Source: Stenotrophomonas maltophilia (GTDB lineage Bacteria > Pseudomonadota > Gammaproteobacteria > Xanthomonadales > Xanthomonadaceae). Taken from it: 64,000 nucleotides of DNA. Below, in pieces: positions 1-64,000 of the stretch. The stretch covers positions 1,692,001 to 1,756,000 of the forward strand of contig NZ_LT906480.1 of assembly GCF_900186865.1 (NCBI RefSeq), written 5' to 3'. Numbering within the stretch: position 1 is the first letter of the stretch; each line of letters starts with the position of its first letter. The notes below the pieces were generated by a model, which ran no database searches, was not told the origin of the DNA, and worked only from the letters and a program-made list of their open reading frames with translations. The position numbers and the translations under genes were made by a program.

Positions 1-1744
1 GGATGCCGACTTCGGCCAGGCCACCATTGCCATCTTCGCCATGGCGCACCTGCGCGCGCCAACCGACGCCGCCGGCGCTGCCGTCGCCAGGCACGGGCTG
101 GGTGACATCGGCCACCCAGCTCTGGCTGTCGCCATTGCGCTGGCTGGACAGGCTGGCCTGGCGGTTGTTGCCCAGGCTGGCGGTGACCGAGAGGTAGATG
201 CTGCGGTCATCGCTCTTGTCCAGGTTCTGGTTCACCGACAGGTACGCCGACCAGCGCTGGCTCCAGGTGCGCGACCAGAACAGGCTGGCGTAGCGGTTGT
301 CCTCGCCGTCGGGGTAGCGCAGGCGCAGGTAGCTGGCGCTGAGTGTGCCCAGCCGCAGCAGATCGGCGCCGACCGTGGCCTGTTCGCTGATGCTCGGCGG
401 CAGGTTGCCCTGCAGTGCGCCCAGGTCGCGGTAATCTCCATGGCTGCGCACGGTGCGCAGGTTGACGTTGAGCCGGCGGTTGTTCCAGCTGTAGCCCAGT
501 GCCCATTGCCCGCCCTGCAGGCCGTGATAGTCACTGTGCGCATAGGCGGCGTTGAACACGCCCGCGCCGCCGAGCAGTCACCAGCCGCCGATGCCGGCCT
601 GGGCCAGGCCACCGCCGCCTTCGGCATGTGCTTCGCTGGTGAAGGCATCGCTGACGCCGCCGCGCCAGCTGGCACTGGCCACGGTGCGATCGTCGTAGGC
701 GAAGGAGCGCTGGCCGAAATCCTCACGCAGGCGGCCAACGCCGACCGACCAGTCCGACAGGCCCTTGGCCAGCAGCTGCTGGGTGCCATAGAAACTGAAA
801 TCCAGCGTCTGCATGCGGCCGAACGCATCGGTCACCACCACCTGCGCATTGCCGGTGCCGCTGATGCCGGGCTGCGCGGCCAGCTGGAATGGACCGACCG
901 GCACCTGCCCGCTGTACTGGCGCAGGCCATCGACGTACAGCTCGACCGTGGACGGCACCACCGCCTGGCCGAGGAAGCTGGGCGTAGGGGTCAGCACGCG
1001 GTAGGGCTGCAGGCCGTAGTTGCGGCCGATCTGCAGGCCACCCATGCGCACGGGCCGGGTCCAATCGACGAAACCACTGTAGAAGTCGCCGACGTCCAGG
1101 GTCATCGCCCTGTCGGGGAAGTCCAGGCTCCACCGGGTGTCCAGGCGCACGCTCTCGCCACGCCAGCGGCGGTCACCGGATTGCTGGTAGCGGCGGCTGA
1201 TCGCGGTGTTCTCGAAGGTGCCGTTGCCGATCCCGAACAGGCGCAGTTCAGAGCTGAGACTGAGGTTGCCGAGCGTGTCGACCCGGCTGCCATACACGTC
1301 GTAGTTCAGCAGCAGGCCGGGCGAGGCGCTGCCGGCCGGTGTGCGGGTCTGCGGCTGGCTGAGCACGGTGGTCGGCAGGGTCAGCTTGTCCAGTGGCACG
1401 TCCAGGGCCAGGGTCTGCATATGCGCGTCGTAGCGCACCACGGCCCCGCTGATCTGGTCCAGATAGACCGGCGCATCGCCGCGGGCGCTGAAGCCGAGCT
1501 GGCGCAGCACTTCCGGGCTGGCCTGCAGCCGGCCACGGTTTTCGGTGAACGGCAGCAGGCCGCGCGGCGTGCTGTTGAGCGAGACGTCCAGGTAAAGCGT
1601 CTGGCTGGCGGTCAGGGGCGTGGGGGCAGGCAGGATCGCATCGGCCGACACCCCGGAGACATCCGCAGCCCCGGCAGCAGCCATGCCGGACACATCGGCG
1701 GCCTCGGTCGCCGCAGGAGCCAGGGCAGCCAACAGCGCGCCCAT
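1..1744 (-). pseudogene. Outer-membrane usher of a spore-coat-U type chaperone-usher pilus, interrupted by an in-frame TGA and cut by the window edge
   Basis: Ushers form the outer-membrane pore through which chaperone-bound pilin subunits are assembled. From ATG 1744 (GAGG six bases upstream, overlapping the chaperone stop) the product has a signal peptide (MGALLAALAPAATEA) and then the usher N-terminal and beta-barrel regions, with motifs such as YLDVSLN, PFTENRGRLQAS and VELYVDGLRQYSGQVPVGPF. Reading stops at a TGA at 578-580, directly after GIGGW, about 390 codons in, whereas ushers of this class usually have 750-850 residues. Beyond the TGA the same frame stays open to base 1 and still encodes usher-like sequence (LLGGAGVFNAAYAHSDYHG, later ASLFWSRTWSQRWSAYLSVN). 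A single nonsense substitution is therefore the simplest explanation; a sequencing error is possible. An alternative upstream ATG at 1798 overlaps the chaperone gene and lacks a good ribosome site. The C-terminus lies outside the window. Confidence 0.8.
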
Positions 1745-1751
1745 CAACGCC

Positions 1752-2501
1752 TCAGCGAGCCGGTGGTGGCGACAGCGGCGTCTGTTCCGACTCGCCATTG
1801 AGCTTGGCCGTGATCTGGTCGTTGTCGCGGTCGATGGCCGTGCGCTCGATCGGCCAGCGCATCACCTGCCCGGGCAGTACATACCCCAGCAGGCCGGGGT
1901 GCACGATGCGCGGACGCTGGGCGCTGCCCAGCGCCAGGTCGGCGATCTGTACATAGGCGTTGCCGGTGTTGGCTACCTCCACGCCATTGCGTCCGTCCTC
2001 CAGCCGGACCAGGCTGGCCTGCAGGCGCGGCGCCAGCTTGCCGCCCGAGGGTTGCACGAACACCGGAATCGAATAGCGCAGCACGAACTGCATGCCGTTG
2101 GCACGGGTCGCCAGGTCAGGCACTTCGTCGACGATCAGCCGGTAGTACTGCTGTGCCGCAGGCGGTTCGTGGTTCGGGCGCATCACCCGTACCAGCTGCT
2201 GCTGGCCAGCGCCCAGTTCCTGCATCGGAGGGGTGGCCAGCAGTTCATCGGTGGGCAGCAGTTGTTCCTGGCCATCCTGCTGTACCCAGCGGAAGACGCG
2301 CACCTGCAGCCTGACCGGCGAGGTGCCACTGTTGGTCAGCCACAGTTCGCCGGCGCGCTGGCGGGCCTCAAGCTGGAGGCTGGTGGGGGCGACCTGCAGG
2401 CTGGTGGCACCGGCAGGGGCGGTGGCCAGCAGGCAAAGGGCGAGCAGCGCCACGCCGGTGGCGCGCCACGGGCGGGGTCCGGCCATGCGGGCGTGCTCCA
2501 T
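1752..2501 (-). CDS. Periplasmic pilus-assembly chaperone (fimbria/pilus periplasmic chaperone, PapD fold)
   Basis: This chaperone caps pilin subunits in the periplasm and hands them to the adjacent usher. The predicted 249-residue product begins with a hydrophobic signal (VALLALCLLATAPAGATS). It then shows the N-terminal Ig-like domain of the family: LQVAPTSLQLEARQRAGELW, a V-R-L-Q-V-R-V-F-R-W strand, and the subunit-binding region VMRPNHEPPAAQQYYRLIVDEVP. The C-terminal domain (LQASLVRLEDGRNGVEVANTGNAYVQ) is typical of Csu-like archaic chaperones. The start ATG at 2501 overlaps the pilin stop as TGATG, implying translational coupling; a second in-frame ATG at 2486 is possible. Its own stop precedes the usher ATG by seven bases, so the three genes are one operon. 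Confidence 0.85.
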   Translation of the reverse strand: MEHARMAGPRPWRATGVALLALCLLATAPAGATSLQVAPTSLQLEARQRAGELWLTNSGTSPVRLQVRVFRWVQQDGQEQLLPTDELLATPPMQELGAGQQQLVRVMRPNHEPPAAQQYYRLIVDEVPDLATRANGMQFVLRYSIPVFVQPSGGKLAPRLQASLVRLEDGRNGVEVANTGNAYVQIADLALGSAQRPRIVHPGLLGYVLPGQVMRWPIERTAIDRDNDQITAKLNGESEQTPLSPPPAR

Positions 2502-3031
2502 CAATAGGTGATCGTGGCGGTGACCGTATCCAGGTAGTTGCCGGTGGCCGGGTTGTTGGTGCTCAGGTTCAGGATCTGGCCGTAGACGATGTAGGGCACG
2601 GCCAGGCCGGTGCCGATGCCGGCCTGGGTGTTGGTGCCTGAGGTGGCGCCCCAGACCAGGGTATGCGCGGCGTCCTGGTACAGCTGGTAGCCGACGAAGT
2701 TGTTGGCGGTCACCGCAGCATTGGTGTTCTTCATCCGGCGGGTGGCGACGTCGTTGGCGGTGCTGGCATTGGCGCCCGCGTTCAGCGAAATCGTGTACGG
2801 GGTCAGGGCCGAGCACTGGGCGGTCACCGTGCCCTGGCCCAGGGTGGGGGTCGCCGTGGTCGAGGCCGCCGTGCCGAAATCAACGTTGGTGGCGGCCGCG
2901 GCCGTGATCGTGCAGGCCTTGGTGACCACCAGGGTGACGTTGAAGGTCGTGGTATCGGCCGCCAGTGCGGGGCCGGCCAGCAACAGTCCGGTCAGGGCCC
3001 AGGCGAGCGGTGAGCGGAACGTGGATCGCAT
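2501..3031 (-). CDS. Spore coat U domain pilin subunit
   Basis: The 176-residue product has a clear signal peptide ending LLLAGPALAAD and then a spore coat U (SCPU) domain, as in CsuA/B and other archaic chaperone-usher pilins. Two cysteines (in VTKACTIT and VTAQCSAL) fit the conserved disulfide of the fold, and the C-terminal strand DTVTATITY is the expected usher/chaperone donor-strand partner. The ATG at 3031 has GGGAGG seven to eight bases upstream, better than the TTG six bases earlier. It is the first gene of the pilin-chaperone-usher operon. A tip adhesin, if any, would lie beyond the left edge. Because the usher is interrupted, the pilin may not be assembled in this strain. Confidence 0.85.
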   Translation of the reverse strand: MRSTFRSPLAWALTGLLLAGPALAADTTTFNVTLVVTKACTITAAAATNVDFGTAASTTATPTLGQGTVTAQCSALTPYTISLNAGANASTANDVATRRMKNTNAAVTANNFVGYQLYQDAAHTLVWGATSGTNTQAGIGTGLAVPYIVYGQILNLSTNNPATGNYLDTVTATITY

Positions 3032-3257
3032 GGACAACCTCCCTGACCCGAAGGTCTGTTGAACAAGGCGAAGGCGGCGCGTTCAGGGCCGCTTTGACGA
3101 CGGTCGCGGCCAGCTTGTGCGGGTAAGTGTCTGTAATCCGTGATAAACAGGCGTGCGAAAGGGTGGAGATCGTCACGCTTTCACTTTCCTTGCCGGAACC
3201 GTGCATGCCCCGGATCGCCAGTTGGGTGGCGTTCGTTCAGATTGCAGCCGGATCGGC

Positions 3258-3263
3258 GATAAT
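3258..3263 (+). promoter_or_regulatory. Possible -10 element (GATAAT) immediately upstream of map
   Basis: GATAAT ends only seven bases before the map ATG at 3271. A hexamer GTTCAG sits 17 bases upstream, a weak -35. If used, transcription would begin at or next to the A of the start codon, giving a leaderless or nearly leaderless mRNA; no Shine-Dalgarno is visible in this interval. This is inference from sequence only. Confidence 0.3.
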
Positions 3264-3270
3264 GGGCGCC

Positions 3271-4047
3271 ATGAGCGTGAATCTGAAAACCCCGCAGGAA
3301 ATCGAGATGATGCGCATCGCCGGCCGCCTGGCCAGCGAAGTGCTCGACATCGTCACCCCCCACGTCAAGCCCGGTGTCACCACCGAGGAGCTGGACCGCA
3401 TCTGCCACGACCACATCGTGAACGTGCAGGGCGCGATTCCGGCCAACGTCGGCTACCGCGGCTTCCCGAAGACCGTGTGCACCTCGGTCAACAACGTCAT
3501 CTGCCACGGCATTCCCAGCGAAGGGAAGGTGCTCAAGGATGGCGACATCATCAATATCGACGTTACCGTCATCAAGGACGGCTGGCACGGCGACACCAGC
3601 CGCATGTACTTCGTCGGCACGCCGTCGGTGATGGCCCGCCGCCTGGTGGAAACCACGTACGAAGCGATGTGGCGCGGCATCCGTGCGGTGCGTCCGGGCG
3701 CAACCCTGGGCGACATCGGCCATGCCATCCAGAGCTACGCCGAAGGCGAGCGTTTCAGCGTGGTGCGCGAGTACTGCGGCCACGGCATCGGCAAGGTCTA
3801 CCACGACGAGCCGCAGGTGGTGCATTACGGCCGCCCGGGCCAGGGCCTGGTGCTGCAGCCGGGCATGACCTTCACCATCGAGCCGATGATCAACGAGGGC
3901 ACCCGCTACAACAAGGTGCTGCCGGATGGCTGGACCGTGGTGACCAAGGACCGCAAGCTGTCGGCGCAGTGGGAGCACATGATCGCGGTCACCGAGACCG
4001 GCGTCGACGTGCTGACGCTGTCGCCGGGCGAGTCGCAGGTCTCCTGA
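3271..4047 (+). CDS. map: Methionine aminopeptidase, type I
   Basis: This cytosolic metalloenzyme removes the initiator methionine from nascent proteins. The 258-residue length matches bacterial type I MAPs (E. coli 264). The sequence carries the family landmarks: KTPQEIEMMRIAGRLASEVL at the N-terminus, the metal ligands in DIINIDVTVIKDGWHGDTSR (two Asp), the catalytic histidine region EYCGHGIGKVYHDEP, the ligand Glu in FTIEPMIN, and the final Glu in SAQWEHMIAVTE. The ATG at 3271 gives the family N-terminus; the frame remains open upstream but that extension has no family support. glnD starts two bases after the stop, so the genes are probably cotranscribed. Confidence 0.97.
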   Translation: MSVNLKTPQEIEMMRIAGRLASEVLDIVTPHVKPGVTTEELDRICHDHIVNVQGAIPANVGYRGFPKTVCTSVNNVICHGIPSEGKVLKDGDIINIDVTVIKDGWHGDTSRMYFVGTPSVMARRLVETTYEAMWRGIRAVRPGATLGDIGHAIQSYAEGERFSVVREYCGHGIGKVYHDEPQVVHYGRPGQGLVLQPGMTFTIEPMINEGTRYNKVLPDGWTVVTKDRKLSAQWEHMIAVTETGVDVLTLSPGESQVS

Positions 4048-4049
4048 GG

Positions 4050-6677
4050 ATGCTGCCGGCGAGTTCGCTGCTGGACACGCCGGCCGCGTCGCTCAACGAC
4101 CCGGACTGGGCTGCTGCTGCGCGCCAGGCGCTGCAGCAGGCCGACGCGCGCCTGTACCGCCGCTTCGACCAGGGCGACAACATCGAGCGCCTGCTGGCGC
4201 TGCGCGCGCGTGCCGCCGATCATCTGATCCGCCTGGCCTGGCAGCGCTGCCTGCCGGCCGACAGCGGCCTGTCGCTGTTCGCAGTGGGGGGGTATGGGCG
4301 CGGTGAACTGTTCCCGCGCTCGGACATCGACCTGCTGGTGTTCGGCGACCCGCCGGCACAGCTGGCACACGAATCCGCACTGGCGCGCCTGTTCGCGCTG
4401 CTGTGGGATTGCGGGCTGGCGGTCAGCCATGCGGTGCGCAGTGCCGCGCAGTGCCGCGAGGCTGCTGCCGACCAGACCGTGTTGACCGCGCTGATCGAAG
4501 CGCGTCCGATCCTGGCCGAGGACACTGCCCGCCGTGCGCTGCGCGAGGCCATCGACGACCGTGAGCTGTGGCCTGCACGTGCCTTCTTCCTGGCCAAGCT
4601 GGAAGAGCTGCGCAACCGCCACCAGCGTTTCGGCGACACCGCCGACAACCTGGAACCGGATCTCAAGGATGGCCCCGGCGGCCTGCGCGATCTCAACACG
4701 CTGGGCTGGATGGCGCTGCGCGCCTTCGGCGTGCGCGACCTGGAAGCGCTGGTCGGCCTGGGCCACCTGGGTGCCGACGAAGCGGCCGCGCTGAAGCGCG
4801 AGCGTGCGGTGCTGGCGCGGTTGCGGTTCGGCCTGCACCTGGTGGCACGCCGCCCGGAAGAGCGCCTGCGCTTCGATTACCAGAAGACCCTGGCCGCGCG
4901 CCTGGGCTTCGAAGACGATGCCGAGAATCTCGGTGTCGAAAAGATGATGCAGGGCTTCTACCGCGCCGCGCTGGTGGTACGCCGGATCAGCGACCGCCTG
5001 CTGCAGCGCTTCGAGGAACAGTTCGATGGCGAGGCGCAGCCGGAACCGCTGACCGTGGGTTTTTCCCTGCGACGCGGCTACCTGGCGGCCAATGATGCCG
5101 ATTGGCCGCGTGGCGATATCGGCCAGGTGTTCGCGCTGTTCTCCAGCTGGGCCAACAATCCGCAGGTGCGCGGCCTGCATTCGCTGACCGCGCGCGCGCT
5201 GGCCGAATCGCTGCCGCTGCTGCCGGCCTACGACCAGGCCGACTCCGATGCGCGCGAGCAGTTCCTGGCCCTGCTGCGTGGCCAGCGCCCGGTCGATACG
5301 CTTTCGCGCATGGCGCGGCTGGGCGTGCTCGGCCAGTGGATTCCGGCATTCGCCCAGGTCAGCGGGCGCATGCAGTTCGACCTGTTCCATGTCTATACGG
5401 TGGACCAGCACACGCTGATGGTCCTGCGCAACATCGGCCAGTTCGCCAGCAGCCGTGCCGACGAGCGCTTCTCGATCGCACATGAGGTGTGGCCGCGCCT
5501 GCGCAAGCCGGAGCTGTTGCTGCTGGCCGGCCTGTTCCATGACATTGCCAAGGGGCGCGGTGGCGACCACTCCGAACTGGGCGCGGTCGATGCGCGCGCG
5601 TTCTGCCAGGCGCATGCCCTGAGCATCTCCGACACCGAACTGGTGGCCTGGCTGGTCGAACAGCATCTGCGCATGTCGGTGACCGCGCAGAAGCAGGACA
5701 TCGCCGACCCGGTGGTGATCCATCGCTTTGCGACCCTGGTCGGCAGCCGCGACCGCCTCGACTATCTGTACCTGCTGACCTGTGCCGATATCGCCGGCAC
5801 CAGCCCGAAGCTGTGGAACGCGTGGAAGGACCGCCTGCTGGCCGACCTGTATTTCGCGACCCGGCGCGCGCTGCGTGAAGGCCTTGAGCACCCGGTGCCT
5901 GCCGCCGAGCGCGTGGCCGAGGCGCGTGACAGCGTGCGTGCGCTGGTGCGCGAGCAGGGCTACGACGATGCCACCATCGACCGCCAGTTCGCCGTGATGC
6001 CCGACGAAGGCTTCATCCGCCTGCGCCCGGAGCAGCTGGCCTGGCAGGCCGCCGCGCTGGTACCGGTGAAACAGGGCCAGGCGCTGGTGAAGGTGCGCCG
6101 CATCAGCGTCGACGACCCGGCATTGGAAGTGTTCGTGCATTCGCCGGACCGCGACGGCCTGTTCGCCGCCATCGTGATGACCCTGGACCGCAAGGGCTAC
6201 GGCATCCATCGCGCGCGCGTGCTGGATGGTCCGGCCGACACCATTTTCGATACCTTCGAAGTGAACCCGGCCGACAGCTTCGCCGATGGCAGCAGCGCCA
6301 ATCTGGAGGCCGCGCTGCGCGAGGCACTCAGTGGTGACCTGTCGCGCCTGCGCCCGTCGCGTCGGGTGGTGCCACGCCAGCTGCGCCATTTCCGCTTCGC
6401 CCCGCGCATCGAGTTCCGCGATGAACCGGGCGCAACCCGTTTTGCCCTGGTCGCACCTGACCGCCCCGGCCTGCTGGCCGACGTGGCGTTCGTGCTGCGC
6501 AACCAGGGCCTGCGCGTGCATGATGCGCGCATTGCCACGTTCGGCGAACGCGCCGAAGACACCTTCGTGATCAGTGACGAACACGACCTCCCCCTGACTG
6601 AACCTGCCCGGCAGCAGCTGCATGACGCGATGCTGGCCTGCCTGGACCCTGATCGAAACGCCGGAGACCCCGCCTGA
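4050..6677 (+). CDS. glnD: Bifunctional [protein-PII] uridylyltransferase / uridylyl-removing enzyme
   Basis: GlnD senses glutamine and adds or removes UMP on PII signal proteins, setting nitrogen status. The 875-residue protein has the expected order. A nucleotidyltransferase domain carries [17 protein letters not shown] near residue 79. A PII-uridylyltransferase linker carries [14 protein letters not shown]. An HD phosphohydrolase domain carries [17 protein letters not shown] near residue 495. Two C-terminal ACT glutamine-sensing domains lie near residues 690 and 797 ([31 protein letters not shown]). All signature residues appear present. ATG 4050 is two bases after the map stop, and its own stop overlaps the dapD start as TGATG. 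With asnB and its Asn attenuator 3.5 kb downstream, the region is rich in nitrogen-metabolism functions. Confidence 0.97.
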
Positions 6678-7738
6678 TGGCCACCAAGCCTGTTAAGAAG
6701 ACTGCTGCCACCGCCAAGAGCGCAGCGGCCAAGAAGATTGCCGCCGTGCCGGCCGCGAAGAAGGCTGCCGCGCCGAAGAAAGCCGCAGCGGTGAAGGCGC
6801 CGGCGAAGAAGGTGGCGGCACCGAAGAAGGCCCCGGCCAAGAGTGCAGAAGCCGCACGCGCCGAAACCATCGCCCGCAAGTCGCTGCGCAAGCCGGCCAC
6901 GCCGGGCGTGGAAGAACTGAAGTTCGGCATCGAAAGTGCCTTCGAACGCCGCGCCACGCTGACCCTGCACGAACTGGAAGGCTCGACCAGGCCGCTGGTC
7001 AACCGTGTGATCGATGGCCTGGAAAGCGGCGAATTCCGCGTTGCCGAACCGGACGGCCATGGTGGCTGGAAGGTCAACGAGTGGTTGAAGAAGGCGGTGC
7101 TGCTGTACTTCCGCGTCAACGACATGGCCGTGGTCGATGCGCGCCCGGCGCCGTTCTGGGACAAGGTCGAATCGCGTTTTGCCGGCTATGACGAAGCGAA
7201 GTTCCGTCGTGGTGGCGTGCGCGTGGTGCCGGGCGCCATTGCCCGCCGCGGTACGTACTTCGGCAAGGACGTGGTGCTGATGCCGAGCTTCACCAACATC
7301 GGCGCCTATGTAGGTGAAGGCACCATGGTCGATACCTGGGCCACCGTGGGTTCCTGCGCCCAGATCGGCCAGCACTGCCACCTGTCCGGCGGCGCCGGCA
7401 TCGGCGGCGTGCTGGAACCGCTGCAGGCCAGCCCGACCATCATTGAAGACCACTGCTTCATCGGTGCGCGGTCGGAAGTGGTGGAAGGCGTAGTGGTTGG
7501 CCACCACAGTGTGATCGGCATGGGCGTGTTCCTCAGCCAGAGCACCCGCATCTACAACCGCGCGACCGGTGAGATCAGCTACGGCTACATCCCGCCGTAC
7601 AGCGTGGTGGTGTCCGGCTCGCTGCCGAGCAAGGACGGTACGCATTCGCTGTACTGCGCGGTGATCGTCAAGCAGGTTGATGCCAGGACCCGCAGCAAGA
7701 CCAGCGTCAACGACCTGCTGCGCGGCCTGGCCGACTGA
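6677..7738 (+). CDS. dapD: 2,3,4,5-tetrahydropyridine-2,6-dicarboxylate N-succinyltransferase with histone-H1-like N-terminal tail
   Basis: DapD succinylates tetrahydrodipicolinate in the lysine/diaminopimelate pathway. Residues from about 80 onward match the family: an alpha-helical N-domain ([18 protein letters not shown]), then the left-handed beta-helix of hexapeptide repeats with [40 protein letters not shown] and [17 protein letters not shown]. The protein has 353 residues against about 274 in E. coli. The extra roughly 75 residues are almost entirely Lys, Ala and Pro in PAKK/AAKK-type repeats like those of bacterial H1-like proteins. The ATG overlaps the glnD stop (TGATG). A start inside the tail would give a normal-sized enzyme, but codon usage is strongly coding throughout the tail and no better ribosome site is obvious. 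dapE lies two genes downstream. Confidence 0.93.
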
Positions 7739-7740
7739 AG

Positions 7741-8129
7741 GTGGCTGCGCCGGAGGATCTGGCGCAGTCCGCGATCTACCGGCATCCGTCCGACACCCTG
7801 TTGGGGCGGATGCTGTACGCCCCGCGCTGGACCCGACTGCGCCGCGCACTGTCGCGGCGCTGGCCGATGCCGGCGCCGCCTTCGGTGGCCATCAGGCCCT
7901 CCTGCGTTTCCTCACCTGCCAGGACGAGGCCATCGCCCGCACCTGCGACTGTCGCTGGGCCAGCACCCGCATCGGGCTGCCGGTAGACCTCGACAGCCTG
8001 CAGCCGCTGCGCTTGGAACGCGAGCTGCAGTGCCCGCGTCTGCAGGCGATGGGCGTGGCGCTTGCATCGGGCCTGGCCTTCCGCTTGCCGAGAGTGCCGT
8101 TCCGGGTCGTGTCCGAGCGCCTGTTGTGA
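7741..8129 (+). pseudogene. Small unrecognised gene, probably frameshifted (about 129 codons before damage)
   Basis: I do not recognise a family. From GTG 7741, three bases after the dapD stop, one frame reads APEDLAQSAIYRHPSDTL and LLGRMLYAPRWTRLRRAL with very strong G/C third positions to about 7850. From about 7850 to the TGA at 8127-8129 the coding signal moves to another frame, reading ALADAGAAFGGHQALLRFL, then DEAIARTCDCRWASTRIG and LASGLAFRLPRVPFRVVSE. The shift equals loss of one base near 7840-7865 (CTGCGCCGCGCACTGTCGCG). Either strand error, real decay or programmed frameshifting would fit. It lies between dapD and the ArsC/Spx-like gene and probably belonged to the same operon. Confidence 0.5.
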
Positions 8130-8160
8130 GATTCTGGCCCTCTGTTTTCCAGCATCACAG

Positions 8161-8532
8161 ATGGCCATGAGCACCACTGTCTACGGTTTGAAGAACTGCG
8201 ATACCTGCAAGAAGGCGACCAAGTGGCTGGACCGCTTCGGCGTGCCGTACACCTTCGTCGACTACCGCGACAACAAGCCCAGCCCGGAAATGCTGCTGGC
8301 GTGGGCCGCGCAGCTGGGGGGGCTGGCGGCGATGGTCAACAAGTCCTCCACCACCTGGCGGCAGTTGCCGGACAACCGCAAGGCCGCGGACTCCGAGGCC
8401 GAATGGAAGCTGCTGCTGCGCGAGTATCCGCAGCTGATCAAGCGCCCGCTGGTGGTCACCGCCGATGGCAAGGCCAGCCAGGGTTTCAGTGACAATGGCT
8501 TCAAGGCACGCTTCGGCGTGGGCGACGCATGA
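8161..8532 (+). CDS. ArsC/Spx/YffB-family reductase-like protein
   Basis: The predicted 123-residue protein (121 if the second ATG at 8167 is used) has the thioredoxin-like fold of the ArsC/Spx/YffB family. The N-terminal motif [17 protein letters not shown] contains CxxC (Cys-Asp-Thr-Cys), followed by [20 protein letters not shown] and the conserved IKRPLVV segment with a basic residue. Members are variously annotated as arsenate reductase, Spx-like regulators or YffB, a glutathione-linked protein found beside dapE in many Gammaproteobacteria. The dapE neighbour here, with an ATGA overlap (8529-8532), favours the YffB subgroup over true arsenate reductase. There are no ars genes nearby. Confidence 0.85.
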
Positions 8533-9656
8533 GCGCGGTCCTCGACCTGACCTGCGAGCTGATTGCGCGACCTTCGGTAACGCCGGACGATGCTGGTTGC
8601 CAGGCGCTGTTGGCGGCGCGGCTGAAGCAGGCCGGATTCCAGTGCGATCATCTGCGCCTGGGCGACGTTGACAATCTGTGGGCGACCCATGGCCAGGGCG
8701 CGCCGGTGCTGGTTCTGCTGGGCCACACTGACGTGGTGCCCACCGGCCCGCGCGAGTCCTGGACCAGCGACCCGTTCACGCCGCAGATCCGCGATGGCGT
8801 GCTGTATGGGCGCGGTGCCGCCGACATGAAAGGCAGCGTGGCGGCGTTCGTGGTGGCCGCCGAGCAGTTCGTCGCCGACCATCCCGACCATCCCGGCACG
8901 CTGGCGGTACTGCTGACCAGCGACGAGGAGGGCGATGCCATCGATGGCGTGCGTCACGTCGCACGCCTGTTCGCCGCACGCGGGCAGCGCATCGACTGGT
9001 GCATCACCGGTGAGCCGTCGTCGACCGCGACGCTGGGCGATCTGCTGCGCGTGGGGCGTCGTGGCAGCCTGTCGGCCAAACTGCGCGTCCACGGCGTACA
9101 GGGCCATGTGGCGTATCCGGAGAAGGCACGCAACCCGATCCACCAGGCGGCGCCGGCCCTGGCCGAACTATGCGCGCGGCGCTGGGACGACGGCTACGAG
9201 AGTTTCCCGCCGACCAGCCTGCAGATCTCCAACATCCACGCCGGCACCGGTGCCAACAACGTGATTCCCGGTGAGCTCGACGTGGATTTCAACATCCGCT
9301 ACAACCCGCACTGGGATGCGCCTACGCTGGAGGCGGAGATCACCGCACTACTGGAACGGCATGGCCTGCAGTACACATTGAAGTGGCATCGAAGCGGCGA
9401 GCCGTTCTACACCCCGGAAGGCACGCTGCGCGCCATCGCCCGTGCGGTGCTGGCCGAGCACATCGGCCGCGCGCCAGAAGAAAGCACCGGCGGCGGCACC
9501 TCCGATGCACGCTTCATCGCGCCATTGGGCGCGCAATGCATCGAAGTAGGCCCGGTCAATGCCAGCATCCACCAGGTGGACGAGAACGTGCGCGTGGACG
9601 ATCTGGAAGCGTTGCCGGGGCTGTACCAGCGGCTGGTGGAACGGCTGCTGGTGTGA
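8529..9656 (+). CDS. dapE: Succinyl-diaminopimelate desuccinylase
   Basis: DapE is a cytosolic dinuclear zinc hydrolase that removes succinate from N-succinyl-LL-diaminopimelate, completing the branch begun by DapD. The 375-residue length equals E. coli DapE. Visible metal and catalytic residues lie in [12 protein letters not shown] (His, Asp), [11 protein letters not shown] (bridging Asp) and [11 protein letters not shown] (catalytic Glu and ligand Glu). The dimerisation lid follows ([16 protein letters not shown]), and a late ligand His is in [17 protein letters not shown] 8529 overlaps the preceding stop by four bases (ATGA), so translation is coupled to the ArsC/Spx-like gene. Confidence 0.97.
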
Positions 9657-9952
9657 GGAGGGTGGATGCCGATCGTCGGTCGGCACACCTTCCGCAGGAC
9701 TGCAGCCGGGCCCTGGTCCGAAAAGATGAGTAACGGCGGCATGATCGCCTTTTCCCAGTAGCTTGGCGCGGCCATGTAGAAGCGCTGCGCCTGGGGCCTG
9801 GCGAACAAGCCGGCCGCCGCTGGCAGGGCCGAAGGCGGGTGAGGGTCTGGTAGGCCGCCAGGCCCAGGCAGGGCAGGGCAACCAGTGCCCCGGTGCCTCG
9901 GTTGCCGACGCAACTGTTGCGCCGCGCTGGAAACCGGGGTAGGGTCGATGCC

Positions 9953-10054
9953 ATGTCGATCCGCCTGGCCACCGCCGTCAACAACAACAACCGCAATAAT
10001 CTGCGCGCGAATAATCGTGCGCGGCCGATGCGGGACTGCGCCCTGGGTAGATAG
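9953..10054 (+). CDS. Asparagine-rich leader peptide of the asnB attenuator (33 aa)
   Basis: ATG 9953 opens a 33-codon frame ending at TAG 10052-10054. Residues 10-21 read NNNNRNNLRANN: eight asparagines in twelve residues, coded by four AAC and four AAT. An AGGG lies eight to eleven bases upstream of the ATG. The frame is followed after about 30 bases by an intrinsic terminator and then by asnB, the asparagine synthetase gene. This is the architecture of amino-acid leader-peptide attenuation (trp, his, leu, thr operons), in which scarcity of the charged tRNA stalls the ribosome at the control codons. Composition, position and the downstream RNA structure together make chance unlikely; function is inferred. 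Confidence 0.85.
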   Translation: MSIRLATAVNNNNRNNLRANNRARPMRDCALGR

Positions 10055-10110
10055 ACAGCAACACACGCCCGGACACCAGAAAACCCGCATCAGCCGATGC
10101 GGGTTTTTTT
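10024..10110 (+). promoter_or_regulatory. Transcription attenuator of asnB: antiterminator segment plus intrinsic terminator
   Basis: The terminator stem pairs CCCGCATC (10084-10091) with GATGCGGG (10096-10103) around loop AGCC, followed by seven T (10104-10110). The 11-base string GCCGATGCGGG occurs twice: at 10024-10034, inside the leader reading frame just after the Asn codons, and at 10093-10103 as the 3' arm of the terminator. The first copy can therefore pair with the same CCCGCATC and form a mutually exclusive antiterminator. An upstream CGCGC (10004-10008) can pair with GCGCG (10019-10023). This hairpin would sequester the start of the antiterminator region and would be opened by a ribosome stalled on the Asn codons. 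Pairings are read from sequence; the mechanism is inferred. Confidence 0.8.
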
Positions 10111-10192
10111 GTGCCCGGGCGCAGCCTGCCCGGGCCTGGATGGCCGGTCGAACACCTTCCCACCCGTGAAATTCCCCAACAGGAGCTCCCCC

Positions 10193-11884
10193 ATGTGTTC
10201 GATCTTCGGAATCTTCGGCCTGCAGGCCGGTGACGATCTTCCCACCCTGCGCCGCCACGCGTTGGAACTGTCGCAACGCCAGCGCCACCGTGGCCCGGAC
10301 TGGAGCGGCGTGTACCTCGACGAAGGTGCGCTGCTGGTCCATGAACGGCTGGCCATCGTCGATCCGGCCGGTGGTTCGCAGCCGCTGCTGTCGGCCGATG
10401 GCCAGCTGGCGCTGGCGGTGAACGGCGAGATCTACAACCACCAGGCGTTGACGGCGGCGCTGACCACCACCTACGACTTCCAGACCGGCTCGGACTGCGA
10501 GGTGATCAACGCGCTGTACCGCCAGGGCGGCGCGCCGGCGCAGTGGCTGGAACAGCTCAACGGCATCTTCGCCTTCGCGCTGTGGGACCGTGACAGTGGA
10601 CGCGTGCTGGTGGCGCGCGACCCGGTCGGTGTGGTGCCGCTGTACTGGGGCCACGACGCCCAGGGGCGCTTGCGCGTGGCCTCGGAAATGAAGGCGCTGG
10701 TCGATACCTGTGCCGATGTGGCGCAGTTCCCGCCGGGCCACTATTTCGACAGTGCCAGCGGTGAACTGGTGCGCTACTACCAGCAACCGTGGCGTGACTA
10801 TGCCGACGTGCAGGGTCGCCAGGCCGATCTGGCCGAACTGCGCCAGGCCTTCGAGCACGCGGTGGAACGCCAGTTGATGAGCGACGTGCCGTACGGCGTG
10901 CTGCTGTCCGGTGGCCTGGACTCGTCGCTGGTGGCGGCGGTAGCCGCGCGCTATGCACGTCGCCGCATCGAGGATGGCGGGCAGACCGAAGCCTGGTGGC
11001 CGCGCCTGCATTCGTTCGCGATCGGCTTGAAGGGCTCGCCCGATCTGGCTGCCGCTGCCATTGCTGCCGAAGCGCTGGGCACCGTGCATCACGGCTTCGA
11101 ATACACCTTCGAGGAAGGCCTCGATGCGCTGCCGGAAGTGATCCGCCACATCGAAACCTACGACGTCACCACCATCCGCGCCTCCACGCCGATGTTCCTG
11201 CTGGCGCGGCGGATCAAGGCGATGGGGGTGAAGATGGTGCTCTCCGGCGAGGGCAGCGATGAGATCTTTGGTGGCTACCTGTATTTCCACAAGGCACCGG
11301 ATGCGCGTGAATTCCACGAGGAGCTGGTGCGCAAGCTCGACGCGCTGCACAACTACGACTGCCTGCGTGCCAACAAGTCGATGATGGCCTGGGGGGTGGA
11401 GCCACGCGTGCCGTTCCTGGATCGTGAATTCCTCGACGTGGCGATGCGCTTCGATGCTGCGCACAAGATGGTCGGTGCCGGCTTCGGTGGCCGTCGCATC
11501 GAGAAGGCGGTGCTGCGCGAGGCATTCGACGGCTACCTGCCGGACAGCATCCTGTGGCGTCAGAAGGAGCAGTTCAGCGATGGCGTCGGCTATGGATGGA
11601 TCGACGGCCTGAAGGCGCATGCCGAGGCGCAGGTGAGTGACCGCGTGCTGGCGGCGGCCGACAAGCGCTTCCCGCACAACCCGCCGCAGACCAAGGAGGC
11701 GTATTACTACCGCCACCTGTTCGAGCAGTTCTTCCCCAGCCGTGCGGCCGCGGAGACCGTGCCGGGCGGCAAGTCGATCGCCTGCTCGTCGCCGGCGGCC
11801 ATTGCCTGGGACGCCAGCTTCGCCGCAGCTGCCGACCCTTCCGGACGCGCGATCGCCGGCGTGCACGAGCAGGCACTGGCCTAA
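10193..11884 (+). CDS. asnB: Asparagine synthetase (glutamine-hydrolysing)
   Basis: AsnB converts aspartate, glutamine and ATP to asparagine. The 563-residue product begins MCSIFGIFG, so Cys2 becomes the N-terminal nucleophile of the class II glutaminase domain (about residues 2-210, with RHRGPDWSG and NGEIYNH). The synthetase domain has the PP-loop YGVLLSGGLDSSLVAAVAAR near residue 235 and MVLSGEGSDEIFGGY near 350. E. coli AsnB has 554 residues. ATG 10193 has AGGAG eight bases upstream (10181-10185). Expression is likely controlled by the Asn-rich leader and terminator at 9953-10110. The gene appears monocistronic, ending at a perfect palindrome at 11890-11956. Confidence 0.97.
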   Translation: MCSIFGIFGLQAGDDLPTLRRHALELSQRQRHRGPDWSGVYLDEGALLVHERLAIVDPAGGSQPLLSADGQLALAVNGEIYNHQALTAALTTTYDFQTGSDCEVINALYRQGGAPAQWLEQLNGIFAFALWDRDSGRVLVARDPVGVVPLYWGHDAQGRLRVASEMKALVDTCADVAQFPPGHYFDSASGELVRYYQQPWRDYADVQGRQADLAELRQAFEHAVERQLMSDVPYGVLLSGGLDSSLVAAVAARYARRRIEDGGQTEAWWPRLHSFAIGLKGSPDLAAAAIAAEALGTVHHGFEYTFEEGLDALPEVIRHIETYDVTTIRASTPMFLLARRIKAMGVKMVLSGEGSDEIFGGYLYFHKAPDAREFHEELVRKLDALHNYDCLRANKSMMAWGVEPRVPFLDREFLDVAMRFDAAHKMVGAGFGGRRIEKAVLREAFDGYLPDSILWRQKEQFSDGVGYGWIDGLKAHAEAQVSDRVLAAADKRFPHNPPQTKEAYYYRHLFEQFFPSRAAAETVPGGKSIACSSPAAIAWDASFAAAADPSGRAIAGVHEQALA

Positions 11885-11889
11885 GCCCC

Positions 11890-11956
11890 AAAAAGGGGAC
11901 GGAGGGGATTAAGTCGTTAGTGGCACAAACGACTTAATCCCCTCCGTCCCCTTTTT
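11890..11956. repeat. Perfect 29-bp inverted repeat with A/T tails, probable bidirectional terminator / palindromic repeat element
   Basis: Left arm 11890-11918 and right arm 11928-11956 are exact reverse complements around a nine-base loop. The arm begins AAAAAGGGGACGGAGGGG, so either strand ends in a G/C-rich stem followed by five T. The perfection and length exceed an ordinary terminator and suggest a dispersed palindromic element inserted between asnB and the antiporter gene. Confidence 0.8.
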
Positions 11957-11983
11957 GTATGATCGCCCCCTGCGCATTGGGGA

Positions 11984-13372
11984 ATGTTCATGGACGTACA
12001 GGCAGGCGGCAACGCGCCGCCCACGAAATGGGGATGGCGTTATCTGGCGTGGGCCGGGGTGCCGTTGCTGGCCGGCGTGCTGCTGGCGCGGTATGCCGGG
12101 CCGGCGGCGCCCGAGATGGTCGCCCGTGCCACGGTTGCTGCCGAAGGCAGCTGGGCGCAGCATCTGGCGTCACCGCTGGGCCTGTTCCTGCTGCAGCTGC
12201 TGGTGCTGTTGCTGGTAGCCAAGGGGGCGGGTGCATTGCTGAAGCGGCTGGGCCAGCCGGCGGTTATTGGCGAGATGGCGGCCGGCCTGATGATGGGCCC
12301 GCTGGTGCTCGGCAGCCTGCTGCCGCAGTTGCATGGTGCGTTGTTCCCGGCCAACTCGTTGGGGCCGTTGGGCATGCTCAGCCAGCTGGGCGTGCTGATG
12401 TTCCTGCTGGTGGCCGGTGCCGAGCTGGACCTGGCGGCACTGCGCGGCCGCCGGCGTTTCGCCTTCACGGTCAGCCATGCCGGCATCGCGGTGCCGTTCG
12501 TGCTCGGCGTCGCGTTGGCGATCTGGCTGTATCCGCAGCACGGCCCGCAGGGCGTGGGCTTCACTGCCTTCGCACTTTTCGTCGGCATCTCGATGAGCAT
12601 CACCGCGTTCCCGGTGCTGCTGCGCATCCTTGCCGACCGCGGCATCGCGCAGACGTCGCTGGGGCAGACCGCCATCGCCTGCGCGGCATTGGGCGATGCC
12701 ACCGCATGGTGCCTGCTGGCATTGATCGTCGCGGCTGCACAGGCCAGTGGATGGCTGCCGGCCAGCCTCAACCTGCTGTGCGTGGTCGCCTTCGTGGCGC
12801 TGATGCTGGGGCTGGTGAAGCCGTGGTTTGCCCGCCAGCAGATTGCGCCGGGCCGTGAGGGGCGCTGGCTGCTCGGCATCCTGCTGCTGTCGTTGGGTAG
12901 TGCCCTGATCACTGAAATGCTGGGCATCCACGCGCTGTTCGGTGCCTTCGCGGCGGGCGTCGCGGTATCGTCCAACGTGCAGCTGCGCGACCTGTTGATG
13001 GCCCGCGTCGAACCGTTTGCGGTGACCCTGCTGCTGCCGTTGTTCTTCGCCATGACCGGCCTGCGCATGCGTGCCGATTCGCTGCAGGCCAGCGACATCG
13101 TGTTGTGCGGGGTGGTGATCGTGGTGGCAACGGCCGGCAAGCTGCTGGGCACCTTCAGTGCTGCACGCAGTGCCGGCATGCCCACGCGCGAGGCGTGGCG
13201 GTTGGGCGCGCTGATGAACACCCGTGGCCTGATGGAGCTGATCGTGCTCAACCTGGGTTACGAGCTGGGCCTGCTCGGCGACCGCCTGTTCGCGGTGCTG
13301 GTGGTCATGGCGCTGGTGACCACGGCGATGACCGGGCCGCTGCTGAACCTGATCGAGCGTCGCAGGGCTTGA
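11984..13372 (+). CDS. CPA2-family cation:proton antiporter (NhaP/KefB-like membrane domain)
   Basis: The 462-residue protein is a polytopic inner-membrane protein with about 12-13 hydrophobic segments and no cytoplasmic TrkA-N domain. Family signatures include LLKRLGQPAVIGEMAAGLMM (CPA2 motif after the second helix), LGMLSQLGVLMFLLVAGAEL and FVGISMSITAFPVLLRILAD. The last segment is followed by CAALGDATAWCLLALI, with an ion-pathway Asp in a GD context, and later SALITEMLGIHALFGAFAAG. It presumably exchanges Na+ or K+ for protons. Two possible ATGs (11984 and 11990) differ by two residues; GGGGA precedes them. The gene stands alone, with palindromic repeats on both sides. Confidence 0.88.
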   Translation: MFMDVQAGGNAPPTKWGWRYLAWAGVPLLAGVLLARYAGPAAPEMVARATVAAEGSWAQHLASPLGLFLLQLLVLLLVAKGAGALLKRLGQPAVIGEMAAGLMMGPLVLGSLLPQLHGALFPANSLGPLGMLSQLGVLMFLLVAGAELDLAALRGRRRFAFTVSHAGIAVPFVLGVALAIWLYPQHGPQGVGFTAFALFVGISMSITAFPVLLRILADRGIAQTSLGQTAIACAALGDATAWCLLALIVAAAQASGWLPASLNLLCVVAFVALMLGLVKPWFARQQIAPGREGRWLLGILLLSLGSALITEMLGIHALFGAFAAGVAVSSNVQLRDLLMARVEPFAVTLLLPLFFAMTGLRMRADSLQASDIVLCGVVIVVATAGKLLGTFSAARSAGMPTREAWRLGALMNTRGLMELIVLNLGYELGLLGDRLFAVLVVMALVTTAMTGPLLNLIERRRA

Positions 13373-13381
13373 GCGTTGAAC

Positions 13382-13460
13382 GGTGGTGCCGGCCGCTGGC
13401 CGGCAACCTCATGATGCTGGACACACCTGCATGGATGCCGGCCAATGGCCGGCACTACCG
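13382..13460. repeat. Paired SMAG-type palindromes (GTAG...GCCGGCC/GGCCGGC)
   Basis: A hairpin unit GTGCCGGCCGCTGGCCGGCA (13385-13404) faces an inverted copy TGCCGGCCAATGGCCGGCAC (13436-13455), followed by TACC, which is GGTA on the other strand. This matches the GTAG-type repeats of S. maltophilia. The right copy overlaps the end of the penicillin-acylase gene and supplies its stop codon. Confidence 0.75.
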
Positions 13461-15782
13461 CGCCGGCACCAGTGTCATCACGTGCTGCGCCTTGCCGGGC
13501 AGGAAGGGCGTCGGCCGTCCATGCACCCAGTCCTCGTGGCCGGCGCCCCAGTAGGGTGACAGTGGATGGCCGCTCTGGCCGCCCGGCATGTGCACGATGC
13601 CGTCGGCCTCGTGGCCGGGCGAGACCACCATGCGCTCGGAAGCACCGAAGTTCGGCGTCTGCACGCGTGGCATGTCACGGTCGCCGGGCAGCTGGTCGGC
13701 GGGCATGCACAGCCAGCGCTTGGCGATGCCCGGCAGCGCCCGTGCGATGGGGTGGCAGATCGCCGCAGTGTTGCGTTCGCCCCAGGTGCGCTTGGACAGC
13801 GGTCCCTGCTTGGCCAGCTCGCTCTCGGTACGGCGTGCCGCGTCGATCAGCAGCGCATCCCAGCTGTCGAAGGCCGGTGGCAGCAGATGGGCCGGACGCT
13901 GTTGCAGCATCGGCCAGGCCACGCCTTCCAGCTGCGCCAGTCGTGGGTCGAGGTAGTCATCACCCAGCTGCGCATTGGCCGGTGCCAGCAGTGCATCGGA
14001 CAACGTCTCCATCACCTGGGTGCGGAATTCACGTACTACCCGGTAGCTGACCGAACTGGCCGCGGCACGACCGCCCCATTGATGGCTGACTTCCTTCAAA
14101 CGCTTCAGTGCAGGGTCGTCACTGCGCTCGATGACGTCGTGCAGCAGGGCCCACCAGCGCTGCAGGAACACCGCGCGATCGTCGAGCTGGATCGCCAGCA
14201 GATCGTGCTCGTCGAAACGGTCCTGGATGGCGAGCAGATCGCGGATCTGCCGCGCGCGGGCGCCAAGGTCATAGCCACCATTGCCGACATTGGTCAGTGC
14301 CTCGCCGTCGAGGACGCGGCTGTTGGCGGTCCACAGGCGATGGTTGGGTGGGTCGATCAATGCCGGCGAGGCGTCGCTGCGGATCGGCCAGGGGGCGCAG
14401 TCGTGGTTGTTGGCGGCGGTGAAGCCGGCCGGTGCACAGCCCGGACCGCGGTCGGGGCGGGCGCCGATCAGGCGCCAGGCGATGCGTCCGCTGCGGTCGC
14501 CGACCACCAGGTTCTGTGCGGGGATGCCGGCGTGGTCGGCGAACTGCAGGGCACTGTCCAGGTCACCGGCGCGGGCCAGGTCACCGAAGTCCAGGCGCAC
14601 CGCGCCGGGCAGGTGGGCGACCCAGCGCAGCGCGTCGCCGCTGCCATCGGCATGCGTGTGCAGGATCGGCCCCCAGGCGGATTCGCGCACCGGGAACAGC
14701 ACGTCGGCCTGGCCGGCCACCGCAATCCGCTCTTCATGCACGGTCACTGCGGCGTTGGCTGGTTCAGTGCGGTAATCGGCGGTGTCTATGTAACTGTTGG
14801 TGAAGCCCCAGGCGACGTGGCCGTTGCTGCCGACGATCACCGCCGGCAGGCCAGGCAGCGAGAAACCGGTGACGTCGACCTGGCCGCCAGCGGCCTGTGG
14901 ATCGGGGTAGCGCAGGCGCACGCGGAACCACAGACCCGGCGCGCGCAGACCGAGATGCATGTCGTCGGCGACGATCGCGCGACCGTCGGCGGTGAGCGCG
15001 CCGGCCACGGCGAAGTTGTTGCTGCCGATGACATCGGCCTCTTCCTGCTTGGTGCCCGGTTTCGCGTCCAATGTGCGCAGATCCAGCTGGCTGGCATCGG
15101 GCAGGGCAGCGTTGCCGGTGGGTTCGCCGAACAGCGGCGCATCCCATTCGGTGCCGTCGTGGGCGATCAATGCGTACAGCGCCGGCGGCACCACTGCGCG
15201 GATGCGGCTCAGTGCAAGCTCAGTCTGGTTGCCGGGGTCCTGCAGGTCGGCGTACATGGCCAGCCCGGTCAGCACGCTGTCGCTGGCCTGCCACGGTTGC
15301 GGCGACTGCCGCAGCAGCAGGTAGGCCCATGGCCGCACGGAGAGGCCGGCCAGGCCCTCATTGACCCCACCGACATAGGCGCTCACGGCTTCGACGTTGT
15401 CGCCCAGCGCAGCCTGCATGTTCGCCTCGGTGCGCGCGCGCAGCCGATGCACGCGCATGCGCTTGTCGGCATCGATCGCCTTCGGGCCAAACAGTGCGGA
15501 CAGTTCGCCGGCGGCGCTACGGCGCATCAGGTCCATCTCGAAATAGCGTTCCTGCGCATGCACGCGGCCCAATGCGCGCATTGCGTCGGCCTGGCTGGTG
15601 GCGGTGATGGTGACCACGCCCAGCGCATCGCGCTCGATGGTGACCGGCCTGGCCAGGCCGGGCAGCGCATGCTCGCCGTCCAGGTCGGCCAGGCTGCCGC
15701 GCAGCAGCAGCCACAGGACCAGTGCGGTGACCAGCACGATGGCGACCAACACGCCCAGCACCCAACGCCATGTACGTCGCAT
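13455..15782 (-). CDS. Penicillin acylase (amidase) family Ntn-hydrolase
   Basis: Family members are made as one chain, cut autocatalytically before an N-terminal serine, and hydrolyse amides such as penicillins or acyl-homoserine lactones. The 775-residue product has an N-terminal hydrophobic anchor (residues 8-27), then an alpha-subunit region (GRVHAQERYFEMDLMRRSAA). The processing site GSNNFAVAG has the putative nucleophile at Ser254, and DDMHLGLRAPGLWFRVRL lies in the beta subunit. Length and motif order match the family, but substrate cannot be told from sequence. The TAG stop lies inside a GTAG palindromic repeat, so the last residues (PGKAQHVMTLVPAR) may be a recent variant of the C-terminus. 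The gene is isolated on the minus strand. Confidence 0.9.
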   Translation of the reverse strand: MRRTWRWVLGVLVAIVLVTALVLWLLLRGSLADLDGEHALPGLARPVTIERDALGVVTITATSQADAMRALGRVHAQERYFEMDLMRRSAAGELSALFGPKAIDADKRMRVHRLRARTEANMQAALGDNVEAVSAYVGGVNEGLAGLSVRPWAYLLLRQSPQPWQASDSVLTGLAMYADLQDPGNQTELALSRIRAVVPPALYALIAHDGTEWDAPLFGEPTGNAALPDASQLDLRTLDAKPGTKQEEADVIGSNNFAVAGALTADGRAIVADDMHLGLRAPGLWFRVRLRYPDPQAAGGQVDVTGFSLPGLPAVIVGSNGHVAWGFTNSYIDTADYRTEPANAAVTVHEERIAVAGQADVLFPVRESAWGPILHTHADGSGDALRWVAHLPGAVRLDFGDLARAGDLDSALQFADHAGIPAQNLVVGDRSGRIAWRLIGARPDRGPGCAPAGFTAANNHDCAPWPIRSDASPALIDPPNHRLWTANSRVLDGEALTNVGNGGYDLGARARQIRDLLAIQDRFDEHDLLAIQLDDRAVFLQRWWALLHDVIERSDDPALKRLKEVSHQWGGRAAASSVSYRVVREFRTQVMETLSDALLAPANAQLGDDYLDPRLAQLEGVAWPMLQQRPAHLLPPAFDSWDALLIDAARRTESELAKQGPLSKRTWGERNTAAICHPIARALPGIAKRWLCMPADQLPGDRDMPRVQTPNFGASERMVVSPGHEADGIVHMPGGQSGHPLSPYWGAGHEDWVHGRPTPFLPGKAQHVMTLVPAR

Positions 15783-15865
15783 CGCACGTCCTTTCCGAAC
15801 TCGTGGGCCGATTGTAGCCGCAGGCGCAACTGCGACTGATTCCGATTAGATCACCGTATTTTGAA

Positions 15866-15886
15866 ATGCGGCACCCTATGCCGCAT
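15866..15886 (+). promoter_or_regulatory. Small hairpin in the bacterioferritin leader
   Basis: ATGCGGC (15866-15872) and GCCGCAT (15880-15886) form a seven-base stem with a seven-base loop, 20 bases before the bfr ATG. It could be an RNA hairpin or a protein-binding dyad. No Fur consensus is evident. Confidence 0.35.
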
Positions 15887-15905
15887 CGATTCACAGGAGC
15901 CCCCC

Positions 15906-16394
15906 ATGAAAGGCAACCCGGACGTCATCGCCTGCCTGAAGGAACTGCTGCGCGGCGAGCTTGCTGCCCGCGACCAGTACTTCATCCATTCCCGCCGCTA
16001 CGAGGACCAGGGCCTGTTCGCGCTGTACGAACGCCTGAACCACGAGATGGAAGAGGAAACCCAGCACGCCGATGCGCTGCTGCGCCGGATCCTGTTCCTG
16101 GGCGGCGACCCGGACATGCGCCCGCATGCCACCGAGCCGGGCAAGACCGTGGAAGAGATGCTGCAGAAGGATCTCGACACTGAATACGCGGTTCGGAACA
16201 ATCTCGCCGCCGGCATGAAGCTGTGCGAGGAGAAGGGTGACTACGTGAGCCGCGACATCCTGTTGGCCCAGCTGAAGGACACCGAGGAAGACCACGCCTG
16301 GTGGCTGGAGCAGCAGCTGGGCCTGATCAAGCGCATCGGCCTGGAGCTGTACCAGCTGAGCAAGATCGACGGCAACGGCGCCCCGGCGCACTGA
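15906..16394 (+). CDS. bfr: Bacterioferritin
   Basis: Bacterioferritin is a haem-containing 24-mer that oxidises and stores iron. The 162-residue product fits the family length (about 158). The four-helix bundle carries the diiron ligands: Glu in [13 protein letters not shown], the E-x-x-H type motif in [12 protein letters not shown], and the later Glu and ExxH in [13 protein letters not shown]. The haem methionine would be expected in the second helix, where NHEMEEE provides a Met. ATG 15906 has CAGGAG nine bases upstream. A bidirectional terminator lies at 16670-16697 after a cluster of palindromic repeats. Confidence 0.95.
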
Positions 16395-16412
16395 GCCGAC
16401 GTCGCTCTTTTC

Positions 16413-16580
16413 GGTAGAGCCGACCCGGTAGAGCCAACCCGGTAGAGCCGACTGTTAGTCGGCTGCCTTTCGGCAGAGCAGCCGACTAACAGTCGGCTCT
16501 ACCAGGAGCAAAGGAGCAGCCGACTGACAGTCGGCTCTACCAGGAGCAAAAGGCAGCCGACCAGCGGTCGGCTCTACCAG
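16413..16580. repeat. Cluster of SMAG palindromes between bfr and parC
   Basis: At least six units beginning GTAGAGCC or its complement GGCTCTAC occur in 170 bases. Several are complete hairpins such as AGCCGACTGTTAGTCGGCT and its diverged copies (ACTAACAGT, ACTGACAGT, ACCAGCGGT centres). Inverted and tandem arrangements alternate. They fill most of the bfr-parC gap. The remainder (16581-16669) shows no gene. Confidence 0.8.
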
Positions 16581-16669
16581 GGGCACAAAGCAATGTCGCC
16601 CGCCAGCACCGGAGCACCGCCAGCCAGCCTTCGCCAGCCAGCTGCTCCATCGCCCGCCAGCCGACAACG

Positions 16670-16697
16670 AAAAAGCCGGGGAATTCCCCGGCTTTTT
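16670..16697. terminator. Bidirectional intrinsic terminator
   Basis: AAAAAGCCGGGG (16670-16681), spacer AATT, CCCCGGCTTTTT (16686-16697): a perfect 12-base stem with A5/T5 tails on either strand. It would end both bfr transcripts (plus) and parC transcripts (minus). Confidence 0.85.
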
Positions 16698-16706
16698 CGT
16701 GTCCGG

Positions 16707-16832
16707 GGTCGGATCCGTTTTCAACGAAAACGGCTCTGACCCCATTGGGATCGAAAACGCCAACCGAGGTTGGCGTTTGCCGGGGGTAATGCGTGTCAAC
16801 CAAGGTTGACACCCACCTCAACCAAGGTTGAC
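16707..16832. repeat. Intergenic dyads (GGGGTCGGATCC...CTCTGACCCC and GTCAACCAAGGTTGAC family)
   Basis: A dyad GGGGTCGGATCCGTTTTC / GAAAACGGCTCTGACCCC (16707-16744) is followed by AACGCCAACCGAGGTTGGCGTT and two copies of TCAACCAAGGTTGACACC. The same three classes recur at 32052, 43257, 58710-59380 and 63042. No gene is seen here. Confidence 0.65.
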
Positions 16833-16857
16833 ACCCGCCAGGGGCAGGGCCCAGCCC

Positions 16858-19101
<2,244 letters not shown>

Positions 19102-19160
19102 GCGGCGTTGTTACCTATGTCGGGAGGCGGCGACGGCGGTCGCCGCTCGCAATCCTGTGA

Positions 19161-20042
19161 TTATCCGGATGCGGCGGGGGATGCCAAGCCACGTGCAGGG
19201 TCCAGCCCGGTTTCGAGGCCATGCCCGGCCCGCGCCAGATAGCGCCCCGGTGGCAGCCCGAAGTGGCGGCGGAACACGGTGACGAAGGCACTGGCGCTGC
19301 TGAAGCCCAGTGCATGGGCGATGTCGGCCACGCTGCGGCCATCGGTCAGCTGGCGCAGGGCTTCGGACAGGCGGGCCTGTTGCCGCCACTGGGCGAAGCT
19401 GAGCGTGGTCTCGTCGCGGAAGTGACGGGTCAGGCTGCGCGGCGACAGGCCGGCCCAATGCGCCCATTCGGCCAGGCTGCGCTCGTCGGATGGGTCGGCC
19501 AGCAGCTGCGAGGCGATCTTCAGCAGGCGCCGGTCGTGCGGCATCGGCAGGTGCATGCGCTGGCGCGGCGCGGTGCGGATCTCGTCCAGCAGCACCTCGA
19601 TGATGTGCTGGCGCTCAGGCGTGGTGTCATAGCCCAGCGGCCATTCGCAGATGCGGTCGGCCAGCGCCTGCGCCAGCTTGGACAGGCCCAGTACGCAGGG
19701 ATCGGCGGGCAGGGTGGCGCAGGCCGGCGCGGCCAGCGCCATGCCCCAGCCGCGCAGCGGACCGTCCAGGGTCACCGTATGCGGCTCCAGCGGCGGCATC
19801 CAGCCGGCCGAACCCGGCGCCAGCGACCACGTCCCGTGCGAGGTGCGGGTGGTCAGCAGGCCACGCTCGACACAGATCAGCTGGGCGCGCTGGTGGTGGT
19901 GCCAGTCCACCTCCCGGACCAGCCCCTGCGGGCTGTCAAAGCGGAAAGCGACCACCGGTGGGCCATCGTTGCGCTCGAACCAATCCAGTGCGTCGTCCCT
20001 GAGCAGGCGCTTGGGAGCGGGAATTTCTGCCTTGTTCATCAT
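19161..20042 (-). CDS. AraC-family transcriptional regulator with cupin-type sensor domain
   Basis: The roughly 293-residue protein has an N-terminal cupin-like domain (VDWHHHQRAQLICVERGLL, then GSAGWMPPLEPHTVT). Two C-terminal helix-turn-helix motifs follow: RSLAEWAHWAGLSPRSLTRH and SVADIAHALGFSSASAFVTV, with VFRRHFGLPPGRYL completing the AraC signature. Proteins of this shape often control an adjacent efflux or detoxification gene, and the divergent emr operon is the obvious candidate, though emr has its own MarR regulator. ATG 20042 (MMNKAEIPAP) is chosen; an in-frame ATG at 20069 would add nine residues. Neither has a strong ribosome site. The sequence TTCAGCCA occurs twice in direct orientation just upstream on the minus strand. 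Confidence 0.82.
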   Translation of the reverse strand: MMNKAEIPAPKRLLRDDALDWFERNDGPPVVAFRFDSPQGLVREVDWHHHQRAQLICVERGLLTTRTSHGTWSLAPGSAGWMPPLEPHTVTLDGPLRGWGMALAAPACATLPADPCVLGLSKLAQALADRICEWPLGYDTTPERQHIIEVLLDEIRTAPRQRMHLPMPHDRRLLKIASQLLADPSDERSLAEWAHWAGLSPRSLTRHFRDETTLSFAQWRQQARLSEALRQLTDGRSVADIAHALGFSSASAFVTVFRRHFGLPPGRYLARAGHGLETGLDPARGLASPAASG

Positions 20043-20168
20043 GTCCGCTGGCTGAAATGTGTCATCCATTGGCTGAATTGTACTACCGGGCCACCTGACC
20101 AGATCATTAAGGTAGGCGCCTTCATTGATCCAGCCTACTGCTGCAACACAGCATTCGATGCCAGATCG

Positions 20169-20191
20169 AATATTTCCATTGAGAAATATTT
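20169..20191. promoter_or_regulatory. Probable MarR/EmrR operator upstream of emrR
   Basis: AATATTTC and GAAATATT form an eight-base dyad separated by CATTGA (20169-20190), 25 bases before the emrR ATG. A/T-rich inverted repeats of this size are typical operators of autoregulated MarR proteins, and the A/T block stands out in a high-GC region. Assignment to EmrR is inference. Confidence 0.55.
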
Positions 20192-20214
20192 TCTTTGGAA
20201 GAGAATGCTCCCCC

Positions 20215-20658
20215 ATGATCTGTCCTGCAACCACTCCCCCCAGTTTCGGCCTGCTGCTGCGCCAGGTGCGCGACGGCCTGGTCCGGCAACTCGACGCGTC
20301 CATGGCTGAAGAAGACCTGGGTATCGGCTTCACCCACTACATCGGGTTGAAGGTGCTCTCGCACATGGCCCCGTGCACGGCCAACGAACTGGCCCAGGCC
20401 ATCGACCAGGTACCCAGCGCAGTCACCCGCCTGCTGGACAAGCTCGAGGCACTGGGCTGCGTCCGCCGCGAACCGCATGCGCAGGACCGGCGTGCGCTGC
20501 AGATCGTGCTGACCGATGAAGGCCGCGCATTGTGGGCGCGGTTGAAGCTGCGTGGCGACGCGGTGATGGATTACGCCCTGCGTGATCTTTCCGCCGACGA
20601 GCGCACGCTGCTGCTGTCCCTCCTTACCCGAATCCGCGATTCCCTGACGACCCCATGA
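20215..20658 (+). CDS. emrR: MarR-family repressor of the emr efflux operon
   Basis: The 147-residue protein has the winged helix-turn-helix of the MarR family: CTANELAQAIDQVPSAVTRL (recognition-helix region) then LDKLEALGCVRREPHAQDRR (wing with the DxRA-like turn) and QIVLTDEGRALW. It starts the emrR-emrC-emrA-emrB operon and its stop overlaps the emrC ATG (ATGA). In S. maltophilia, EmrR represses EmrCAB and is relieved by hydrophobic uncouplers and some antibiotics; that is family knowledge. ATG 20215 gives the family-length protein; an in-frame ATG 30 codons upstream would extend across the predicted operator and is unlikely. Confidence 0.9.
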   Translation: MICPATTPPSFGLLLRQVRDGLVRQLDASMAEEDLGIGFTHYIGLKVLSHMAPCTANELAQAIDQVPSAVTRLLDKLEALGCVRREPHAQDRRALQIVLTDEGRALWARLKLRGDAVMDYALRDLSADERTLLLSLLTRIRDSLTTP

Positions 20659-22148
20659 ACCCGATCCCGCATTCCACTCTCCGCCGGTCCGGGCGCGCGC
20701 TGCTGGTGTCAGCGCTGGCCCTGGCCCTGGCCGCCTGCGCCAGCAGTCGTGGCCTCAACCCGCAGGGCCACGTGCTTGACGTGGACAGCCTGCACAGCGA
20801 ACGCACCCTGGCCGACACCGACCTGAGCGCCACCGGCTTCCCGGCGCAGGACTGGTGGAAGGCGCTGGGCGATGCGCAGCTGGACGCGCTGGTCGCCGAG
20901 GGCCTGGCCGGCCACCCGAGCCTGGACGCCGCCGACGCGCGCCTGCGCCAGGCCCAGGCCCAGGTCGGCACCGCACGTGCCGATGAGCTGCCCAGCCTGT
21001 CGGTGTCCGGTGGCTATACCGGGCTGCGCCTGCCTGAGTCGATGGCAGGCAGCGAGATCGGTGGCCATTACGCCGGCAGCAGCCAGGTCGCCTTCGACTT
21101 CAGCTATGGCGTGGACCTGTGGGGCGGCAAGCGCGCCGCCTGGGAAGCGGCCGTGGATGGCGCGCATGCGGCCACCGTCGAGGCCCAGGCCGCACGCCTG
21201 AACCTGTCCACCGGCATCACCCAGGCCTACGCCAACCTCGCCTATGCGTGGCAGCTCAATGATGTGGCCGAAGAAGAACTGGCCCGCTCGCAGAAGTCGC
21301 TGGAACTGACCCGCCAGCGCCGCCGCGCCGGCATCGACAGCGATCTGCAGGTGCGCCAGGCCGAGGCCCGCGTGCCGGCCGCCCAGCAGCAGGTGCAGGC
21401 TGCGCAGCAGCGGATCGATGCGGCGCGCACCGCACTGGCCGCGCTGGTCGGCAAGGGCCCGGACCGTGGCCTGTCGATCCAGCGCCCGCAGCCGCTGAAC
21501 CCGCTGGCGCTGCAGCTGCCGGGCGTGCTGCCCAGCGAACTGCTGGGCCGTCGGCCCGACATCGTGGCCGCACGCTGGCGCGTTGAAGCGGCCGACAAGC
21601 AGATCAAGGTTGCCAAGACCAGGTTCTACCCGAGCTTCAACCTGACCGCGCTGGCCGGCGTGGTCGCCCCGAACGTGGGTGACCTGCTGAAGAGCAGCTC
21701 CACCTTCGCCTACATCGGCCCGGCGCTGAGCCTGCCGATCTTCGAAGGTGGCAAGCTGCGCGCCAACCTGGCCAACACCGATGCGCAGTACGACCTGGCG
21801 GTGGCCAACTACAACCAGACCGTGCTCGACGCACTGCGCGACGTCGCCGACCAGGTCAACGCGGTGCGCTCGCTGGCGCAGCAGGCGCACTCGCAGCTGC
21901 AGGCGGTGGATACCGCACGCTCGGCCTTCGACCTGGCCCAGCAGCGTTACCGCGCCGGCATCGGCAGCTATCTGGACGTGCTGACCGCGCAGTCCACCCT
22001 GCTGCAGTCGCAGCAGCAGCTGGCCGGCCTGCAGTCGCAGCAGGTGCAGTCCTCGGTGCGCCTGAGCAAGGCGCTGGGCGGTGGTTTCCAGCCCGCTGAC
22101 GCCGACCGCGCACCGATCGCCTCCCATTCCGATTCCTCGCATTCCTGA
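20655..22148 (+). CDS. emrC: Outer-membrane factor lipoprotein of the Emr efflux pump (TolC/NodT family)
   Basis: EmrC provides the outer-membrane channel of the EmrCAB tripartite pump. The 497-residue protein has a lipoprotein signal with lipobox LAAC (Cys28), then two OEP repeats, each with long helices and a beta-barrel segment. Visible family signatures are FSYGVDLWGGKRAAWEAAVD, RQRRRAGIDSDLQVRQAEAR, LPSELLGRRPDIVAARWRVE and AQQRYRAGIGSYLDVLTAQS. The gene overlaps emrR by four bases and precedes emrA by 11 bases. An outer-membrane factor inside an MFS pump operon is unusual in enteric bacteria, where TolC is unlinked, but is the known arrangement in S. maltophilia. Confidence 0.92.
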   Translation: MNPIPHSTLRRSGRALLVSALALALAACASSRGLNPQGHVLDVDSLHSERTLADTDLSATGFPAQDWWKALGDAQLDALVAEGLAGHPSLDAADARLRQAQAQVGTARADELPSLSVSGGYTGLRLPESMAGSEIGGHYAGSSQVAFDFSYGVDLWGGKRAAWEAAVDGAHAATVEAQAARLNLSTGITQAYANLAYAWQLNDVAEEELARSQKSLELTRQRRRAGIDSDLQVRQAEARVPAAQQQVQAAQQRIDAARTALAALVGKGPDRGLSIQRPQPLNPLALQLPGVLPSELLGRRPDIVAARWRVEAADKQIKVAKTRFYPSFNLTALAGVVAPNVGDLLKSSSTFAYIGPALSLPIFEGGKLRANLANTDAQYDLAVANYNQTVLDALRDVADQVNAVRSLAQQAHSQLQAVDTARSAFDLAQQRYRAGIGSYLDVLTAQSTLLQSQQQLAGLQSQQVQSSVRLSKALGGGFQPADADRAPIASHSDSSHS

Positions 22149-22159
22149 AGACGCCCGCC

Positions 22160-23341
22160 ATGAGCCAGACCCAAGACACCGCGGCCCCGGCCGCCCCCAA
22201 CCGCCGCGGCAACCTGCTGCGCGGCCTGTTCGTGATCGTCGTGCTGCTGCTTGCTGCACTGGCGCTGTGGTACTTCATGTTCGGCCGTTGGTTCGAAGAG
22301 ACCGACGATGCCTACGTGCAGGGCAACCAGGTGCAGATCACCCCGCTGGTGGCCGGTACCGTGGTCGCCATCAACGCCGATGACGGCATGCGCGTGGAGC
22401 GCGGCCAGCTGCTGGTGCAGCTGGACCCGTCCGACACCGCGGTGGCACTGCAGCAGGCCGAAGCCAACCTGGCCAAGACGGTACGCCAGACCCGTGGTCT
22501 GTACCGCAGCGTGGAAGGCGCCCAGGCGGACTTGAACGCCCGCCAGGTGACCCTGAAGCGCGTGCGCGAAGACTTCGCCCGCCGCAAGGACCTGGCCGCC
22601 ACCGGCGCCATCTCCAACGAAGAACTGGCCCACGCCCGTGACGAGCTGGCTGCCGCCGAAGCGGCCGTGGCCGGCTCGCGCGAGACCGTCGAGCGCAACC
22701 GCGCGCTGGTCGACGACACCGTGATCGCCACCCAGCCGGACGTGCAGGCCGCCGCCGCGCAGCTGCGCCAGGCCTTCCTCAACAACGCCCGCGCCGGCAT
22801 CGTCGCGCCGGTCACCGGCTACGTCGCCCGTCGTTCGGTGCAGGTCGGCCAGCGCGTGCAGCCGGGCAATGCCCTGATGGCCGTGGTGCCGACCGAGCAG
22901 ATGTGGGTCGAGGCCAACTTCAAGGAAACCCAGCTGCGCCACATGCGCCTGGGCCAGGAAGTGGAGCTGAAGTCGGACCTGTACGCCGGTGACGTGAAGT
23001 ACAAGGGCCGCATCCAGAGCCTGGGCCTGGGCACCGGCTCCGCGTTCTCGCTGCTGCCGGCGCAGAACGCCAGCGGCAACTGGATCAAGATCGTGCAGCG
23101 CGTGCCGGTGCGCATCGCCATCGATGCCAAGCAGCTGGCCGAACACCCGCTGCGCATCGGCCTGTCGATGAAGGCTGAAGTGAGCCTGCGCGACCAGAAG
23201 GGCGAAGTGCTGCCGAGCACTCCGGCCAAGGGCACGGTGTTCGACACCGACGTGTATGCCAAGCAGCTGCATGATGCCGACGAGGTGATCCACACGATCA
23301 TCCAGGGCAACCTGCCGCAGCAGCAGGCGAAGGTGGGCTGA
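22160..23341 (+). CDS. emrA: Membrane-fusion protein of the Emr efflux pump (HlyD family)
   Basis: EmrA bridges the inner-membrane transporter EmrB and the outer-membrane factor. The 393-residue protein has one N-terminal membrane anchor (residues about 18-38, LFVIVVLLLAALALWYFMFG). The biotinyl-lipoyl half-motif AYVQGNQVQITPLVAGTVV follows, then a helical hairpin (about 85-200) and a beta-barrel domain with GNALMAVVPTEQMWVEANF. This order is standard for EmrA/HlyD adaptors. It lies 11 bases after emrC and seven before emrB in the same operon. Confidence 0.94.
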   Translation: MSQTQDTAAPAAPNRRGNLLRGLFVIVVLLLAALALWYFMFGRWFEETDDAYVQGNQVQITPLVAGTVVAINADDGMRVERGQLLVQLDPSDTAVALQQAEANLAKTVRQTRGLYRSVEGAQADLNARQVTLKRVREDFARRKDLAATGAISNEELAHARDELAAAEAAVAGSRETVERNRALVDDTVIATQPDVQAAAAQLRQAFLNNARAGIVAPVTGYVARRSVQVGQRVQPGNALMAVVPTEQMWVEANFKETQLRHMRLGQEVELKSDLYAGDVKYKGRIQSLGLGTGSAFSLLPAQNASGNWIKIVQRVPVRIAIDAKQLAEHPLRIGLSMKAEVSLRDQKGEVLPSTPAKGTVFDTDVYAKQLHDADEVIHTIIQGNLPQQQAKVG

Positions 23342-23348
23342 GGTCGCC

Positions 23349-24935
23349 ATGTCCGCACAAGCTCCAGCCGCGCCCGGCGCTCCGGGCGCACCGGCGGCGC
23401 CGGGTGCGGCCTCCGGGTTCGTGCCGCCCAGCGTCGCACTGTGCACTGTGGGCCTGGCGATGGCCTCGTTCATGCAGGTGCTCGACACCACCATCGCCAA
23501 CGTCTCGCTGCCGACCATCGCCGGCAATCTCGGCGCCAGTTCGCAGCAGGCGACCTGGGTCATCACCTCGTTCGCGGTCAGCACGGCCATCGCGCTGCCG
23601 CTGACCGGCTGGCTCAGCCGCCGTTTCGGCGAACGCAAGCTGTTCGTCTGGGCCACGCTGGCCTTCGTCATCACCTCGCTGCTGTGCGGCCTGGCGCAGA
23701 GCATGGGCATGCTGGTGCTGTCGCGTGCGCTGCAGGGGTTCGTTGCCGGCCCGATGTACCCGATCACGCAGTCGCTGCTGGTCTCGATCTATCCGCGCGA
23801 GAAACGCGGGCAGGCATTGGCACTGCTGGCGATGATCACGGTGGTTGCGCCGATCTGTGGCCCGATCCTCGGTGGCTGGATCACCGACAACTACAGCTGG
23901 GAGTGGATCTTCCTGATCAACGTGCCGCTGGGCATCTTCGCTGCGCTGGTGGTCGGCAACCAGCTGAAGGGGCGACCGGAGCAGATCGAGAAGCCGAAGA
24001 TGGACTACGTCGGCCTGGTCACCCTGGTGATCGGCGTCGGTGCGCTTCAGCTGGTCCTCGACCTGGGCAACGACGAGGACTGGTTCTCGTCGATGAAGAT
24101 CGTGGTGCTGGCCTGCGTAGCGGTGGTGACGCTGACGGTGTTCCTGATCTGGGAGCTGACCGACAAGGATCCGATCGTTGACCTGAAGCTGTTCCGGCAC
24201 CGCAACTTCCGCGCCGGTACGCTGGCGATGGTGGTGGCCTACGCGGCGTTCTTCAGCGTGGCGCTGCTGATCCCGCAGTGGCTGCAGCGTGACATGGGCT
24301 ACACCGCGATCTGGGCGGGCCTGGCGACGGCGCCGATCGGCATCCTGCCGGTGATCATGACCCCGTTCGTGGGCAAGTATGCGTCGCGCTTCGATATGCG
24401 CATGCTGGCCACGGTCGCGTTCATCGTGTTGTCGATGACCAGCTTCCTGCGATCGAACTTCAACCTGCAGGTGGACTACATGCACGTGGCCGGCGTACAG
24501 CTGATCATGGGCATCGGCGTCGCGCTGTTCTTCATGCCGGTGCTGCAGATCCTGCTGTCGGACCTGGATGGACGCGAGATCGCGGCGGGCTCCGGCCTGG
24601 CCACGTTCCTGCGTACGCTGGGTGGCAGTTTCGCGGCGTCGCTGACGACGTGGCTGTGGGCGCGGCGCACCCAGGTGCACCATGCCGACCTGACCGAGCA
24701 TATCTCGGCCTATCAGCCGGGCATGCAGGACCAGGTCACGGCGATGGGGCAGGGCGACCTGCAGCACGGCGCAGCGGTACTGAACAACATGATCAACCAC
24801 CAGGCATCGCAGATGGGCTTCAACGACATCTTCTTCCTGCTGGGCTGGATTTTCCTGGCGATCATTACGTTCCTGTGGCTGGCCAAGCCGCCATTCGGCG
24901 CAGGTGCGGGTGCAGCCGCCGGTGGTGGACACTGA
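23349..24935 (+). CDS. emrB: MFS multidrug efflux transporter, DHA2 family (EmrB/QacA)
   Basis: EmrB is a 14-helix drug:proton antiporter in the inner membrane. The 528-residue protein carries DHA2 motifs: LDTTIANVSLPTIAGNLGAS (helix 1), GWLSRRFGERKLFVWATLAF (motif A) and RALQGFVAGPMYPITQSLLV. The fourth landmark, GPILGGWITDNYSWEWIFLI, is motif C with the antiporter signature. An Ala/Pro-rich N-terminal tail precedes helix 1. It is the last gene of the operon and an intrinsic terminator follows 30 bases after its stop. Confidence 0.95.
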   Translation: MSAQAPAAPGAPGAPAAPGAASGFVPPSVALCTVGLAMASFMQVLDTTIANVSLPTIAGNLGASSQQATWVITSFAVSTAIALPLTGWLSRRFGERKLFVWATLAFVITSLLCGLAQSMGMLVLSRALQGFVAGPMYPITQSLLVSIYPREKRGQALALLAMITVVAPICGPILGGWITDNYSWEWIFLINVPLGIFAALVVGNQLKGRPEQIEKPKMDYVGLVTLVIGVGALQLVLDLGNDEDWFSSMKIVVLACVAVVTLTVFLIWELTDKDPIVDLKLFRHRNFRAGTLAMVVAYAAFFSVALLIPQWLQRDMGYTAIWAGLATAPIGILPVIMTPFVGKYASRFDMRMLATVAFIVLSMTSFLRSNFNLQVDYMHVAGVQLIMGIGVALFFMPVLQILLSDLDGREIAAGSGLATFLRTLGGSFAASLTTWLWARRTQVHHADLTEHISAYQPGMQDQVTAMGQGDLQHGAAVLNNMINHQASQMGFNDIFFLLGWIFLAIITFLWLAKPPFGAGAGAAAGGGH

Positions 24936-24965
24936 AACTCCCTGGAAACACCGTGCTGTATTTTG

Positions 24966-24989
24966 ACCCCGCCGCGAGGCGGGGTTTTT
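24966..24989 (+). terminator. Intrinsic terminator of the emr operon
   Basis: ACCCCGCC (24966-24973), loop GCGA, GGCGGGGT (24978-24985), then a T tract to 24989. Confidence 0.85.
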
Positions 24990-25046
24990 GTTGGGGCGAC
25001 GCTGGTCGCGCGGGCATTGCCCTCGGGGTGGTGCAACGGCGCAGGT

Positions 25047-25325
25047 TCAGCGCGTGCGATAGACGCGTTTGAACACCACCCGGTCGGAAGACCATCGGGA
25101 AATGGCCCAGATCCCCGCCACAAGTACGGCGCCGCATGCGAGCCAGCCGGCAGTGGCCTGAAATCGGCTGCCGACAAGTGCGCCGCAGATGATGGCGGCG
25201 ACAAAGACAAGCATTACGGCCTCCTTTGATGCGCCGTAGTGGACCTCGGCCTGGCATCCCACGCATACGCTTACGCCGTGGTTCGAGCCGGTATGGCAGT
25301 GTGGGCAGATGATGCTGCGCTGCAT
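25047..25325 (-). CDS. Small zinc-ribbon membrane protein of unknown function
   Basis: The 92-residue product has an N-terminal zinc-ribbon-like pair, CPHC (residues 7-10) and CVGC (20-23 region). Two hydrophobic segments follow (VMLVFVAAIICGALVG and WLACGAVLVAGIWAISRW) and a basic tail VFKRVYRTR. It is therefore probably an inner-membrane protein with a small cytosolic zinc knuckle. ATG 25325 has AAGGA eight bases upstream. I do not recognise a named family. It is convergent with emrB and has no operon partner. Confidence 0.7.
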   Translation of the reverse strand: MQRSIICPHCHTGSNHGVSVCVGCQAEVHYGASKEAVMLVFVAAIICGALVGSRFQATAGWLACGAVLVAGIWAISRWSSDRVVFKRVYRTR

Positions 25326-25649
25326 TGGTGCGTCCTTTGGGGGAGAGGAGGGGCGCTGGTCAGGTCGTGGCGATACACCTGCAACCGGCTCCCGCAAATC
25401 TGCCTCCCACCGAAAAGGAATCGGGTGGATCTCGACTAGGAAAAGTACGAATTGAACGGGGAACGTGAAATGCGCCCCAAAAGGGGGCCGTTCAAGGTCT
25501 GGTGACGACGCGCCAGGAGGAGGTATGCACCCGCAGACGACGCCCGGACGGTGCGAGATACGACAGTCCGAGTGGCGGTTGCGATGCCAGGATCGCCAAA
25601 CCCCGGAAACGAAAAAACCCGCTTTCGCGGGTTTGATCATCTTGAGTCG
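25326..25649. other. Gap without a recognisable gene
   Basis: About 320 bases between the zinc-ribbon gene and the first tRNA-Leu. Short open frames here have poor codon bias and no family resemblance. The right end carries the tRNA terminator. Nothing else is supported. Confidence 0.6.
25612..25634 (-). terminator. Intrinsic terminator downstream of tRNA-Leu copy 1
   Basis: On the minus strand AAACCCGC, loop GAAA, GCGGGTTTTTT. It lies 16 bases beyond the tRNA 3' end. Confidence 0.8.
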
Positions 25650-25734
<85 letters not shown>

Positions 25735-25784
25735 GACTCAGGAGATGAATTGTGCGGGACGGCAGAGAGTGTGTCAACAACATT

Positions 25785-26684
25785 TCACACATTTTTCTGC
25801 GGCTGCACGCCCAGGTGAAGCAGCAGGCTGCGCATCGCCGGTGACAGCTGCGCCCATCCGGCGAAACAGGCGCACAGGCGGCGCTGTGCCCACGCATCTG
25901 CAAGCGGAACCGCAACAGTACGGGTATTGCGTCGATGATGGCGGGCGATGGTGCGCGGCACGATGCCGACACCAATGCCGTGGCCGACCATGATGCACAC
26001 GCCTTCGAAGGTCTTCATGCGGATGCGCACGTCCAGGCGTCGCCCGATGTCGCGTGCCTGGTCTTCGATGTAGGCCTGCAGTGCATTGCCGTCGGCCAGC
26101 GCGACGAAGGTCTCGCCGGCAACATCGGCGAAGGCCACGCTGCGCCGCGATGCGAACCGGTGGTCTGCGGGCAGCAGCATCACCAGTGGATCTTCGGCGA
26201 CCACGTGCTGCTGCAGGCCGGCAGCGTCGACCGCATCACTGATGATGCCGGCTTCGGCCTGGCCAGCGTTGATCGCACGCACGACTTCGGGGCTGGTGCG
26301 CTCCAGCAGTTCCACGTGCAGGCGCGGGCGTTCGGCCAGCCACGGTGCCAGCCGCGAAGGCAGGTAGTTGGTCAGTGCTGCGGTGTTGGCATACAGATGC
26401 AGTGTGCCGCGCGCGCCGTGCGCGAACGCCTGCAGTTCACCGCGCAGCTGCGCCTGCTGCTGCAGGATCAATCGTGCATGGTGGGCGAGGGCGGCGCCGG
26501 CTTCGGTCAGGCTGACGCCGCGGGGGTGCCGGTTCAACAACGCGGTGCCGGCATCGGCTTCGATCGTGCGCAGGCGTTCGCTGGCCGACGCCAGTGCCAG
26601 GTTTGCCTGCGCTGCGCCGGCCGTGATGCTGCCCGCCTCGGCAATCGCCAGGAACAGGCGCAGGTCGGCGATATCCATCCGCAT
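25785..26684 (-). CDS. LysR-family transcriptional regulator
   Basis: The 299-residue protein has the N-terminal LysR winged helix (DLRLFLAIAEAGSITAGAAQ, then ALASASERLRTIEADAGTAL and LLNRHPRGVSLTEAG). The periplasmic-binding-like effector domain follows (LHVELLERTSPEVVRAINAG; GHGIGVGIVPRTIARHHR). ATG 26684 has GAGG eight bases upstream. It is divergent from a TauE/SafE permease gene 100 bases away, the usual arrangement for a LysR regulator and its target, so it probably controls that gene. The inducer is unknown. The pair sits between two identical tRNA-Leu genes. Confidence 0.9.
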   Translation of the reverse strand: MRMDIADLRLFLAIAEAGSITAGAAQANLALASASERLRTIEADAGTALLNRHPRGVSLTEAGAALAHHARLILQQQAQLRGELQAFAHGARGTLHLYANTAALTNYLPSRLAPWLAERPRLHVELLERTSPEVVRAINAGQAEAGIISDAVDAAGLQQHVVAEDPLVMLLPADHRFASRRSVAFADVAGETFVALADGNALQAYIEDQARDIGRRLDVRIRMKTFEGVCIMVGHGIGVGIVPRTIARHHRRNTRTVAVPLADAWAQRRLCACFAGWAQLSPAMRSLLLHLGVQPQKNV

Positions 26685-26783
26685 GTGATGCCCTCATCGC
26701 AACGGCTGCGCCTTCGGATCAGCCGAAGGCAAGGCCGGAAACACCGCATTGTGCGCCGAGCGGCCGGCCGATCCAATGAAGGC

Positions 26784-27530
26784 ATGAATGAATCGATCTA
26801 CTTCTACGTGCTGCTGGTGGTGGTGTTCGTGCTGGCCGGTGTGGTCAAGGGTGTGACTGGGATGGGGTTGCCGACGGTGGCGATGGGGCTGCTGGGCAGC
26901 ACGCTGTCGCCGGTGTCGGCCGCGTCGATGCTGTTCATTCCCACTTTCGTCACCAATGCGTGGCAGCTGTTGTCCGGGCCGTCACTGGACCGCATCGTGC
27001 GGCGCCTGTGGCCGATGATGCTGGCCGTGGTGGTGGTGACGCTGGGCTCGGCGGCGCTGCTGATGCGGGTCGATCGCACTTGGTCGCGCGTTGCGCTGGG
27101 CGTGGCATTGGTGGTCTATGCCGCCTATGCGTTGCTTGCGCCGGTGTTCCGCGTGCAGCAGCGGCGCGAGCGTTGGCTGGGGCCGCTGGTGGGTGCGTTG
27201 TCGGGCGTGGTGACCGGCGCCACCGGCGTGTTCGTGATGCCGGCGGTGCCGTACCTGCAGTCGCTGGGGTTGCAGCGCGAGGAGCTGGTGCAGGCGCTGG
27301 GGCTGGCGTTCACGGTGTCAACGATTTCGCTGACCGCCGGCCTGGTGCTGCACGGCGCATTCGGCATCCAGCAGCTGGGGCTGAGTGCGCTGGCGGTGCT
27401 GCCGGCATTGCTGGGCATGTGGCTGGGGCAGGTGATCCGGCAGCGCATCAGTGCGCGGGTGTTCCGGGGCTGCTTCCTGGGTTTCCTGCTGCTGCTCGGG
27501 CTGGAACTGGTGCTGCGGCCGCTGCTCTGA
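26784..27530 (+). CDS. TauE/SafE-family sulfite/organosulfur anion permease
   Basis: The 248-residue protein has about eight hydrophobic segments and the TauE/SafE hallmarks: an N-terminal GVVKGVTGMGLPTVAMGLLG, the mid-protein repeat GALSGVVTGATGVFVMPAVP and the C-terminal GMWLGQVIRQRISARVFRG. Members export sulfite, sulfoacetate or related anions. ATG 26784 is chosen because it begins the family N-terminus (NESIYFYVLLVVVFVLAG). The divergent LysR gene is the likely regulator. A hairpin shared with the tRNA terminator at 27549-27573 follows 19 bases after the stop. Confidence 0.9.
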   Translation: MNESIYFYVLLVVVFVLAGVVKGVTGMGLPTVAMGLLGSTLSPVSAASMLFIPTFVTNAWQLLSGPSLDRIVRRLWPMMLAVVVVTLGSAALLMRVDRTWSRVALGVALVVYAAYALLAPVFRVQQRRERWLGPLVGALSGVVTGATGVFVMPAVPYLQSLGLQREELVQALGLAFTVSTISLTAGLVLHGAFGIQQLGLSALAVLPALLGMWLGQVIRQRISARVFRGCFLGFLLLLGLELVLRPLL

Positions 27531-27548
27531 TGCCGGATTCCGGGCATG

Positions 27549-27573
27549 AAAAAACCCGCTCTCGCGGGTTTTT
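27549..27573. terminator. Bidirectional terminator between the TauE/SafE gene and tRNA-Leu copy 2
   Basis: AAAAAACCCGC, TCTC, GCGGGTTTTT: can end the permease mRNA (plus) and the tRNA transcript (minus). Confidence 0.8.
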
Positions 27574-27586
27574 CTCATTCTCGACG

Positions 27587-27671
<85 letters not shown>

Positions 27672-27838
27672 GTCGAGGAGCGAGATTATGGGGTGTTGTT
27701 ACGGGGGTGTCAACACTTTTTCTGGATCCGGTGTCGGACCTCGTTTCGGGTGCGGAGCGGGCTCTGACCCCATCTCACTCGCTTGGGGTCGGAGCGCTTT
27801 CCTTCGGAAAGGAATTCGGCCCCGTTGCTGGATTGCAG

Positions 27839-27871
27839 GCAAAAAAAATCCCCGCCGAAGCGAGGAGTTTT
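27839..27871 (-). terminator. Intrinsic terminator downstream of tRNA-Leu copy 3
   Basis: On the minus strand TCCTCGC, loop TTCG, GCGGGGA with one G-T pair, then eight T. Confidence 0.65.
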
Positions 27872-27876
27872 TTCGT

Positions 27877-27961
<85 letters not shown>

Positions 27962-28089
27962 GTTCCAGAGGCGCAATTGTGAAGATGAATCCGCAGGCTG
28001 TCAACGACTTCCTGAATATTTTTCACGCAAGGCCTTCAAGACGGCCACTGACCCGTTCTGCACGCCGTCAACGGCTACCATGTAGGGCG

Positions 28090-30549
28090 ATGACTACCAA
28101 AAAACCAAGCAAGGGCGGGAGCACCTCCCGCGGCCAGGCCCCGAAGAAGGGCGCCAAGGCGGGCACGGCCCGCACCACCAAGCCGGGCAAGCCGTTGCCG
28201 GGCTGGTTCCCCGAATTGAATGAAGGCGGCGCACCGCCGCGTGGCCGCAAGGTCCGCAGCAGCGACGCACCGGGCCCGGCCCCGGGCCGCAAGTTGCCGC
28301 CGACCGGCAAGGTGATCGACGATCCCTATGCCGCCCGCGAAGCAGAGAAGTACGAACAGCCCATCGCCAGCCGCGAAGCCATCCTGGCCCTGCTGGAGCG
28401 TTGCGAAGGGCCGCAGACGGCAGAGGAACTGGGCGCACGCCTGGGCCTGACCGCCCCGGACCGTGCCGAAGCACTGTCGCGCCGGCTTGGCGCCATGGTC
28501 CGCGACGGCCAGCTGGTGCAGAACCGCCGCGGCGGCTTCGCCCCGATCCAGACCCTGAACCTGGTCACCGGCGTGGTGATCGCCAACCCGGAGGGGTTCG
28601 GCTTCCTGCGCCCGGTCGAGGGCGGCGACGACCTGTTCCTGCCGCCGTATGAAATGCGCAAGGTCATGCACGGCGACAAGGTGCTGGCCCGCGTGACCGG
28701 CATCGACCACCGTGGCCGCCGCGAAGGCAGCATCGCCCGCGTGCTGGAGCGCGGCATGACCCGCCTGATCGGTCGCTTCAGCATCGAGATGGGCATCAAC
28801 TACGTGGTGCCCGACGACAAGCGCGTGCAGCGCAACGTGCAGGTGCCGCCGGACCAGACCGGTGGTGCGCGCGACGGCCAGCTGGTGGTCTGCGAACTGA
28901 CCCAGGCGCCGGACAGCCGTCGCCCGCCGATCGGCCGCATCATCGCCGTGCTCGGCGACAAGCTGACCGCCTCGCTGGTGGTGGAGACCGCCATCCACGG
29001 CCATGAACTGCCATTCGAGTTCCCGCAGGAAGTGCTGGACGAAGCCGCCTCGGTGCCGCTGGTGGTTGAGCCGGCGATGATCGGCGACCGCGTGGACCTG
29101 CGCAGCATGCCGCTGGTCACCATCGATGGCGAGGATGCCAAGGACTTCGACGACGCGGTGTACTGCGAGCCGAATGCCGATGGCTTCCGGCTGGTGGTGG
29201 CGATTGCCGATGTCTCCAACTACGTCCGGCCCGGCACGCCACTGGACGAAGAGGCGCAGAAGCGTGCCACCTCGGTGTACTTCCCGGGCTTCGTGGTGCC
29301 TATGCTGCCGGAGACGCTGTCCAACGGCATCTGTTCGCTGATGCCGAAGGTCGACCGCATGTGCTTCGTCTGCGACATGCAGATCGACCGCGACGGCCTG
29401 GTCACGCATTCGCGCTTCTACGAAGCGGTGATGAACTCGCATGCGCGCCTGACCTACACCCAAGTGTGGAAGGCGGTGGGCGAGGACGATGCCGATACCA
29501 AGGCCTGGATGGGTGACCTGCTGCCGCAGGTGCAGCGCCTGCACCAGCTGTACAAGGTCCTGTCCAAGGCGCGTGCCAAGCGTGGCGCCATCGAGTTCGA
29601 AAGCAGCGAAGTGCGCTTCGTGCTGGACAACCGCGGTGAAGTGACCCAGGCCGGCATGCTGGTGCGCAACGACGCGCACAAGCTGATCGAGGAATGCATG
29701 ATCGCGGCCAATGTGGAGGCGGCGAAGTACCTGCTGTCGCGCCATGTGCCGGCCCCGTACCGCATCCACGAGAAGCCGCCGGAAACCAAGTACGCCGACC
29801 TGCTGGAATTCCTCAAGGAGTTCAAGCTGAGCCTGCCGCCATGGTCGAAGGTGCGCCCGGGGGATTACACCAAGCTGCTGAAGAAGATCCGCGACCGCCC
29901 CGATGCCACGCTGCTGGAATCGGTGCTGCTGCGCAGCCAGAGCCTGGCGATCTACAGCCCGGAAAACCACGGTCATTTCGGCCTGGCACTGGAGGCGTAC
30001 GCGCACTTCACCTCGCCAATCCGTCGTTACCCCGACCTGCTGGTACACCGCGCGATCAAGCACGCGTTGTCCGGCAAGCCGCTGGACAAGTTCACCTACA
30101 ACGCGCGCGAAATGGCTGCGCTGGCGCTGCAGTGCTCCGAGCGCGAGCGCCGTGCCGATGAAGCCGAGCGCGAGGTCGACGAGCGTTACCGCGCGGCGTG
30201 GATGGAAAAGCACGTGGGTGGCCAGTTCGATGGCGTGATCAGCGGCGTGACCAGCTTCGGCCTGTTCGTGGAGCTGGATGAGTCGAAGGTGCAGGGCCTG
30301 GTGCACGTGACCCAGCTGCCGCAGGACTATTACAAGTTCGACGCCACGCGCAAGACGCTGACCGGCGAGCGCCGCGGCAGCAGCTACCGGCTGGGTGACC
30401 GCGTGCGGATCCTGGTACTGAAGGCCAGCATGGAAGAGCGCAAGATCGACTTCCGCCTGGTCGAACACAAGGGCGAGGACGAAGGCGATGGCCTGCCGCC
30501 GCTGCCGGAGCGTGGCAAGCCGGCCAAGCGGAAGAAAGAGAAATACTGA
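28090..30549 (+). CDS. rnr: Ribonuclease R
   Basis: RNase R is a processive 3'-5' exoribonuclease that degrades structured RNA. The 819-residue protein has a basic, disordered N-terminal tail (rich in Lys, Gly, Pro), then a winged-helix domain (SREAILALLERCEGPQTAEE). Cold-shock domains follow (ANPEGFGFLRPVEGGDDLFL), then the RNB catalytic domain with VTIDGEDAKDFDDAVYCEP (metal-binding aspartates). It ends with the C-terminal S1 domain (FDGVISGVTSFGLFVELDES) and a short Lys-rich end. ATG 28090 follows a short spacer with GTAGGG. rlmB, often its neighbour, lies 730 bases downstream with one gene between. Confidence 0.96.
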   Translation: MTTKKPSKGGSTSRGQAPKKGAKAGTARTTKPGKPLPGWFPELNEGGAPPRGRKVRSSDAPGPAPGRKLPPTGKVIDDPYAAREAEKYEQPIASREAILALLERCEGPQTAEELGARLGLTAPDRAEALSRRLGAMVRDGQLVQNRRGGFAPIQTLNLVTGVVIANPEGFGFLRPVEGGDDLFLPPYEMRKVMHGDKVLARVTGIDHRGRREGSIARVLERGMTRLIGRFSIEMGINYVVPDDKRVQRNVQVPPDQTGGARDGQLVVCELTQAPDSRRPPIGRIIAVLGDKLTASLVVETAIHGHELPFEFPQEVLDEAASVPLVVEPAMIGDRVDLRSMPLVTIDGEDAKDFDDAVYCEPNADGFRLVVAIADVSNYVRPGTPLDEEAQKRATSVYFPGFVVPMLPETLSNGICSLMPKVDRMCFVCDMQIDRDGLVTHSRFYEAVMNSHARLTYTQVWKAVGEDDADTKAWMGDLLPQVQRLHQLYKVLSKARAKRGAIEFESSEVRFVLDNRGEVTQAGMLVRNDAHKLIEECMIAANVEAAKYLLSRHVPAPYRIHEKPPETKYADLLEFLKEFKLSLPPWSKVRPGDYTKLLKKIRDRPDATLLESVLLRSQSLAIYSPENHGHFGLALEAYAHFTSPIRRYPDLLVHRAIKHALSGKPLDKFTYNAREMAALALQCSERERRADEAEREVDERYRAAWMEKHVGGQFDGVISGVTSFGLFVELDESKVQGLVHVTQLPQDYYKFDATRKTLTGERRGSSYRLGDRVRILVLKASMEERKIDFRLVEHKGEDEGDGLPPLPERGKPAKRKKEKY

Positions 30550-30553
30550 TGAC

Positions 30554-30630
30554 CGTGGTAGTGCCGGCCGCTGGCCGGCATCCATGGCACCCTCGGCACC
30601 GACGGGTTGCCGGCCAGCGGCCGGCACCAC
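30554..30630. repeat. Inverted pair of SMAG palindromes
   Basis: GTAGTGCCGGCCGCTGGCCG (from 30558) faces TGCCGGCCAGCGGCCGGCAC (30608-30627). Each half is its own hairpin. They separate rnr from the GFA gene. Confidence 0.75.
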
Positions 30631-30643
30631 CAGGAGACATCGC

Positions 30644-31126
30644 ATGCAGGGCCAACCCGAATACAGCGGCGGCTGCCAGTGCGGCGCGATCCGCTTCCAG
30701 GTGCGTGGCGCGCTGACCGACAGTTCGATCTGTCATTGCCGGATGTGCCAGAAGGCCTTCGGTGCCTACTACGCACCGCTGGTGTCGGTGCGCGGCGTGC
30801 AGTTCAGCTGGACCCGCGGCCAGCCGCGCTATTTCCAGTCCTCCAACGTGGTGCGCCGGGGCTTCTGTGCCGACTGCGGCACGCCGCTGAGCTACGAGGC
30901 GCCGGACGGCGTGGCGGTGGCGGCCGGCGCCTTTGACGAACCCGAGCGCCTGCCGCCGACGATCCAGTACGGGGTCGAGCGCAAGCTGCCGTTCGTCGAT
31001 ACGCTGGCCAGCCTGCCGGCCCGTCGTACCGAGGAAGACATCGCGGCGCTGGAGTTCCTGGCCACCATCGTGTCCCATCAGCACCCGGACCACGACACGC
31101 CGCACTGGCCGCCGCGCAGCCGGTAA
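30644..31126 (+). CDS. GFA (glutathione-dependent formaldehyde-activating/CENP-V) family protein
   Basis: The 160-residue protein has the zinc-binding cysteine pattern of the GFA/CENP-V fold: GGCQCGAIRF, ICHCRMCQKAFG and GFCADCGTPLSYEAP. Members include S-(hydroxymethyl)glutathione synthases, but most are uncharacterised, so formaldehyde activity should not be assumed. CAGGAG lies about eight bases before ATG 30644. It stands between rnr and rlmB, separated from both by palindromic repeats. Confidence 0.85.
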   Translation: MQGQPEYSGGCQCGAIRFQVRGALTDSSICHCRMCQKAFGAYYAPLVSVRGVQFSWTRGQPRYFQSSNVVRRGFCADCGTPLSYEAPDGVAVAAGAFDEPERLPPTIQYGVERKLPFVDTLASLPARRTEEDIAALEFLATIVSHQHPDHDTPHWPPRSR

Positions 31127-31129
31127 CGC

Positions 31130-31212
31130 CCCTGTAGCGCCGAGCCCAGGCTCGGCTGGCAGGTCGCCGCGGCCTCAGCCCGGCGGCGAGCGCAGGCTCG
31201 GCTCAACAGGGG
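31130..31212. repeat. SMAG-type dyad before rlmB
   Basis: GCCCCTGTAGCGCCGAGCCC and GGCTCGGCTCAACAGGGGC bound an 83-base palindromic region with an internal AGCCCAGGCTCGGCT hairpin. It carries the GTAG signature. Confidence 0.7.
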
Positions 31213-31277
31213 CCCCGCCGCAGCGCCCGGCCCGCCGATGCTCTACCATAGCCACCCCCTTTCCGGTCCCCGCCCGC

Positions 31278-32021
31278 ATGAGCAAGAACAGCCAGTGGAT
31301 CGTCGGCGTCAACGCCGTCGCCTCCTCCATCGAGAACGACGCCGAGAACGTCCGCGAAGTGCTGGTCGAGGCCGGTGCGAAGAACCCGCGCCTGACCGAG
31401 ATCGAGGAAAACGCCCGCCGCAAGGGCATCGACGTGCGCAAGGTGAACAGCCAGGCGCTGGACGGTGTCGGCGGTTCGGTACGCCACCAGGGCGTGGCCG
31501 CGCGCTATGCCGCCGCCCGCACTTACAGCGAGAACGAGCTGGAGGGCCTGGTCACCGCAGCCGAGGGCAAGGCCCTGCTGCTGGTGCTGGACGAAGTGCA
31601 GGATCCGCACAACCTTGGCGCTTGCCTGCGCTCGGCGGCTGCCGCAGGCGCCACTGCCGTGATCATCCCCAAGGACAAGTCGGCCACGGTGAACGCGACC
31701 GTGCGCAAGACCTCGGCCGGTGCCGCCGATCTGATCCCGGTGGTGGCGGTGACCAACCTGTCGCGCTGCCTGAAGGACCTGCAGAAGCAGGGCGTGTGGA
31801 TCTACGGCCTGGCCGGCGAAGCCACTGCGTCGCTGTACCAGCTGGACCTGAAGGGCAACATCGCCCTGGTGCTGGGTGGCGAGGCCGATGGCCTGCGCCG
31901 CCTGACCCGCGAGAACTGCGATGGCCTCGTCAAGATCCCGATGCCGGGCGAGATCGAGAGCCTGAACGTCTCCGTCGCCGCGGGCGTCAGCCTGTTCGAG
32001 GCCGTGCGCCAGCGCGGTTGA
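31278..32021 (+). CDS. rlmB: 23S rRNA (guanosine-2'-O-)-methyltransferase RlmB
   Basis: RlmB methylates the 2'-O of G2251 in the peptidyl-transferase region of 23S rRNA. The 247-residue protein (E. coli 243) has an N-terminal L30e-like substrate domain (WIVGVNAVASSIENDAENVR). The SPOUT domain follows with its three motifs: DEVQDPHNLGACLRSAAAAG, LVLGGEADGLRRLTRENCDG and IPMPGEIESLNVSVAAGVSL (trefoil knot). The start at ATG 31278 gives the family N-terminus (MSKNSQWIVGVNAV). A tandem palindrome array follows the gene. Confidence 0.96.
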   Translation: MSKNSQWIVGVNAVASSIENDAENVREVLVEAGAKNPRLTEIEENARRKGIDVRKVNSQALDGVGGSVRHQGVAARYAAARTYSENELEGLVTAAEGKALLLVLDEVQDPHNLGACLRSAAAAGATAVIIPKDKSATVNATVRKTSAGAADLIPVVAVTNLSRCLKDLQKQGVWIYGLAGEATASLYQLDLKGNIALVLGGEADGLRRLTRENCDGLVKIPMPGEIESLNVSVAAGVSLFEAVRQRG

Positions 32022-32051
32022 TTTCGGGGTCGGATCTCTTTTCCATGTGCC

Positions 32052-32215
32052 GTGTCGACCAAGGTCGACACCTACCGGGCCGTTGCCGTGTCGACCAAGG
32101 TCGACACCTACCGGGCCGTTGCCGTGTCGACCAAGGTCGACACCTACCGGGTCGTTGCCGTGTCGACCAAGGTCGACACCTACCGGGTCGTTGCCGTGTC
32201 GACCAAGGTCGACAC
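32052..32215. repeat. Five tandem 36-bp units, each with the palindrome GTGTCGACCAAGGTCGACAC
   Basis: The 20-base palindrome starts at 32052, 32088, 32124, 32160 and 32196, an exact 36-base period. The 16-base spacers are nearly identical (CTACCGGGCCGTTGCC or GTCGTTGCC variants), so the whole unit is duplicated rather than a repeat with unique spacers. It lies between the convergent rlmB and macC genes and may act as a terminator or structure-forming element. Confidence 0.85.
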
Positions 32216-32256
32216 CCACCGGGTAGTCGCCAACCCGGGTTGGCGCCCTTGCCGCC

Positions 32257-33696
32257 TCACCCCGCGCTGCCGCCCAGTGCCTTGAACAGGGTGACGTCGT
32301 TGTTCAGCTGGCCCTGGCGCACGCGCGCCAGCGACAGCTCGGCATCACGCCGGGTCTGCTGCGCTTCCAGCCAGGTGCGCAGGTCGGTGGCACCTACGCG
32401 GTAGCGCACTTCCTGCGCGCGCTCCACTTCCACTGCTTCGTCGTACGACGCCTGCGAGGCCGCCACCTGGCGCGCCAGCTGCTCGCGTGCCGACAGCGCG
32501 TTGTCCACTTCCGACAGCGCGGTGTACAGCGTCTTGCGGAAATTGGTCGCGGCGATCTGATAGCTGGTGCCGGCGATGTCGGTATCCAGCTGTGCGCGCT
32601 GCAGGTTGAGGAACGGCAGCGACAGGCCGGCGCCCAGCGTGGCCACCGGGTTGCGCAGCACGTCACCCAGCGACGTTGCACTGGAGCCGAGGCTGCCGGT
32701 CAGGCTCAGCGCCGGGTAGTACTGGGTAGCGGTCACCTTGATGGTCTTCAGGCTGTTGCGCAGGCGAAGTTCGGCCGCGCGCAGGTCGGGACGGCGGCCG
32801 AGCAGGTCGGTCGGCAGGCCTTCGTTGATCCCGGGGCTGCGTGCGGCCAGCAGGTCCTGCGGTTCGTCCTGCTGGGGCCAGGGTGTGCCGTCCAGCAGCA
32901 CGGTCAGTGCATTGCGCACCTCCACCCGCTGCTGCTCCAGCGCGCTCTGCGAGGACCGCTGCGACTGCAGGTTCTGCAGTGCCTGGCGTACTTCCAGGCG
33001 CGATACCGCACCGGCGTCGAAGCGGGCCTGGACCAGTTCGCGTGTGCGTTCCAGGCGCTCCAGGTTGGCCTGGCCGGTGGCGATGGACTGGTTGAGATAG
33101 GCCAGGTTCCAGTACTGGGTGATGGTGTCGCCGATCACCAGCAGTGCGGTGTTCTGCCGGTCTTCCTCGCTGGCCTCGGCTTCCCAGCGGGCGATGTCGC
33201 GCTGGGTGCGCAGGCGGCCCCACAGATCGACCTCCCAGCCCAGCGAGACGCCGGTGGAATAGCTGCGACGCCAATCATCAGACTGGTCGGTGGCGCGGCT
33301 GGCGCTGCCACTGACCCCGGAGGACGAAGGCTGCGGCCACAGGGCGTTGCTGGCCAGGCCGGCCTGCAGGCGCGAACGCTGCACGGCCAGGCCAGCGGCG
33401 GCCAGATCGCTGTTGGCGGCCAGCGCCTGCGCCACCAGGCGATTCAGTCGTTCATCGCCGAAGCCCGTCCACCAGCTGTCCTGGCGGATGTCGCGGCCCG
33501 GTGTATCCAGGCTGCTGCGCGGGTCGTCGGCCGGTGCGTTGAGGGTGGCATCGCCACGGCCGTAGCTGGCCGCCACATCGGGGGCCTGCACCGGGTAGCG
33601 GCCCACCGAGGCACAGCCTGAGAGGGCAAGCAGAACAGCGCCCACCAGCAGCGGGCGCGAGGGAGCAGGGAAGGGCAGTCGGGTCATCATCTTCAT
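32257..33696 (-). CDS. macC: Outer-membrane factor lipoprotein of the Mac ABC efflux system (NodT family)
   Basis: The 479-residue product has a lipobox LSGC (Cys28) and two OEP/TolC repeats. Signatures include [60 protein letters not shown] and [20 protein letters not shown]. It is the third gene of the macA-macB-macC operon (overlap with macB: ATGA). Operon position makes it the dedicated outer-membrane channel. In S. maltophilia the MacABC pump is reported to affect macrolide resistance, oxidative and envelope stress and biofilm (family/species knowledge). A tandem palindrome array follows. Confidence 0.9.
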
Positions 33697-35651
33697 TCGC
33701 GGGCCAGGGCCTCCACCGGGTCCAGCTGCGCGGCATTGCGCGCGGGCAGGAAGCCGAATGCCACGCCGATCAGGGTCGAGCAGGCGAACGCGGCAACGAT
33801 CGAGGCGGTGGAGAACAGCACCTGGAAGTCACTGGCGAAGCGGCCGATCATCGAGCCCAGCAGCAGGGCCAGGCCGATGCCGAGCAGACCACCGAGCAGG
33901 CACACCAGCACCGCCTCGATCAGGAACTGCTGGCGGATGTCACTCTGCCGTGCCCCCACCGCCATGCGCACGCCGATTTCGCGGGTGCGCTCGGTCACCG
34001 AGACCAGCATGATGTTCATCACGCCGATGCCGCCGACCAGCAGCGCGATGGCGGCGATGGCGCCGATCAGCAGGGTCATCGTGCGCGTGGTCTGCTCGAT
34101 GGTCTGGCGGATCTCGGCGCTGTTGCTGAGGAAGAAGTCCTCGGTGCCGTGGCGCAGGGTCAGCAGGCGGGTGATCGCTTCCTGCGCCGCATCCATCGGC
34201 GTGTCGTCGTCCACGCGCACGGTGATGCTGGAAACGTGGCTCTGGCCGAGCATGCGCGACATCACCGTGGTGTAGGGCACCCACACGCTGAGGCTGGTGC
34301 TGCCACCAAAGCCGAAGCTCTGGCGCTTGGCCACGCCGACCACGCGTGCCGGTACGTTGCCGAGCAGGATCACCTGGCCGACCGGATCGACATCGGGGAA
34401 GAACTGGGTCTGGGTGTTCTCGTCGATCACCGCCACCTGGCCGAGGCCCTTCACCGCGTCGGTATCGAAGAAGCTGCCGCTGAGCAGGGTCACGCCCTTG
34501 ACCCGGAAGAACTGCTCGCCGACGCCACTGACCTGGGCGGTGGAGGACTGGTTGCGGTAACGCGCGGTGACCGAGGTCGACACGCTGGGGGTGGCGCTGT
34601 CCACGTAGCTCTGCTTTGCCAGTGCATCGGCATCGCTGGCCTTGAGCGTCTGTACCCGCGCCGAGCGCATGTCGCCGAAACCACGGCCGGGATAGACGTC
34701 GATGGTGTTGGTGCCGAGCGCGCTGATGTTCTGCAGGATCTGCTGCTGTGAGCCATTGCCCAGCGCCACCACCGAGACCACCGAGGCGATGCCGATGATG
34801 ATGCCGAGCATGGTCAGGAAGGTGCGCAGCCGATGTGCGTTCATCGCCAGCAGGGCCATGCGGAACGCTTCGGTGAAGCGGTCACGGGCCGCCCGCCAGC
34901 TGTTGCCGCGGGCCACGCCGGTGCTGGCCTCGCGCTGCGCGCGGTAGGTTGGTGCGTTCGGATTGGTGCGGTCGGCGATGATTTCGCCATCGCGGATTTC
35001 GATGATGCGCTGCGCGTGTTCGGCCACGCTCATGTCGTGGGTGACAATGATGATGGTGTGGCCTTCGGCGTGCAGCTCGCCGAGGATCGCCATCACTTCC
35101 TCGCCGGATTTCGTGTCGAGCGCGCCGGTCGGTTCGTCGGCCAGGATCACCTCGCCGCCGTTCATCAGCGCACGTGCGATCGACACGCGCTGCTGCTGGC
35201 CACCGGACAGCTGGCCCGGCTTGTGGTGCATGCGGTCGCCCAGGCCCAGCCGCTGCAGCAGCTGCTCGGCACGCGCGTTGCGCACCGGGCCGAGGCTGCC
35301 GGCATACACCGCCGGTACCTCCACGTTGCCGCGCGCATCCAGGTCGCCCAGCAGGTGGTAGCGCTGGAAGATGAAGCCGAAATGTTCGCGGCGCAGTTCG
35401 GCCAGTTCATCCGGCGCCATCCTGCCGGTTTCGCGGCCGGCCACCTGGTAGCTGCCGCGGGTAGGGCGATCGAGGCAGCCGAGGATGTTCATCAGCGTCG
35501 ACTTGCCCGAGCCGGACTGGCCGACGATCGCCACCATCTCGCCGGCGTGGATATCCAGGTTGACGTCGCGCAGGACGGCGATCACATCATCGCCCGCCGG
35601 GAATTCGCGTCGCAGGTCGCGCAGGCGCAGCAGCGGCGCCTTCGTGCTCAT
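33693..35651 (-). CDS. macB: MacB-type macrolide/peptide ABC transporter, fused ATPase-permease
   Basis: MacB couples cytosolic ATP hydrolysis to periplasmic transport through a TolC-type channel. The 652-residue protein has an N-terminal ATPase domain: Walker [10 protein letters not shown] (residues 44-52), signature [15 protein letters not shown], Walker [21 protein letters not shown]. The four-helix MacB permease then follows. The first helix is near residue 285 ([20 protein letters not shown]), with a large periplasmic domain, and three helices near the C-terminus ([40 protein letters not shown]). It overlaps macA and macC by four bases each, so translation of the three genes is coupled. 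Confidence 0.95.
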
Positions 35652-36898
35652 CGGCGCGGACCCATGCCCGGGCCGCCGACCCGCATCTGCATGCCGCCGC
35701 GGTTGCCGGCGCCGGCGCCGGCGCTGGCACCGGCCGCACCGGCTTCGCCCACCACCACGCGTTCGCCTTCCTTCAGCCCGGACAGGATTTCGGCCGAGGC
35801 GCCGTTGTTGATGCCCACGGTGACCTTGCGCGGTTGCGGCTGGCCCTTGTCGTCCAGCACCCGCACCATGCGCTCGTCGCCGCGGCGCTTCGGTCCCAGC
35901 GCCACCGCCGGCACCATCAGCACGTCCTTGGCCTGCTTGAGCAGTACCGAGACCTGCGCGGTCATGTCGATGCGGAGGGTGCCGTCCGGGTTCTCCACGT
36001 CGAACAGCGCGTTGTAGTAGACCGCGCTGCTGGAACTGGAGCTGGACGAACTGCTGGAGCTGGACGAATTCTCGTTGGCGATCGAGGCCGGCGCCGGATT
36101 GATCTGGCGCAGCGTGGCGTGGTACTTGCGGTCGGGGTCACCCAGGGTGGTGAAGTACACCGGCATGCCGGCCTTGATCTTGACCACGTCGGCCTCGGAG
36201 ATCTCGGCGTTGACCGTGACCACGTCCAGCCGCGCCAGCATCACGATGGTGGGCGCGGTCTGGTTGGCGTTCACGGTGCGGCCTTCCTCGGCCACCACCG
36301 CCACCACGGTGCCATCCATCGGCGCGGTGATGCGGGTGTAGGCCAGGTTGGCGCGGGCGGTGCCCAGCTCGGTCTGGCGGCCCTTGATCTGCGCCTCGTA
36401 GGACTGCAGCTGGGCACGGGCAGTTTTCAGCTGTGCTTCGGCGGCATCGTATTCCTGGCGCGAGGTGGCCTCGGCCGCCAGCATCTGCTGCTGGCGCGCG
36501 AACTCCAGTTCGGCCTGGCGCAGGGTGGCCTGCTGCACGGCGCGCTGGGCGGTGACCTGGTCCAGCGAAGCCTGTGCGTTGAGCACCTGGTTCTGCTGGG
36601 TGGTGGCATCGATCTCGGCGATCAGGTCGCCTTCCTTCACGGTATCGCCCAGCTGTACCTTCAGCGACTTGATCTGGCCCGAGGCCTGCGCACCGACGCT
36701 GACCAGCTTGTAGGCGTCGATGACGCCGGTGGCTTCCACGGTCTGCTCGATGTCGCCGCGGCTGACCGGCGTGGTCGCCACCGCCGGGGCGACGGGTTTG
36801 CGCAGCAGCCACCAGGCGGCGACGGCCACGATCAGGGCGAGCAGGGCGATCAGTATCAGGCGACCACGGCGGGTCGCGGGCAACAGGCGGAACGTCAC
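35648..36898 (-). CDS. macA: MacA membrane-fusion protein with an unusual 14-serine run
   Basis: MacA is the periplasmic adaptor that stimulates MacB and docks onto the outer-membrane factor. The 416-residue protein has an N-terminal anchor ([19 protein letters not shown]), a lipoyl half-motif ([20 protein letters not shown]), a long helical hairpin and beta-barrel domains ending [11 protein letters not shown]. Residues 278-291 are fourteen consecutive serines, in a domain where MacA normally has an ordered loop; this run is encoded by a duplicated 18-base segment. The GTG start at 36898 (GTGACGTTCCGC) is the family start. It heads the operon and is divergent from the response regulator gene 200 bases away. 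Confidence 0.93.
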
Positions 36899-37102
36899 GT
36901 CGTGGCTTCACTCTCGGGGCCGCGGCGGCGGCGTTGGTGGGCATTGTGAAGACCGGGCGACAGGCGGCTCAATCCTCGGGGTATGTCTCTATGTAACACT
37001 GTCGGTGAATACGCGTAACCACAGGTATCCCGCTCATGGCTGGATACACTGGTACGCATTGCCCCGGATGCGGTTCAGCTGCCGACACGGGATGATCGCG
37101 AC

Positions 37103-37831
37103 ATGGAGACTGAAAACACGATGCATCGACTGCTGATCGTCGACGACGACAACGACATCCGCACCCTGCTGGCCGAGCAGCTCGGCCGCGCCGGCTACCA
37201 GGTGAGCACGGCCGCAGACGGCACCGCCATGCGCCAGCTGCTGGACCGCGAACACGTGGACCTGATCGTGCTTGACCTCAACCTGCCGCGCGAGGATGGC
37301 CTGACCCTGTGTCGCGACCTGCGGGCGCGCTCGAACACGCCGGTGATCATGCTGACCGCGCGCGCCGAGCCGATCGACCGCGTGCTCGGCCTGGAAATGG
37401 GCGCCGACGACTACCTGGCCAAGCCGTTCGAACCGCGCGAGCTGCTGGCGCGCATCCGCAACGTGCTGCGCCGGACCGAGGCGCTGCCGGCCAACCTGGA
37501 GCCGCTGGCGGTGCGCCGTGCGCGTTTCTCGCGCTGGGTGTTCGACCTGGAGCATCGCCACCTGGTCGATCCGGACGATCGCGTGGTGGTGCTGTCCGGT
37601 GCCGAGTTCCGCCTGCTGCGCGTGTTCATCGCCCATGCCAACAAGGTGCTGTCGCGCGAACAGCTGGTCGCGCTCAGCAGCGGCCGCAACTACGAGGCGC
37701 AGGATCGCGCGATCGACCTGCAGGTCAGCCGCCTGCGCAACAAGCTGGGCGATGACGGTGGGCCGGATGGCCTGATCAAGACCGTGCGCAACGAAGGCTA
37801 CGTGCTGGCCTCCTCGGTGAACCTGGAATAA
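37103..37831 (+). CDS. OmpR/PhoB-family response regulator beside the mac operon
   Basis: The 242-residue protein has a receiver domain with the acidic pocket (LLIVDDDNDIRTLL), the phosphoacceptor Asp in LIVLDLNLPREDG and the conserved Lys in YLAKPFEPRELLARI. A C-terminal winged helix follows (VLSGAEFRLLRVFIAHANKV; RAIDLQVSRLRNKLG). Its kinase is the next gene, seven bases on. The pair is divergent from macABC and probably regulates it or the envelope stress it responds to. An alternative ATG at 37121 (MHRLLIVDDD) would remove six residues and is closer to the usual family N-terminus; the choice is uncertain. Confidence 0.93.
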   Translation: METENTMHRLLIVDDDNDIRTLLAEQLGRAGYQVSTAADGTAMRQLLDREHVDLIVLDLNLPREDGLTLCRDLRARSNTPVIMLTARAEPIDRVLGLEMGADDYLAKPFEPRELLARIRNVLRRTEALPANLEPLAVRRARFSRWVFDLEHRHLVDPDDRVVVLSGAEFRLLRVFIAHANKVLSREQLVALSSGRNYEAQDRAIDLQVSRLRNKLGDDGGPDGLIKTVRNEGYVLASSVNLE

Positions 37832-37837
37832 GCTGTC

Positions 37838-39247
37838 ATGAAGCGCCTGCGCCATTTCCTGTCCTCGATGGTCGGGCGGTTGTTCGTCATCCTGCTGTTG
37901 GGCATGAGCGTGGCTGCGATCGGCGCGACCATGCTGGCCACCTCCAAACGCCAGCAGGAGTTCGAGCGGCAGAACCTGAACCGCATCGCCGACCGCCTGC
38001 AGGGCTACGTCAACCTGCTCGATGGCAATCCCGAACTGCGCGAGCGACTGCTTGAGATCGGTGGGCCCAGCGTGCGTGCGCTGCAGCCCGGCGCGCGCCT
38101 GGGGCGGGCGGATACCGCACTGATGGAAGTCCTGGATGACCGGCCCGGCCCGGTGTCGCGCGCGCATGTGCACTTCACCTCGTTCCGTTCCTGCATTCCC
38201 AAGCTGCAGGATCTGCTGCCGCCACCGCCGCCGGGGCACCGACGGCATCCGCGTGAGCGTGATCCGGCCTTCATTCCGCCCAAGTGCCGCGCGGTCGATG
38301 TGACGCTCAATGACGGTACGCTGCTGAAGCTGGCGCTGGATTCGCCAGCAGTGGCCCACAACGGCATTCTGGCCGTGGACCCGTGGTTCCTGACCCTGCT
38401 GGTGCTGGCCATCGCGGTGCTGGCCTACATCGTCGCGCGCATGGCCAGTGCGCCGCTGCAGGAGCTGGCGGCGGCCGCGGAGGATCTCGGCGACGATCTG
38501 CAGCGCGATCCACTGCCGTTGCGCGGGCCGCGCGAGGTGCAGCGCGCCGCCGAGGCCTTCAATGCCATGCAGCACCGCCTGCAGCGGCACCTGGCCGAAC
38601 GCACGCAGATGCTGGCGGCGATCACCCATGACCTGCAGACCCCGTTGACCCGCCTGCGCCTGCGCCTGGAGAACGTCAGCGACGAGGTGCTGCGCGAGCG
38701 CCTGATCGGCGATCTGGCGGCGATGCAGGCACTGGTGCGCGAAGGGCTGGAGCTGGCCCGCAGTGCCGAGAGCGCCGAGCAGCGCGCCGCGCTGGATCTG
38801 GATTCGCTGCTGGAAAGCATCGTGGAAGACGCCGCAGAGGGTGGTGCCGACGTGGTCTTCGAGGGCGGCACCGGTGCGGTGCTGATGTTGCGCCCGCTGG
38901 CCATGCACCGGCTGTTCTCCAACCTGGTGGATAACGCCGTGATGTATGCCCACCGCGTGCGCGTGCGGGTGGAACGCAGCGGCGGCACGATCACGGCGAT
39001 GGTGTCCGACGATGGCCCGGGCCTGGCGGAAGACCAGCTGGAGGCCGTGTTCGACCCGTTCGTGCGGGTGGAAACCTCGCGTTCGCGGGAAACCGGCGGC
39101 GCCGGGCTGGGCCTGACCATCGCGCGCGCCCTGGCCGAGAAGGATGGCGCGCGGCTGTGGCTGCGCAACCGTGCCGAGGGCGGTCTGGAGGCGGTGGTGC
39201 AGTGGCCGGCCAGTGCGCAGGTGGTGCCGCCTGGCCGGCCCGGCTGA
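37838..39247 (+). CDS. Two-component sensor histidine kinase
   Basis: The 469-residue inner-membrane kinase has two membrane segments (VGRLFVILLLGMSVAAIGAT and FLTLLVLAIAVLAYIVARMA). They flank a roughly 150-residue periplasmic sensor containing two cysteines and a proline-rich stretch (LLPPPPPGHRRHPRERDPAF). HAMP, HisKA and HATPase domains follow: the H-box is MLAAITHDLQTPLTRLRLRL, the N-box region is HRLFSNLVDNAVMYAHRVRV, and the G-boxes are VSDDGPGLAEDQL and RETGGAGLGLTIARALAEKD. It pairs with the response regulator immediately upstream. The sensor domain is not one I recognise; the Cys and Pro features suggest envelope or redox cues (speculative). Confidence 0.93.
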   Translation: MKRLRHFLSSMVGRLFVILLLGMSVAAIGATMLATSKRQQEFERQNLNRIADRLQGYVNLLDGNPELRERLLEIGGPSVRALQPGARLGRADTALMEVLDDRPGPVSRAHVHFTSFRSCIPKLQDLLPPPPPGHRRHPRERDPAFIPPKCRAVDVTLNDGTLLKLALDSPAVAHNGILAVDPWFLTLLVLAIAVLAYIVARMASAPLQELAAAAEDLGDDLQRDPLPLRGPREVQRAAEAFNAMQHRLQRHLAERTQMLAAITHDLQTPLTRLRLRLENVSDEVLRERLIGDLAAMQALVREGLELARSAESAEQRAALDLDSLLESIVEDAAEGGADVVFEGGTGAVLMLRPLAMHRLFSNLVDNAVMYAHRVRVRVERSGGTITAMVSDDGPGLAEDQLEAVFDPFVRVETSRSRETGGAGLGLTIARALAEKDGARLWLRNRAEGGLEAVVQWPASAQVVPPGRPG

Positions 39248-39323
39248 GCCCCGCCGGACGCACGCGATGACGCCGGGGCCAGGGTTTGGCCTATCATCTG
39301 CGCATCTCCCCAGTTTCTCCCCG

Positions 39324-39425
39324 ATGAGTCAGCCCGTTCCTGACGGCACGCCGTTCCGCGTTGCCCGGTCGTTCCCGCTTGCTGCCATGCCCTGCAGCCG
39401 TTACCGGCCACTGCCGCCGAGCTGA
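39324..39425 (+). CDS. Possible 33-codon upstream ORF coupled to the GGDEF gene
   Basis: ATG 39324 opens a 33-codon frame (MSQPVPDGTPFRVARSF...) whose TGA at 39423-39425 overlaps the next ATG as TGATG. No strong ribosome site is seen. The overlap suggests translational coupling, since the downstream gene itself lacks a clear Shine-Dalgarno. It may be a regulatory ORF or simply a by-product of high GC. Confidence 0.3.
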   Translation: MSQPVPDGTPFRVARSFPLAAMPCSRYRPLPPS

Positions 39426-42400
39426 TGGGCAGGTCAGGGGACAACGGGTGCTGGGTGGAGCGCCGCGTTTCGAAGGCCAGGCAGGCACTGCAGCGCGGTC
39501 TGCTGTGGGTGTTGCTGGTGCTGGCGCTGCCGCTGGCCGCGCAGGAGGGCGCGCCGCCGCTGCGCGACTACGCCATCGACGTGTGGACCTCGCGCAATGG
39601 CCTGCCGCACAACTCGCTGCGCGATATCGCGCAGACTCCCGAGGGGCACCTGTGGTTTGCCACCTGGGAAGGCCTGGTCCGCTACAACGGCCTGGATTTC
39701 ACCGTGTTCGACCGCAGCACCCGCCCGGGGCTGCGCGACAACGGCATCGGCGCACTGCTGGTCGATCGGCAGGGAGGGCTGTGGATCAGTGATTCGCGCG
39801 GTAACGTCAGCCATCGTGGCAACGACGGCCAGTGGCGGGTCTGGGAGCATCAGGCCGACACCCCGCAGGTGCTGATCCAGTCCATGCAGATGGACAGCCA
39901 GGGGCGCCTGTGGCTGCTGTACGAAGGCAAGGGCATCGGCTATCTCACGCCGGACAAGGGCATCGTCTACCAGGCGCCGGCGGCCGACCTGCCGATGGCG
40001 ATGAGCTTCACCAAGCTGGTGGTCGATGCGCAGGACCGGGTCTGGGTTGGCACGCTTGACGGGCTGGTGCTGCGCGACAACGACGGCGTGCTCAAGCGCG
40101 CGCCCGCGGCGTGGGGCCTGGGTGCCGGCACCGGCCTGTCCTCGCCGTACCGGGCTCCTGATGGCGCGCTGTGGATCGTCGCTGGCGAGCGCCTGTACCG
40201 CGTGGAGGACGATCAGCTGGTGCTGGTGCACCGGCTGCCGGGACAGCTGCACATGACCTCGATGCTGCAGGACCGGCACGGCGACCTGTGGCTGGGAACC
40301 GAGAACCAGGGCCTGCTGCGGATCTCGGCGCATGGTCTGGAACGTTTGCCGGCCGGCCTGAACCTGCCGGGCGGGCGCGTGGTCAGCCTGCGCGAGGATG
40401 CCGAAGGCAGCATCTGGGTGGGGGCCAACGGTGGCCTGTACCGCCTGCGCGAAACACTGTTCAGCAGCTACACCGAGCGCGATGGCCTCAGTGGCGACTA
40501 TGTGCGCACGGTGCTGGAGGACCGCGACCGCCAGTTGTGGGTCGGTAGTGCCAGTGGTCTCGACCTGCAGACACCCGATGGCCGCTTCCGCGCGGTTCCC
40601 CTGCACAACCGCGGCGGCAAGGCGCCATCGGTATTGAGTCTGGCGCAGGGGCCGGACGGCGACCTGTGGGTGGGTACGTTCGGCGACGGCGTTTACCGGC
40701 TGGACCGCGATGGCAGTCTCCGCCACAACTATGCGGCAGCCGACGGCATGCCGGGTGGCAACATCCGTGCGATCAGTGTCGATCCGCAGGGCAGGGTCTG
40801 GGCGGGTACGCAGAAGGGCGTGGTACGCATCGACGGCGACCGGGTGCAGGTGTCGACTGCCCCGGGCATGCCCGGTGGCCTCATCACCGCACTCGAGCAT
40901 GACCACCAGGGCAACCTGTGGATCGGCACCATCGAGGGCATCCGCGTGCTGCGTGGCGACCACGTGCAGTCGATCGACCTGGCACCGATGGGCGGGGGCC
41001 GCAGTGTGTTCGGTTTCCACCAGCTGGGCGACGCGATGTGGATCAGCAGCGACCGCGGCCTGTACCGTTGGCTCGGCGGAAAGCTGGCGCGCGTCGGCCT
41101 GGAGCAGGGCATGCCGGTGGATGCGGTGTTCCAGCTGGTGCCGGATCGTCTTGGCAACGTGTGGATCAGCAGCAACCGCGGCGTGCTGCGCACCGACATG
41201 GCGACCCTCAATGCCGTGGCCGATGGCCGCGCACCACGAGTGGTGGTGGAGCGCTACAACGAGATCGACGGCATGGCCAACGCGCAGGCCAACGGCAGCT
41301 CCGGGCCATCGGCCATCCTGCGCCAGGACGGCACCTTCTGGGTGGTCACCGCCGGAGGCCTGAGCACCGTCGACCCGCAACGCCTGCAGCGCTTCCGCGA
41401 GCGCCCATCACCGCCGGCAGCGATCGAGAGCGTGCAGGTGGATGGCGCACCCGTGCATTGGGAGGGCCCGGATCGCAACTACATTCCCGGCGGCCGACGT
41501 CTGGCGGTGAGCTATGTGGGCCTGAGTTACCTGATGTCGGACCGGATCCGCTATCGCACGCGGCTGGATGGCCTGGACACCGGCTGGGTCGAGCGCGGCC
41601 CGCAGCGCAGCGTCGAGTTCGTCGGCCTGCCTCCGGGTGACTACACCCTGCACGTGTCGGCGGCGCATCCAGGCGGGGCCTGGGGCCAGCAGGAAGCCGT
41701 GTGGAGCTTCACGGTGGAGCCGTTCTGGTGGCAACGCCGCAGCGTGCAGCTGCTGGGCGGGTTGTTGCTGCTGGCTGGGCTGGTGGTGCTGTACCGCCTG
41801 CTGCTGCAGCAGCTGAAGGCCAGCAACCTGCGCCTGGCACGGCGCGTGGACGAGGCAACCTTCGACCTGCAGGCCAAGACCGTGCACCTGCAGGCGCTGA
41901 ACCAGGAAAAGACCGAGCTGGCCGAGCGCCTTGCACGGCAGGCCGAGGCCTTTGAGCGGCAAGCGCGCGAGGATGCGCTGACCGGGCTGGCCAATCGCCG
42001 TGCCTTCGATGAAACGCTGGCGCGCGACTTCGCCCGTTCACAGCGCAGCGGCCACCCGCTGTGCCTGGTGGTGCTGGACATCGACCACTTCAAGGACGTC
42101 AACGACCGCCACAGCCACAGCATCGGCGATGCGGTGCTGGTGCAGGTGGCCAGGCTGATCGCCGCGGCCTGCCGCGACTCGGACCTGCCCGCGCGTACCG
42201 GTGGCGAGGAGTTCGCGCTGCTGCTCAACGACACCCGCCTGGAAGAAGCCGCGCAGCTGTGCGCGCGTCTGCGCGGCCTGTTCCATGACCACCCCGACTG
42301 GGCCGGTGTAGCGGGCCTGCGCGTGACCTTCAGCGCAGGCCTTGTGGAACTGGATGCCGATGACCGCACCCCGGCGCTGCTGTACCAGCGCGCCGACCGC

Positions 42401-42451
42401 GCGCTGTACCGCGCCAAGAGCGACGGCCGCGATCGTACGAGTATTGGTTGA
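39425..42451 (+). CDS. Propeller-type periplasmic sensor with GGDEF diguanylate cyclase domain
   Basis: The 1008-residue protein has a signal/anchor (LLWVLLVLALPLAAQEGAPP). About fourteen two-component-regulator-propeller repeats (NGLPHNSLRDIAQTPEGHLW, repeated as D.xG.LWVGT units) fill residues about 45-620. Next come a Y_Y_Y domain (YRTRLDGLDTGWVERGPQRS), one membrane helix near 775 (LLGGLLLLAGLVVLYRLLLQ), a coiled coil and a GGDEF domain. The active-site motif is GGEEF (TGGEEFALLLND), compatible with diguanylate cyclase activity. No I-site RxxD is obvious immediately before it. It probably converts an extracytoplasmic signal into c-di-GMP. A GTG at 39455 is an alternative start. A SMAG pair follows. 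Confidence 0.88.
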   Translation: MGRSGDNGCWVERRVSKARQALQRGLLWVLLVLALPLAAQEGAPPLRDYAIDVWTSRNGLPHNSLRDIAQTPEGHLWFATWEGLVRYNGLDFTVFDRSTRPGLRDNGIGALLVDRQGGLWISDSRGNVSHRGNDGQWRVWEHQADTPQVLIQSMQMDSQGRLWLLYEGKGIGYLTPDKGIVYQAPAADLPMAMSFTKLVVDAQDRVWVGTLDGLVLRDNDGVLKRAPAAWGLGAGTGLSSPYRAPDGALWIVAGERLYRVEDDQLVLVHRLPGQLHMTSMLQDRHGDLWLGTENQGLLRISAHGLERLPAGLNLPGGRVVSLREDAEGSIWVGANGGLYRLRETLFSSYTERDGLSGDYVRTVLEDRDRQLWVGSASGLDLQTPDGRFRAVPLHNRGGKAPSVLSLAQGPDGDLWVGTFGDGVYRLDRDGSLRHNYAAADGMPGGNIRAISVDPQGRVWAGTQKGVVRIDGDRVQVSTAPGMPGGLITALEHDHQGNLWIGTIEGIRVLRGDHVQSIDLAPMGGGRSVFGFHQLGDAMWISSDRGLYRWLGGKLARVGLEQGMPVDAVFQLVPDRLGNVWISSNRGVLRTDMATLNAVADGRAPRVVVERYNEIDGMANAQANGSSGPSAILRQDGTFWVVTAGGLSTVDPQRLQRFRERPSPPAAIESVQVDGAPVHWEGPDRNYIPGGRRLAVSYVGLSYLMSDRIRYRTRLDGLDTGWVERGPQRSVEFVGLPPGDYTLHVSAAHPGGAWGQQEAVWSFTVEPFWWQRRSVQLLGGLLLLAGLVVLYRLLLQQLKASNLRLARRVDEATFDLQAKTVHLQALNQEKTELAERLARQAEAFERQAREDALTGLANRRAFDETLARDFARSQRSGHPLCLVVLDIDHFKDVNDRHSHSIGDAVLVQVARLIAAACRDSDLPARTGGEEFALLLNDTRLEEAAQLCARLRGLFHDHPDWAGVAGLRVTFSAGLVELDADDRTPALLYQRADRALYRAKSDGRDRTSIG

Positions 42452-42454
42452 TCG

Positions 42455-42515
42455 CATCCACGCATGGCGTGGATCTACTGGTGTTGCCGTGGTAGATCCA
42501 CGCCATGCGTGGATG
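42455..42515. repeat. SMAG inverted pair (GTAGATCCACGCCATGCGTGGAT)
   Basis: CATCCACGCATGGCGTGGATCTAC (42455-42478, in two halves) faces GTAGATCCACGCCATGCGTG at 42492. Each half is a hairpin. It lies between the convergent GGDEF gene and rnt and could terminate both. Confidence 0.8.
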
Positions 42516-42535
42516 TGGTTGCGCCGCTGGCTGTC

Positions 42536-43195
<660 letters not shown>

Positions 43196-43254
43196 CTAGC
43201 AGAGCGACCCTGAGCGCCCGGCCAGCCCGTGGCGCACGGGTTCCCTGCGCAGGA

Positions 43255-43360
43255 GCGTATCGACCAAGGTCGACACCCACCGGTGCACCGCGCGCCCACG
43301 ATTCCGGTAGGTGCCAACCTTGGTTGGCACACAACGCGCCGACCAGGGTCGCCATTTACC
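43255..43360. repeat. Intergenic dyads upstream of rnt
   Basis: ATCGACCAAGGTCGACACCC, GGTAGGTGCCAACCTTGGTT and GCCGACCAGGGTCGCC occur in succession between rnt and the DoxX gene; same families as at 32052 and 16707. Confidence 0.6.
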
Positions 43361-43877
43361 GGACTGCGGGCCGTGCCGTCGTGCCCGATGGCTGCCACCG
43401 TGCCAACCACGCATCCACGCTCAGCCTGCCGGCGCCGCTGAAAATCAACGGCAGCAGCATCGCCATGAACAGCACCGGCAGCTTGAAGTTGCCGAAGCCC
43501 TGGTCAGTGATCGCATAGCCCATCGCGAGGTCGCCCAGCGAGTCCCATTGCATCGGCCAGTGCACGGCGTAGGTGGCCACCACGGTCAATACCAGCAGGC
43601 TGGCGGCGGCGAAACGCGTACCGAAACCCAACAGCAGGCAGGCCGCGCCGACCAGTTCGAACCAGGTCGCCAGCTGCCAGTTCAGCGTGCTCGGCAGCTG
43701 ATCGAACGGGAACGGAAAGGCATCCTGCAGGTCGGCGAACCAGTTCTGGCCGTGCAGTTTCTCGCGGCCGGATTCGAAGTATTCCCAGGCCAGCAGCAGG
43801 CGCAGGCCGAGCGGGGCCAACCAGGGGCCGAGACGGTCCAGCTGGCCACGCGCGGTGGCCAGGGTCGGAAGGTTCAT
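43356..43877 (-). CDS. DoxX-family membrane protein of the bufferin-type operon
   Basis: The 173-residue protein has four hydrophobic segments ([80 protein letters not shown]), the DoxX arrangement. It is the fourth gene of a unit with a DUF692 enzyme, a DUF2063 partner and an EGKCG-motif peptide. DoxX proteins recur in such operons (bufferin/Hvf and gold-induced gig operons), where a role in redox or export has been proposed but is not settled. It starts 27 bases after the bufC stop. Confidence 0.85.
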
Positions 43878-43903
43878 CAGGGGGTCTCCGCGAATGAGGT
43901 GTG

Positions 43904-45870
<1,967 letters not shown>

Positions 45871-46062
45871 CGGTCGTGCTCCTGGGTGGTGTGGGCGGGT
45901 GCCCGGATGGCCGGCAGGGATGCCGGTGGAAACGATGGTGCAGCGATCCTACTCAACGAATCCTCGCCAAGAACTCAAATTTTCGTGAGGTTTGTTACAG
46001 AAGCATCCGGAAGGTTCGCACCGGGCAAGCCCGGCGCCCACAACGCGGGTGGAACACCCCAA

Positions 46063-46094
46063 AAAAGAAGGCCGCTGTCACCAGGACAGCGGCC
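46063..46094 (-). terminator. Terminator of the pst-phoU unit
   Basis: On the minus strand GGCCGCTGTC, loop CTGGT, GACAGCGGCC, then TTCTTTTTT. It lies 35 bases beyond the phoU stop. Confidence 0.85.
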
Positions 46095-46128
46095 ACCTTG
46101 GAGTCAACTCCGGTGTTGCAGTGCAGCG

Positions 46129-46836
46129 TCAGGGCTGGCCGGTGCTGGAGGTCTCGTCGCGCTTCTCGCGCGGCGGCAGCGGCTGCTCCCCGTGCACCAG
46201 GAACCACACGTTCTCGGCGATGTTGGTGGCGTGGTCGCCCACGCGCTCCAGGTTCTTGGCCATGAACAGCAGGTGCGTGCACGGGGTGATGTTGCGCGGG
46301 TCTTCCATCATGTAGGTCAGCAGCTCGCGGAACAGCGCGGTGTACTGCGCGTCCAGGCGGGCGTCGTCCTCGCGCAGTTCCAGTGCGGCGTCGGCGTCGT
46401 TGTCGCGGTAGGCGGCAATGGCACGACGGACCTGCTGCGCGGCCAGGCGGCCCAGCGCACGCAGGCCCTGGATCTGCGGCAGCGGCGGCACCTTGCCCAG
46501 CGCGATCGAACGCTTGGCCACGTTCGCTGCATAGTCGCCGATGCGTTCGATGTCGGCCGGGATGCGCAGGCCGGCGAGGATCTCGCGCAGGTCGCGCGCC
46601 ATCGGGCCGCGCAGGGCCAGGCGCATCACGTCATGGCTGATCTGCTGCTCCAGCGCATCAATGGCTTCGTCGTTGGCGATGATGCGATGGGCGGCGTTCT
46701 CGTCGCGCTTCTCGATCACGTCCATCGACGCTTCGAGCTGGGCGACGGCCATCTCGCCCATGCGCACGATTTCGGCCACCAGGCGCTGCTGCTCTTCGTC
46801 GTAGCTCTTGACGATGTGATCGTTGGGAAGGTTCAT
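46129..46836 (-). CDS. phoU: Phosphate-signalling regulator PhoU
   Basis: PhoU links the Pst transporter to the PhoR kinase and prevents Pho activation when phosphate is ample. The 235-residue, all-helical protein has the two tandem PhoU repeats with their metal-binding E/D-x-x-x-D motifs: RIPADIERIGDYAANVAKRS and MAKNLERVGDHATNIAENVW. ATG 46836 begins the family N-terminus (MNLPNDHIVKSYDEEQQRL). It is the last gene of pstS-pstC-pstA-pstB-phoU; 65 bases separate it from pstB. Confidence 0.96.
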   Translation of the reverse strand: MNLPNDHIVKSYDEEQQRLVAEIVRMGEMAVAQLEASMDVIEKRDENAAHRIIANDEAIDALEQQISHDVMRLALRGPMARDLREILAGLRIPADIERIGDYAANVAKRSIALGKVPPLPQIQGLRALGRLAAQQVRRAIAAYRDNDADAALELREDDARLDAQYTALFRELLTYMMEDPRNITPCTHLLFMAKNLERVGDHATNIAENVWFLVHGEQPLPPREKRDETSSTGQP

Positions 46837-46901
46837 GGTCTGCAATCCGGGTAGAGCCAGGCCGTGCCTGGCTGGGGCATGTGGCGAAGGATCAGCGTCG
46901 A

Positions 46902-47759
46902 TCAGCCGAAGCGACCGGTGATGTAGTCCTCGGTCTGCCGCTGCGACGGCTGCGAGAAGATCACTTCGGTGCGGTCGTGCTCGATCAGGTCGCCCAGGTA
47001 CATGAAGGCGGTGTAGTCGGAAACGCGCGCGGCCTGCTGCATGTTGTGGGTGACGATGACGATGGTGTACTCGTGCTTGAGCTCCTCCACCAGCTGCTCG
47101 ATGCGGCTGGTCGAGATCGGATCCAGCGCCGAGGTCGGCTCGTCCAGCAGCAGCACCGACGGGCGCAGCGCCACGGCACGGGCGATGCACAGGCGCTGCT
47201 GCTGGCCACCGGACAGGCCCAGCGCGCTCTGCCCCAGCTTGTCCTTCACTTCGTCCCACAGTGCGCCCTGACGCAGTGCCTGCTCGACGCGGTCGGCCAT
47301 GTCGGCCTTGCTCAGTTTCTCGTGGTGGCGGATGCCGTAGGCCACGTTCTCGAAGATGGTCATCGGGAACGGCACCGGCTTCTGGAACACCATGCCGACC
47401 TTGCTGCGCAGGCGGTTCATCGGGTACTTCGGCGACAGGATGTTCTCGCCGTCCAGCAGCACTTCACCGCGTGCTTCCAGCTTCGGGTACAGCGCGTAGA
47501 TGCGGTTGAAGATGCGCAGCAGGGTCGACTTGCCGCAGCCGGAGGGACCGATCAGCGCGGTCACGCGCTTTTCCGGAATCTCCAGGTTGATGCCCTTCAG
47601 GGCGTGGAACTTGTCGTAGTAGAAGTCCAGTCCACGCGCAGCCAGCTTCACCGGCGACGGCGTGTGCAGGCTCTCGTGCGAGGACGGCACGGCGATGCGC
47701 TGCATCGGCACGGCGTTGGAAAGGTCGTTCATGGCGTTGTCCACGGAAAGGTCAGTCAT
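46902..47759 (-). CDS. pstB: Phosphate ABC transporter ATP-binding protein
   Basis: PstB energises high-affinity phosphate import. The 285-residue protein shows Walker [10 protein letters not shown], the PstB-specific segments [17 protein letters not shown] and [20 protein letters not shown], signature [14 protein letters not shown] and Walker [17 protein letters not shown] 47759 overlaps the pstA stop by eight bases; a second ATG at 47732 (MNDLSNAVP) would shorten the product by nine residues, and neither has a clear ribosome site. E. coli PstB has 257 residues, so the N-terminal part before [10 protein letters not shown] is an extension. Confidence 0.95.
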
Positions 47760-48615
47760 GGGAGATACGGTTGCGCAGCAGGATGCCGCGGGCGGCAAGG
47801 CTGACCAGCAACACGAAGACAGTCAGCACCAGGGCACCGGCCCAGGCCAGCACCTGCCAGGATTCATACGGGCTGCCGGCGAACTGGTTCATCACCACCG
47901 GCACCGAGGCCATCGGCTGGAAGATGTTGTTGTTCCAGTACTGGTTGCCGAAAGCGGTGAACAGCAGCGGAGCGGTCTCGCCGGAGATGCGGGCCAGCGC
48001 CAGCAGGATGCCGGTGATGATGCCGGCCGAGGCGCTGCGGTACAGCACCTGCACGATCACCTTCCACTGCGGGATGCCCAGCGACAGGGCCGCTTCGCGC
48101 ATCTGCGAGGGCACCAGCCGCAGCATCTCGTCGGTGGTGCGCACCACCACCGGCAGCACGATGAAGGCCAGCGACAGGGCACCGGCGAACGCCGAGAAGT
48201 TGCCGCCGGTCTGCATCACGTACAGGGTGTAGACGAACAGGCCCAGCACGATCGACGGTGCCGACAGCAGGATGTCGTTGACGAAGCGGACCACGGTGCC
48301 GGCCTTGCGGGCGTTGCCGTACTCGGCCAGCCAGGTACCGGCCAGCACGCCCAGCGGCGTGCCGATGCCGATCGCCAGCGCACACATCACGGCACTGCCG
48401 AAGAAGGCGTTGGCGAGGCCACCGTCCTGCATCGGCGGCGGCGTCATCTTGGTGAACAGGTCCCAGTTGATGCCGGCCAGGCCTTTCGAGGCCAGGGTGA
48501 ACAGGATCCAGCCCAGGAAGAACAGGCCGAACAGGGCGGTGGCGCAGGAGGCGGTGATCGCAACGACATTGCCGATGCGACGGCGCAGGTACAGCGAATC
48601 AGCGGTGGTGGACAT
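47752..48615 (-). CDS. pstA: Phosphate ABC transporter permease PstA
   Basis: PstA is one of two inner-membrane channel subunits. The 287-residue protein has six hydrophobic segments and the conserved EAA-type cytoplasmic loop ([20 protein letters not shown]), as well as [20 protein letters not shown] and [20 protein letters not shown]. The start codon shares one base with the pstC stop (48615), and its end overlaps pstB. All family landmarks are in place. Confidence 0.95.
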
Positions 48616-49583
48616 CAGTTGCCCTCCTTGCGGGACAGGCGCATCAGCATCAGGCGGGCGATGGCAAGCACCACGAAGGTGACGATGAAGAGGACGAAGC
48701 CGAGCAGCAGCAGGGCCGAGCGGTAGGTTTCAGTGGCTTCGCCGAAATCGTTGGCGATCAGCGCGGCGATGGTGGTGCCCGGTTCCAGCAGCGACGGCGA
48801 CAGGCGCACGCTGTTGCCGATCACGAAGGCCACCGCCATCGTCTCGCCCAGGGCGCGGCCGAGGCCGAGGAAGATGCCGCCGATCACTGCCGAGCGGGTG
48901 TAGGGCAGGACGATGTCCCAGCTCACTTCCCACTTGGTGGAGCCCAGCGCGTACGCCGACTCCTTCAGGCGGGTCGGCACGGTCAGGAACACTTCGCGCA
49001 TCACCGAGGAGATGAACGGAATGACCATGATGGCCAGCACGAAACCGGCGGTGAGCATGCCGATGCCCAGCGGCGGGCCCTGGAACATCGGGCCGATGAT
49101 CGGCCATTCGCCCAGGGTCTCGTTGAGGAACGGGGTGACGTACTCGGTCATCACCGGCACCAGCACGAACAGGCCCCACATGCCGTAGATGATCGAGGGA
49201 ATGCCGGCCAGCAGTTCGATGGCGGTACCGACCGGGCCACGCAGCCAGCGCGGCGCGACTTCGGTGAGGAAGAAGGCGATACCGAAGCTGACCGGCACGG
49301 CGATGACCATCGCGATGACGGCGGTGACCAGGGTGCCGTAGATCGGGGCGAGCGCACCGAACTTGTTTTCGACCGGATTCCAGTCGGCGGAGAAGAAGAA
49401 GCTCAGGCCCTGCATCTGCAGGGCATGGCGGCCGCCCCACAGCATCGACAGCGCGGCGCAGGCCAGGGCGATCAGGACGAAGATGACGGTGCCGACCAGC
49501 ACCCATCGGAACAGTTTGTCGTTGCGGGCATCACGCGCATCACGCGTGGACGGGGCGGCTACAGGCTGGGCGATGGCATTCAT
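48615..49583 (-). CDS. pstC: Phosphate ABC transporter permease PstC
   Basis: PstC pairs with PstA in the membrane. The 322-residue protein has about six to seven helices with the family motifs FFLTEVAPRWLRGPVGTAIE, GIPSIIYGMWGLFVLVPVMT and the EAA-like loop LKESAYALGSTKWEVSWDIV. It ends YRSALLLLGFVLFIVTFVVL. ATG 49583 gives a Met-Asn-Ala-Ile start. It is 82 bases after pstS. Confidence 0.95.
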   Translation of the reverse strand: MNAIAQPVAAPSTRDARDARNDKLFRWVLVGTVIFVLIALACAALSMLWGGRHALQMQGLSFFFSADWNPVENKFGALAPIYGTLVTAVIAMVIAVPVSFGIAFFLTEVAPRWLRGPVGTAIELLAGIPSIIYGMWGLFVLVPVMTEYVTPFLNETLGEWPIIGPMFQGPPLGIGMLTAGFVLAIMVIPFISSVMREVFLTVPTRLKESAYALGSTKWEVSWDIVLPYTRSAVIGGIFLGLGRALGETMAVAFVIGNSVRLSPSLLEPGTTIAALIANDFGEATETYRSALLLLGFVLFIVTFVVLAIARLMLMRLSRKEGN

Positions 49584-49665
49584 GGGGACGGCAGGGCCAG
49601 GAAGGGGCGGGGCGGCACGGCGTGGAAGAAGCGGTGCCCGCGTGGGGCGGGCACCGTCGTGTCCA

Positions 49666-50754
49666 TCACTTCAGGTCGGTCGCCCAGTAGGCCTCGATCT
49701 GCTTGACCAGTTCGGCCGGCAGCGGCACGTAGTGCAGCTCGTTGGCCTGCGCCTGGCCGTTTTCGAAGGCCCACTTGAAGAAGGCCAGGGTGTCCTGGTT
49801 GCGCTTGGCGTCCTTCGGCTTCTTCTGCATCAGCATGAAGTTGGTGGCGGTGATCGGCCACGCCTGCTCGCCCGGAGCGTTGGTGATGACCAGGTTGAAG
49901 TCCTTGGCGCTGGCCCAGTCGGCGCTGGCGGCCGCGGCGGCGAAGGTTTCCGCGCTCGGCTCGACCCAGTTGCCGGCCGCGTTCTGCATGGCGGTGTACG
50001 GCATGCCGTTCTGCAGCGCGTAAGCCAGTTCGACGTAGCCGATCGAGCCCTTGATCTGCTTCACATAGGAAGCGACGCCTTCATTGCCCTTGCCACCGAC
50101 GCCGTCCGGCCACTGCACCGAGGTGCCTTCGCCGACCTTGCTCTTCCACTCCGGGCTGACCTTGGACAGGTAGTTGGAGAAGTTGAAGGTGGTGCCCGAA
50201 CCGTCCGAACGGTGGACCAGGGTGATCTTGCCGTCCGGCAGCTTCACGCCCGGGTTGGCGGCGACGATGGCCGGGTCGTTCCAGGTCTTGACCTTGCCCA
50301 GGAAAATGTCGGCCAGCAGGGCGCCGCTCAGGCGCAGCTTGCCGGCTTCCAGGCCTTCGATGTTGACCACCGGCACCACGCCGCCGATGGCGGACGGGAA
50401 CTGCGCCAGGCCGGCCTGGGCCAGCTCTTCGCTGCTCAGCGGCTTGTCGGAGGAACCGAAGTCGACGGTGCCGGCCTTGATCTGGGCAATACCGCCGCCG
50501 GAGCCGATCGACTGGTAGTTGATCTTGGCGCCGGTGCTGGTGTTGTAGTCAGCCGACCACTTGGAGACCAGCGGGAAGATGAAGGACGCGCCCGCGCCGG
50601 ACACTTCGGCGGTCACCTTGGCACCGGCAGCGGCCGGGGCGGCGGCGCCGTCGGCAGCCGGCTGCTGCGCGGCCTGCTTGTCGCCACCGCAGGCCGACAG
50701 GCCCAGGGCGATGGCCAGGGAAAGGGCGGCGAGGCCGGCCGAGTGCAGTTTCAT
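49666..50754 (-). CDS. pstS: Phosphate-binding lipoprotein PstS (first paralogue)
   Basis: PstS captures phosphate for PstCAB. The 362-residue protein has a lipoprotein signal with lipobox LSAC (Cys22) and an Ala/Gln-rich linker. The binding domain then starts VSGAGASFIFPLVSKWSADY, with YQSIGSGGGIAQIKAGTVDF and VHRSDGSGTTFNFSNYLSKV carrying the phosphate-contacting Ser, Arg, Asp and Thr residues. ATG 50754 is used; GTG/ATG choices upstream give no signal peptide gain. A possible Pho box lies 70-90 bases upstream. The lipid anchor distinguishes it from the paralogue at 51445. Confidence 0.94.
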   Translation of the reverse strand: MKLHSAGLAALSLAIALGLSACGGDKQAAQQPAADGAAAPAAAGAKVTAEVSGAGASFIFPLVSKWSADYNTSTGAKINYQSIGSGGGIAQIKAGTVDFGSSDKPLSSEELAQAGLAQFPSAIGGVVPVVNIEGLEAGKLRLSGALLADIFLGKVKTWNDPAIVAANPGVKLPDGKITLVHRSDGSGTTFNFSNYLSKVSPEWKSKVGEGTSVQWPDGVGGKGNEGVASYVKQIKGSIGYVELAYALQNGMPYTAMQNAAGNWVEPSAETFAAAAASADWASAKDFNLVITNAPGEQAWPITATNFMLMQKKPKDAKRNQDTLAFFKWAFENGQAQANELHYVPLPAELVKQIEAYWATDLK

Positions 50755-50820
50755 GGTCACTCCATAGCGGGGAAGAGCCGACGTGGTCGGCGGATGCGGC
50801 TATGAAATGATGTTTTTGTT

Positions 50821-50844
50821 ACAGCCGTATTACGACCATGACAG
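50821..50844 (-). promoter_or_regulatory. Possible Pho box upstream of pstS
   Basis: The minus strand reads CTGTCATGGTCGTAATACGG then CTGTAACAAAAA, giving two CTGT(C/A)A-like half-sites about 20 bases apart, in an A/T-richer patch 70 bases before the pstS start. PhoB boxes have the form CTGTCAT-n-CTGTCAT with an 11-base period, so the match is partial. Confidence 0.4.
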
Positions 50845-50849
50845 GGGTG

Positions 50850-51444
50850 TCCTGGATCACGTTCTGACAAGGGTTTCACAGGATTGGCGCCGATCCGGCA
50901 GGTGCCCGGAAACCCCCGATCTGCGCACCGATATGACGGTCGGTTGGCCCTTGTAGAGTTGAGCCATGCTCGACTGCTCCCTGTTCTCGGTAGGTGCGGA
51001 CCGTTGGTCCGCACGCTCCAGCACCCAGCCGAGCGTGGGCTCGTCTCTACAAACGCTCCTGCCTTTGCTCCTGCCTTCCATGACCCCACCGCGCGCCCGA
51101 TGAACAGTCGAGAGGCGGTGGGCCAGGGCGTGCAGGACCGTCCACGGCATGGATGCCGTGGACGAGCCCCCAAGGGTGAGGGCGGTTTGCCTGCGAGGCA
51201 CTGCCTCGCAAGCGCCCGAACGCACAGCCGCCAGCGGCTGGGCCGGACCTCGGAGCGGGGTTTACGGCGTGTCCCGGGCTGGGCCCTGCGCCGACTCCGG
51301 GCAGTAGATTGGAAGCGCAGCGCTCTTCACGACCCATCCCCCAAAAACAAGAAGAGCGCGAGATCTCGAGGATCTCGCGCCCGGGTGGGAGCGGCGGGGG
51401 AGAGAGGACCCGCCGCCCCCGTTCCTGCGGGGGAACGCGCTTGC
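50850..51444. other. Intergenic region with palindromic repeats, no gene
   Basis: Between the two pstS genes. It contains a SMAG hairpin GTAGGTGCGGACCGTTGGTC (50990-51014), a partial GTAGAGTTGAGCCATGCTCG (50953-50974) and a composite element 51140-51277 that shares its ends with 59433-59488. Open frames here show no family similarity or coding bias. Confidence 0.6.
51356..51380 (-). terminator. Hairpin downstream of the second pstS gene
   Basis: GCGCGAGATC (51356-51365), TCGAG, GATCTCGCGC (51371-51380): perfect ten-base stem, 65 bases beyond the stop. On the minus strand it is followed by TCTTCTTGTTTTTGGGGG, a moderate T-rich tail. Confidence 0.65.
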
Positions 51445-52461
51445 TTACTTCAGGTTCTGCGACCAGTAGGTCTCGATCTGGCGGACCAGGCTGTCCGGCA
51501 GCGGCACGTAGTCCAGCTGGCGGGCCTGGGCGTCGCCATTCTTGTAGACCCAGCGGAAGAACTCCTGGGTCGCCTTGCCATTGGCAGCATTCTTCGGCGT
51601 CTTCTGCACCAGGATGAAGTTGGTGGCAGTGATCGGCCAGGACTCGGCGCCCGGCGCGTTGGTCATCACCAGGTAGAAGTCGCGGGCGTTGGCCCAGTCG
51701 GCGCTGGCGGCAGCGGCAGCGAACGAGGCGTCGCTCGGCTGCACGAACTTGCCGGCGGCATTCTTCATCGCGGTGTAGGAGAGCTTGTTCTGCAGCGCGT
51801 AGGACAGTTCGACATAGCCGATGCCGCCCTTGATCTGCTTCACATAGGCGGCAACACCTTCGTTGCCCTTGCCGCCGATGCCGGCCGGCCACTGCACCGA
51901 GGTGCCTTCACCGACCGAGCTCTTCCACTCCGGGCTGACCTTGGACAGGTAATTGACGAAGTTGAAGGTGGTGCCCGAGCCGTCCGAACGATGCACGACG
52001 GTGACCTTGGCGTTGGGCAGGGTCACGCCCGGGTTCAGCGCGGCGATGGCCGGGTCGTTCCAGGTCTTGATCTTGCCCAGGAAGATGTTGGCCAGCACCG
52101 CGCCGTCAAGCTTCAGCGCGCCCGGCGCGATGCCGGCCACGTTGACCACCGGCACCACGCCGCCGATCACCGACGGGAACTGCGCCAGGCCCGCAGCAGC
52201 CAGGTCTTCCGGCTTCAGCGGCGCGTCGGAGGAGCCGAAATCAACGGTCTTGGCCTTGATCTGGGCAATGCCGCCGCCGGAACCGATGGACTGGTAGTTG
52301 ACCTTGTTGCCGGTTGCGGTGCTGTAGTCGGCCGACCACTTGGACATGACCGGGTAGATGAACGATGCGCCCGCGCCGGTGATATCGGCGGCGTTGGCGG
52401 CGAACACGGACGATGCGGCCAGGATGGCGACAGCGGCGCGCGACTTGAAGGCGTGGATCAC
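51445..52461 (-). CDS. Phosphate-binding protein PstS, second paralogue (secreted, non-lipidated)
   Basis: The 338-residue protein is closely related to the first PstS: GAGASFIYPVMSKWSADYST, YQSIGSGGGIAQIKAKTVDF, VHRSDGSGTTFNFVNYLSKV, PEWKSSVGEGTSVQWP. It has a classical cleavable signal (AVAILAASSVFAANA) without a lipobox cysteine, so it is probably soluble in the periplasm or exported. The start is GTG 52461 with CAGGAG seven bases upstream; no ATG is suitable. It lies between the OprP-type porin and pstS, and may serve that porin, an alternative affinity range or extracellular capture. Confidence 0.92.
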   Translation of the reverse strand: MIHAFKSRAAVAILAASSVFAANAADITGAGASFIYPVMSKWSADYSTATGNKVNYQSIGSGGGIAQIKAKTVDFGSSDAPLKPEDLAAAGLAQFPSVIGGVVPVVNVAGIAPGALKLDGAVLANIFLGKIKTWNDPAIAALNPGVTLPNAKVTVVHRSDGSGTTFNFVNYLSKVSPEWKSSVGEGTSVQWPAGIGGKGNEGVAAYVKQIKGGIGYVELSYALQNKLSYTAMKNAAGKFVQPSDASFAAAAASADWANARDFYLVMTNAPGAESWPITATNFILVQKTPKNAANGKATQEFFRWVYKNGDAQARQLDYVPLPDSLVRQIETYWSQNLK

Positions 52462-52632
52462 GGGGAGACTCCTGGGGTGGTGGTCGAAGGGCGGTTGCCC
52501 GACGTTTCGGTGCACATTCCATAACGGTTGCGTGACACCCCCGCGTCTGTCATATGACGCGGGCGTGACACGCGTCATGAGCGATGTCACGTCCGCTGCG
52601 CCGGCAGGGCAGCGCGGCTACCGATGCAACGA

Positions 52633-52660
52633 CGAAGGCACGGCCGGGGCCGTGCCTTCG
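52633..52660 (-). terminator. Terminator of the OprP-like porin gene
   Basis: CGAAGGCACGGCC and GGCCGTGCCTTCG form a 13-base perfect stem with a two-base loop, 24 bases beyond the stop. The T tract is weak. Confidence 0.65.
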
Positions 52661-52683
52661 CGGGTCAACGCAGGGGGCTGGAC

Positions 52684-53895
52684 TTACCAGAAGAACTGCG
52701 CGCGGGCTTCCAGGATGTTGGGATCATCGTTGACGAAACCGCGCGCCGTGGAGCTGTACTTCTTGCTGTCGACCATCACGTAGTTGAGCATCAGCTTGAA
52801 GTTGGAACGCAGGTACCAGTTGGCGCCCACGGTCCAGATGTCCATCTTGCCACCCAGCACGCCATCGACGATCGGCGGGCGACCGGCAACCGGGTTGGCG
52901 GCGAGGTTGCCGTCATTGAGGTCCATGTGGTCGTAGCGCACGCCCAGCTGCCACTGGCCGCCGGCCGGGTTGTTCGGCAGGCCGGTGCCCGGGGTGCCGC
53001 CCTTGTAGCTCCAGGTCTCGCCTGTCACGTTCCACACGCCGCTGATGTAATAGCCGTCGCTGGTGTAGTTGTCGTGGTCGTAGCGCTTGGCCTTGCTGGT
53101 GTAGTACTCGGCCTGGGCCTTGAACGGGCCCTGGAAGTACATCGCTTCGGCACCGATGGTGCTGACGCGGTCGGTGTCGGTCAGGTTGCCGCTGTCGACC
53201 AGGCGGGCCGTGGCGAGGTCGGCATTCGGACGTGCACGCACGCGCAGGGTGTCGGCGTCGGTGTCGTAGTTGACGTAGCTCAGTCCGAAGTGCAGGACCT
53301 GGCCCTTTTCATTGATCGGGGCCCAGGTGCCACGCGCGCCGTAGCCGCTGCCGTGGGCCAGGTTGCGGGTCAGCTCGCGGCCGAAGGCGCTGGCAGTCAC
53401 CGACCAGTTGTCCTGGCCGTAGCTGTACGCGCCGCCCAGGCGGCGGGCGATGGCATAGGTGTTGGTGACCGCTGCCTTGGAAATGAAATCGTTGTTCTTG
53501 GTGCTGGACAGTTCTTCCAGGCTGTTGGGCTGCTTGAACTGGCCCAGCTGCAGGAAGTGGTTGGCGTTGCCCAGCAGCTTGTACTTCACGTTGGTGTCGA
53601 GGAACTTGTCGGCCTTGGCGTCATAGCCGACCACCCACTCCACGTTGCCCGGGCCCTTGCCCTTCAGCACCAGCTCGGCGCGACGCAGTTCGAATTCGCT
53701 GTTCTTGCCGTTGCCGGCGTCGCCACCGTTGAGGTCGACCACATCGTTGTGGAACCAGTTGCCATCGGCCTGGACCAGGCCTTCGAAGGTGATTTCCGAA
53801 CCGCCGATCACGTCGATGGCGACTTCGGCGTATGCAGCCGGCACATACAGCGCAGCAGCCACGGCCACCGTCAGGAGTTGGTGATGCAGTTTCAT
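52684..53895 (-). CDS. OprP/OprO-family phosphate/polyphosphate-selective porin
   Basis: The 403-residue outer-membrane protein has a signal peptide (LLTVAVAAALYVPAAYAEVA). Its 16-stranded barrel pattern has family motifs ITFEGLVQADGNWFHNDVVD, LRRAELVLKGKGPGNVEWVV, TNTYAIARRLGGAYSYGQDN, AEAMYFQGPFKAQAEYYTSK and a C-terminal ILEARAQFFW ending in Trp after Phe, as required for BAM recognition. It stands just upstream of pstS genes, supporting induction by phosphate limitation. Whether it prefers phosphate (OprP) or polyphosphate (OprO) cannot be told. Confidence 0.9.
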   Translation of the reverse strand: MKLHHQLLTVAVAAALYVPAAYAEVAIDVIGGSEITFEGLVQADGNWFHNDVVDLNGGDAGNGKNSEFELRRAELVLKGKGPGNVEWVVGYDAKADKFLDTNVKYKLLGNANHFLQLGQFKQPNSLEELSSTKNNDFISKAAVTNTYAIARRLGGAYSYGQDNWSVTASAFGRELTRNLAHGSGYGARGTWAPINEKGQVLHFGLSYVNYDTDADTLRVRARPNADLATARLVDSGNLTDTDRVSTIGAEAMYFQGPFKAQAEYYTSKAKRYDHDNYTSDGYYISGVWNVTGETWSYKGGTPGTGLPNNPAGGQWQLGVRYDHMDLNDGNLAANPVAGRPPIVDGVLGGKMDIWTVGANWYLRSNFKLMLNYVMVDSKKYSSTARGFVNDDPNILEARAQFFW

Positions 53896-54091
53896 GGAGA
53901 GGAGCCTTGCAGGCAGGTGGGAAGATGCGCGCAGGCTAGAAGGTAAAGATTGCGTAAATGTGACAGTTCACGCGCGGCAGACATCCACCGCAGGCCCCGT
54001 CACGGCAGGGCCTGCCATTGAAACCGCTTGCGTATGACGCCCGGATTGCGCCTTGGTTGCAGTCGATCCACGCCCTGCATGGATGCGGCCG

Positions 54092-54781
54092 TCACTCGGC
54101 CGTGGTCTTTTCCTTGAACCGGCAAAGATCGGCGATCACGCACCCCGGGCAATCCGGCTTGCGCGCCTTGCACACATAACGACCGTGCAGGATCAGCCAG
54201 TGATGCGCGTCGAGCAGGAACTCGGCGGGAATCACCTTCACCAGCTTGTCTTCCACGTCGCGCACATTCTTTCCCGGGGCCAGGCCGGTACGGTTGGAGA
54301 CGCGGAAGATATGCGTGTCCACCGCCATCACCGGCTCGCCGAACGCGGTGTTGAGCACCACGTTGGCGGTCTTGCGGCCCACGCCCGGCAGCGCTTCCAG
54401 CGCATCGCGATCGCGCGGCACTTCACCACCATGCTTTTCCAGCAGGATCGCGCAGGTGGCGATCACGTTCTTGGCCTTGGCGTTGAACAGGCCGATGGTG
54501 GCGATGTACTGCTTCAGCCCGTCCTCGCCAAGCGCAAGGATCTTCGCCGGCGTGTTGGCGACCGGGAATAAACGGCGCGTGGCCTTGTTGACGCCGACGT
54601 CGGTGGCCTGCGCCGACAGCGCGACCGCCACCAGCAGCTCGAACGGCGAGCTGTACTCCAGTTCGGTCTTGGGGTGCGGATTGAGTTCACGCAGGCGGGT
54701 GAACATTTCCACCACGTCGGCGCGCGGCATCGTGCCGCCACGCAGCGCCGGGGCGCGTGGGGTCTTCTTCGTGGTGGCCAT
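54092..54781 (-). CDS. nth: Endonuclease III
   Basis: Nth is a DNA glycosylase/AP lyase for oxidised pyrimidines. The 229-residue protein (E. coli 211) has the helix-hairpin-helix LEALPGVGRKTANVVLNTAF with the catalytic Lys, the catalytic Asp in AVDTHIFRVSNRTGL and the 4Fe-4S loop CKARKPDCPGCVIADLC (C-x6-C-x2-C-x5-C). A basic N-terminal extension (TTKKTPRAPALRGGTMPRAD) precedes the domain. The ATG overlaps the upstream stop (TAATG), coupling it to the small gene before it. Confidence 0.96.
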   Translation of the reverse strand: MATTKKTPRAPALRGGTMPRADVVEMFTRLRELNPHPKTELEYSSPFELLVAVALSAQATDVGVNKATRRLFPVANTPAKILALGEDGLKQYIATIGLFNAKAKNVIATCAILLEKHGGEVPRDRDALEALPGVGRKTANVVLNTAFGEPVMAVDTHIFRVSNRTGLAPGKNVRDVEDKLVKVIPAEFLLDAHHWLILHGRYVCKARKPDCPGCVIADLCRFKEKTTAE

Positions 54782-55134
54782 TACTGCTCCTTGCCGCTGG
54801 CGCGGGCCTTGGCCCGGGCGAGGATGGCGGCCGCCGCAGCGGGCAGGGCGGGCTTCACGTCCGGCGCCGGGGCGGGCGTGCGCCGCGCGTCGCGTTCGGC
54901 TTCCCGGCGGGCCAGTCGCACCGCACGGGCGCGGTAGCGTTCGCGTGCCGCCCAGGCGGCCTGAAGCTGCTGCTGGGCCTGCTGCAACCGCTGCGGGAGT
55001 TCCGGGTGGCCGGGCAGCAACTGCGCGTCGTCGGCGCGGGCGACATAGTCCATCAGCCCGGCCTGCAGGGCGCCGTCGAGATCGTCTGCCTGGACCCGGG
55101 CAAACAGCTGCGCGGGGTTGGGTCGGGATGCCAT
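54781..55134 (-). CDS. Small Ala/Arg/Gln-rich protein upstream of nth, function unknown
   Basis: The 117-residue product is mostly helical. Residues about 10-40 read NPAQLFARVQADDLDGALQA and DYVARADDAQLLPGHPELPQ; a coiled-coil-like QQAQQQLQAAWAARERYRAR follows; the C-terminal part is Ala/Pro-rich. I do not recognise a named family, though its position before nth and four bases after an enoyl-CoA hydratase gene, with TAATG coupling to nth, argues that it is real. Codon bias is typical of the window. Confidence 0.75.
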   Translation of the reverse strand: MASRPNPAQLFARVQADDLDGALQAGLMDYVARADDAQLLPGHPELPQRLQQAQQQLQAAWAARERYRARAVRLARREAERDARRTPAPAPDVKPALPAAAAAILARAKARASGKEQ

Positions 55135-55138
55135 GGCG

Positions 55139-55921
55139 TCAGCGGTTCTGGAAGGCCGGCGGGCGGCGCTGCAGGAAGGCGCTGGTTCCCTCGCGCATGT
55201 CCTCGGTAGCGAACAGCAGGCCGAACTGTGCGCTTTCGTATTCCAGCCCGGCTTCCAGGCTGCATTCGCCGCCCACGTGCACCGCATCGAGCAGGCCGCG
55301 CAGGGCCAGCGGCGCCGAGCGTGCCAGCTGCCGGGCGATATCCTGCACGCGGTTGTCCAGCGCGTCGGCCGGTACCACCTCGTTGACGATCCCCAGTTCC
55401 AGCGCACGTGCGGCATTGATCGGTGCACCCAGCAGGCATAGCTCCAGGGTGGCGGCGCGGCCGCACAGGCGCAGCAGGCGCTGGCTGCCGCCGAAGCCGG
55501 GAATCAGCCCGAGATTGATTTCCGGTTGGCCGACTTTGGCGGTATCGGCGGCAATGCGCAGGTGGCAGGCCATGGCCAGTTCCAGGCCGCCGCCCAGGGC
55601 AAAACCGTTGACGCGGGCGATGACCGGTTTGGGCATGCGCTCGATCTGGCGCATCAGGGCCTGGCCCAGCAGCGAGAAATCACGTCCCTGAACCGCGCTG
55701 AGTGTGTTCATCTCGGCGATGTCAGCGCCAGCCACGAACGCCTTCGGGCCGGCACCGGTCAGCACCACCACGCGGATCTCCGGGTCTGCGGCCGCGGCGC
55801 GGAAGGCCTCGGCCAGGGCCTGCAGGGTCGCGGCGTTCAGGGCGTTGAGCTTGTCCGGGCGCTGGACGGTCACGGTGCGGATGGCGCCGTCGTCGGTGAC
55901 AGCGATCAGGGCATCGGCCAC
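55139..55921 (-). CDS. Enoyl-CoA hydratase/isomerase family protein
   Basis: The 260-residue crotonase-fold protein has the oxyanion-hole segments VVLTGAGPKAFVAGADIAEM and NGFALGGGLELAMACHLRIA, and the catalytic Glu region AKVGQPEINLGLIPGFGGSQ, with glutamates consistent with a true hydratase (Glu in PEINLGL). It ends RPPAFQNR. The start codon is GTG 55921 with CAGGAG seven bases upstream. It is the first gene of a unit with the small protein and nth. No other fatty-acid genes are nearby, so the pathway is uncertain. Confidence 0.9.
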   Translation of the reverse strand: MADALIAVTDDGAIRTVTVQRPDKLNALNAATLQALAEAFRAAAADPEIRVVVLTGAGPKAFVAGADIAEMNTLSAVQGRDFSLLGQALMRQIERMPKPVIARVNGFALGGGLELAMACHLRIAADTAKVGQPEINLGLIPGFGGSQRLLRLCGRAATLELCLLGAPINAARALELGIVNEVVPADALDNRVQDIARQLARSAPLALRGLLDAVHVGGECSLEAGLEYESAQFGLLFATEDMREGTSAFLQRRPPAFQNR

Positions 55922-56088
55922 GGGGAAACTCCTGGAACGTTAAAAAAAAGTGATATTGAACTCCGCGAACGCAGACGGGTCATAGCCTGCATCGTGAGTA
56001 GCGGTTACACGTTGCGCCCGTTATCCTAACCCGTCGCCTCAGGGCGGCGCAGAACGTCCCTGAGTTACCACCCCTGGAGAACTGTTTG

Positions 56089-56790
56089 ATGAAGTTGCGT
56101 TCTATCGCGGTCGCCGTCGCGGCCCTGGCCCTGACGGGCAATGCCTTCGCCCAGGACGTCTCGTCCGAAAAGGGCAAGCTGAGCTACTACTTCGGTTACG
56201 ACTACGGCAACAACCTGGCGGAGCTGACCGGTCGTGGTGAGCAGCTGGACATCAACTCGGTGGTGAAGGGCCTGCAGGATGCCTACGCCAAGAAGCAGCC
56301 GGCGATCACCGCCGAGCAGCTGAAGCCGGCCGTTGAAGCGTTCCAGAAGCGCGAGCAGGGCCGTGCCCAGGCTGCCAAGGCCGAGTACGAGAAGGCTGCT
56401 GCCGAAAACAAGACCAAGAGCGATCAGTTCATCGCGGCGAACAAGGCCAAGGCCGGCGTGCAGTCGCTGCCGAGCGGCGTCCAGTACCGCGTGATCGAAG
56501 CCGGCAAGGGTGCCAAGCCGACCCAGGCCAGCACCGTGCAGCTGGAAGTGGCCGGTCCGTTCCCGTACGGCCAGCGCCCGACCGAAGCCCGCCCGGCCCA
56601 GCAGATCCCGTCGATCAAGGTCAGCGAAGTCGAAATGAAGGCCATGCGCGAGACCCTGCTGCAGATGTCGGCCGGCTCGAAGTGGGAAGTCACCCTGCCG
56701 CCGGACCAGGCCTACGGTGCGGACCCGCGCACCCCGTTCCCGCCGAACGTGGCTGTGCAGTTCGAGATCAAGCTGGTCAGCGTCAAGTAA
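56089..56790 (+). CDS. FKBP-type peptidyl-prolyl isomerase-like protein with degenerate active site
   Basis: The 233-residue protein has a signal peptide (LRSIAVAVAALALTGNAFAQ), an N-terminal Mip-type dimerisation domain (SYYFGYDYGNNLAELTGRGE; VVKGLQDAYAKKQPAITAEQ) and a long helix (AKAEYEKAAAENKTKSDQFI). The C-terminal FKBP-like domain reads PSGVQYRVIEAGKGAKPTQA to QFEIKLVSVK. The catalytic pocket is altered: the usual VHYTG...FDSS segment is replaced by VQLEVAGPFPYGQRP and the conserved IPGW is absent, while AYG and FEIKLV remain. It may act as a chaperone without isomerase activity. ATG 56089 (GGAG upstream) is preferred. A terminator follows. Confidence 0.85.
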   Translation: MKLRSIAVAVAALALTGNAFAQDVSSEKGKLSYYFGYDYGNNLAELTGRGEQLDINSVVKGLQDAYAKKQPAITAEQLKPAVEAFQKREQGRAQAAKAEYEKAAAENKTKSDQFIAANKAKAGVQSLPSGVQYRVIEAGKGAKPTQASTVQLEVAGPFPYGQRPTEARPAQQIPSIKVSEVEMKAMRETLLQMSAGSKWEVTLPPDQAYGADPRTPFPPNVAVQFEIKLVSVK

Positions 56791-56806
56791 ATCGAAGCAG
56801 TAAACC

Positions 56807-56838
56807 AAACGCGCCGGTGATTCCACCGGCGCGTTTTT
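56807..56838 (+). terminator. Terminator of the FKBP gene
   Basis: AAACGCGCCGGTG, ATTC, CACCGGCGCGTTT plus TT; 13-base perfect stem, 17 bases beyond the stop. Confidence 0.9.
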
Positions 56839-56857
56839 GTTTGCGTAGTGCCTGACG

Positions 56858-56945
56858 GTAGAGTCGACTGTCAGTCGACTGCTCTTGGGTCACATCGGGG
56901 AAACGCCCGCGCTGCGCGCGCGAGTCGACTGACAGTCGACTCTAC
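56858..56945. repeat. SMAG inverted pair
   Basis: GTAGAGTCGACTGTCAGTCG (from 56858) faces CGACTGACAGTCGACTCTAC (ending 56945), with a GC-rich hairpin between. Each half is a hairpin. Confidence 0.8.
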
Positions 56946-57007
56946 CGTCCGACCGGCCCACCCGCGCAAATTCAGCCCGTTCGCGCTACTGTTGCCGGGT
57001 GCAAACA

Positions 57008-57811
57008 ATGGAAGAAACGGCGCGTGTTGTCGCAAGTCCCTGCATCGGCGTGTGCACGCTGGATCCGCACCGGCAGTGCACCGGCTGCGGGCGTCATATC
57101 GATGAAATCGCACGGTGGTCGTCGATGAGCAACGACGAACGCAGTCGCATCCTGCATCGCGTGCAGCCTTTGCGGGCCCAGCTCCAGCAATCATTGCGCG
57201 GCTCGCTGGCCGACCACGAACGTTTGATGCGCGCGCTGCATCCGTTGGCCGATCCGCCGGCCGGCGATGGCTGGAACCGCAGCGAACTGATCGATCTGCT
57301 ACCGCCCGGGCCTCCGGTGGAAGCGGCCGTGCTCGCGGGAATCGTGCCGCGCGCCAGTGGCGCGCAGGTGATCCTCACCCGTCGCACCGAAACCCTGCGC
57401 ACGCACGGTGGCCAGGTCGGATTCCCCGGCGGCCGCACCGAGCCCGACGACCGCGACGCACTGGCGGCAGCATTGCGCGAGAGCCAGGAAGAAATCGCCT
57501 TGGCTCCGGGCCAGGTGCAGGCGCTGGGCTATCTCGATCCTTTCGTGACGATCACCGGCTATCGGGTCACCCCGGTGGTGGCGGTGGTCGATCCGGACTT
57601 CGTGCCGGTGCCGCAGCCCAGCGAAGTGGCCGAGGTGTTCGAGGTGCCGCTGGACTACCTGATGGCGGCGGACAACCTGCGCCAGGTCGAAATCAACCAT
57701 CGCGGCCGCATCCGTCACGTCCTTGAGTACAGCTGGCCCGGCCAGCGCATCTGGGGTGCCACCGCGGCCATTCTCTACAACCTGCGTCGCCGCCTGGAGC
57801 AAGTGCAATGA
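57008..57811 (+). CDS. DUF1289-NUDIX fusion (probable CoA pyrophosphatase)
   Basis: The 267-residue protein joins an N-terminal DUF1289 domain, with a possible zinc/Fe-S cysteine set SPCIGVCTLDPHRQCTGCGR, to a NUDIX hydrolase domain. The latter carries the CoA-pyrophosphatase motif ILTRRTETLRTHGGQVGFPG followed by the NUDIX box GGRTEPDDRDALAAALRESQ then EEIAL. Activity on CoA or acyl-CoA diphosphate bonds is the best prediction. An in-frame GTG at 56999 would add three residues. The stop overlaps the sulfurtransferase ATG (ATGA). The fusion itself is noted as unusual. Confidence 0.85.
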   Translation: MEETARVVASPCIGVCTLDPHRQCTGCGRHIDEIARWSSMSNDERSRILHRVQPLRAQLQQSLRGSLADHERLMRALHPLADPPAGDGWNRSELIDLLPPGPPVEAAVLAGIVPRASGAQVILTRRTETLRTHGGQVGFPGGRTEPDDRDALAAALRESQEEIALAPGQVQALGYLDPFVTITGYRVTPVVAVVDPDFVPVPQPSEVAEVFEVPLDYLMAADNLRQVEINHRGRIRHVLEYSWPGQRIWGATAAILYNLRRRLEQVQ

Positions 57812-58710
57812 ACCCGATCGATCCGCCGTGGACCACCCTGGTCGATGTCGCCACCCTGGCTGCCGCGTTGGGCGAGGGCATCCGTGTGGTCGACGCACGC
57901 GCCACCGCCAGCACCGCGGTGCGCGTGGTTGATGCACGTTCCTCGCTGGCCGATCCGCAGGCGGGCAGCGGCCAGTACCTGACAGGTCATATCCCGGGTG
58001 CGGTGTATGCCGATCTGAATCGTGACCTGTCCGATCTGTCGCGCGTCGGCCATGGTCGCCATCCGCTGCCGGACAGCGATGCCTTCGCCGCGAAGCTCGG
58101 CCAGTGGGGTATCGGTCCTGACACGCAGGTGGTGGTCTACGACGGCAGCGACGGCAGCATGGCCGCCTCGCGCCTGTGGTGGCTGCTGCGCCTGATCGGG
58201 CACAGCAAGGTGGCCGTGCTCGATGGTGGTATCGCCGCGTGGCAGGCCGCAGGGCAACCTTTGGCGACGGGGCCGGATGAGGTGACCGCGCTGCCGGCTT
58301 ACCCGGGCCGTTTCGACACCACCCGGATCGCCAATGCCGAGGAGATCAGCGCACGCCTGAAGCACGCGCCGGGCTGGCTGGTCGACGCACGCGCGGGCGA
58401 ACGCTTCCGCGGCGAAGTCGAGCCGCTGGACCCGGTCGCCGGCCACGTACCCGGCGCGGTCAACCGTCCGTTTGCGTTGAACGTCGCCGACGGCCGGCTG
58501 CGCGATGCACAGGAACTGCGCGTCGAGCTGCAGGGTGTGATCGGCAACCGTGATCCGCAGCAGGTGGTGCTGATGTGCGGCTCCGGCGTGACCGCCTGCC
58601 ACCTGCTGCTGGCGATGGAAAGCGCAGGCCTGAGCGGCGCACGCATCTACGCCGACTCCTGGAGCGGTTGGGTGAGCGACAGCAGCCGCCCGGTGGCGAC
58701 CGGCGCCTGA
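57808..58710 (+). CDS. sseA: 3-mercaptopyruvate sulfurtransferase (two-domain rhodanese)
   Basis: The 300-residue protein has two rhodanese domains: an inactive N-terminal one (GHIPGAVYADLNRDLSDLSR) and a catalytic C-terminal one. The active-site loop is MCGSGVTACHLL, with Cys in the CGSGVT signature of 3-mercaptopyruvate sulfurtransferases (as in E. coli SseA) rather than thiosulfate enzymes. The segment IRVVDARATASTAVRVVDAR is a tandem internal duplication. The ATG overlaps the NUDIX stop by four bases. The last 17 codons and the stop are copied three more times downstream in a 182-base tandem array. Confidence 0.92.
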   Translation: MNPIDPPWTTLVDVATLAAALGEGIRVVDARATASTAVRVVDARSSLADPQAGSGQYLTGHIPGAVYADLNRDLSDLSRVGHGRHPLPDSDAFAAKLGQWGIGPDTQVVVYDGSDGSMAASRLWWLLRLIGHSKVAVLDGGIAAWQAAGQPLATGPDEVTALPAYPGRFDTTRIANAEEISARLKHAPGWLVDARAGERFRGEVEPLDPVAGHVPGAVNRPFALNVADGRLRDAQELRVELQGVIGNRDPQQVVLMCGSGVTACHLLLAMESAGLSGARIYADSWSGWVSDSSRPVATGA

Positions 58711-59385
58711 GAAGCGCGGGGTCGGATCCGTTTTCCAACGGAAAACGGCTCTGACCCTATCGAGCGTAAATCCGGGTCAGAGCCCGTTGCGTGGCAACGG
58801 GATCCGACCCCGTGCCGACCAAGGTCGGCACCCACCAATTCGTGGAGCGTTGGGTGAGCGACAGCAGCCGCCCGGTGGCGACCGGCGCCTGAGAAGCGCG
58901 GGGTCGGATCCGTTTTCCAACGGAAAACGGCTCTGACCCCATCGAGCGTAAATCGGGGTCAGAGCCCGTTGCGTGGCAACGGGATCCGACCGCGTGCCGA
59001 CCAAGGTCGGCACCCACCAATTCGTGGAGCGTTGGGTGAGCGACAGCAGCCGCCCGGTGGCGACCGGCGCCTGAGAAGCGCGGGGTCGGATCCGTTTTCC
59101 AACGGAAAACGGCTCTGACCCCATCGAGCGTAAATCGGGGCCAGAGTCCGTTGCGTCGCCATGGGATCGACTCCGTGCCGACCAACGGTCGGCACCCACC
59201 AATTCGTGGAGCGGGTGGGTGAGCGACAGCTGCCGCCCGGTGGCGACCGGCGCCTGAGAAGCGCGGGGTCGGATCCGTTTTCCAACGGGAAACGGCTCTG
59301 ACCCTATCGAGCGTAAATCGGGGTCAGAGCCCGTTGCGTGGCAACGGGATCCGACTCCGTGCCGACTAAGGTCGGCACCCACCAA
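58662..59385 (+). repeat. Tandem array of about 182-bp units, each carrying a copy of the sseA 3' end
   Basis: The string GGGTGAGCGACAGCAGCCGC begins at 58670 (inside sseA), 58852, 59034 and, with one change, 59217: periods 182, 182 and 183. Each unit has the last codons of sseA with stop (GCGACCGGCGCCTGA), the dyad GGGGTCGGATCCGTTTTCC/CTCTGACCC, a second dyad TCAGAGCCCGTTGC/GGGATCCGAC, and the palindrome GTGCCGACCAAGGTCGGCAC. The last unit stops near 59385. Minor base differences between units show they are not assembly copies. Confidence 0.9.
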
Positions 59386-59580
59386 CAGCGGCAGAAATCT
59401 GTCGAAGGCGGGGTGGGGCCGGTTGCGGGGGTGTCCGCGGCATGGATGCCGCGGCCAAGCCCCCATGGACGGGTTTACGGCGTCCCCCGCAACCGGACCC
59501 ACCCCGCCATCCCCCGGAATGCCAGCTCTTGACGTTGACGTTGACGTTGCTTCTGCGGGTGCAGGGCGCAGCCCTGCCGC
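59386..59580. repeat. Composite intergenic element plus GACGTT triplet repeat
   Basis: GTCCGCGGCATGGATGCCGC (59433-59452), AAGCCCCCATGGACGG and GGGTTTACGGCGTCCC match the outer parts of 51140-51277. It is followed by TTGACGTTGACGTTGACGTT (59530 region), three six-base repeats. No gene is seen. Confidence 0.55.
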
Positions 59581-60147
59581 TTACCCAACCGGCTGCAGTG
59601 GCACCTTCGCCAGCACCCGCGCCCACGGGAACAACGGCCCCGGATCACGCTTGCGCGCCACCATCAGCGTCGGATCATCGCTGGCCGGCACCTGCTCCCG
59701 ATCCAGCTGGTCATGCCCGGCAATCCGCTGCAGCGACGGATAGCGTGCCACCAGCGCCAGCAGCAGCCGCTCCAGCGCTTCCAGCTGCGCCTCGGTGTAG
59801 GCCTCGTCCATCGCCTGGTGACGGCTGTCGAACCAGTGCGGGTAGCGCCCGGTATTGACCAGTTCGATACCCAGCGTATGCGCGTTCATGCCGCGCACGT
59901 GGTGGGCCACCCGTTCCGGTGCCACGTACTGCACCACGCTGCCATCGCGGTCGATGTAGAAATGCCCGCTGTTGCCGGCACCACTGTCGTACAGCACACG
60001 CTCGCCGTACTCGCGGGCCATCGCCAGGTCGGGCAGCTCGGTGCAGTGGATCACCACCATCTCCAGCGTGGCCGGGTCGCGCAGTGGCAGGCGGTCTTCG
60101 TAGGGCAGGGGCTGCAGCTGCAGGCCGGGCAGGAGCGGGTTGGGCAT
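59581..60147 (-). CDS. N-acetylmuramoyl-L-alanine amidase (amidase_2/AmpD-like)
   Basis: The 188-residue protein is a zinc amidase of the PGRP/AmpD fold: first ligand in VVIHCTELPDLAMAREYG, substrate-region NSGHFYIDRDGSVVQYV, then ERVAHHVRGMNAHTLGIELV, and the late zinc ligands in IAGHDQLDREQVPASDDPTL (His, Asp). It has no signal peptide, so it is likely cytosolic, where AmpD-type enzymes recycle anhydromuropeptides and, in S. maltophilia, influence beta-lactamase induction. E. coli AmpD has 183 residues. Which of the species' AmpD paralogues this is cannot be told here. Confidence 0.88.
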   Translation of the reverse strand: MPNPLLPGLQLQPLPYEDRLPLRDPATLEMVVIHCTELPDLAMAREYGERVLYDSGAGNSGHFYIDRDGSVVQYVAPERVAHHVRGMNAHTLGIELVNTGRYPHWFDSRHQAMDEAYTEAQLEALERLLLALVARYPSLQRIAGHDQLDREQVPASDDPTLMVARKRDPGPLFPWARVLAKVPLQPVG

Positions 60148-60219
60148 CCGGCGATGCTAGCATTGCGGCATGAACCTGCCTTCTCTTTCCTGGTTGGCCC
60201 GCGCCCACGGAGCGCACGT

Positions 60220-60747
60220 ATGAGCCGCGGCCACTGCATCCTGTCCCACGGCTTCGAGAGCGGCCCGGAAGCGACCAAGGTCACCGCGCTGGCCGAGGTG
60301 GCACAGCGCCTGGGCTGGACCCACGAGCGCCCCGACTACACCGACCTGGACGCGATGAGCGAGGTCAGCCGGGTGGGCGACGTGCCGACCCGCCTGCGCC
60401 GCCTGGTCGAGCGCGCCGCCATCGCTGCCCGGCAGGGGCCGGTGGTGCTGGCCGGCTCCAGCCTGGGCGCCTACATCTCTGCCATCGCCTCGTTGCAGGT
60501 GCCGGTGGCCGGCCTGTTCCTGATGGTGCCGCCCACCACCATGGGACCAATGCCGGCGCTGGATGCCGCCGCCGTGCCGACCACCGTGGTGCAGGCCTGG
60601 CATGACGATGTGGTCCCGGCCGCCGGGGTCATCGCCTGGGCGCAGGCGCGTTCGGCGCAGCTGCTGCTGGTCGACGACGGCCACCGCCTGGAACGCCACG
60701 TGGAGGCCTCCGCGCAGGCCTTCGAGCGCCTGTTGCGGCAACTGTGA
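60220..60747 (+). CDS. YqiA-like alpha/beta-hydrolase
   Basis: The 175-residue protein has a short alpha/beta-hydrolase fold: [20 protein letters not shown] (first strand and oxyanion region), the nucleophile elbow [16 protein letters not shown] (Ser in GSSLG), the acid region [14 protein letters not shown] and the catalytic His in [17 protein letters not shown]. coli YqiA, a palmitoyl-CoA-active esterase, is of similar size. Substrate is unknown. It starts 73 bases from the divergent amidase gene. Confidence 0.85.
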
Positions 60748-60892
60748 AGCCCGGGCGCACGGCGCGCCTGCCCGCTTTGACTACAATGGCAGCCCCGCCG
60801 CCCCTGGCGCGGGCCTGCCGGCCGTGCCTACGGCCCTCCTTTCCGACCGGCCCGGCCCCTGTGCCGCGCCCGACCACCTGCGAACCGACCCC

Positions 60893-63031
60893 GTGAAATT
60901 CTTCGTCTCCTGCGCCAAGGGCCTGGAATACCTGCTTGCCGATGAACTGTCGGCCCTGGGCCTTGGCAAGGCCACTGCCACCATTGCCGGCGTCAACGCC
61001 GAGGGCGAACTGGAGCAGGCGCTGCGGATCGTGATGTGGTCGCGCCTGGCCAGCCGCGTGCTGTGGCCGATCGACGAGTTCGAGTGCCCGGACGAGCAGG
61101 CCCTGTATGACGGCGTGCGTGCGCTGCCGTGGCACGAGCACATCAAGCCGGAGATGACCCTGGCGGTGGACGCACACGTGTCCGGCGACAAGATCACCCA
61201 TGCCCGCTTCGCCGCGCAGCGGATCAAGGACGCCATCGTCGATCGCATGCGCGATGAAGGCCTGGAGCGTCCCTCGGTCAACACCGACCTGCCTGATGTG
61301 CGCGTCAACCTGTCGCTGCGCAAGGGCCGCGCCTCGCTGTCGATCGACCTCGGCGGTGGCCCGCTGCATCGCCGTGGCTGGCGTGGCGCCGCCCACGAGG
61401 CACCGCTGAAGGAGAACCTGGCCGCCGCGCTGCTGCTGCGCGCGCAGTGGCCGCGCCAGCACGCCGCCGGTGGCGGCCTGCTGGACCCGATGTGCGGCAG
61501 CGGCACGCTGCTGATCGAAGGCGCGCTGATGGCCGCCGACGTCGCCCCGGGCCTGATGCGCCACGGCAGCCTGCCGCCGAGCCGTTGGCTGGGCTTCGAC
61601 AAGGCGGCCTGGAAGACCCTCCAGAGCGAAGCACGCGATCGCGAGGCCGCCGGCCTGGCCGCGCTGAAGCCGGTCATCCACGGCAGCGACATCGATCCGA
61701 CCGCGATCCAGGCGGCACGCGAGAATGCCGAGGTCGCGGGCGTCGCTCATGCGATCCGCTTCACCCGTGCCGATGTGGCCGACCTGGCCGCGCCGGAGCA
61801 GGAGATCGGTGCGGTGGTCTGCAACCCGCCGTACGACGAGCGCCTGGCCGCCGATCCGGCGCTGTACCGCGCACTGGGCACCGCCCTGCAGAAGGCGGTG
61901 CCGCAGTGGCGTGCCAGCCTGCTGTGCGGCAACGACGAGCTGGCCTTCGCCACCGGCCTGCGCGCCAGCAAGAAGTACCAGATGTTCAACGGTGCGCTGG
62001 AATGCGCGCTGATCGTCTGCGATCCGATTGCCGTGCCGGGCCGTGATCCGGCACAACCGCGCGAGCTGAGCGAAGGTGCGCAGATGGTGGCCAATCGCCT
62101 GCGCAAGAACCTGAAGAAGTTCAAGAGCTGGCGCGCCCGCGAGCACATCACCTGCTTCCGTGCCTATGACGCCGACCTGCCGGAATACGCGGCCGCCATC
62201 GACGTCTACGAGGAAGACGGTGGCAAGCGCCGTACCTTCCTGCACGTGCAGGAATACGCCGCACCGGCCGCGATTCCCGAGAACGACGTGCGCCGCCGCC
62301 GCAACGAACTGCTGGCCGCCGCGCGCGAAGTATTCGGCGTGCCGCCGGAGCAGGTCTCGATGAAGTCGCGCGAGCGCGGCAAGGGCGGCAGCAAGTACGG
62401 CCGCTTCGAGCAGCGAGATGAATTCATCGTAGTGCGCGAGAACAATGCACTGCTGCAGGTGAACCTGTTCGACTATCTTGATACCGGCCTGTTCCTCGAC
62501 CATCGCCCGCTGCGCCGGATGATGGCCGAGCAGGTGCGTGGCAAGCGTTTCCTCAACCTGTTCTGCTACACCGGCGTGGCCAGCGTGCAGGCCGCCGTGG
62601 CTGGTGCCGCCAGCACCACCAGCGTCGACCTGTCGGCCACTTACCTGCAGTGGTGCTACGACAACCTGGCGTTGAACGGGCAGGGCGGCAACCAGCACCT
62701 TCTGGTGCAGGCCGATGCGATGGCCTGGCTGGAAGGCGACCGTGGCCAGTACGACGTGATCTTCTGTGACCCGCCGACCTTCTCCAACTCCGCACGCGCC
62801 GATGACTTCGACGTGCAGCGCGAACAGCTGAAGCTGCTGCGTGCGGCGGTGGCGCGGCTGGCCCCGGGGGGCGTGCTGTACTTCTCGAACAACTTCCGCC
62901 GCTTCAAGCTGGAAGAAAACGCCATTGCCGAATTTGCCCAGTGCCGCGAGATCACCGCGCGCACCATCGGGCCGGACTTCGAACGCAACGCGCGCATCCA
63001 TCGCGCGTGGGAGCTGAAGCGGTTGGGGTAA
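60893..63031 (+). CDS. rlmL: Bifunctional 23S rRNA guanine methyltransferase RlmKL
   Basis: RlmKL makes m2G2445 and m7G2069 in 23S rRNA. The 712-residue protein (E. coli 702) has a THUMP domain (about 40-155), the RlmL methyltransferase with [20 protein letters not shown] near 197 and [18 protein letters not shown] near 308, and the RlmK half with [20 protein letters not shown] near 555 and [20 protein letters not shown] near 621. The GTG start at 60893 gives the family N-terminus ([18 protein letters not shown]); no ATG is close. It may share a promoter region with the hydrolase gene 145 bases upstream. Confidence 0.95.
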
Positions 63032-63041
63032 CACGACGCCC

Positions 63042-63141
63042 GGGGTCGGATCCCCTGCGCGAAGCGCAGGGGCTCTGACCCCATCTGGATCTACGTACCA
63101 GGGGTCAGAGCCCTTGCGCTTCGCGAAAGGGATCCGACCCC
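63042..63141. repeat. Large dyad (GGGGTCGGATCC...GGATCCGACCCC)
   Basis: A 100-base region with outer arms GGGGTCGGATCCC / GGGATCCGACCCC, inner arms GCGAAGCGC and GGGGCTCTGACCCC / GGGGTCAGAGCCC. Same family as in the 58711-59385 array. It lies between rlmL and the convergent DUF3325 gene. Confidence 0.75.
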
Positions 63142-63151
63142 GGTGGCCCGG

Positions 63152-63481
63152 TTACAGCAACGCCACCACCAGCCCCAACACCGGCAGCGCGATCGCCAGT
63201 GGCACGATCCACTTCGGCTGGTACGGATACAGCCCGAATGACAGCGCCAGACCGCCCAGTGTCATCGTGCCCAGCCACAGCACCGGGCCCATCGCCCAGC
63301 CGTGGTCGGCCAGGCACAGTGCGAACGCTACCGCCAGCAGTACCCAGCCCAGTACCCGCCACTGCGTGCGCCGTGCCGGGGGGGCTGCAGCCTTGCCGTG
63401 CAGATCGTGCTGGTGCTTTTCCATCGCCAGCGACAGCGCAGTAAACGCAGAGAACGACAGGGTCAGCGCCAGCAGCATCAT
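63152..63481 (-). CDS. DUF3325 family small membrane protein
   Basis: The 109-residue protein has three hydrophobic segments (LLALTLSFSAFTALSLAMEK; VLGWVLLAVAFALCLADHGW; IVPLAIALPVLGLVVALL) and the family-like middle GPVLWLGTMTLGGLALSFGL and YPYQP. DUF3325 genes usually close operons for ferric siderophore uptake, next to a PepSY membrane protein and a TonB receptor. The ATG at 63481 overlaps the upstream stop by four bases (ATGA); the next Met is three bases later. Confidence 0.8.
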   Translation of the reverse strand: MMLLALTLSFSAFTALSLAMEKHQHDLHGKAAAPPARRTQWRVLGWVLLAVAFALCLADHGWAMGPVLWLGTMTLGGLALSFGLYPYQPKWIVPLAIALPVLGLVVALL

Positions 63482-64000
63482 GCGCTGGCCTCCGCTTCGG
63501 CCGCTTCTGCAGTGTTCACCGATGCCTTCGGCGCAGCCGCAGCGGCCGCACGCTTCTTCTTCTCGGCCGCACTCAGCGGTGGCGTCCAGCGCTGCATGCG
63601 CCAACCGCACAGCGCCAGCATCGCGCCGAACGCGATCATCGACAGATCGAAGCCAGCCAATACCCAGTCGCCGTTGCGCAGGGTGTTGCCCAGGTGCGCA
63701 TGCGTGGTCAGCGCATTGACCACCGGTACCAGTGCGAACGCGGCCGCGCCCAGGTAGAGCTGCCACGCCCACATCATCCGCTTCGGCCAGATGAAGGCGG
63801 CCAGCAGCGCGCCGGCCCAGGCGTAGAAGAACACGTTGGCCTCCGCACTCGAGCGCTCGGCGATGTCCAGCGGCAGCAGGCGGTTGCCCCAGAAGTAGGC
63901 GGCGAAGGCGATCGGCAGGCCGGCCACGGTGCCGATGTTCAGCGCATCGACCAGGCGCAGGCCGAAGCCGGTGCGGCCACTCTTGGCGTGCCTAGGCCGT
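63478..64000 (-). CDS. PepSY-associated membrane protein of an iron-uptake cluster (C-terminal part, cut by window edge)
   Basis: The frame is open from the stop at 63478-63480 to base 64000, about 173 residues, with no start inside that fits. It has several hydrophobic segments (GTVAGLPIAFAAYFWGNRLL; ANVFFYAWAGALLAAFIWPK; WAWQLYLGAAAFALVPVVNA; GFDLSMIAFGAMLALCGWRM) and an Ala/Lys/Glu-rich tail. The IAFAAYFWGNRLLP and WAWQLYLGAAAFALVPVVN segments resemble the end of PepSY_TM (PiuB-like) proteins. The coupled DUF3325 gene supports an iron-siderophore role. The N-terminus lies outside the window. Confidence 0.8.
   Translation of the reverse strand, partial: RPRHAKSGRTGFGLRLVDALNIGTVAGLPIAFAAYFWGNRLLPLDIAERSSAEANVFFYAWAGALLAAFIWPKRMMWAWQLYLGAAAFALVPVVNALTTHAHLGNTLRNGDWVLAGFDLSMIAFGAMLALCGWRMQRWTPPLSAAEKKKRAAAAAAPKASVNTAEAAEAEASA

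Follow-up and report, generated by a model that had tools for sequence, protein, structure and literature searches.

Why does a short frame crowded with Asn codons precede a predicted terminator and the asparagine synthase gene asnB in Stenotrophomonas maltophilia? The preliminary description of the DNA analysed here (a stretch of 64,000 nucleotides, hereafter the window, whose positions are used throughout) had proposed the layout of trp/his/leu-type attenuation, with asparagine as the amino acid concerned. The classical trp, his, leu, ilv, thr and phe attenuators combine a leader frame carrying codons for the product amino acid, segments 1-4, an intrinsic terminator and a biosynthetic gene, and the asnB leader shares the product-codon frame, the four predicted segments, the predicted terminator and the biosynthetic gene. 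Sequence comparison establishes the parts of this leader, how they are conserved, how segment 3 can pair alternatively and how the parts are spaced, and the features that were tested with a clear outcome place the element among the ribosome-mediated attenuators. We regard it as highly probable that the asnB leader is an Asn-specific, ribosome-mediated transcription attenuator that would sense the charging of Asn-tRNA, probably from a leaderless mRNA.

Layout of the asnB leader

All parts of the locus, except for a palindrome described below, lie on the plus strand. The leader frame MSIRLATAVNNNNRNNLRANNRARPMRDCALGR (9953-10054) has 33 codons and the stop codon TAG (10052-10054), and eight of the twelve codons at 9980-10015 are Asn codons, AAC as well as AAT (9980-9991, 9995-10000 and 10010-10015), as the preliminary description had read it. 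No other 12-codon stretch with eight Asn was found in the six frames of the window, and 8 of its 127,930 twelve-codon stretches contain at least six. The pattern AAYAAYNNNAAYAAY matched eight times in the 5.0-Mb, single-contig genome and the reversed control seven times, and because these frequencies are about equal, the Asn run was dropped as stand-alone evidence.

Segment 2 (GATGCGGG, 10027-10034), the putative 5' arm of the antiterminator, begins 11 nt past the last Asn codon. Segment 3 (CCCGCATC, 10084-10091), identified from the sequence and the pairing comparisons, is common to the antiterminator and the terminator. The predicted intrinsic terminator hairpin AAAACCCGCATC-AGCC-GATGCGGGTTTT (10080-10107; -18.3 kcal/mol) is separated from the leader frame by 25 nt; it contains the segment 4 core (10096-10103) and is overlapped by a T run (10104-10110), of which three T lie beyond the hairpin. 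The 11-base repeat GCCGATGCGGG stands at 10024-10034 and 10093-10103, and this repeat and segment 3 lie where they had been placed before. The leader fold and the alignment also point to a hairpin, TGCGCGCGA/TCGTGCGCG (10002-10023), that encloses the last two Asn codons. Combined with the pairing 9991-9995:10029-10033, this hairpin makes up the putative pre-emptor 1:2, which would compete for segment 2. The 163-nt leader as a whole has a predicted folding energy of -70.1 kcal/mol versus a shuffle mean of -50.7 (z = -4.65), and none of 200 shuffles was as low.

The gene behind the terminator bears out the order leader, terminator, asnB. It is preceded by the Shine-Dalgarno sequence AGGAG (10181-10185) and encodes a glutamine-hydrolysing asparagine synthase B (10193-11884), the proposed target of the regulation, whose product scores 866 bits against NF006949 (cut-off 499) and also exceeds the cut-off of TIGR01536. 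Among the best 80 of 586 matches in a GTDB scan, the nearest named asnB match is in S. maltophilia (98%). A simple consensus scan called neither a sigma-70-like promoter nor the 10080-10110 terminator at the locus; the terminator was probably missed because its stem absorbs most of the T run. Since the Asn run is not rare in itself and the scanner misses these signals, the case rests on the combination of the parts and on its conservation.

Two repeated features elsewhere in the window are recorded here. Directly 3' of asnB lies a perfect inverted repeat, GGGGACGGAGGGGATTAAGTCG (11895-11951), a 22-mer of which has 76 copies in the genome (39 forward and 37 reverse, with at most two mismatches), often as facing pairs; it represents a dispersed repeat family that may serve as a terminator. 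Three tRNA-Leu(CAG) genes stand within 2.4 kb on the minus strand (25650-27961), and a further tRNA-Leu(CAG) call (2537-2632) is absent among the Rfam tRNA matches.

Conservation and alternative pairing

We compiled 152 asnB loci, comprising 30 from 61 genomes, 18 fetched stretches, the best 80 of the 586 GTDB-scan matches and 24 new loci from 250 genomes of the order, and scored a leader where a frame with at least three Asn in 12 codons was followed by a hairpin. Such a frame and hairpin were present at 129 of the 152 loci (112 distinct leaders), in support of the attenuation layout proposed for asparagine. The leader and terminator, together with a segment 2 that copies segment 4, occur in Stenotrophomonas, Xanthomonas, Pseudoxanthomonas, Luteimonas, Thermomonas, Lysobacter, Arenimonas, Dyella, Rhodanobacter, Luteibacter and others, and we assign the named genera, judging from their names, to Xanthomonadaceae and Rhodanobacteraceae.

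No leader was found at 23 of the 152 loci. In L059, L066 and L097, asnB is 74-81% identical and the upstream DNA is different; L070 includes just 60 nt of upstream sequence; L102-L110 lie outside the leader-carrying families, although the upstream frame of L102 is that of L119, an order member; L114-L117, L119, L120, L123 and L124 are order members with asnB 62-68% identical; and L098 and L099 complete the set. Eight of these loci, with a weak Asn match but no leader, had been removed from the leader set (L102-L105, L110, L115, L119 and L120). Of thirteen further loci, L199-L204 have no Asn-rich frame and the seven others (L192-L198) do, L193 and L196 being repeats of L053 and L056. AsnB was detected at E ≤1e-100 in 6 of 323 genomes of the class, and in the two of these six that lie outside the order (L203 and L204) the same script found no comparable leader. 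Two of these additional loci are unusual: in L194 the Asn-rich leader lies 341 nt from asnB, with GC-rich, repeat-like sequence between them, and asnB may be controlled differently at this locus; upstream of asnB in L204 stands NKNNNKPSPTRTRVPTEK, a stretch rich in Asn that has no leader-type start or stop and lies in a frame without a stop before asnB.

The leaders are built differently in three clades. Clade A (Stenotrophomonas, Xanthomonas, Pseudoxanthomonas and Luteimonas) has NNRARPMR and similar peptides, clade B (Lysobacter) has NNNNRNNASLPRAGD, and clade C (Rhodanobacter, Dyella, Luteibacter and family f2) has NNNRANNNANRW or NANTNNARN; five leaders are of odd types (L082, L085, L088, L090 and L096). 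The arrangement of the Asn codons, the surrounding DNA and the peptide outside the Asn codons vary between clades, and the Asn density is retained, with a median of 6 per 12 codons in 87 representative leaders. The mean maximum is 6.0 N per 12 codons in the leader frame, versus 0.03 and 0.06 in the other two frames. The terminators have on average 7.1 T in the last 4 stem and 8 tail bases (minimum 3; 112 leaders), and a rule demanding an unbroken T run recognised no terminator in 12 of 94 leaders.

Substitutions in 124 close pairs of leaders fell on codon positions 1, 2 and 3 in 269, 366 and 339 cases, with no third-position excess, and a codon-position signal is therefore not available as proof of leader translation. 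The synonymous share is moderately raised at the leader Asn codons (111 of 313, versus 0.17 expected; other codons, 117 of 471). Separately, the leaders favour AAT, the rarer Asn codon, which accounts for 262 of the 562 Asn codons of the 87 representatives; in five long window frames its share is 6 of 49.

The preliminary description had held that one and the same segment 3 can pair in an antiterminator or a terminator, and the comparison across loci agrees. At least seven contiguous 2:3 pairs, between the last 48 nt of the frame and the 5' arm of the terminator, are possible in 91 of the 112 leaders, and the 2:3 pairing exceeds that of codon-shuffled frames at p <0.05 in 77 of 112. When partners were permuted among the 87 representatives, the summed score of the own partners (1721) was matched by none of 5000 permutations (mean 1519, sd 24), a test that ignores relatedness, so that its strength comes mostly from differences between clades. 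As an example, segment 2 of clade B scores 13.1 with segment 3 of clade A and 19.5 with its own.

Three alignments (clade A, 40 sequences; clade B, 15; clade C, 29) cover 84 of the 112 distinct leaders, the other 28 being more clade A leaders and the five odd ones. The alignment check proposed at the outset supports the interpretation: the Asn density is kept, and compensatory 2:3 change is clear in Lysobacter and across clades; none is seen in Stenotrophomonas/Xanthomonas, and it is weak in Rhodanobacter/Dyella. In the clade A and clade C alignments, whose cores hardly vary, 2:3 is 94.5% paired with no covariation and 91.6% paired with weak covariation, respectively. In the 15 Lysobacter loci it is 96.7% paired, and one pair is G-C in 10 loci and A-U in 5, an exchange that may be a single event; the matching terminator pair in the five A-U loci is U-G, and the antiterminator is therefore the tighter partner there. 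The Lysobacter pre-emptor, which begins right after the last Asn codon, is 98.3% paired, and both partners have changed in two of its pairs. For the clade A hairpin that encloses the last Asn codons, 80% of cells are paired (40 sequences); its covariation is weak, with a score reached by 1 of 500 shuffles and a count of three pairs changed on both sides reached by 46 of 500. A pre-emptor is seen by eye in clade C, and the five odd leaders pair poorly.

Two covariance models, R1 and R2, gave strong matches in 41 (E up to 1.4e-11) and 48 (E up to 8.4e-10) of the 250 order genomes, with a union of 88 genomes, all of them asnB carriers; in the rows compared by eye (G231, G164, G263, G278 and G216) the match lies just upstream of asnB. 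Nine weaker matches of R1, the clade A model, off asnB were read, and eight proved to be LVLV-type frames (L183 and L185-L191), with none in L184. Since the weaker matches that were read are mostly of this type, the total tallies of 214/250 and 207/250 genomes are not counts of Asn leaders, and the models were rejected as specific Asn-leader detectors.

Putative start site, ribosome position and proposed mechanism

The sequence upstream of the frame suggests where transcription might begin. A putative -35 element, TTGCGC (9917-9922), is conserved in its spacing to the leader start, and a putative -10 element, TAGGGT (9940-9945), lies 17 nt past it at a conserved position in the anchored alignment. 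Of the 112 distinct leaders, 106 have a TTGC or TTGT whose first base lies 35-37 nt upstream of an in-frame start, a count biased upward because the start was chosen partly by the same distance (search window, 32-41 nt). In the sequences read, about 6-8 nt separate the ATG from the end of a -10-like block (TAGGGT, TACGGT, TCTAGT or CAGGAT) upstream of it. The distance is 7 nt in the window, so that transcription probably starts at or near the ATG, and the leader mRNA is probably leaderless. In 91 dereplicated loci the mean anti-Shine-Dalgarno energy is -6.5 for asnB versus -3.8 for the leader, with values of -5 or better in 83 and 28 loci, respectively. A precedent for such a start is the Sinorhizobium meliloti trpL attenuator, which senses tryptophan and whose RNA is reported to have its 5' end at the leader-frame ATG (PMC7298713); the trpL leader RNA and peptide are reported also to act in trans.

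The putative -35 element is overlapped by a palindrome, GCAACTGTTGC (9910-9920, no strand assigned), a possible regulator site. By eye, GCAAC/AAAC-N-GTTGC recurs at the equivalent place in many clade A loci, including Stenotrophomonas and Xanthomonas. Other TTGC/GCAA inverted repeats stand at the promoter in some Lysobacter- and Thermomonas-type loci.

A ribosome reaches about 11 nt ahead of its A site. An Asn pair could be counted in 84 representatives; the gap between the last adjacent Asn codon and segment 2 is exactly 11 nt in 45 of them and 10-26 nt in the rest. We folded 109 of the 112 distinct leaders with a ribosome whose front edge is taken, as is usual, at 10 nt past the A-site codon, and calculated the probability of 2:3 pairing, P(2:3), before segment 4 emerges. 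For the window leader, the predicted P(2:3) is 0.19 in free RNA versus 0.996 once a ribosome occupies the last Asn codons. Values above 0.5 were predicted for 95 of 109 leaders with a stalled ribosome versus 61 of 109 as free RNA, and P(2:3) stays below 0.3 even with a stalled ribosome in 13 of 109; two of the five odd leaders exceed 0.5 when stalled. Free RNA already favours 2:3 in 33/61 leaders of clade A, 12/14 of clade B, 14/29 of clade C and 2/5 others, so that the decision does not lie with the pre-emptor in every leader. With a ribosome at the stop codon, the assumed footprint covers at least part of segment 2 in 87 of 109 leaders; in the window leader the two miss each other by 3 nt.

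From these features we infer the transcription start, translation, termination and Asn-tRNA response as follows. RNA polymerase would start at or near the leader ATG, with a ribosome following it. With charged Asn-tRNA available, the ribosome would clear the Asn codons, and either the ribosome at the stop codon or, after its release, the pre-emptor would withhold segment 2 from segment 3; 3:4 would then form and transcription would end near 10110. With charged Asn-tRNA scarce, the ribosome would pause at an Asn codon, its leading edge stopping shortly before segment 2, leaving 2:3 free to pair, and no terminator would form, so that asnB would be transcribed.

Competing readings, relatives and asparagine supply

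Leaders of the same layout stand before other biosynthetic genes in the order. In the own genome, L183:215-343 (C1:4115567-4115695) carries MLHHNTPPRTHIEAADTGAASLRSILVLVLITQPTGAGRASV, then the terminator CCCGCACC/GGTGCGGG and then a frame that we take, by motif, to be IlvC-like. L186 has a leader similar to that of L183, and in L189 MVGRMSQRNNPCRTAETNRLPTVAGLLQLRGTLLLTLVLVLLIINGGAG precedes a frame that, again by motif, is presumably 2-isopropylmalate-synthase-like. These ilvC/leu leaders resemble the asnB leader in having a codon run and then a GGTGCGGG-like segment that is repeated in the terminator; they differ in that their runs are LVLVLIT-type branched-chain codons, whereas that of asnB is Asn. 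The ilv-type leaders have a promoter-like TTGACA close before the ATG. The occurrence of ilv/leu-type leaders with the same layout indicates that the order uses the design for other amino acids.

These relatives bear on the reading in which the terminator is constitutive or under other control, for example by a regulator acting at the GCAACNGTTGC palindrome, and the Asn run, being left-over sequence of low complexity, senses nothing. The recurrence of the palindrome in clade A, the similar runs elsewhere in the genome and the lack of a codon-position signal are compatible with it. However, three clades with differently built leaders have all retained the Asn density, the frame, the distance to segment 2 and a 2:3 pairing specific to the own partner, and the same layout is found with other codons before the IlvC-like and 2-isopropylmalate-synthase-like genes, and we consider this reading improbable. 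Still less likely is that the product of the frame is a small protein with a function of its own, or an arrest peptide that the ribosome senses, with asnB expressed by terminator read-through at a fixed rate: a frame of 21-44 codons is indeed kept in the 87 representatives, but the non-Asn part of the peptide is not conserved between clades, third positions show no excess of substitutions, and the last codons of the frame are also segment 2, the DNA of which tracks segment 3. A riboswitch or T-box, in which the RNA itself would bind asparagine or uncharged tRNA and so control the terminator, was rejected as the least credible reading, since the locus has no Rfam match at gathering score and, with a transcription start at the ATG, the region upstream of the Asn run would leave too little room for a T-box, even though Asn T-boxes exist in Firmicutes. 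The Firmicutes Asn T-box responds to tRNA-Asn charging, an input that it would share with the asnB leader; the latter would sense it by means of a translating ribosome, and has no T-box match. Attenuation by the translating ribosome remains the preferred reading.

The asnB leader is also distinct from the attenuators recorded in Rfam: it would be Asn-specific and scores below all thresholds, the best leader-type matches at the locus being far below theirs (Thr_leader, 22.8 of 55 bits, a match of the model end over the terminator; Leu_leader, 20.0 of 50). The preliminary description had suggested that an Asn leader peptide may be undescribed or little known, and we found no Asn attenuator in Rfam or among the titles and abstract openings listed from the open literature, where no paper combining asnB, attenuator and leader peptide was found either. 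The main texts of an attenuator survey (PMC2965389) and of PMC1262725 contain neither 'asnB' nor 'asparag'. The search covered the open literature, so that priority is not established; the design of the attenuator is classical, and asparagine as the sensed amino acid seems to be new.

The supply of asparagine to tRNA offers a setting for such a regulator. Among the 250 order genomes, 171 have AsnB (E ≤1e-100), 53 have GatB, which marks the other route to Asn-tRNA (E ≤1e-50), none has both and 26 have neither; the chance of this under independence is 7e-35, a statistic that ignores relatedness. As AsnB and GatB do not co-occur, Asn-tRNA charging in asnB carriers should depend on free asparagine, and 59 of 61 relatives have an AsnRS match above the cut-off. 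Genus g37 of family f12 appears to have switched between the two, with GatB and no AsnB in G065 and AsnB and no GatB in G246. Some GatB-free genomes have no Asn leader (e.g. G042 and G044), and the loss of GatB thus does not require one. Four near-complete genomes of the same family (G149, G202, G256 and G261) have no AsnB (E ≤1e-100) and no GatB match; they are possibly asparagine auxotrophs or AsnA users.

We lean slightly towards a broader reading, in which the element is the first Asn-specific ribosome-mediated attenuator and has a single origin, in the ancestor shared by Xanthomonadaceae, Rhodanobacteraceae and family f2, after the loss of GatCAB had left free asparagine, and hence AsnB, as the sole route to Asn-tRNA, with a leaderless mRNA and a design seemingly used for the ilv leaders of the order too. 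If the attenuator works as proposed, asparagine would join the amino acids sensed by a translating ribosome, and the regulator would be linked to a change in the route of Asn-tRNA synthesis, as reflected in the mutually exclusive AsnB and GatB genomes. A shortage of asparagine probably turns on its synthesis in the carriers, among which are major plant pathogens and one opportunistic human pathogen.
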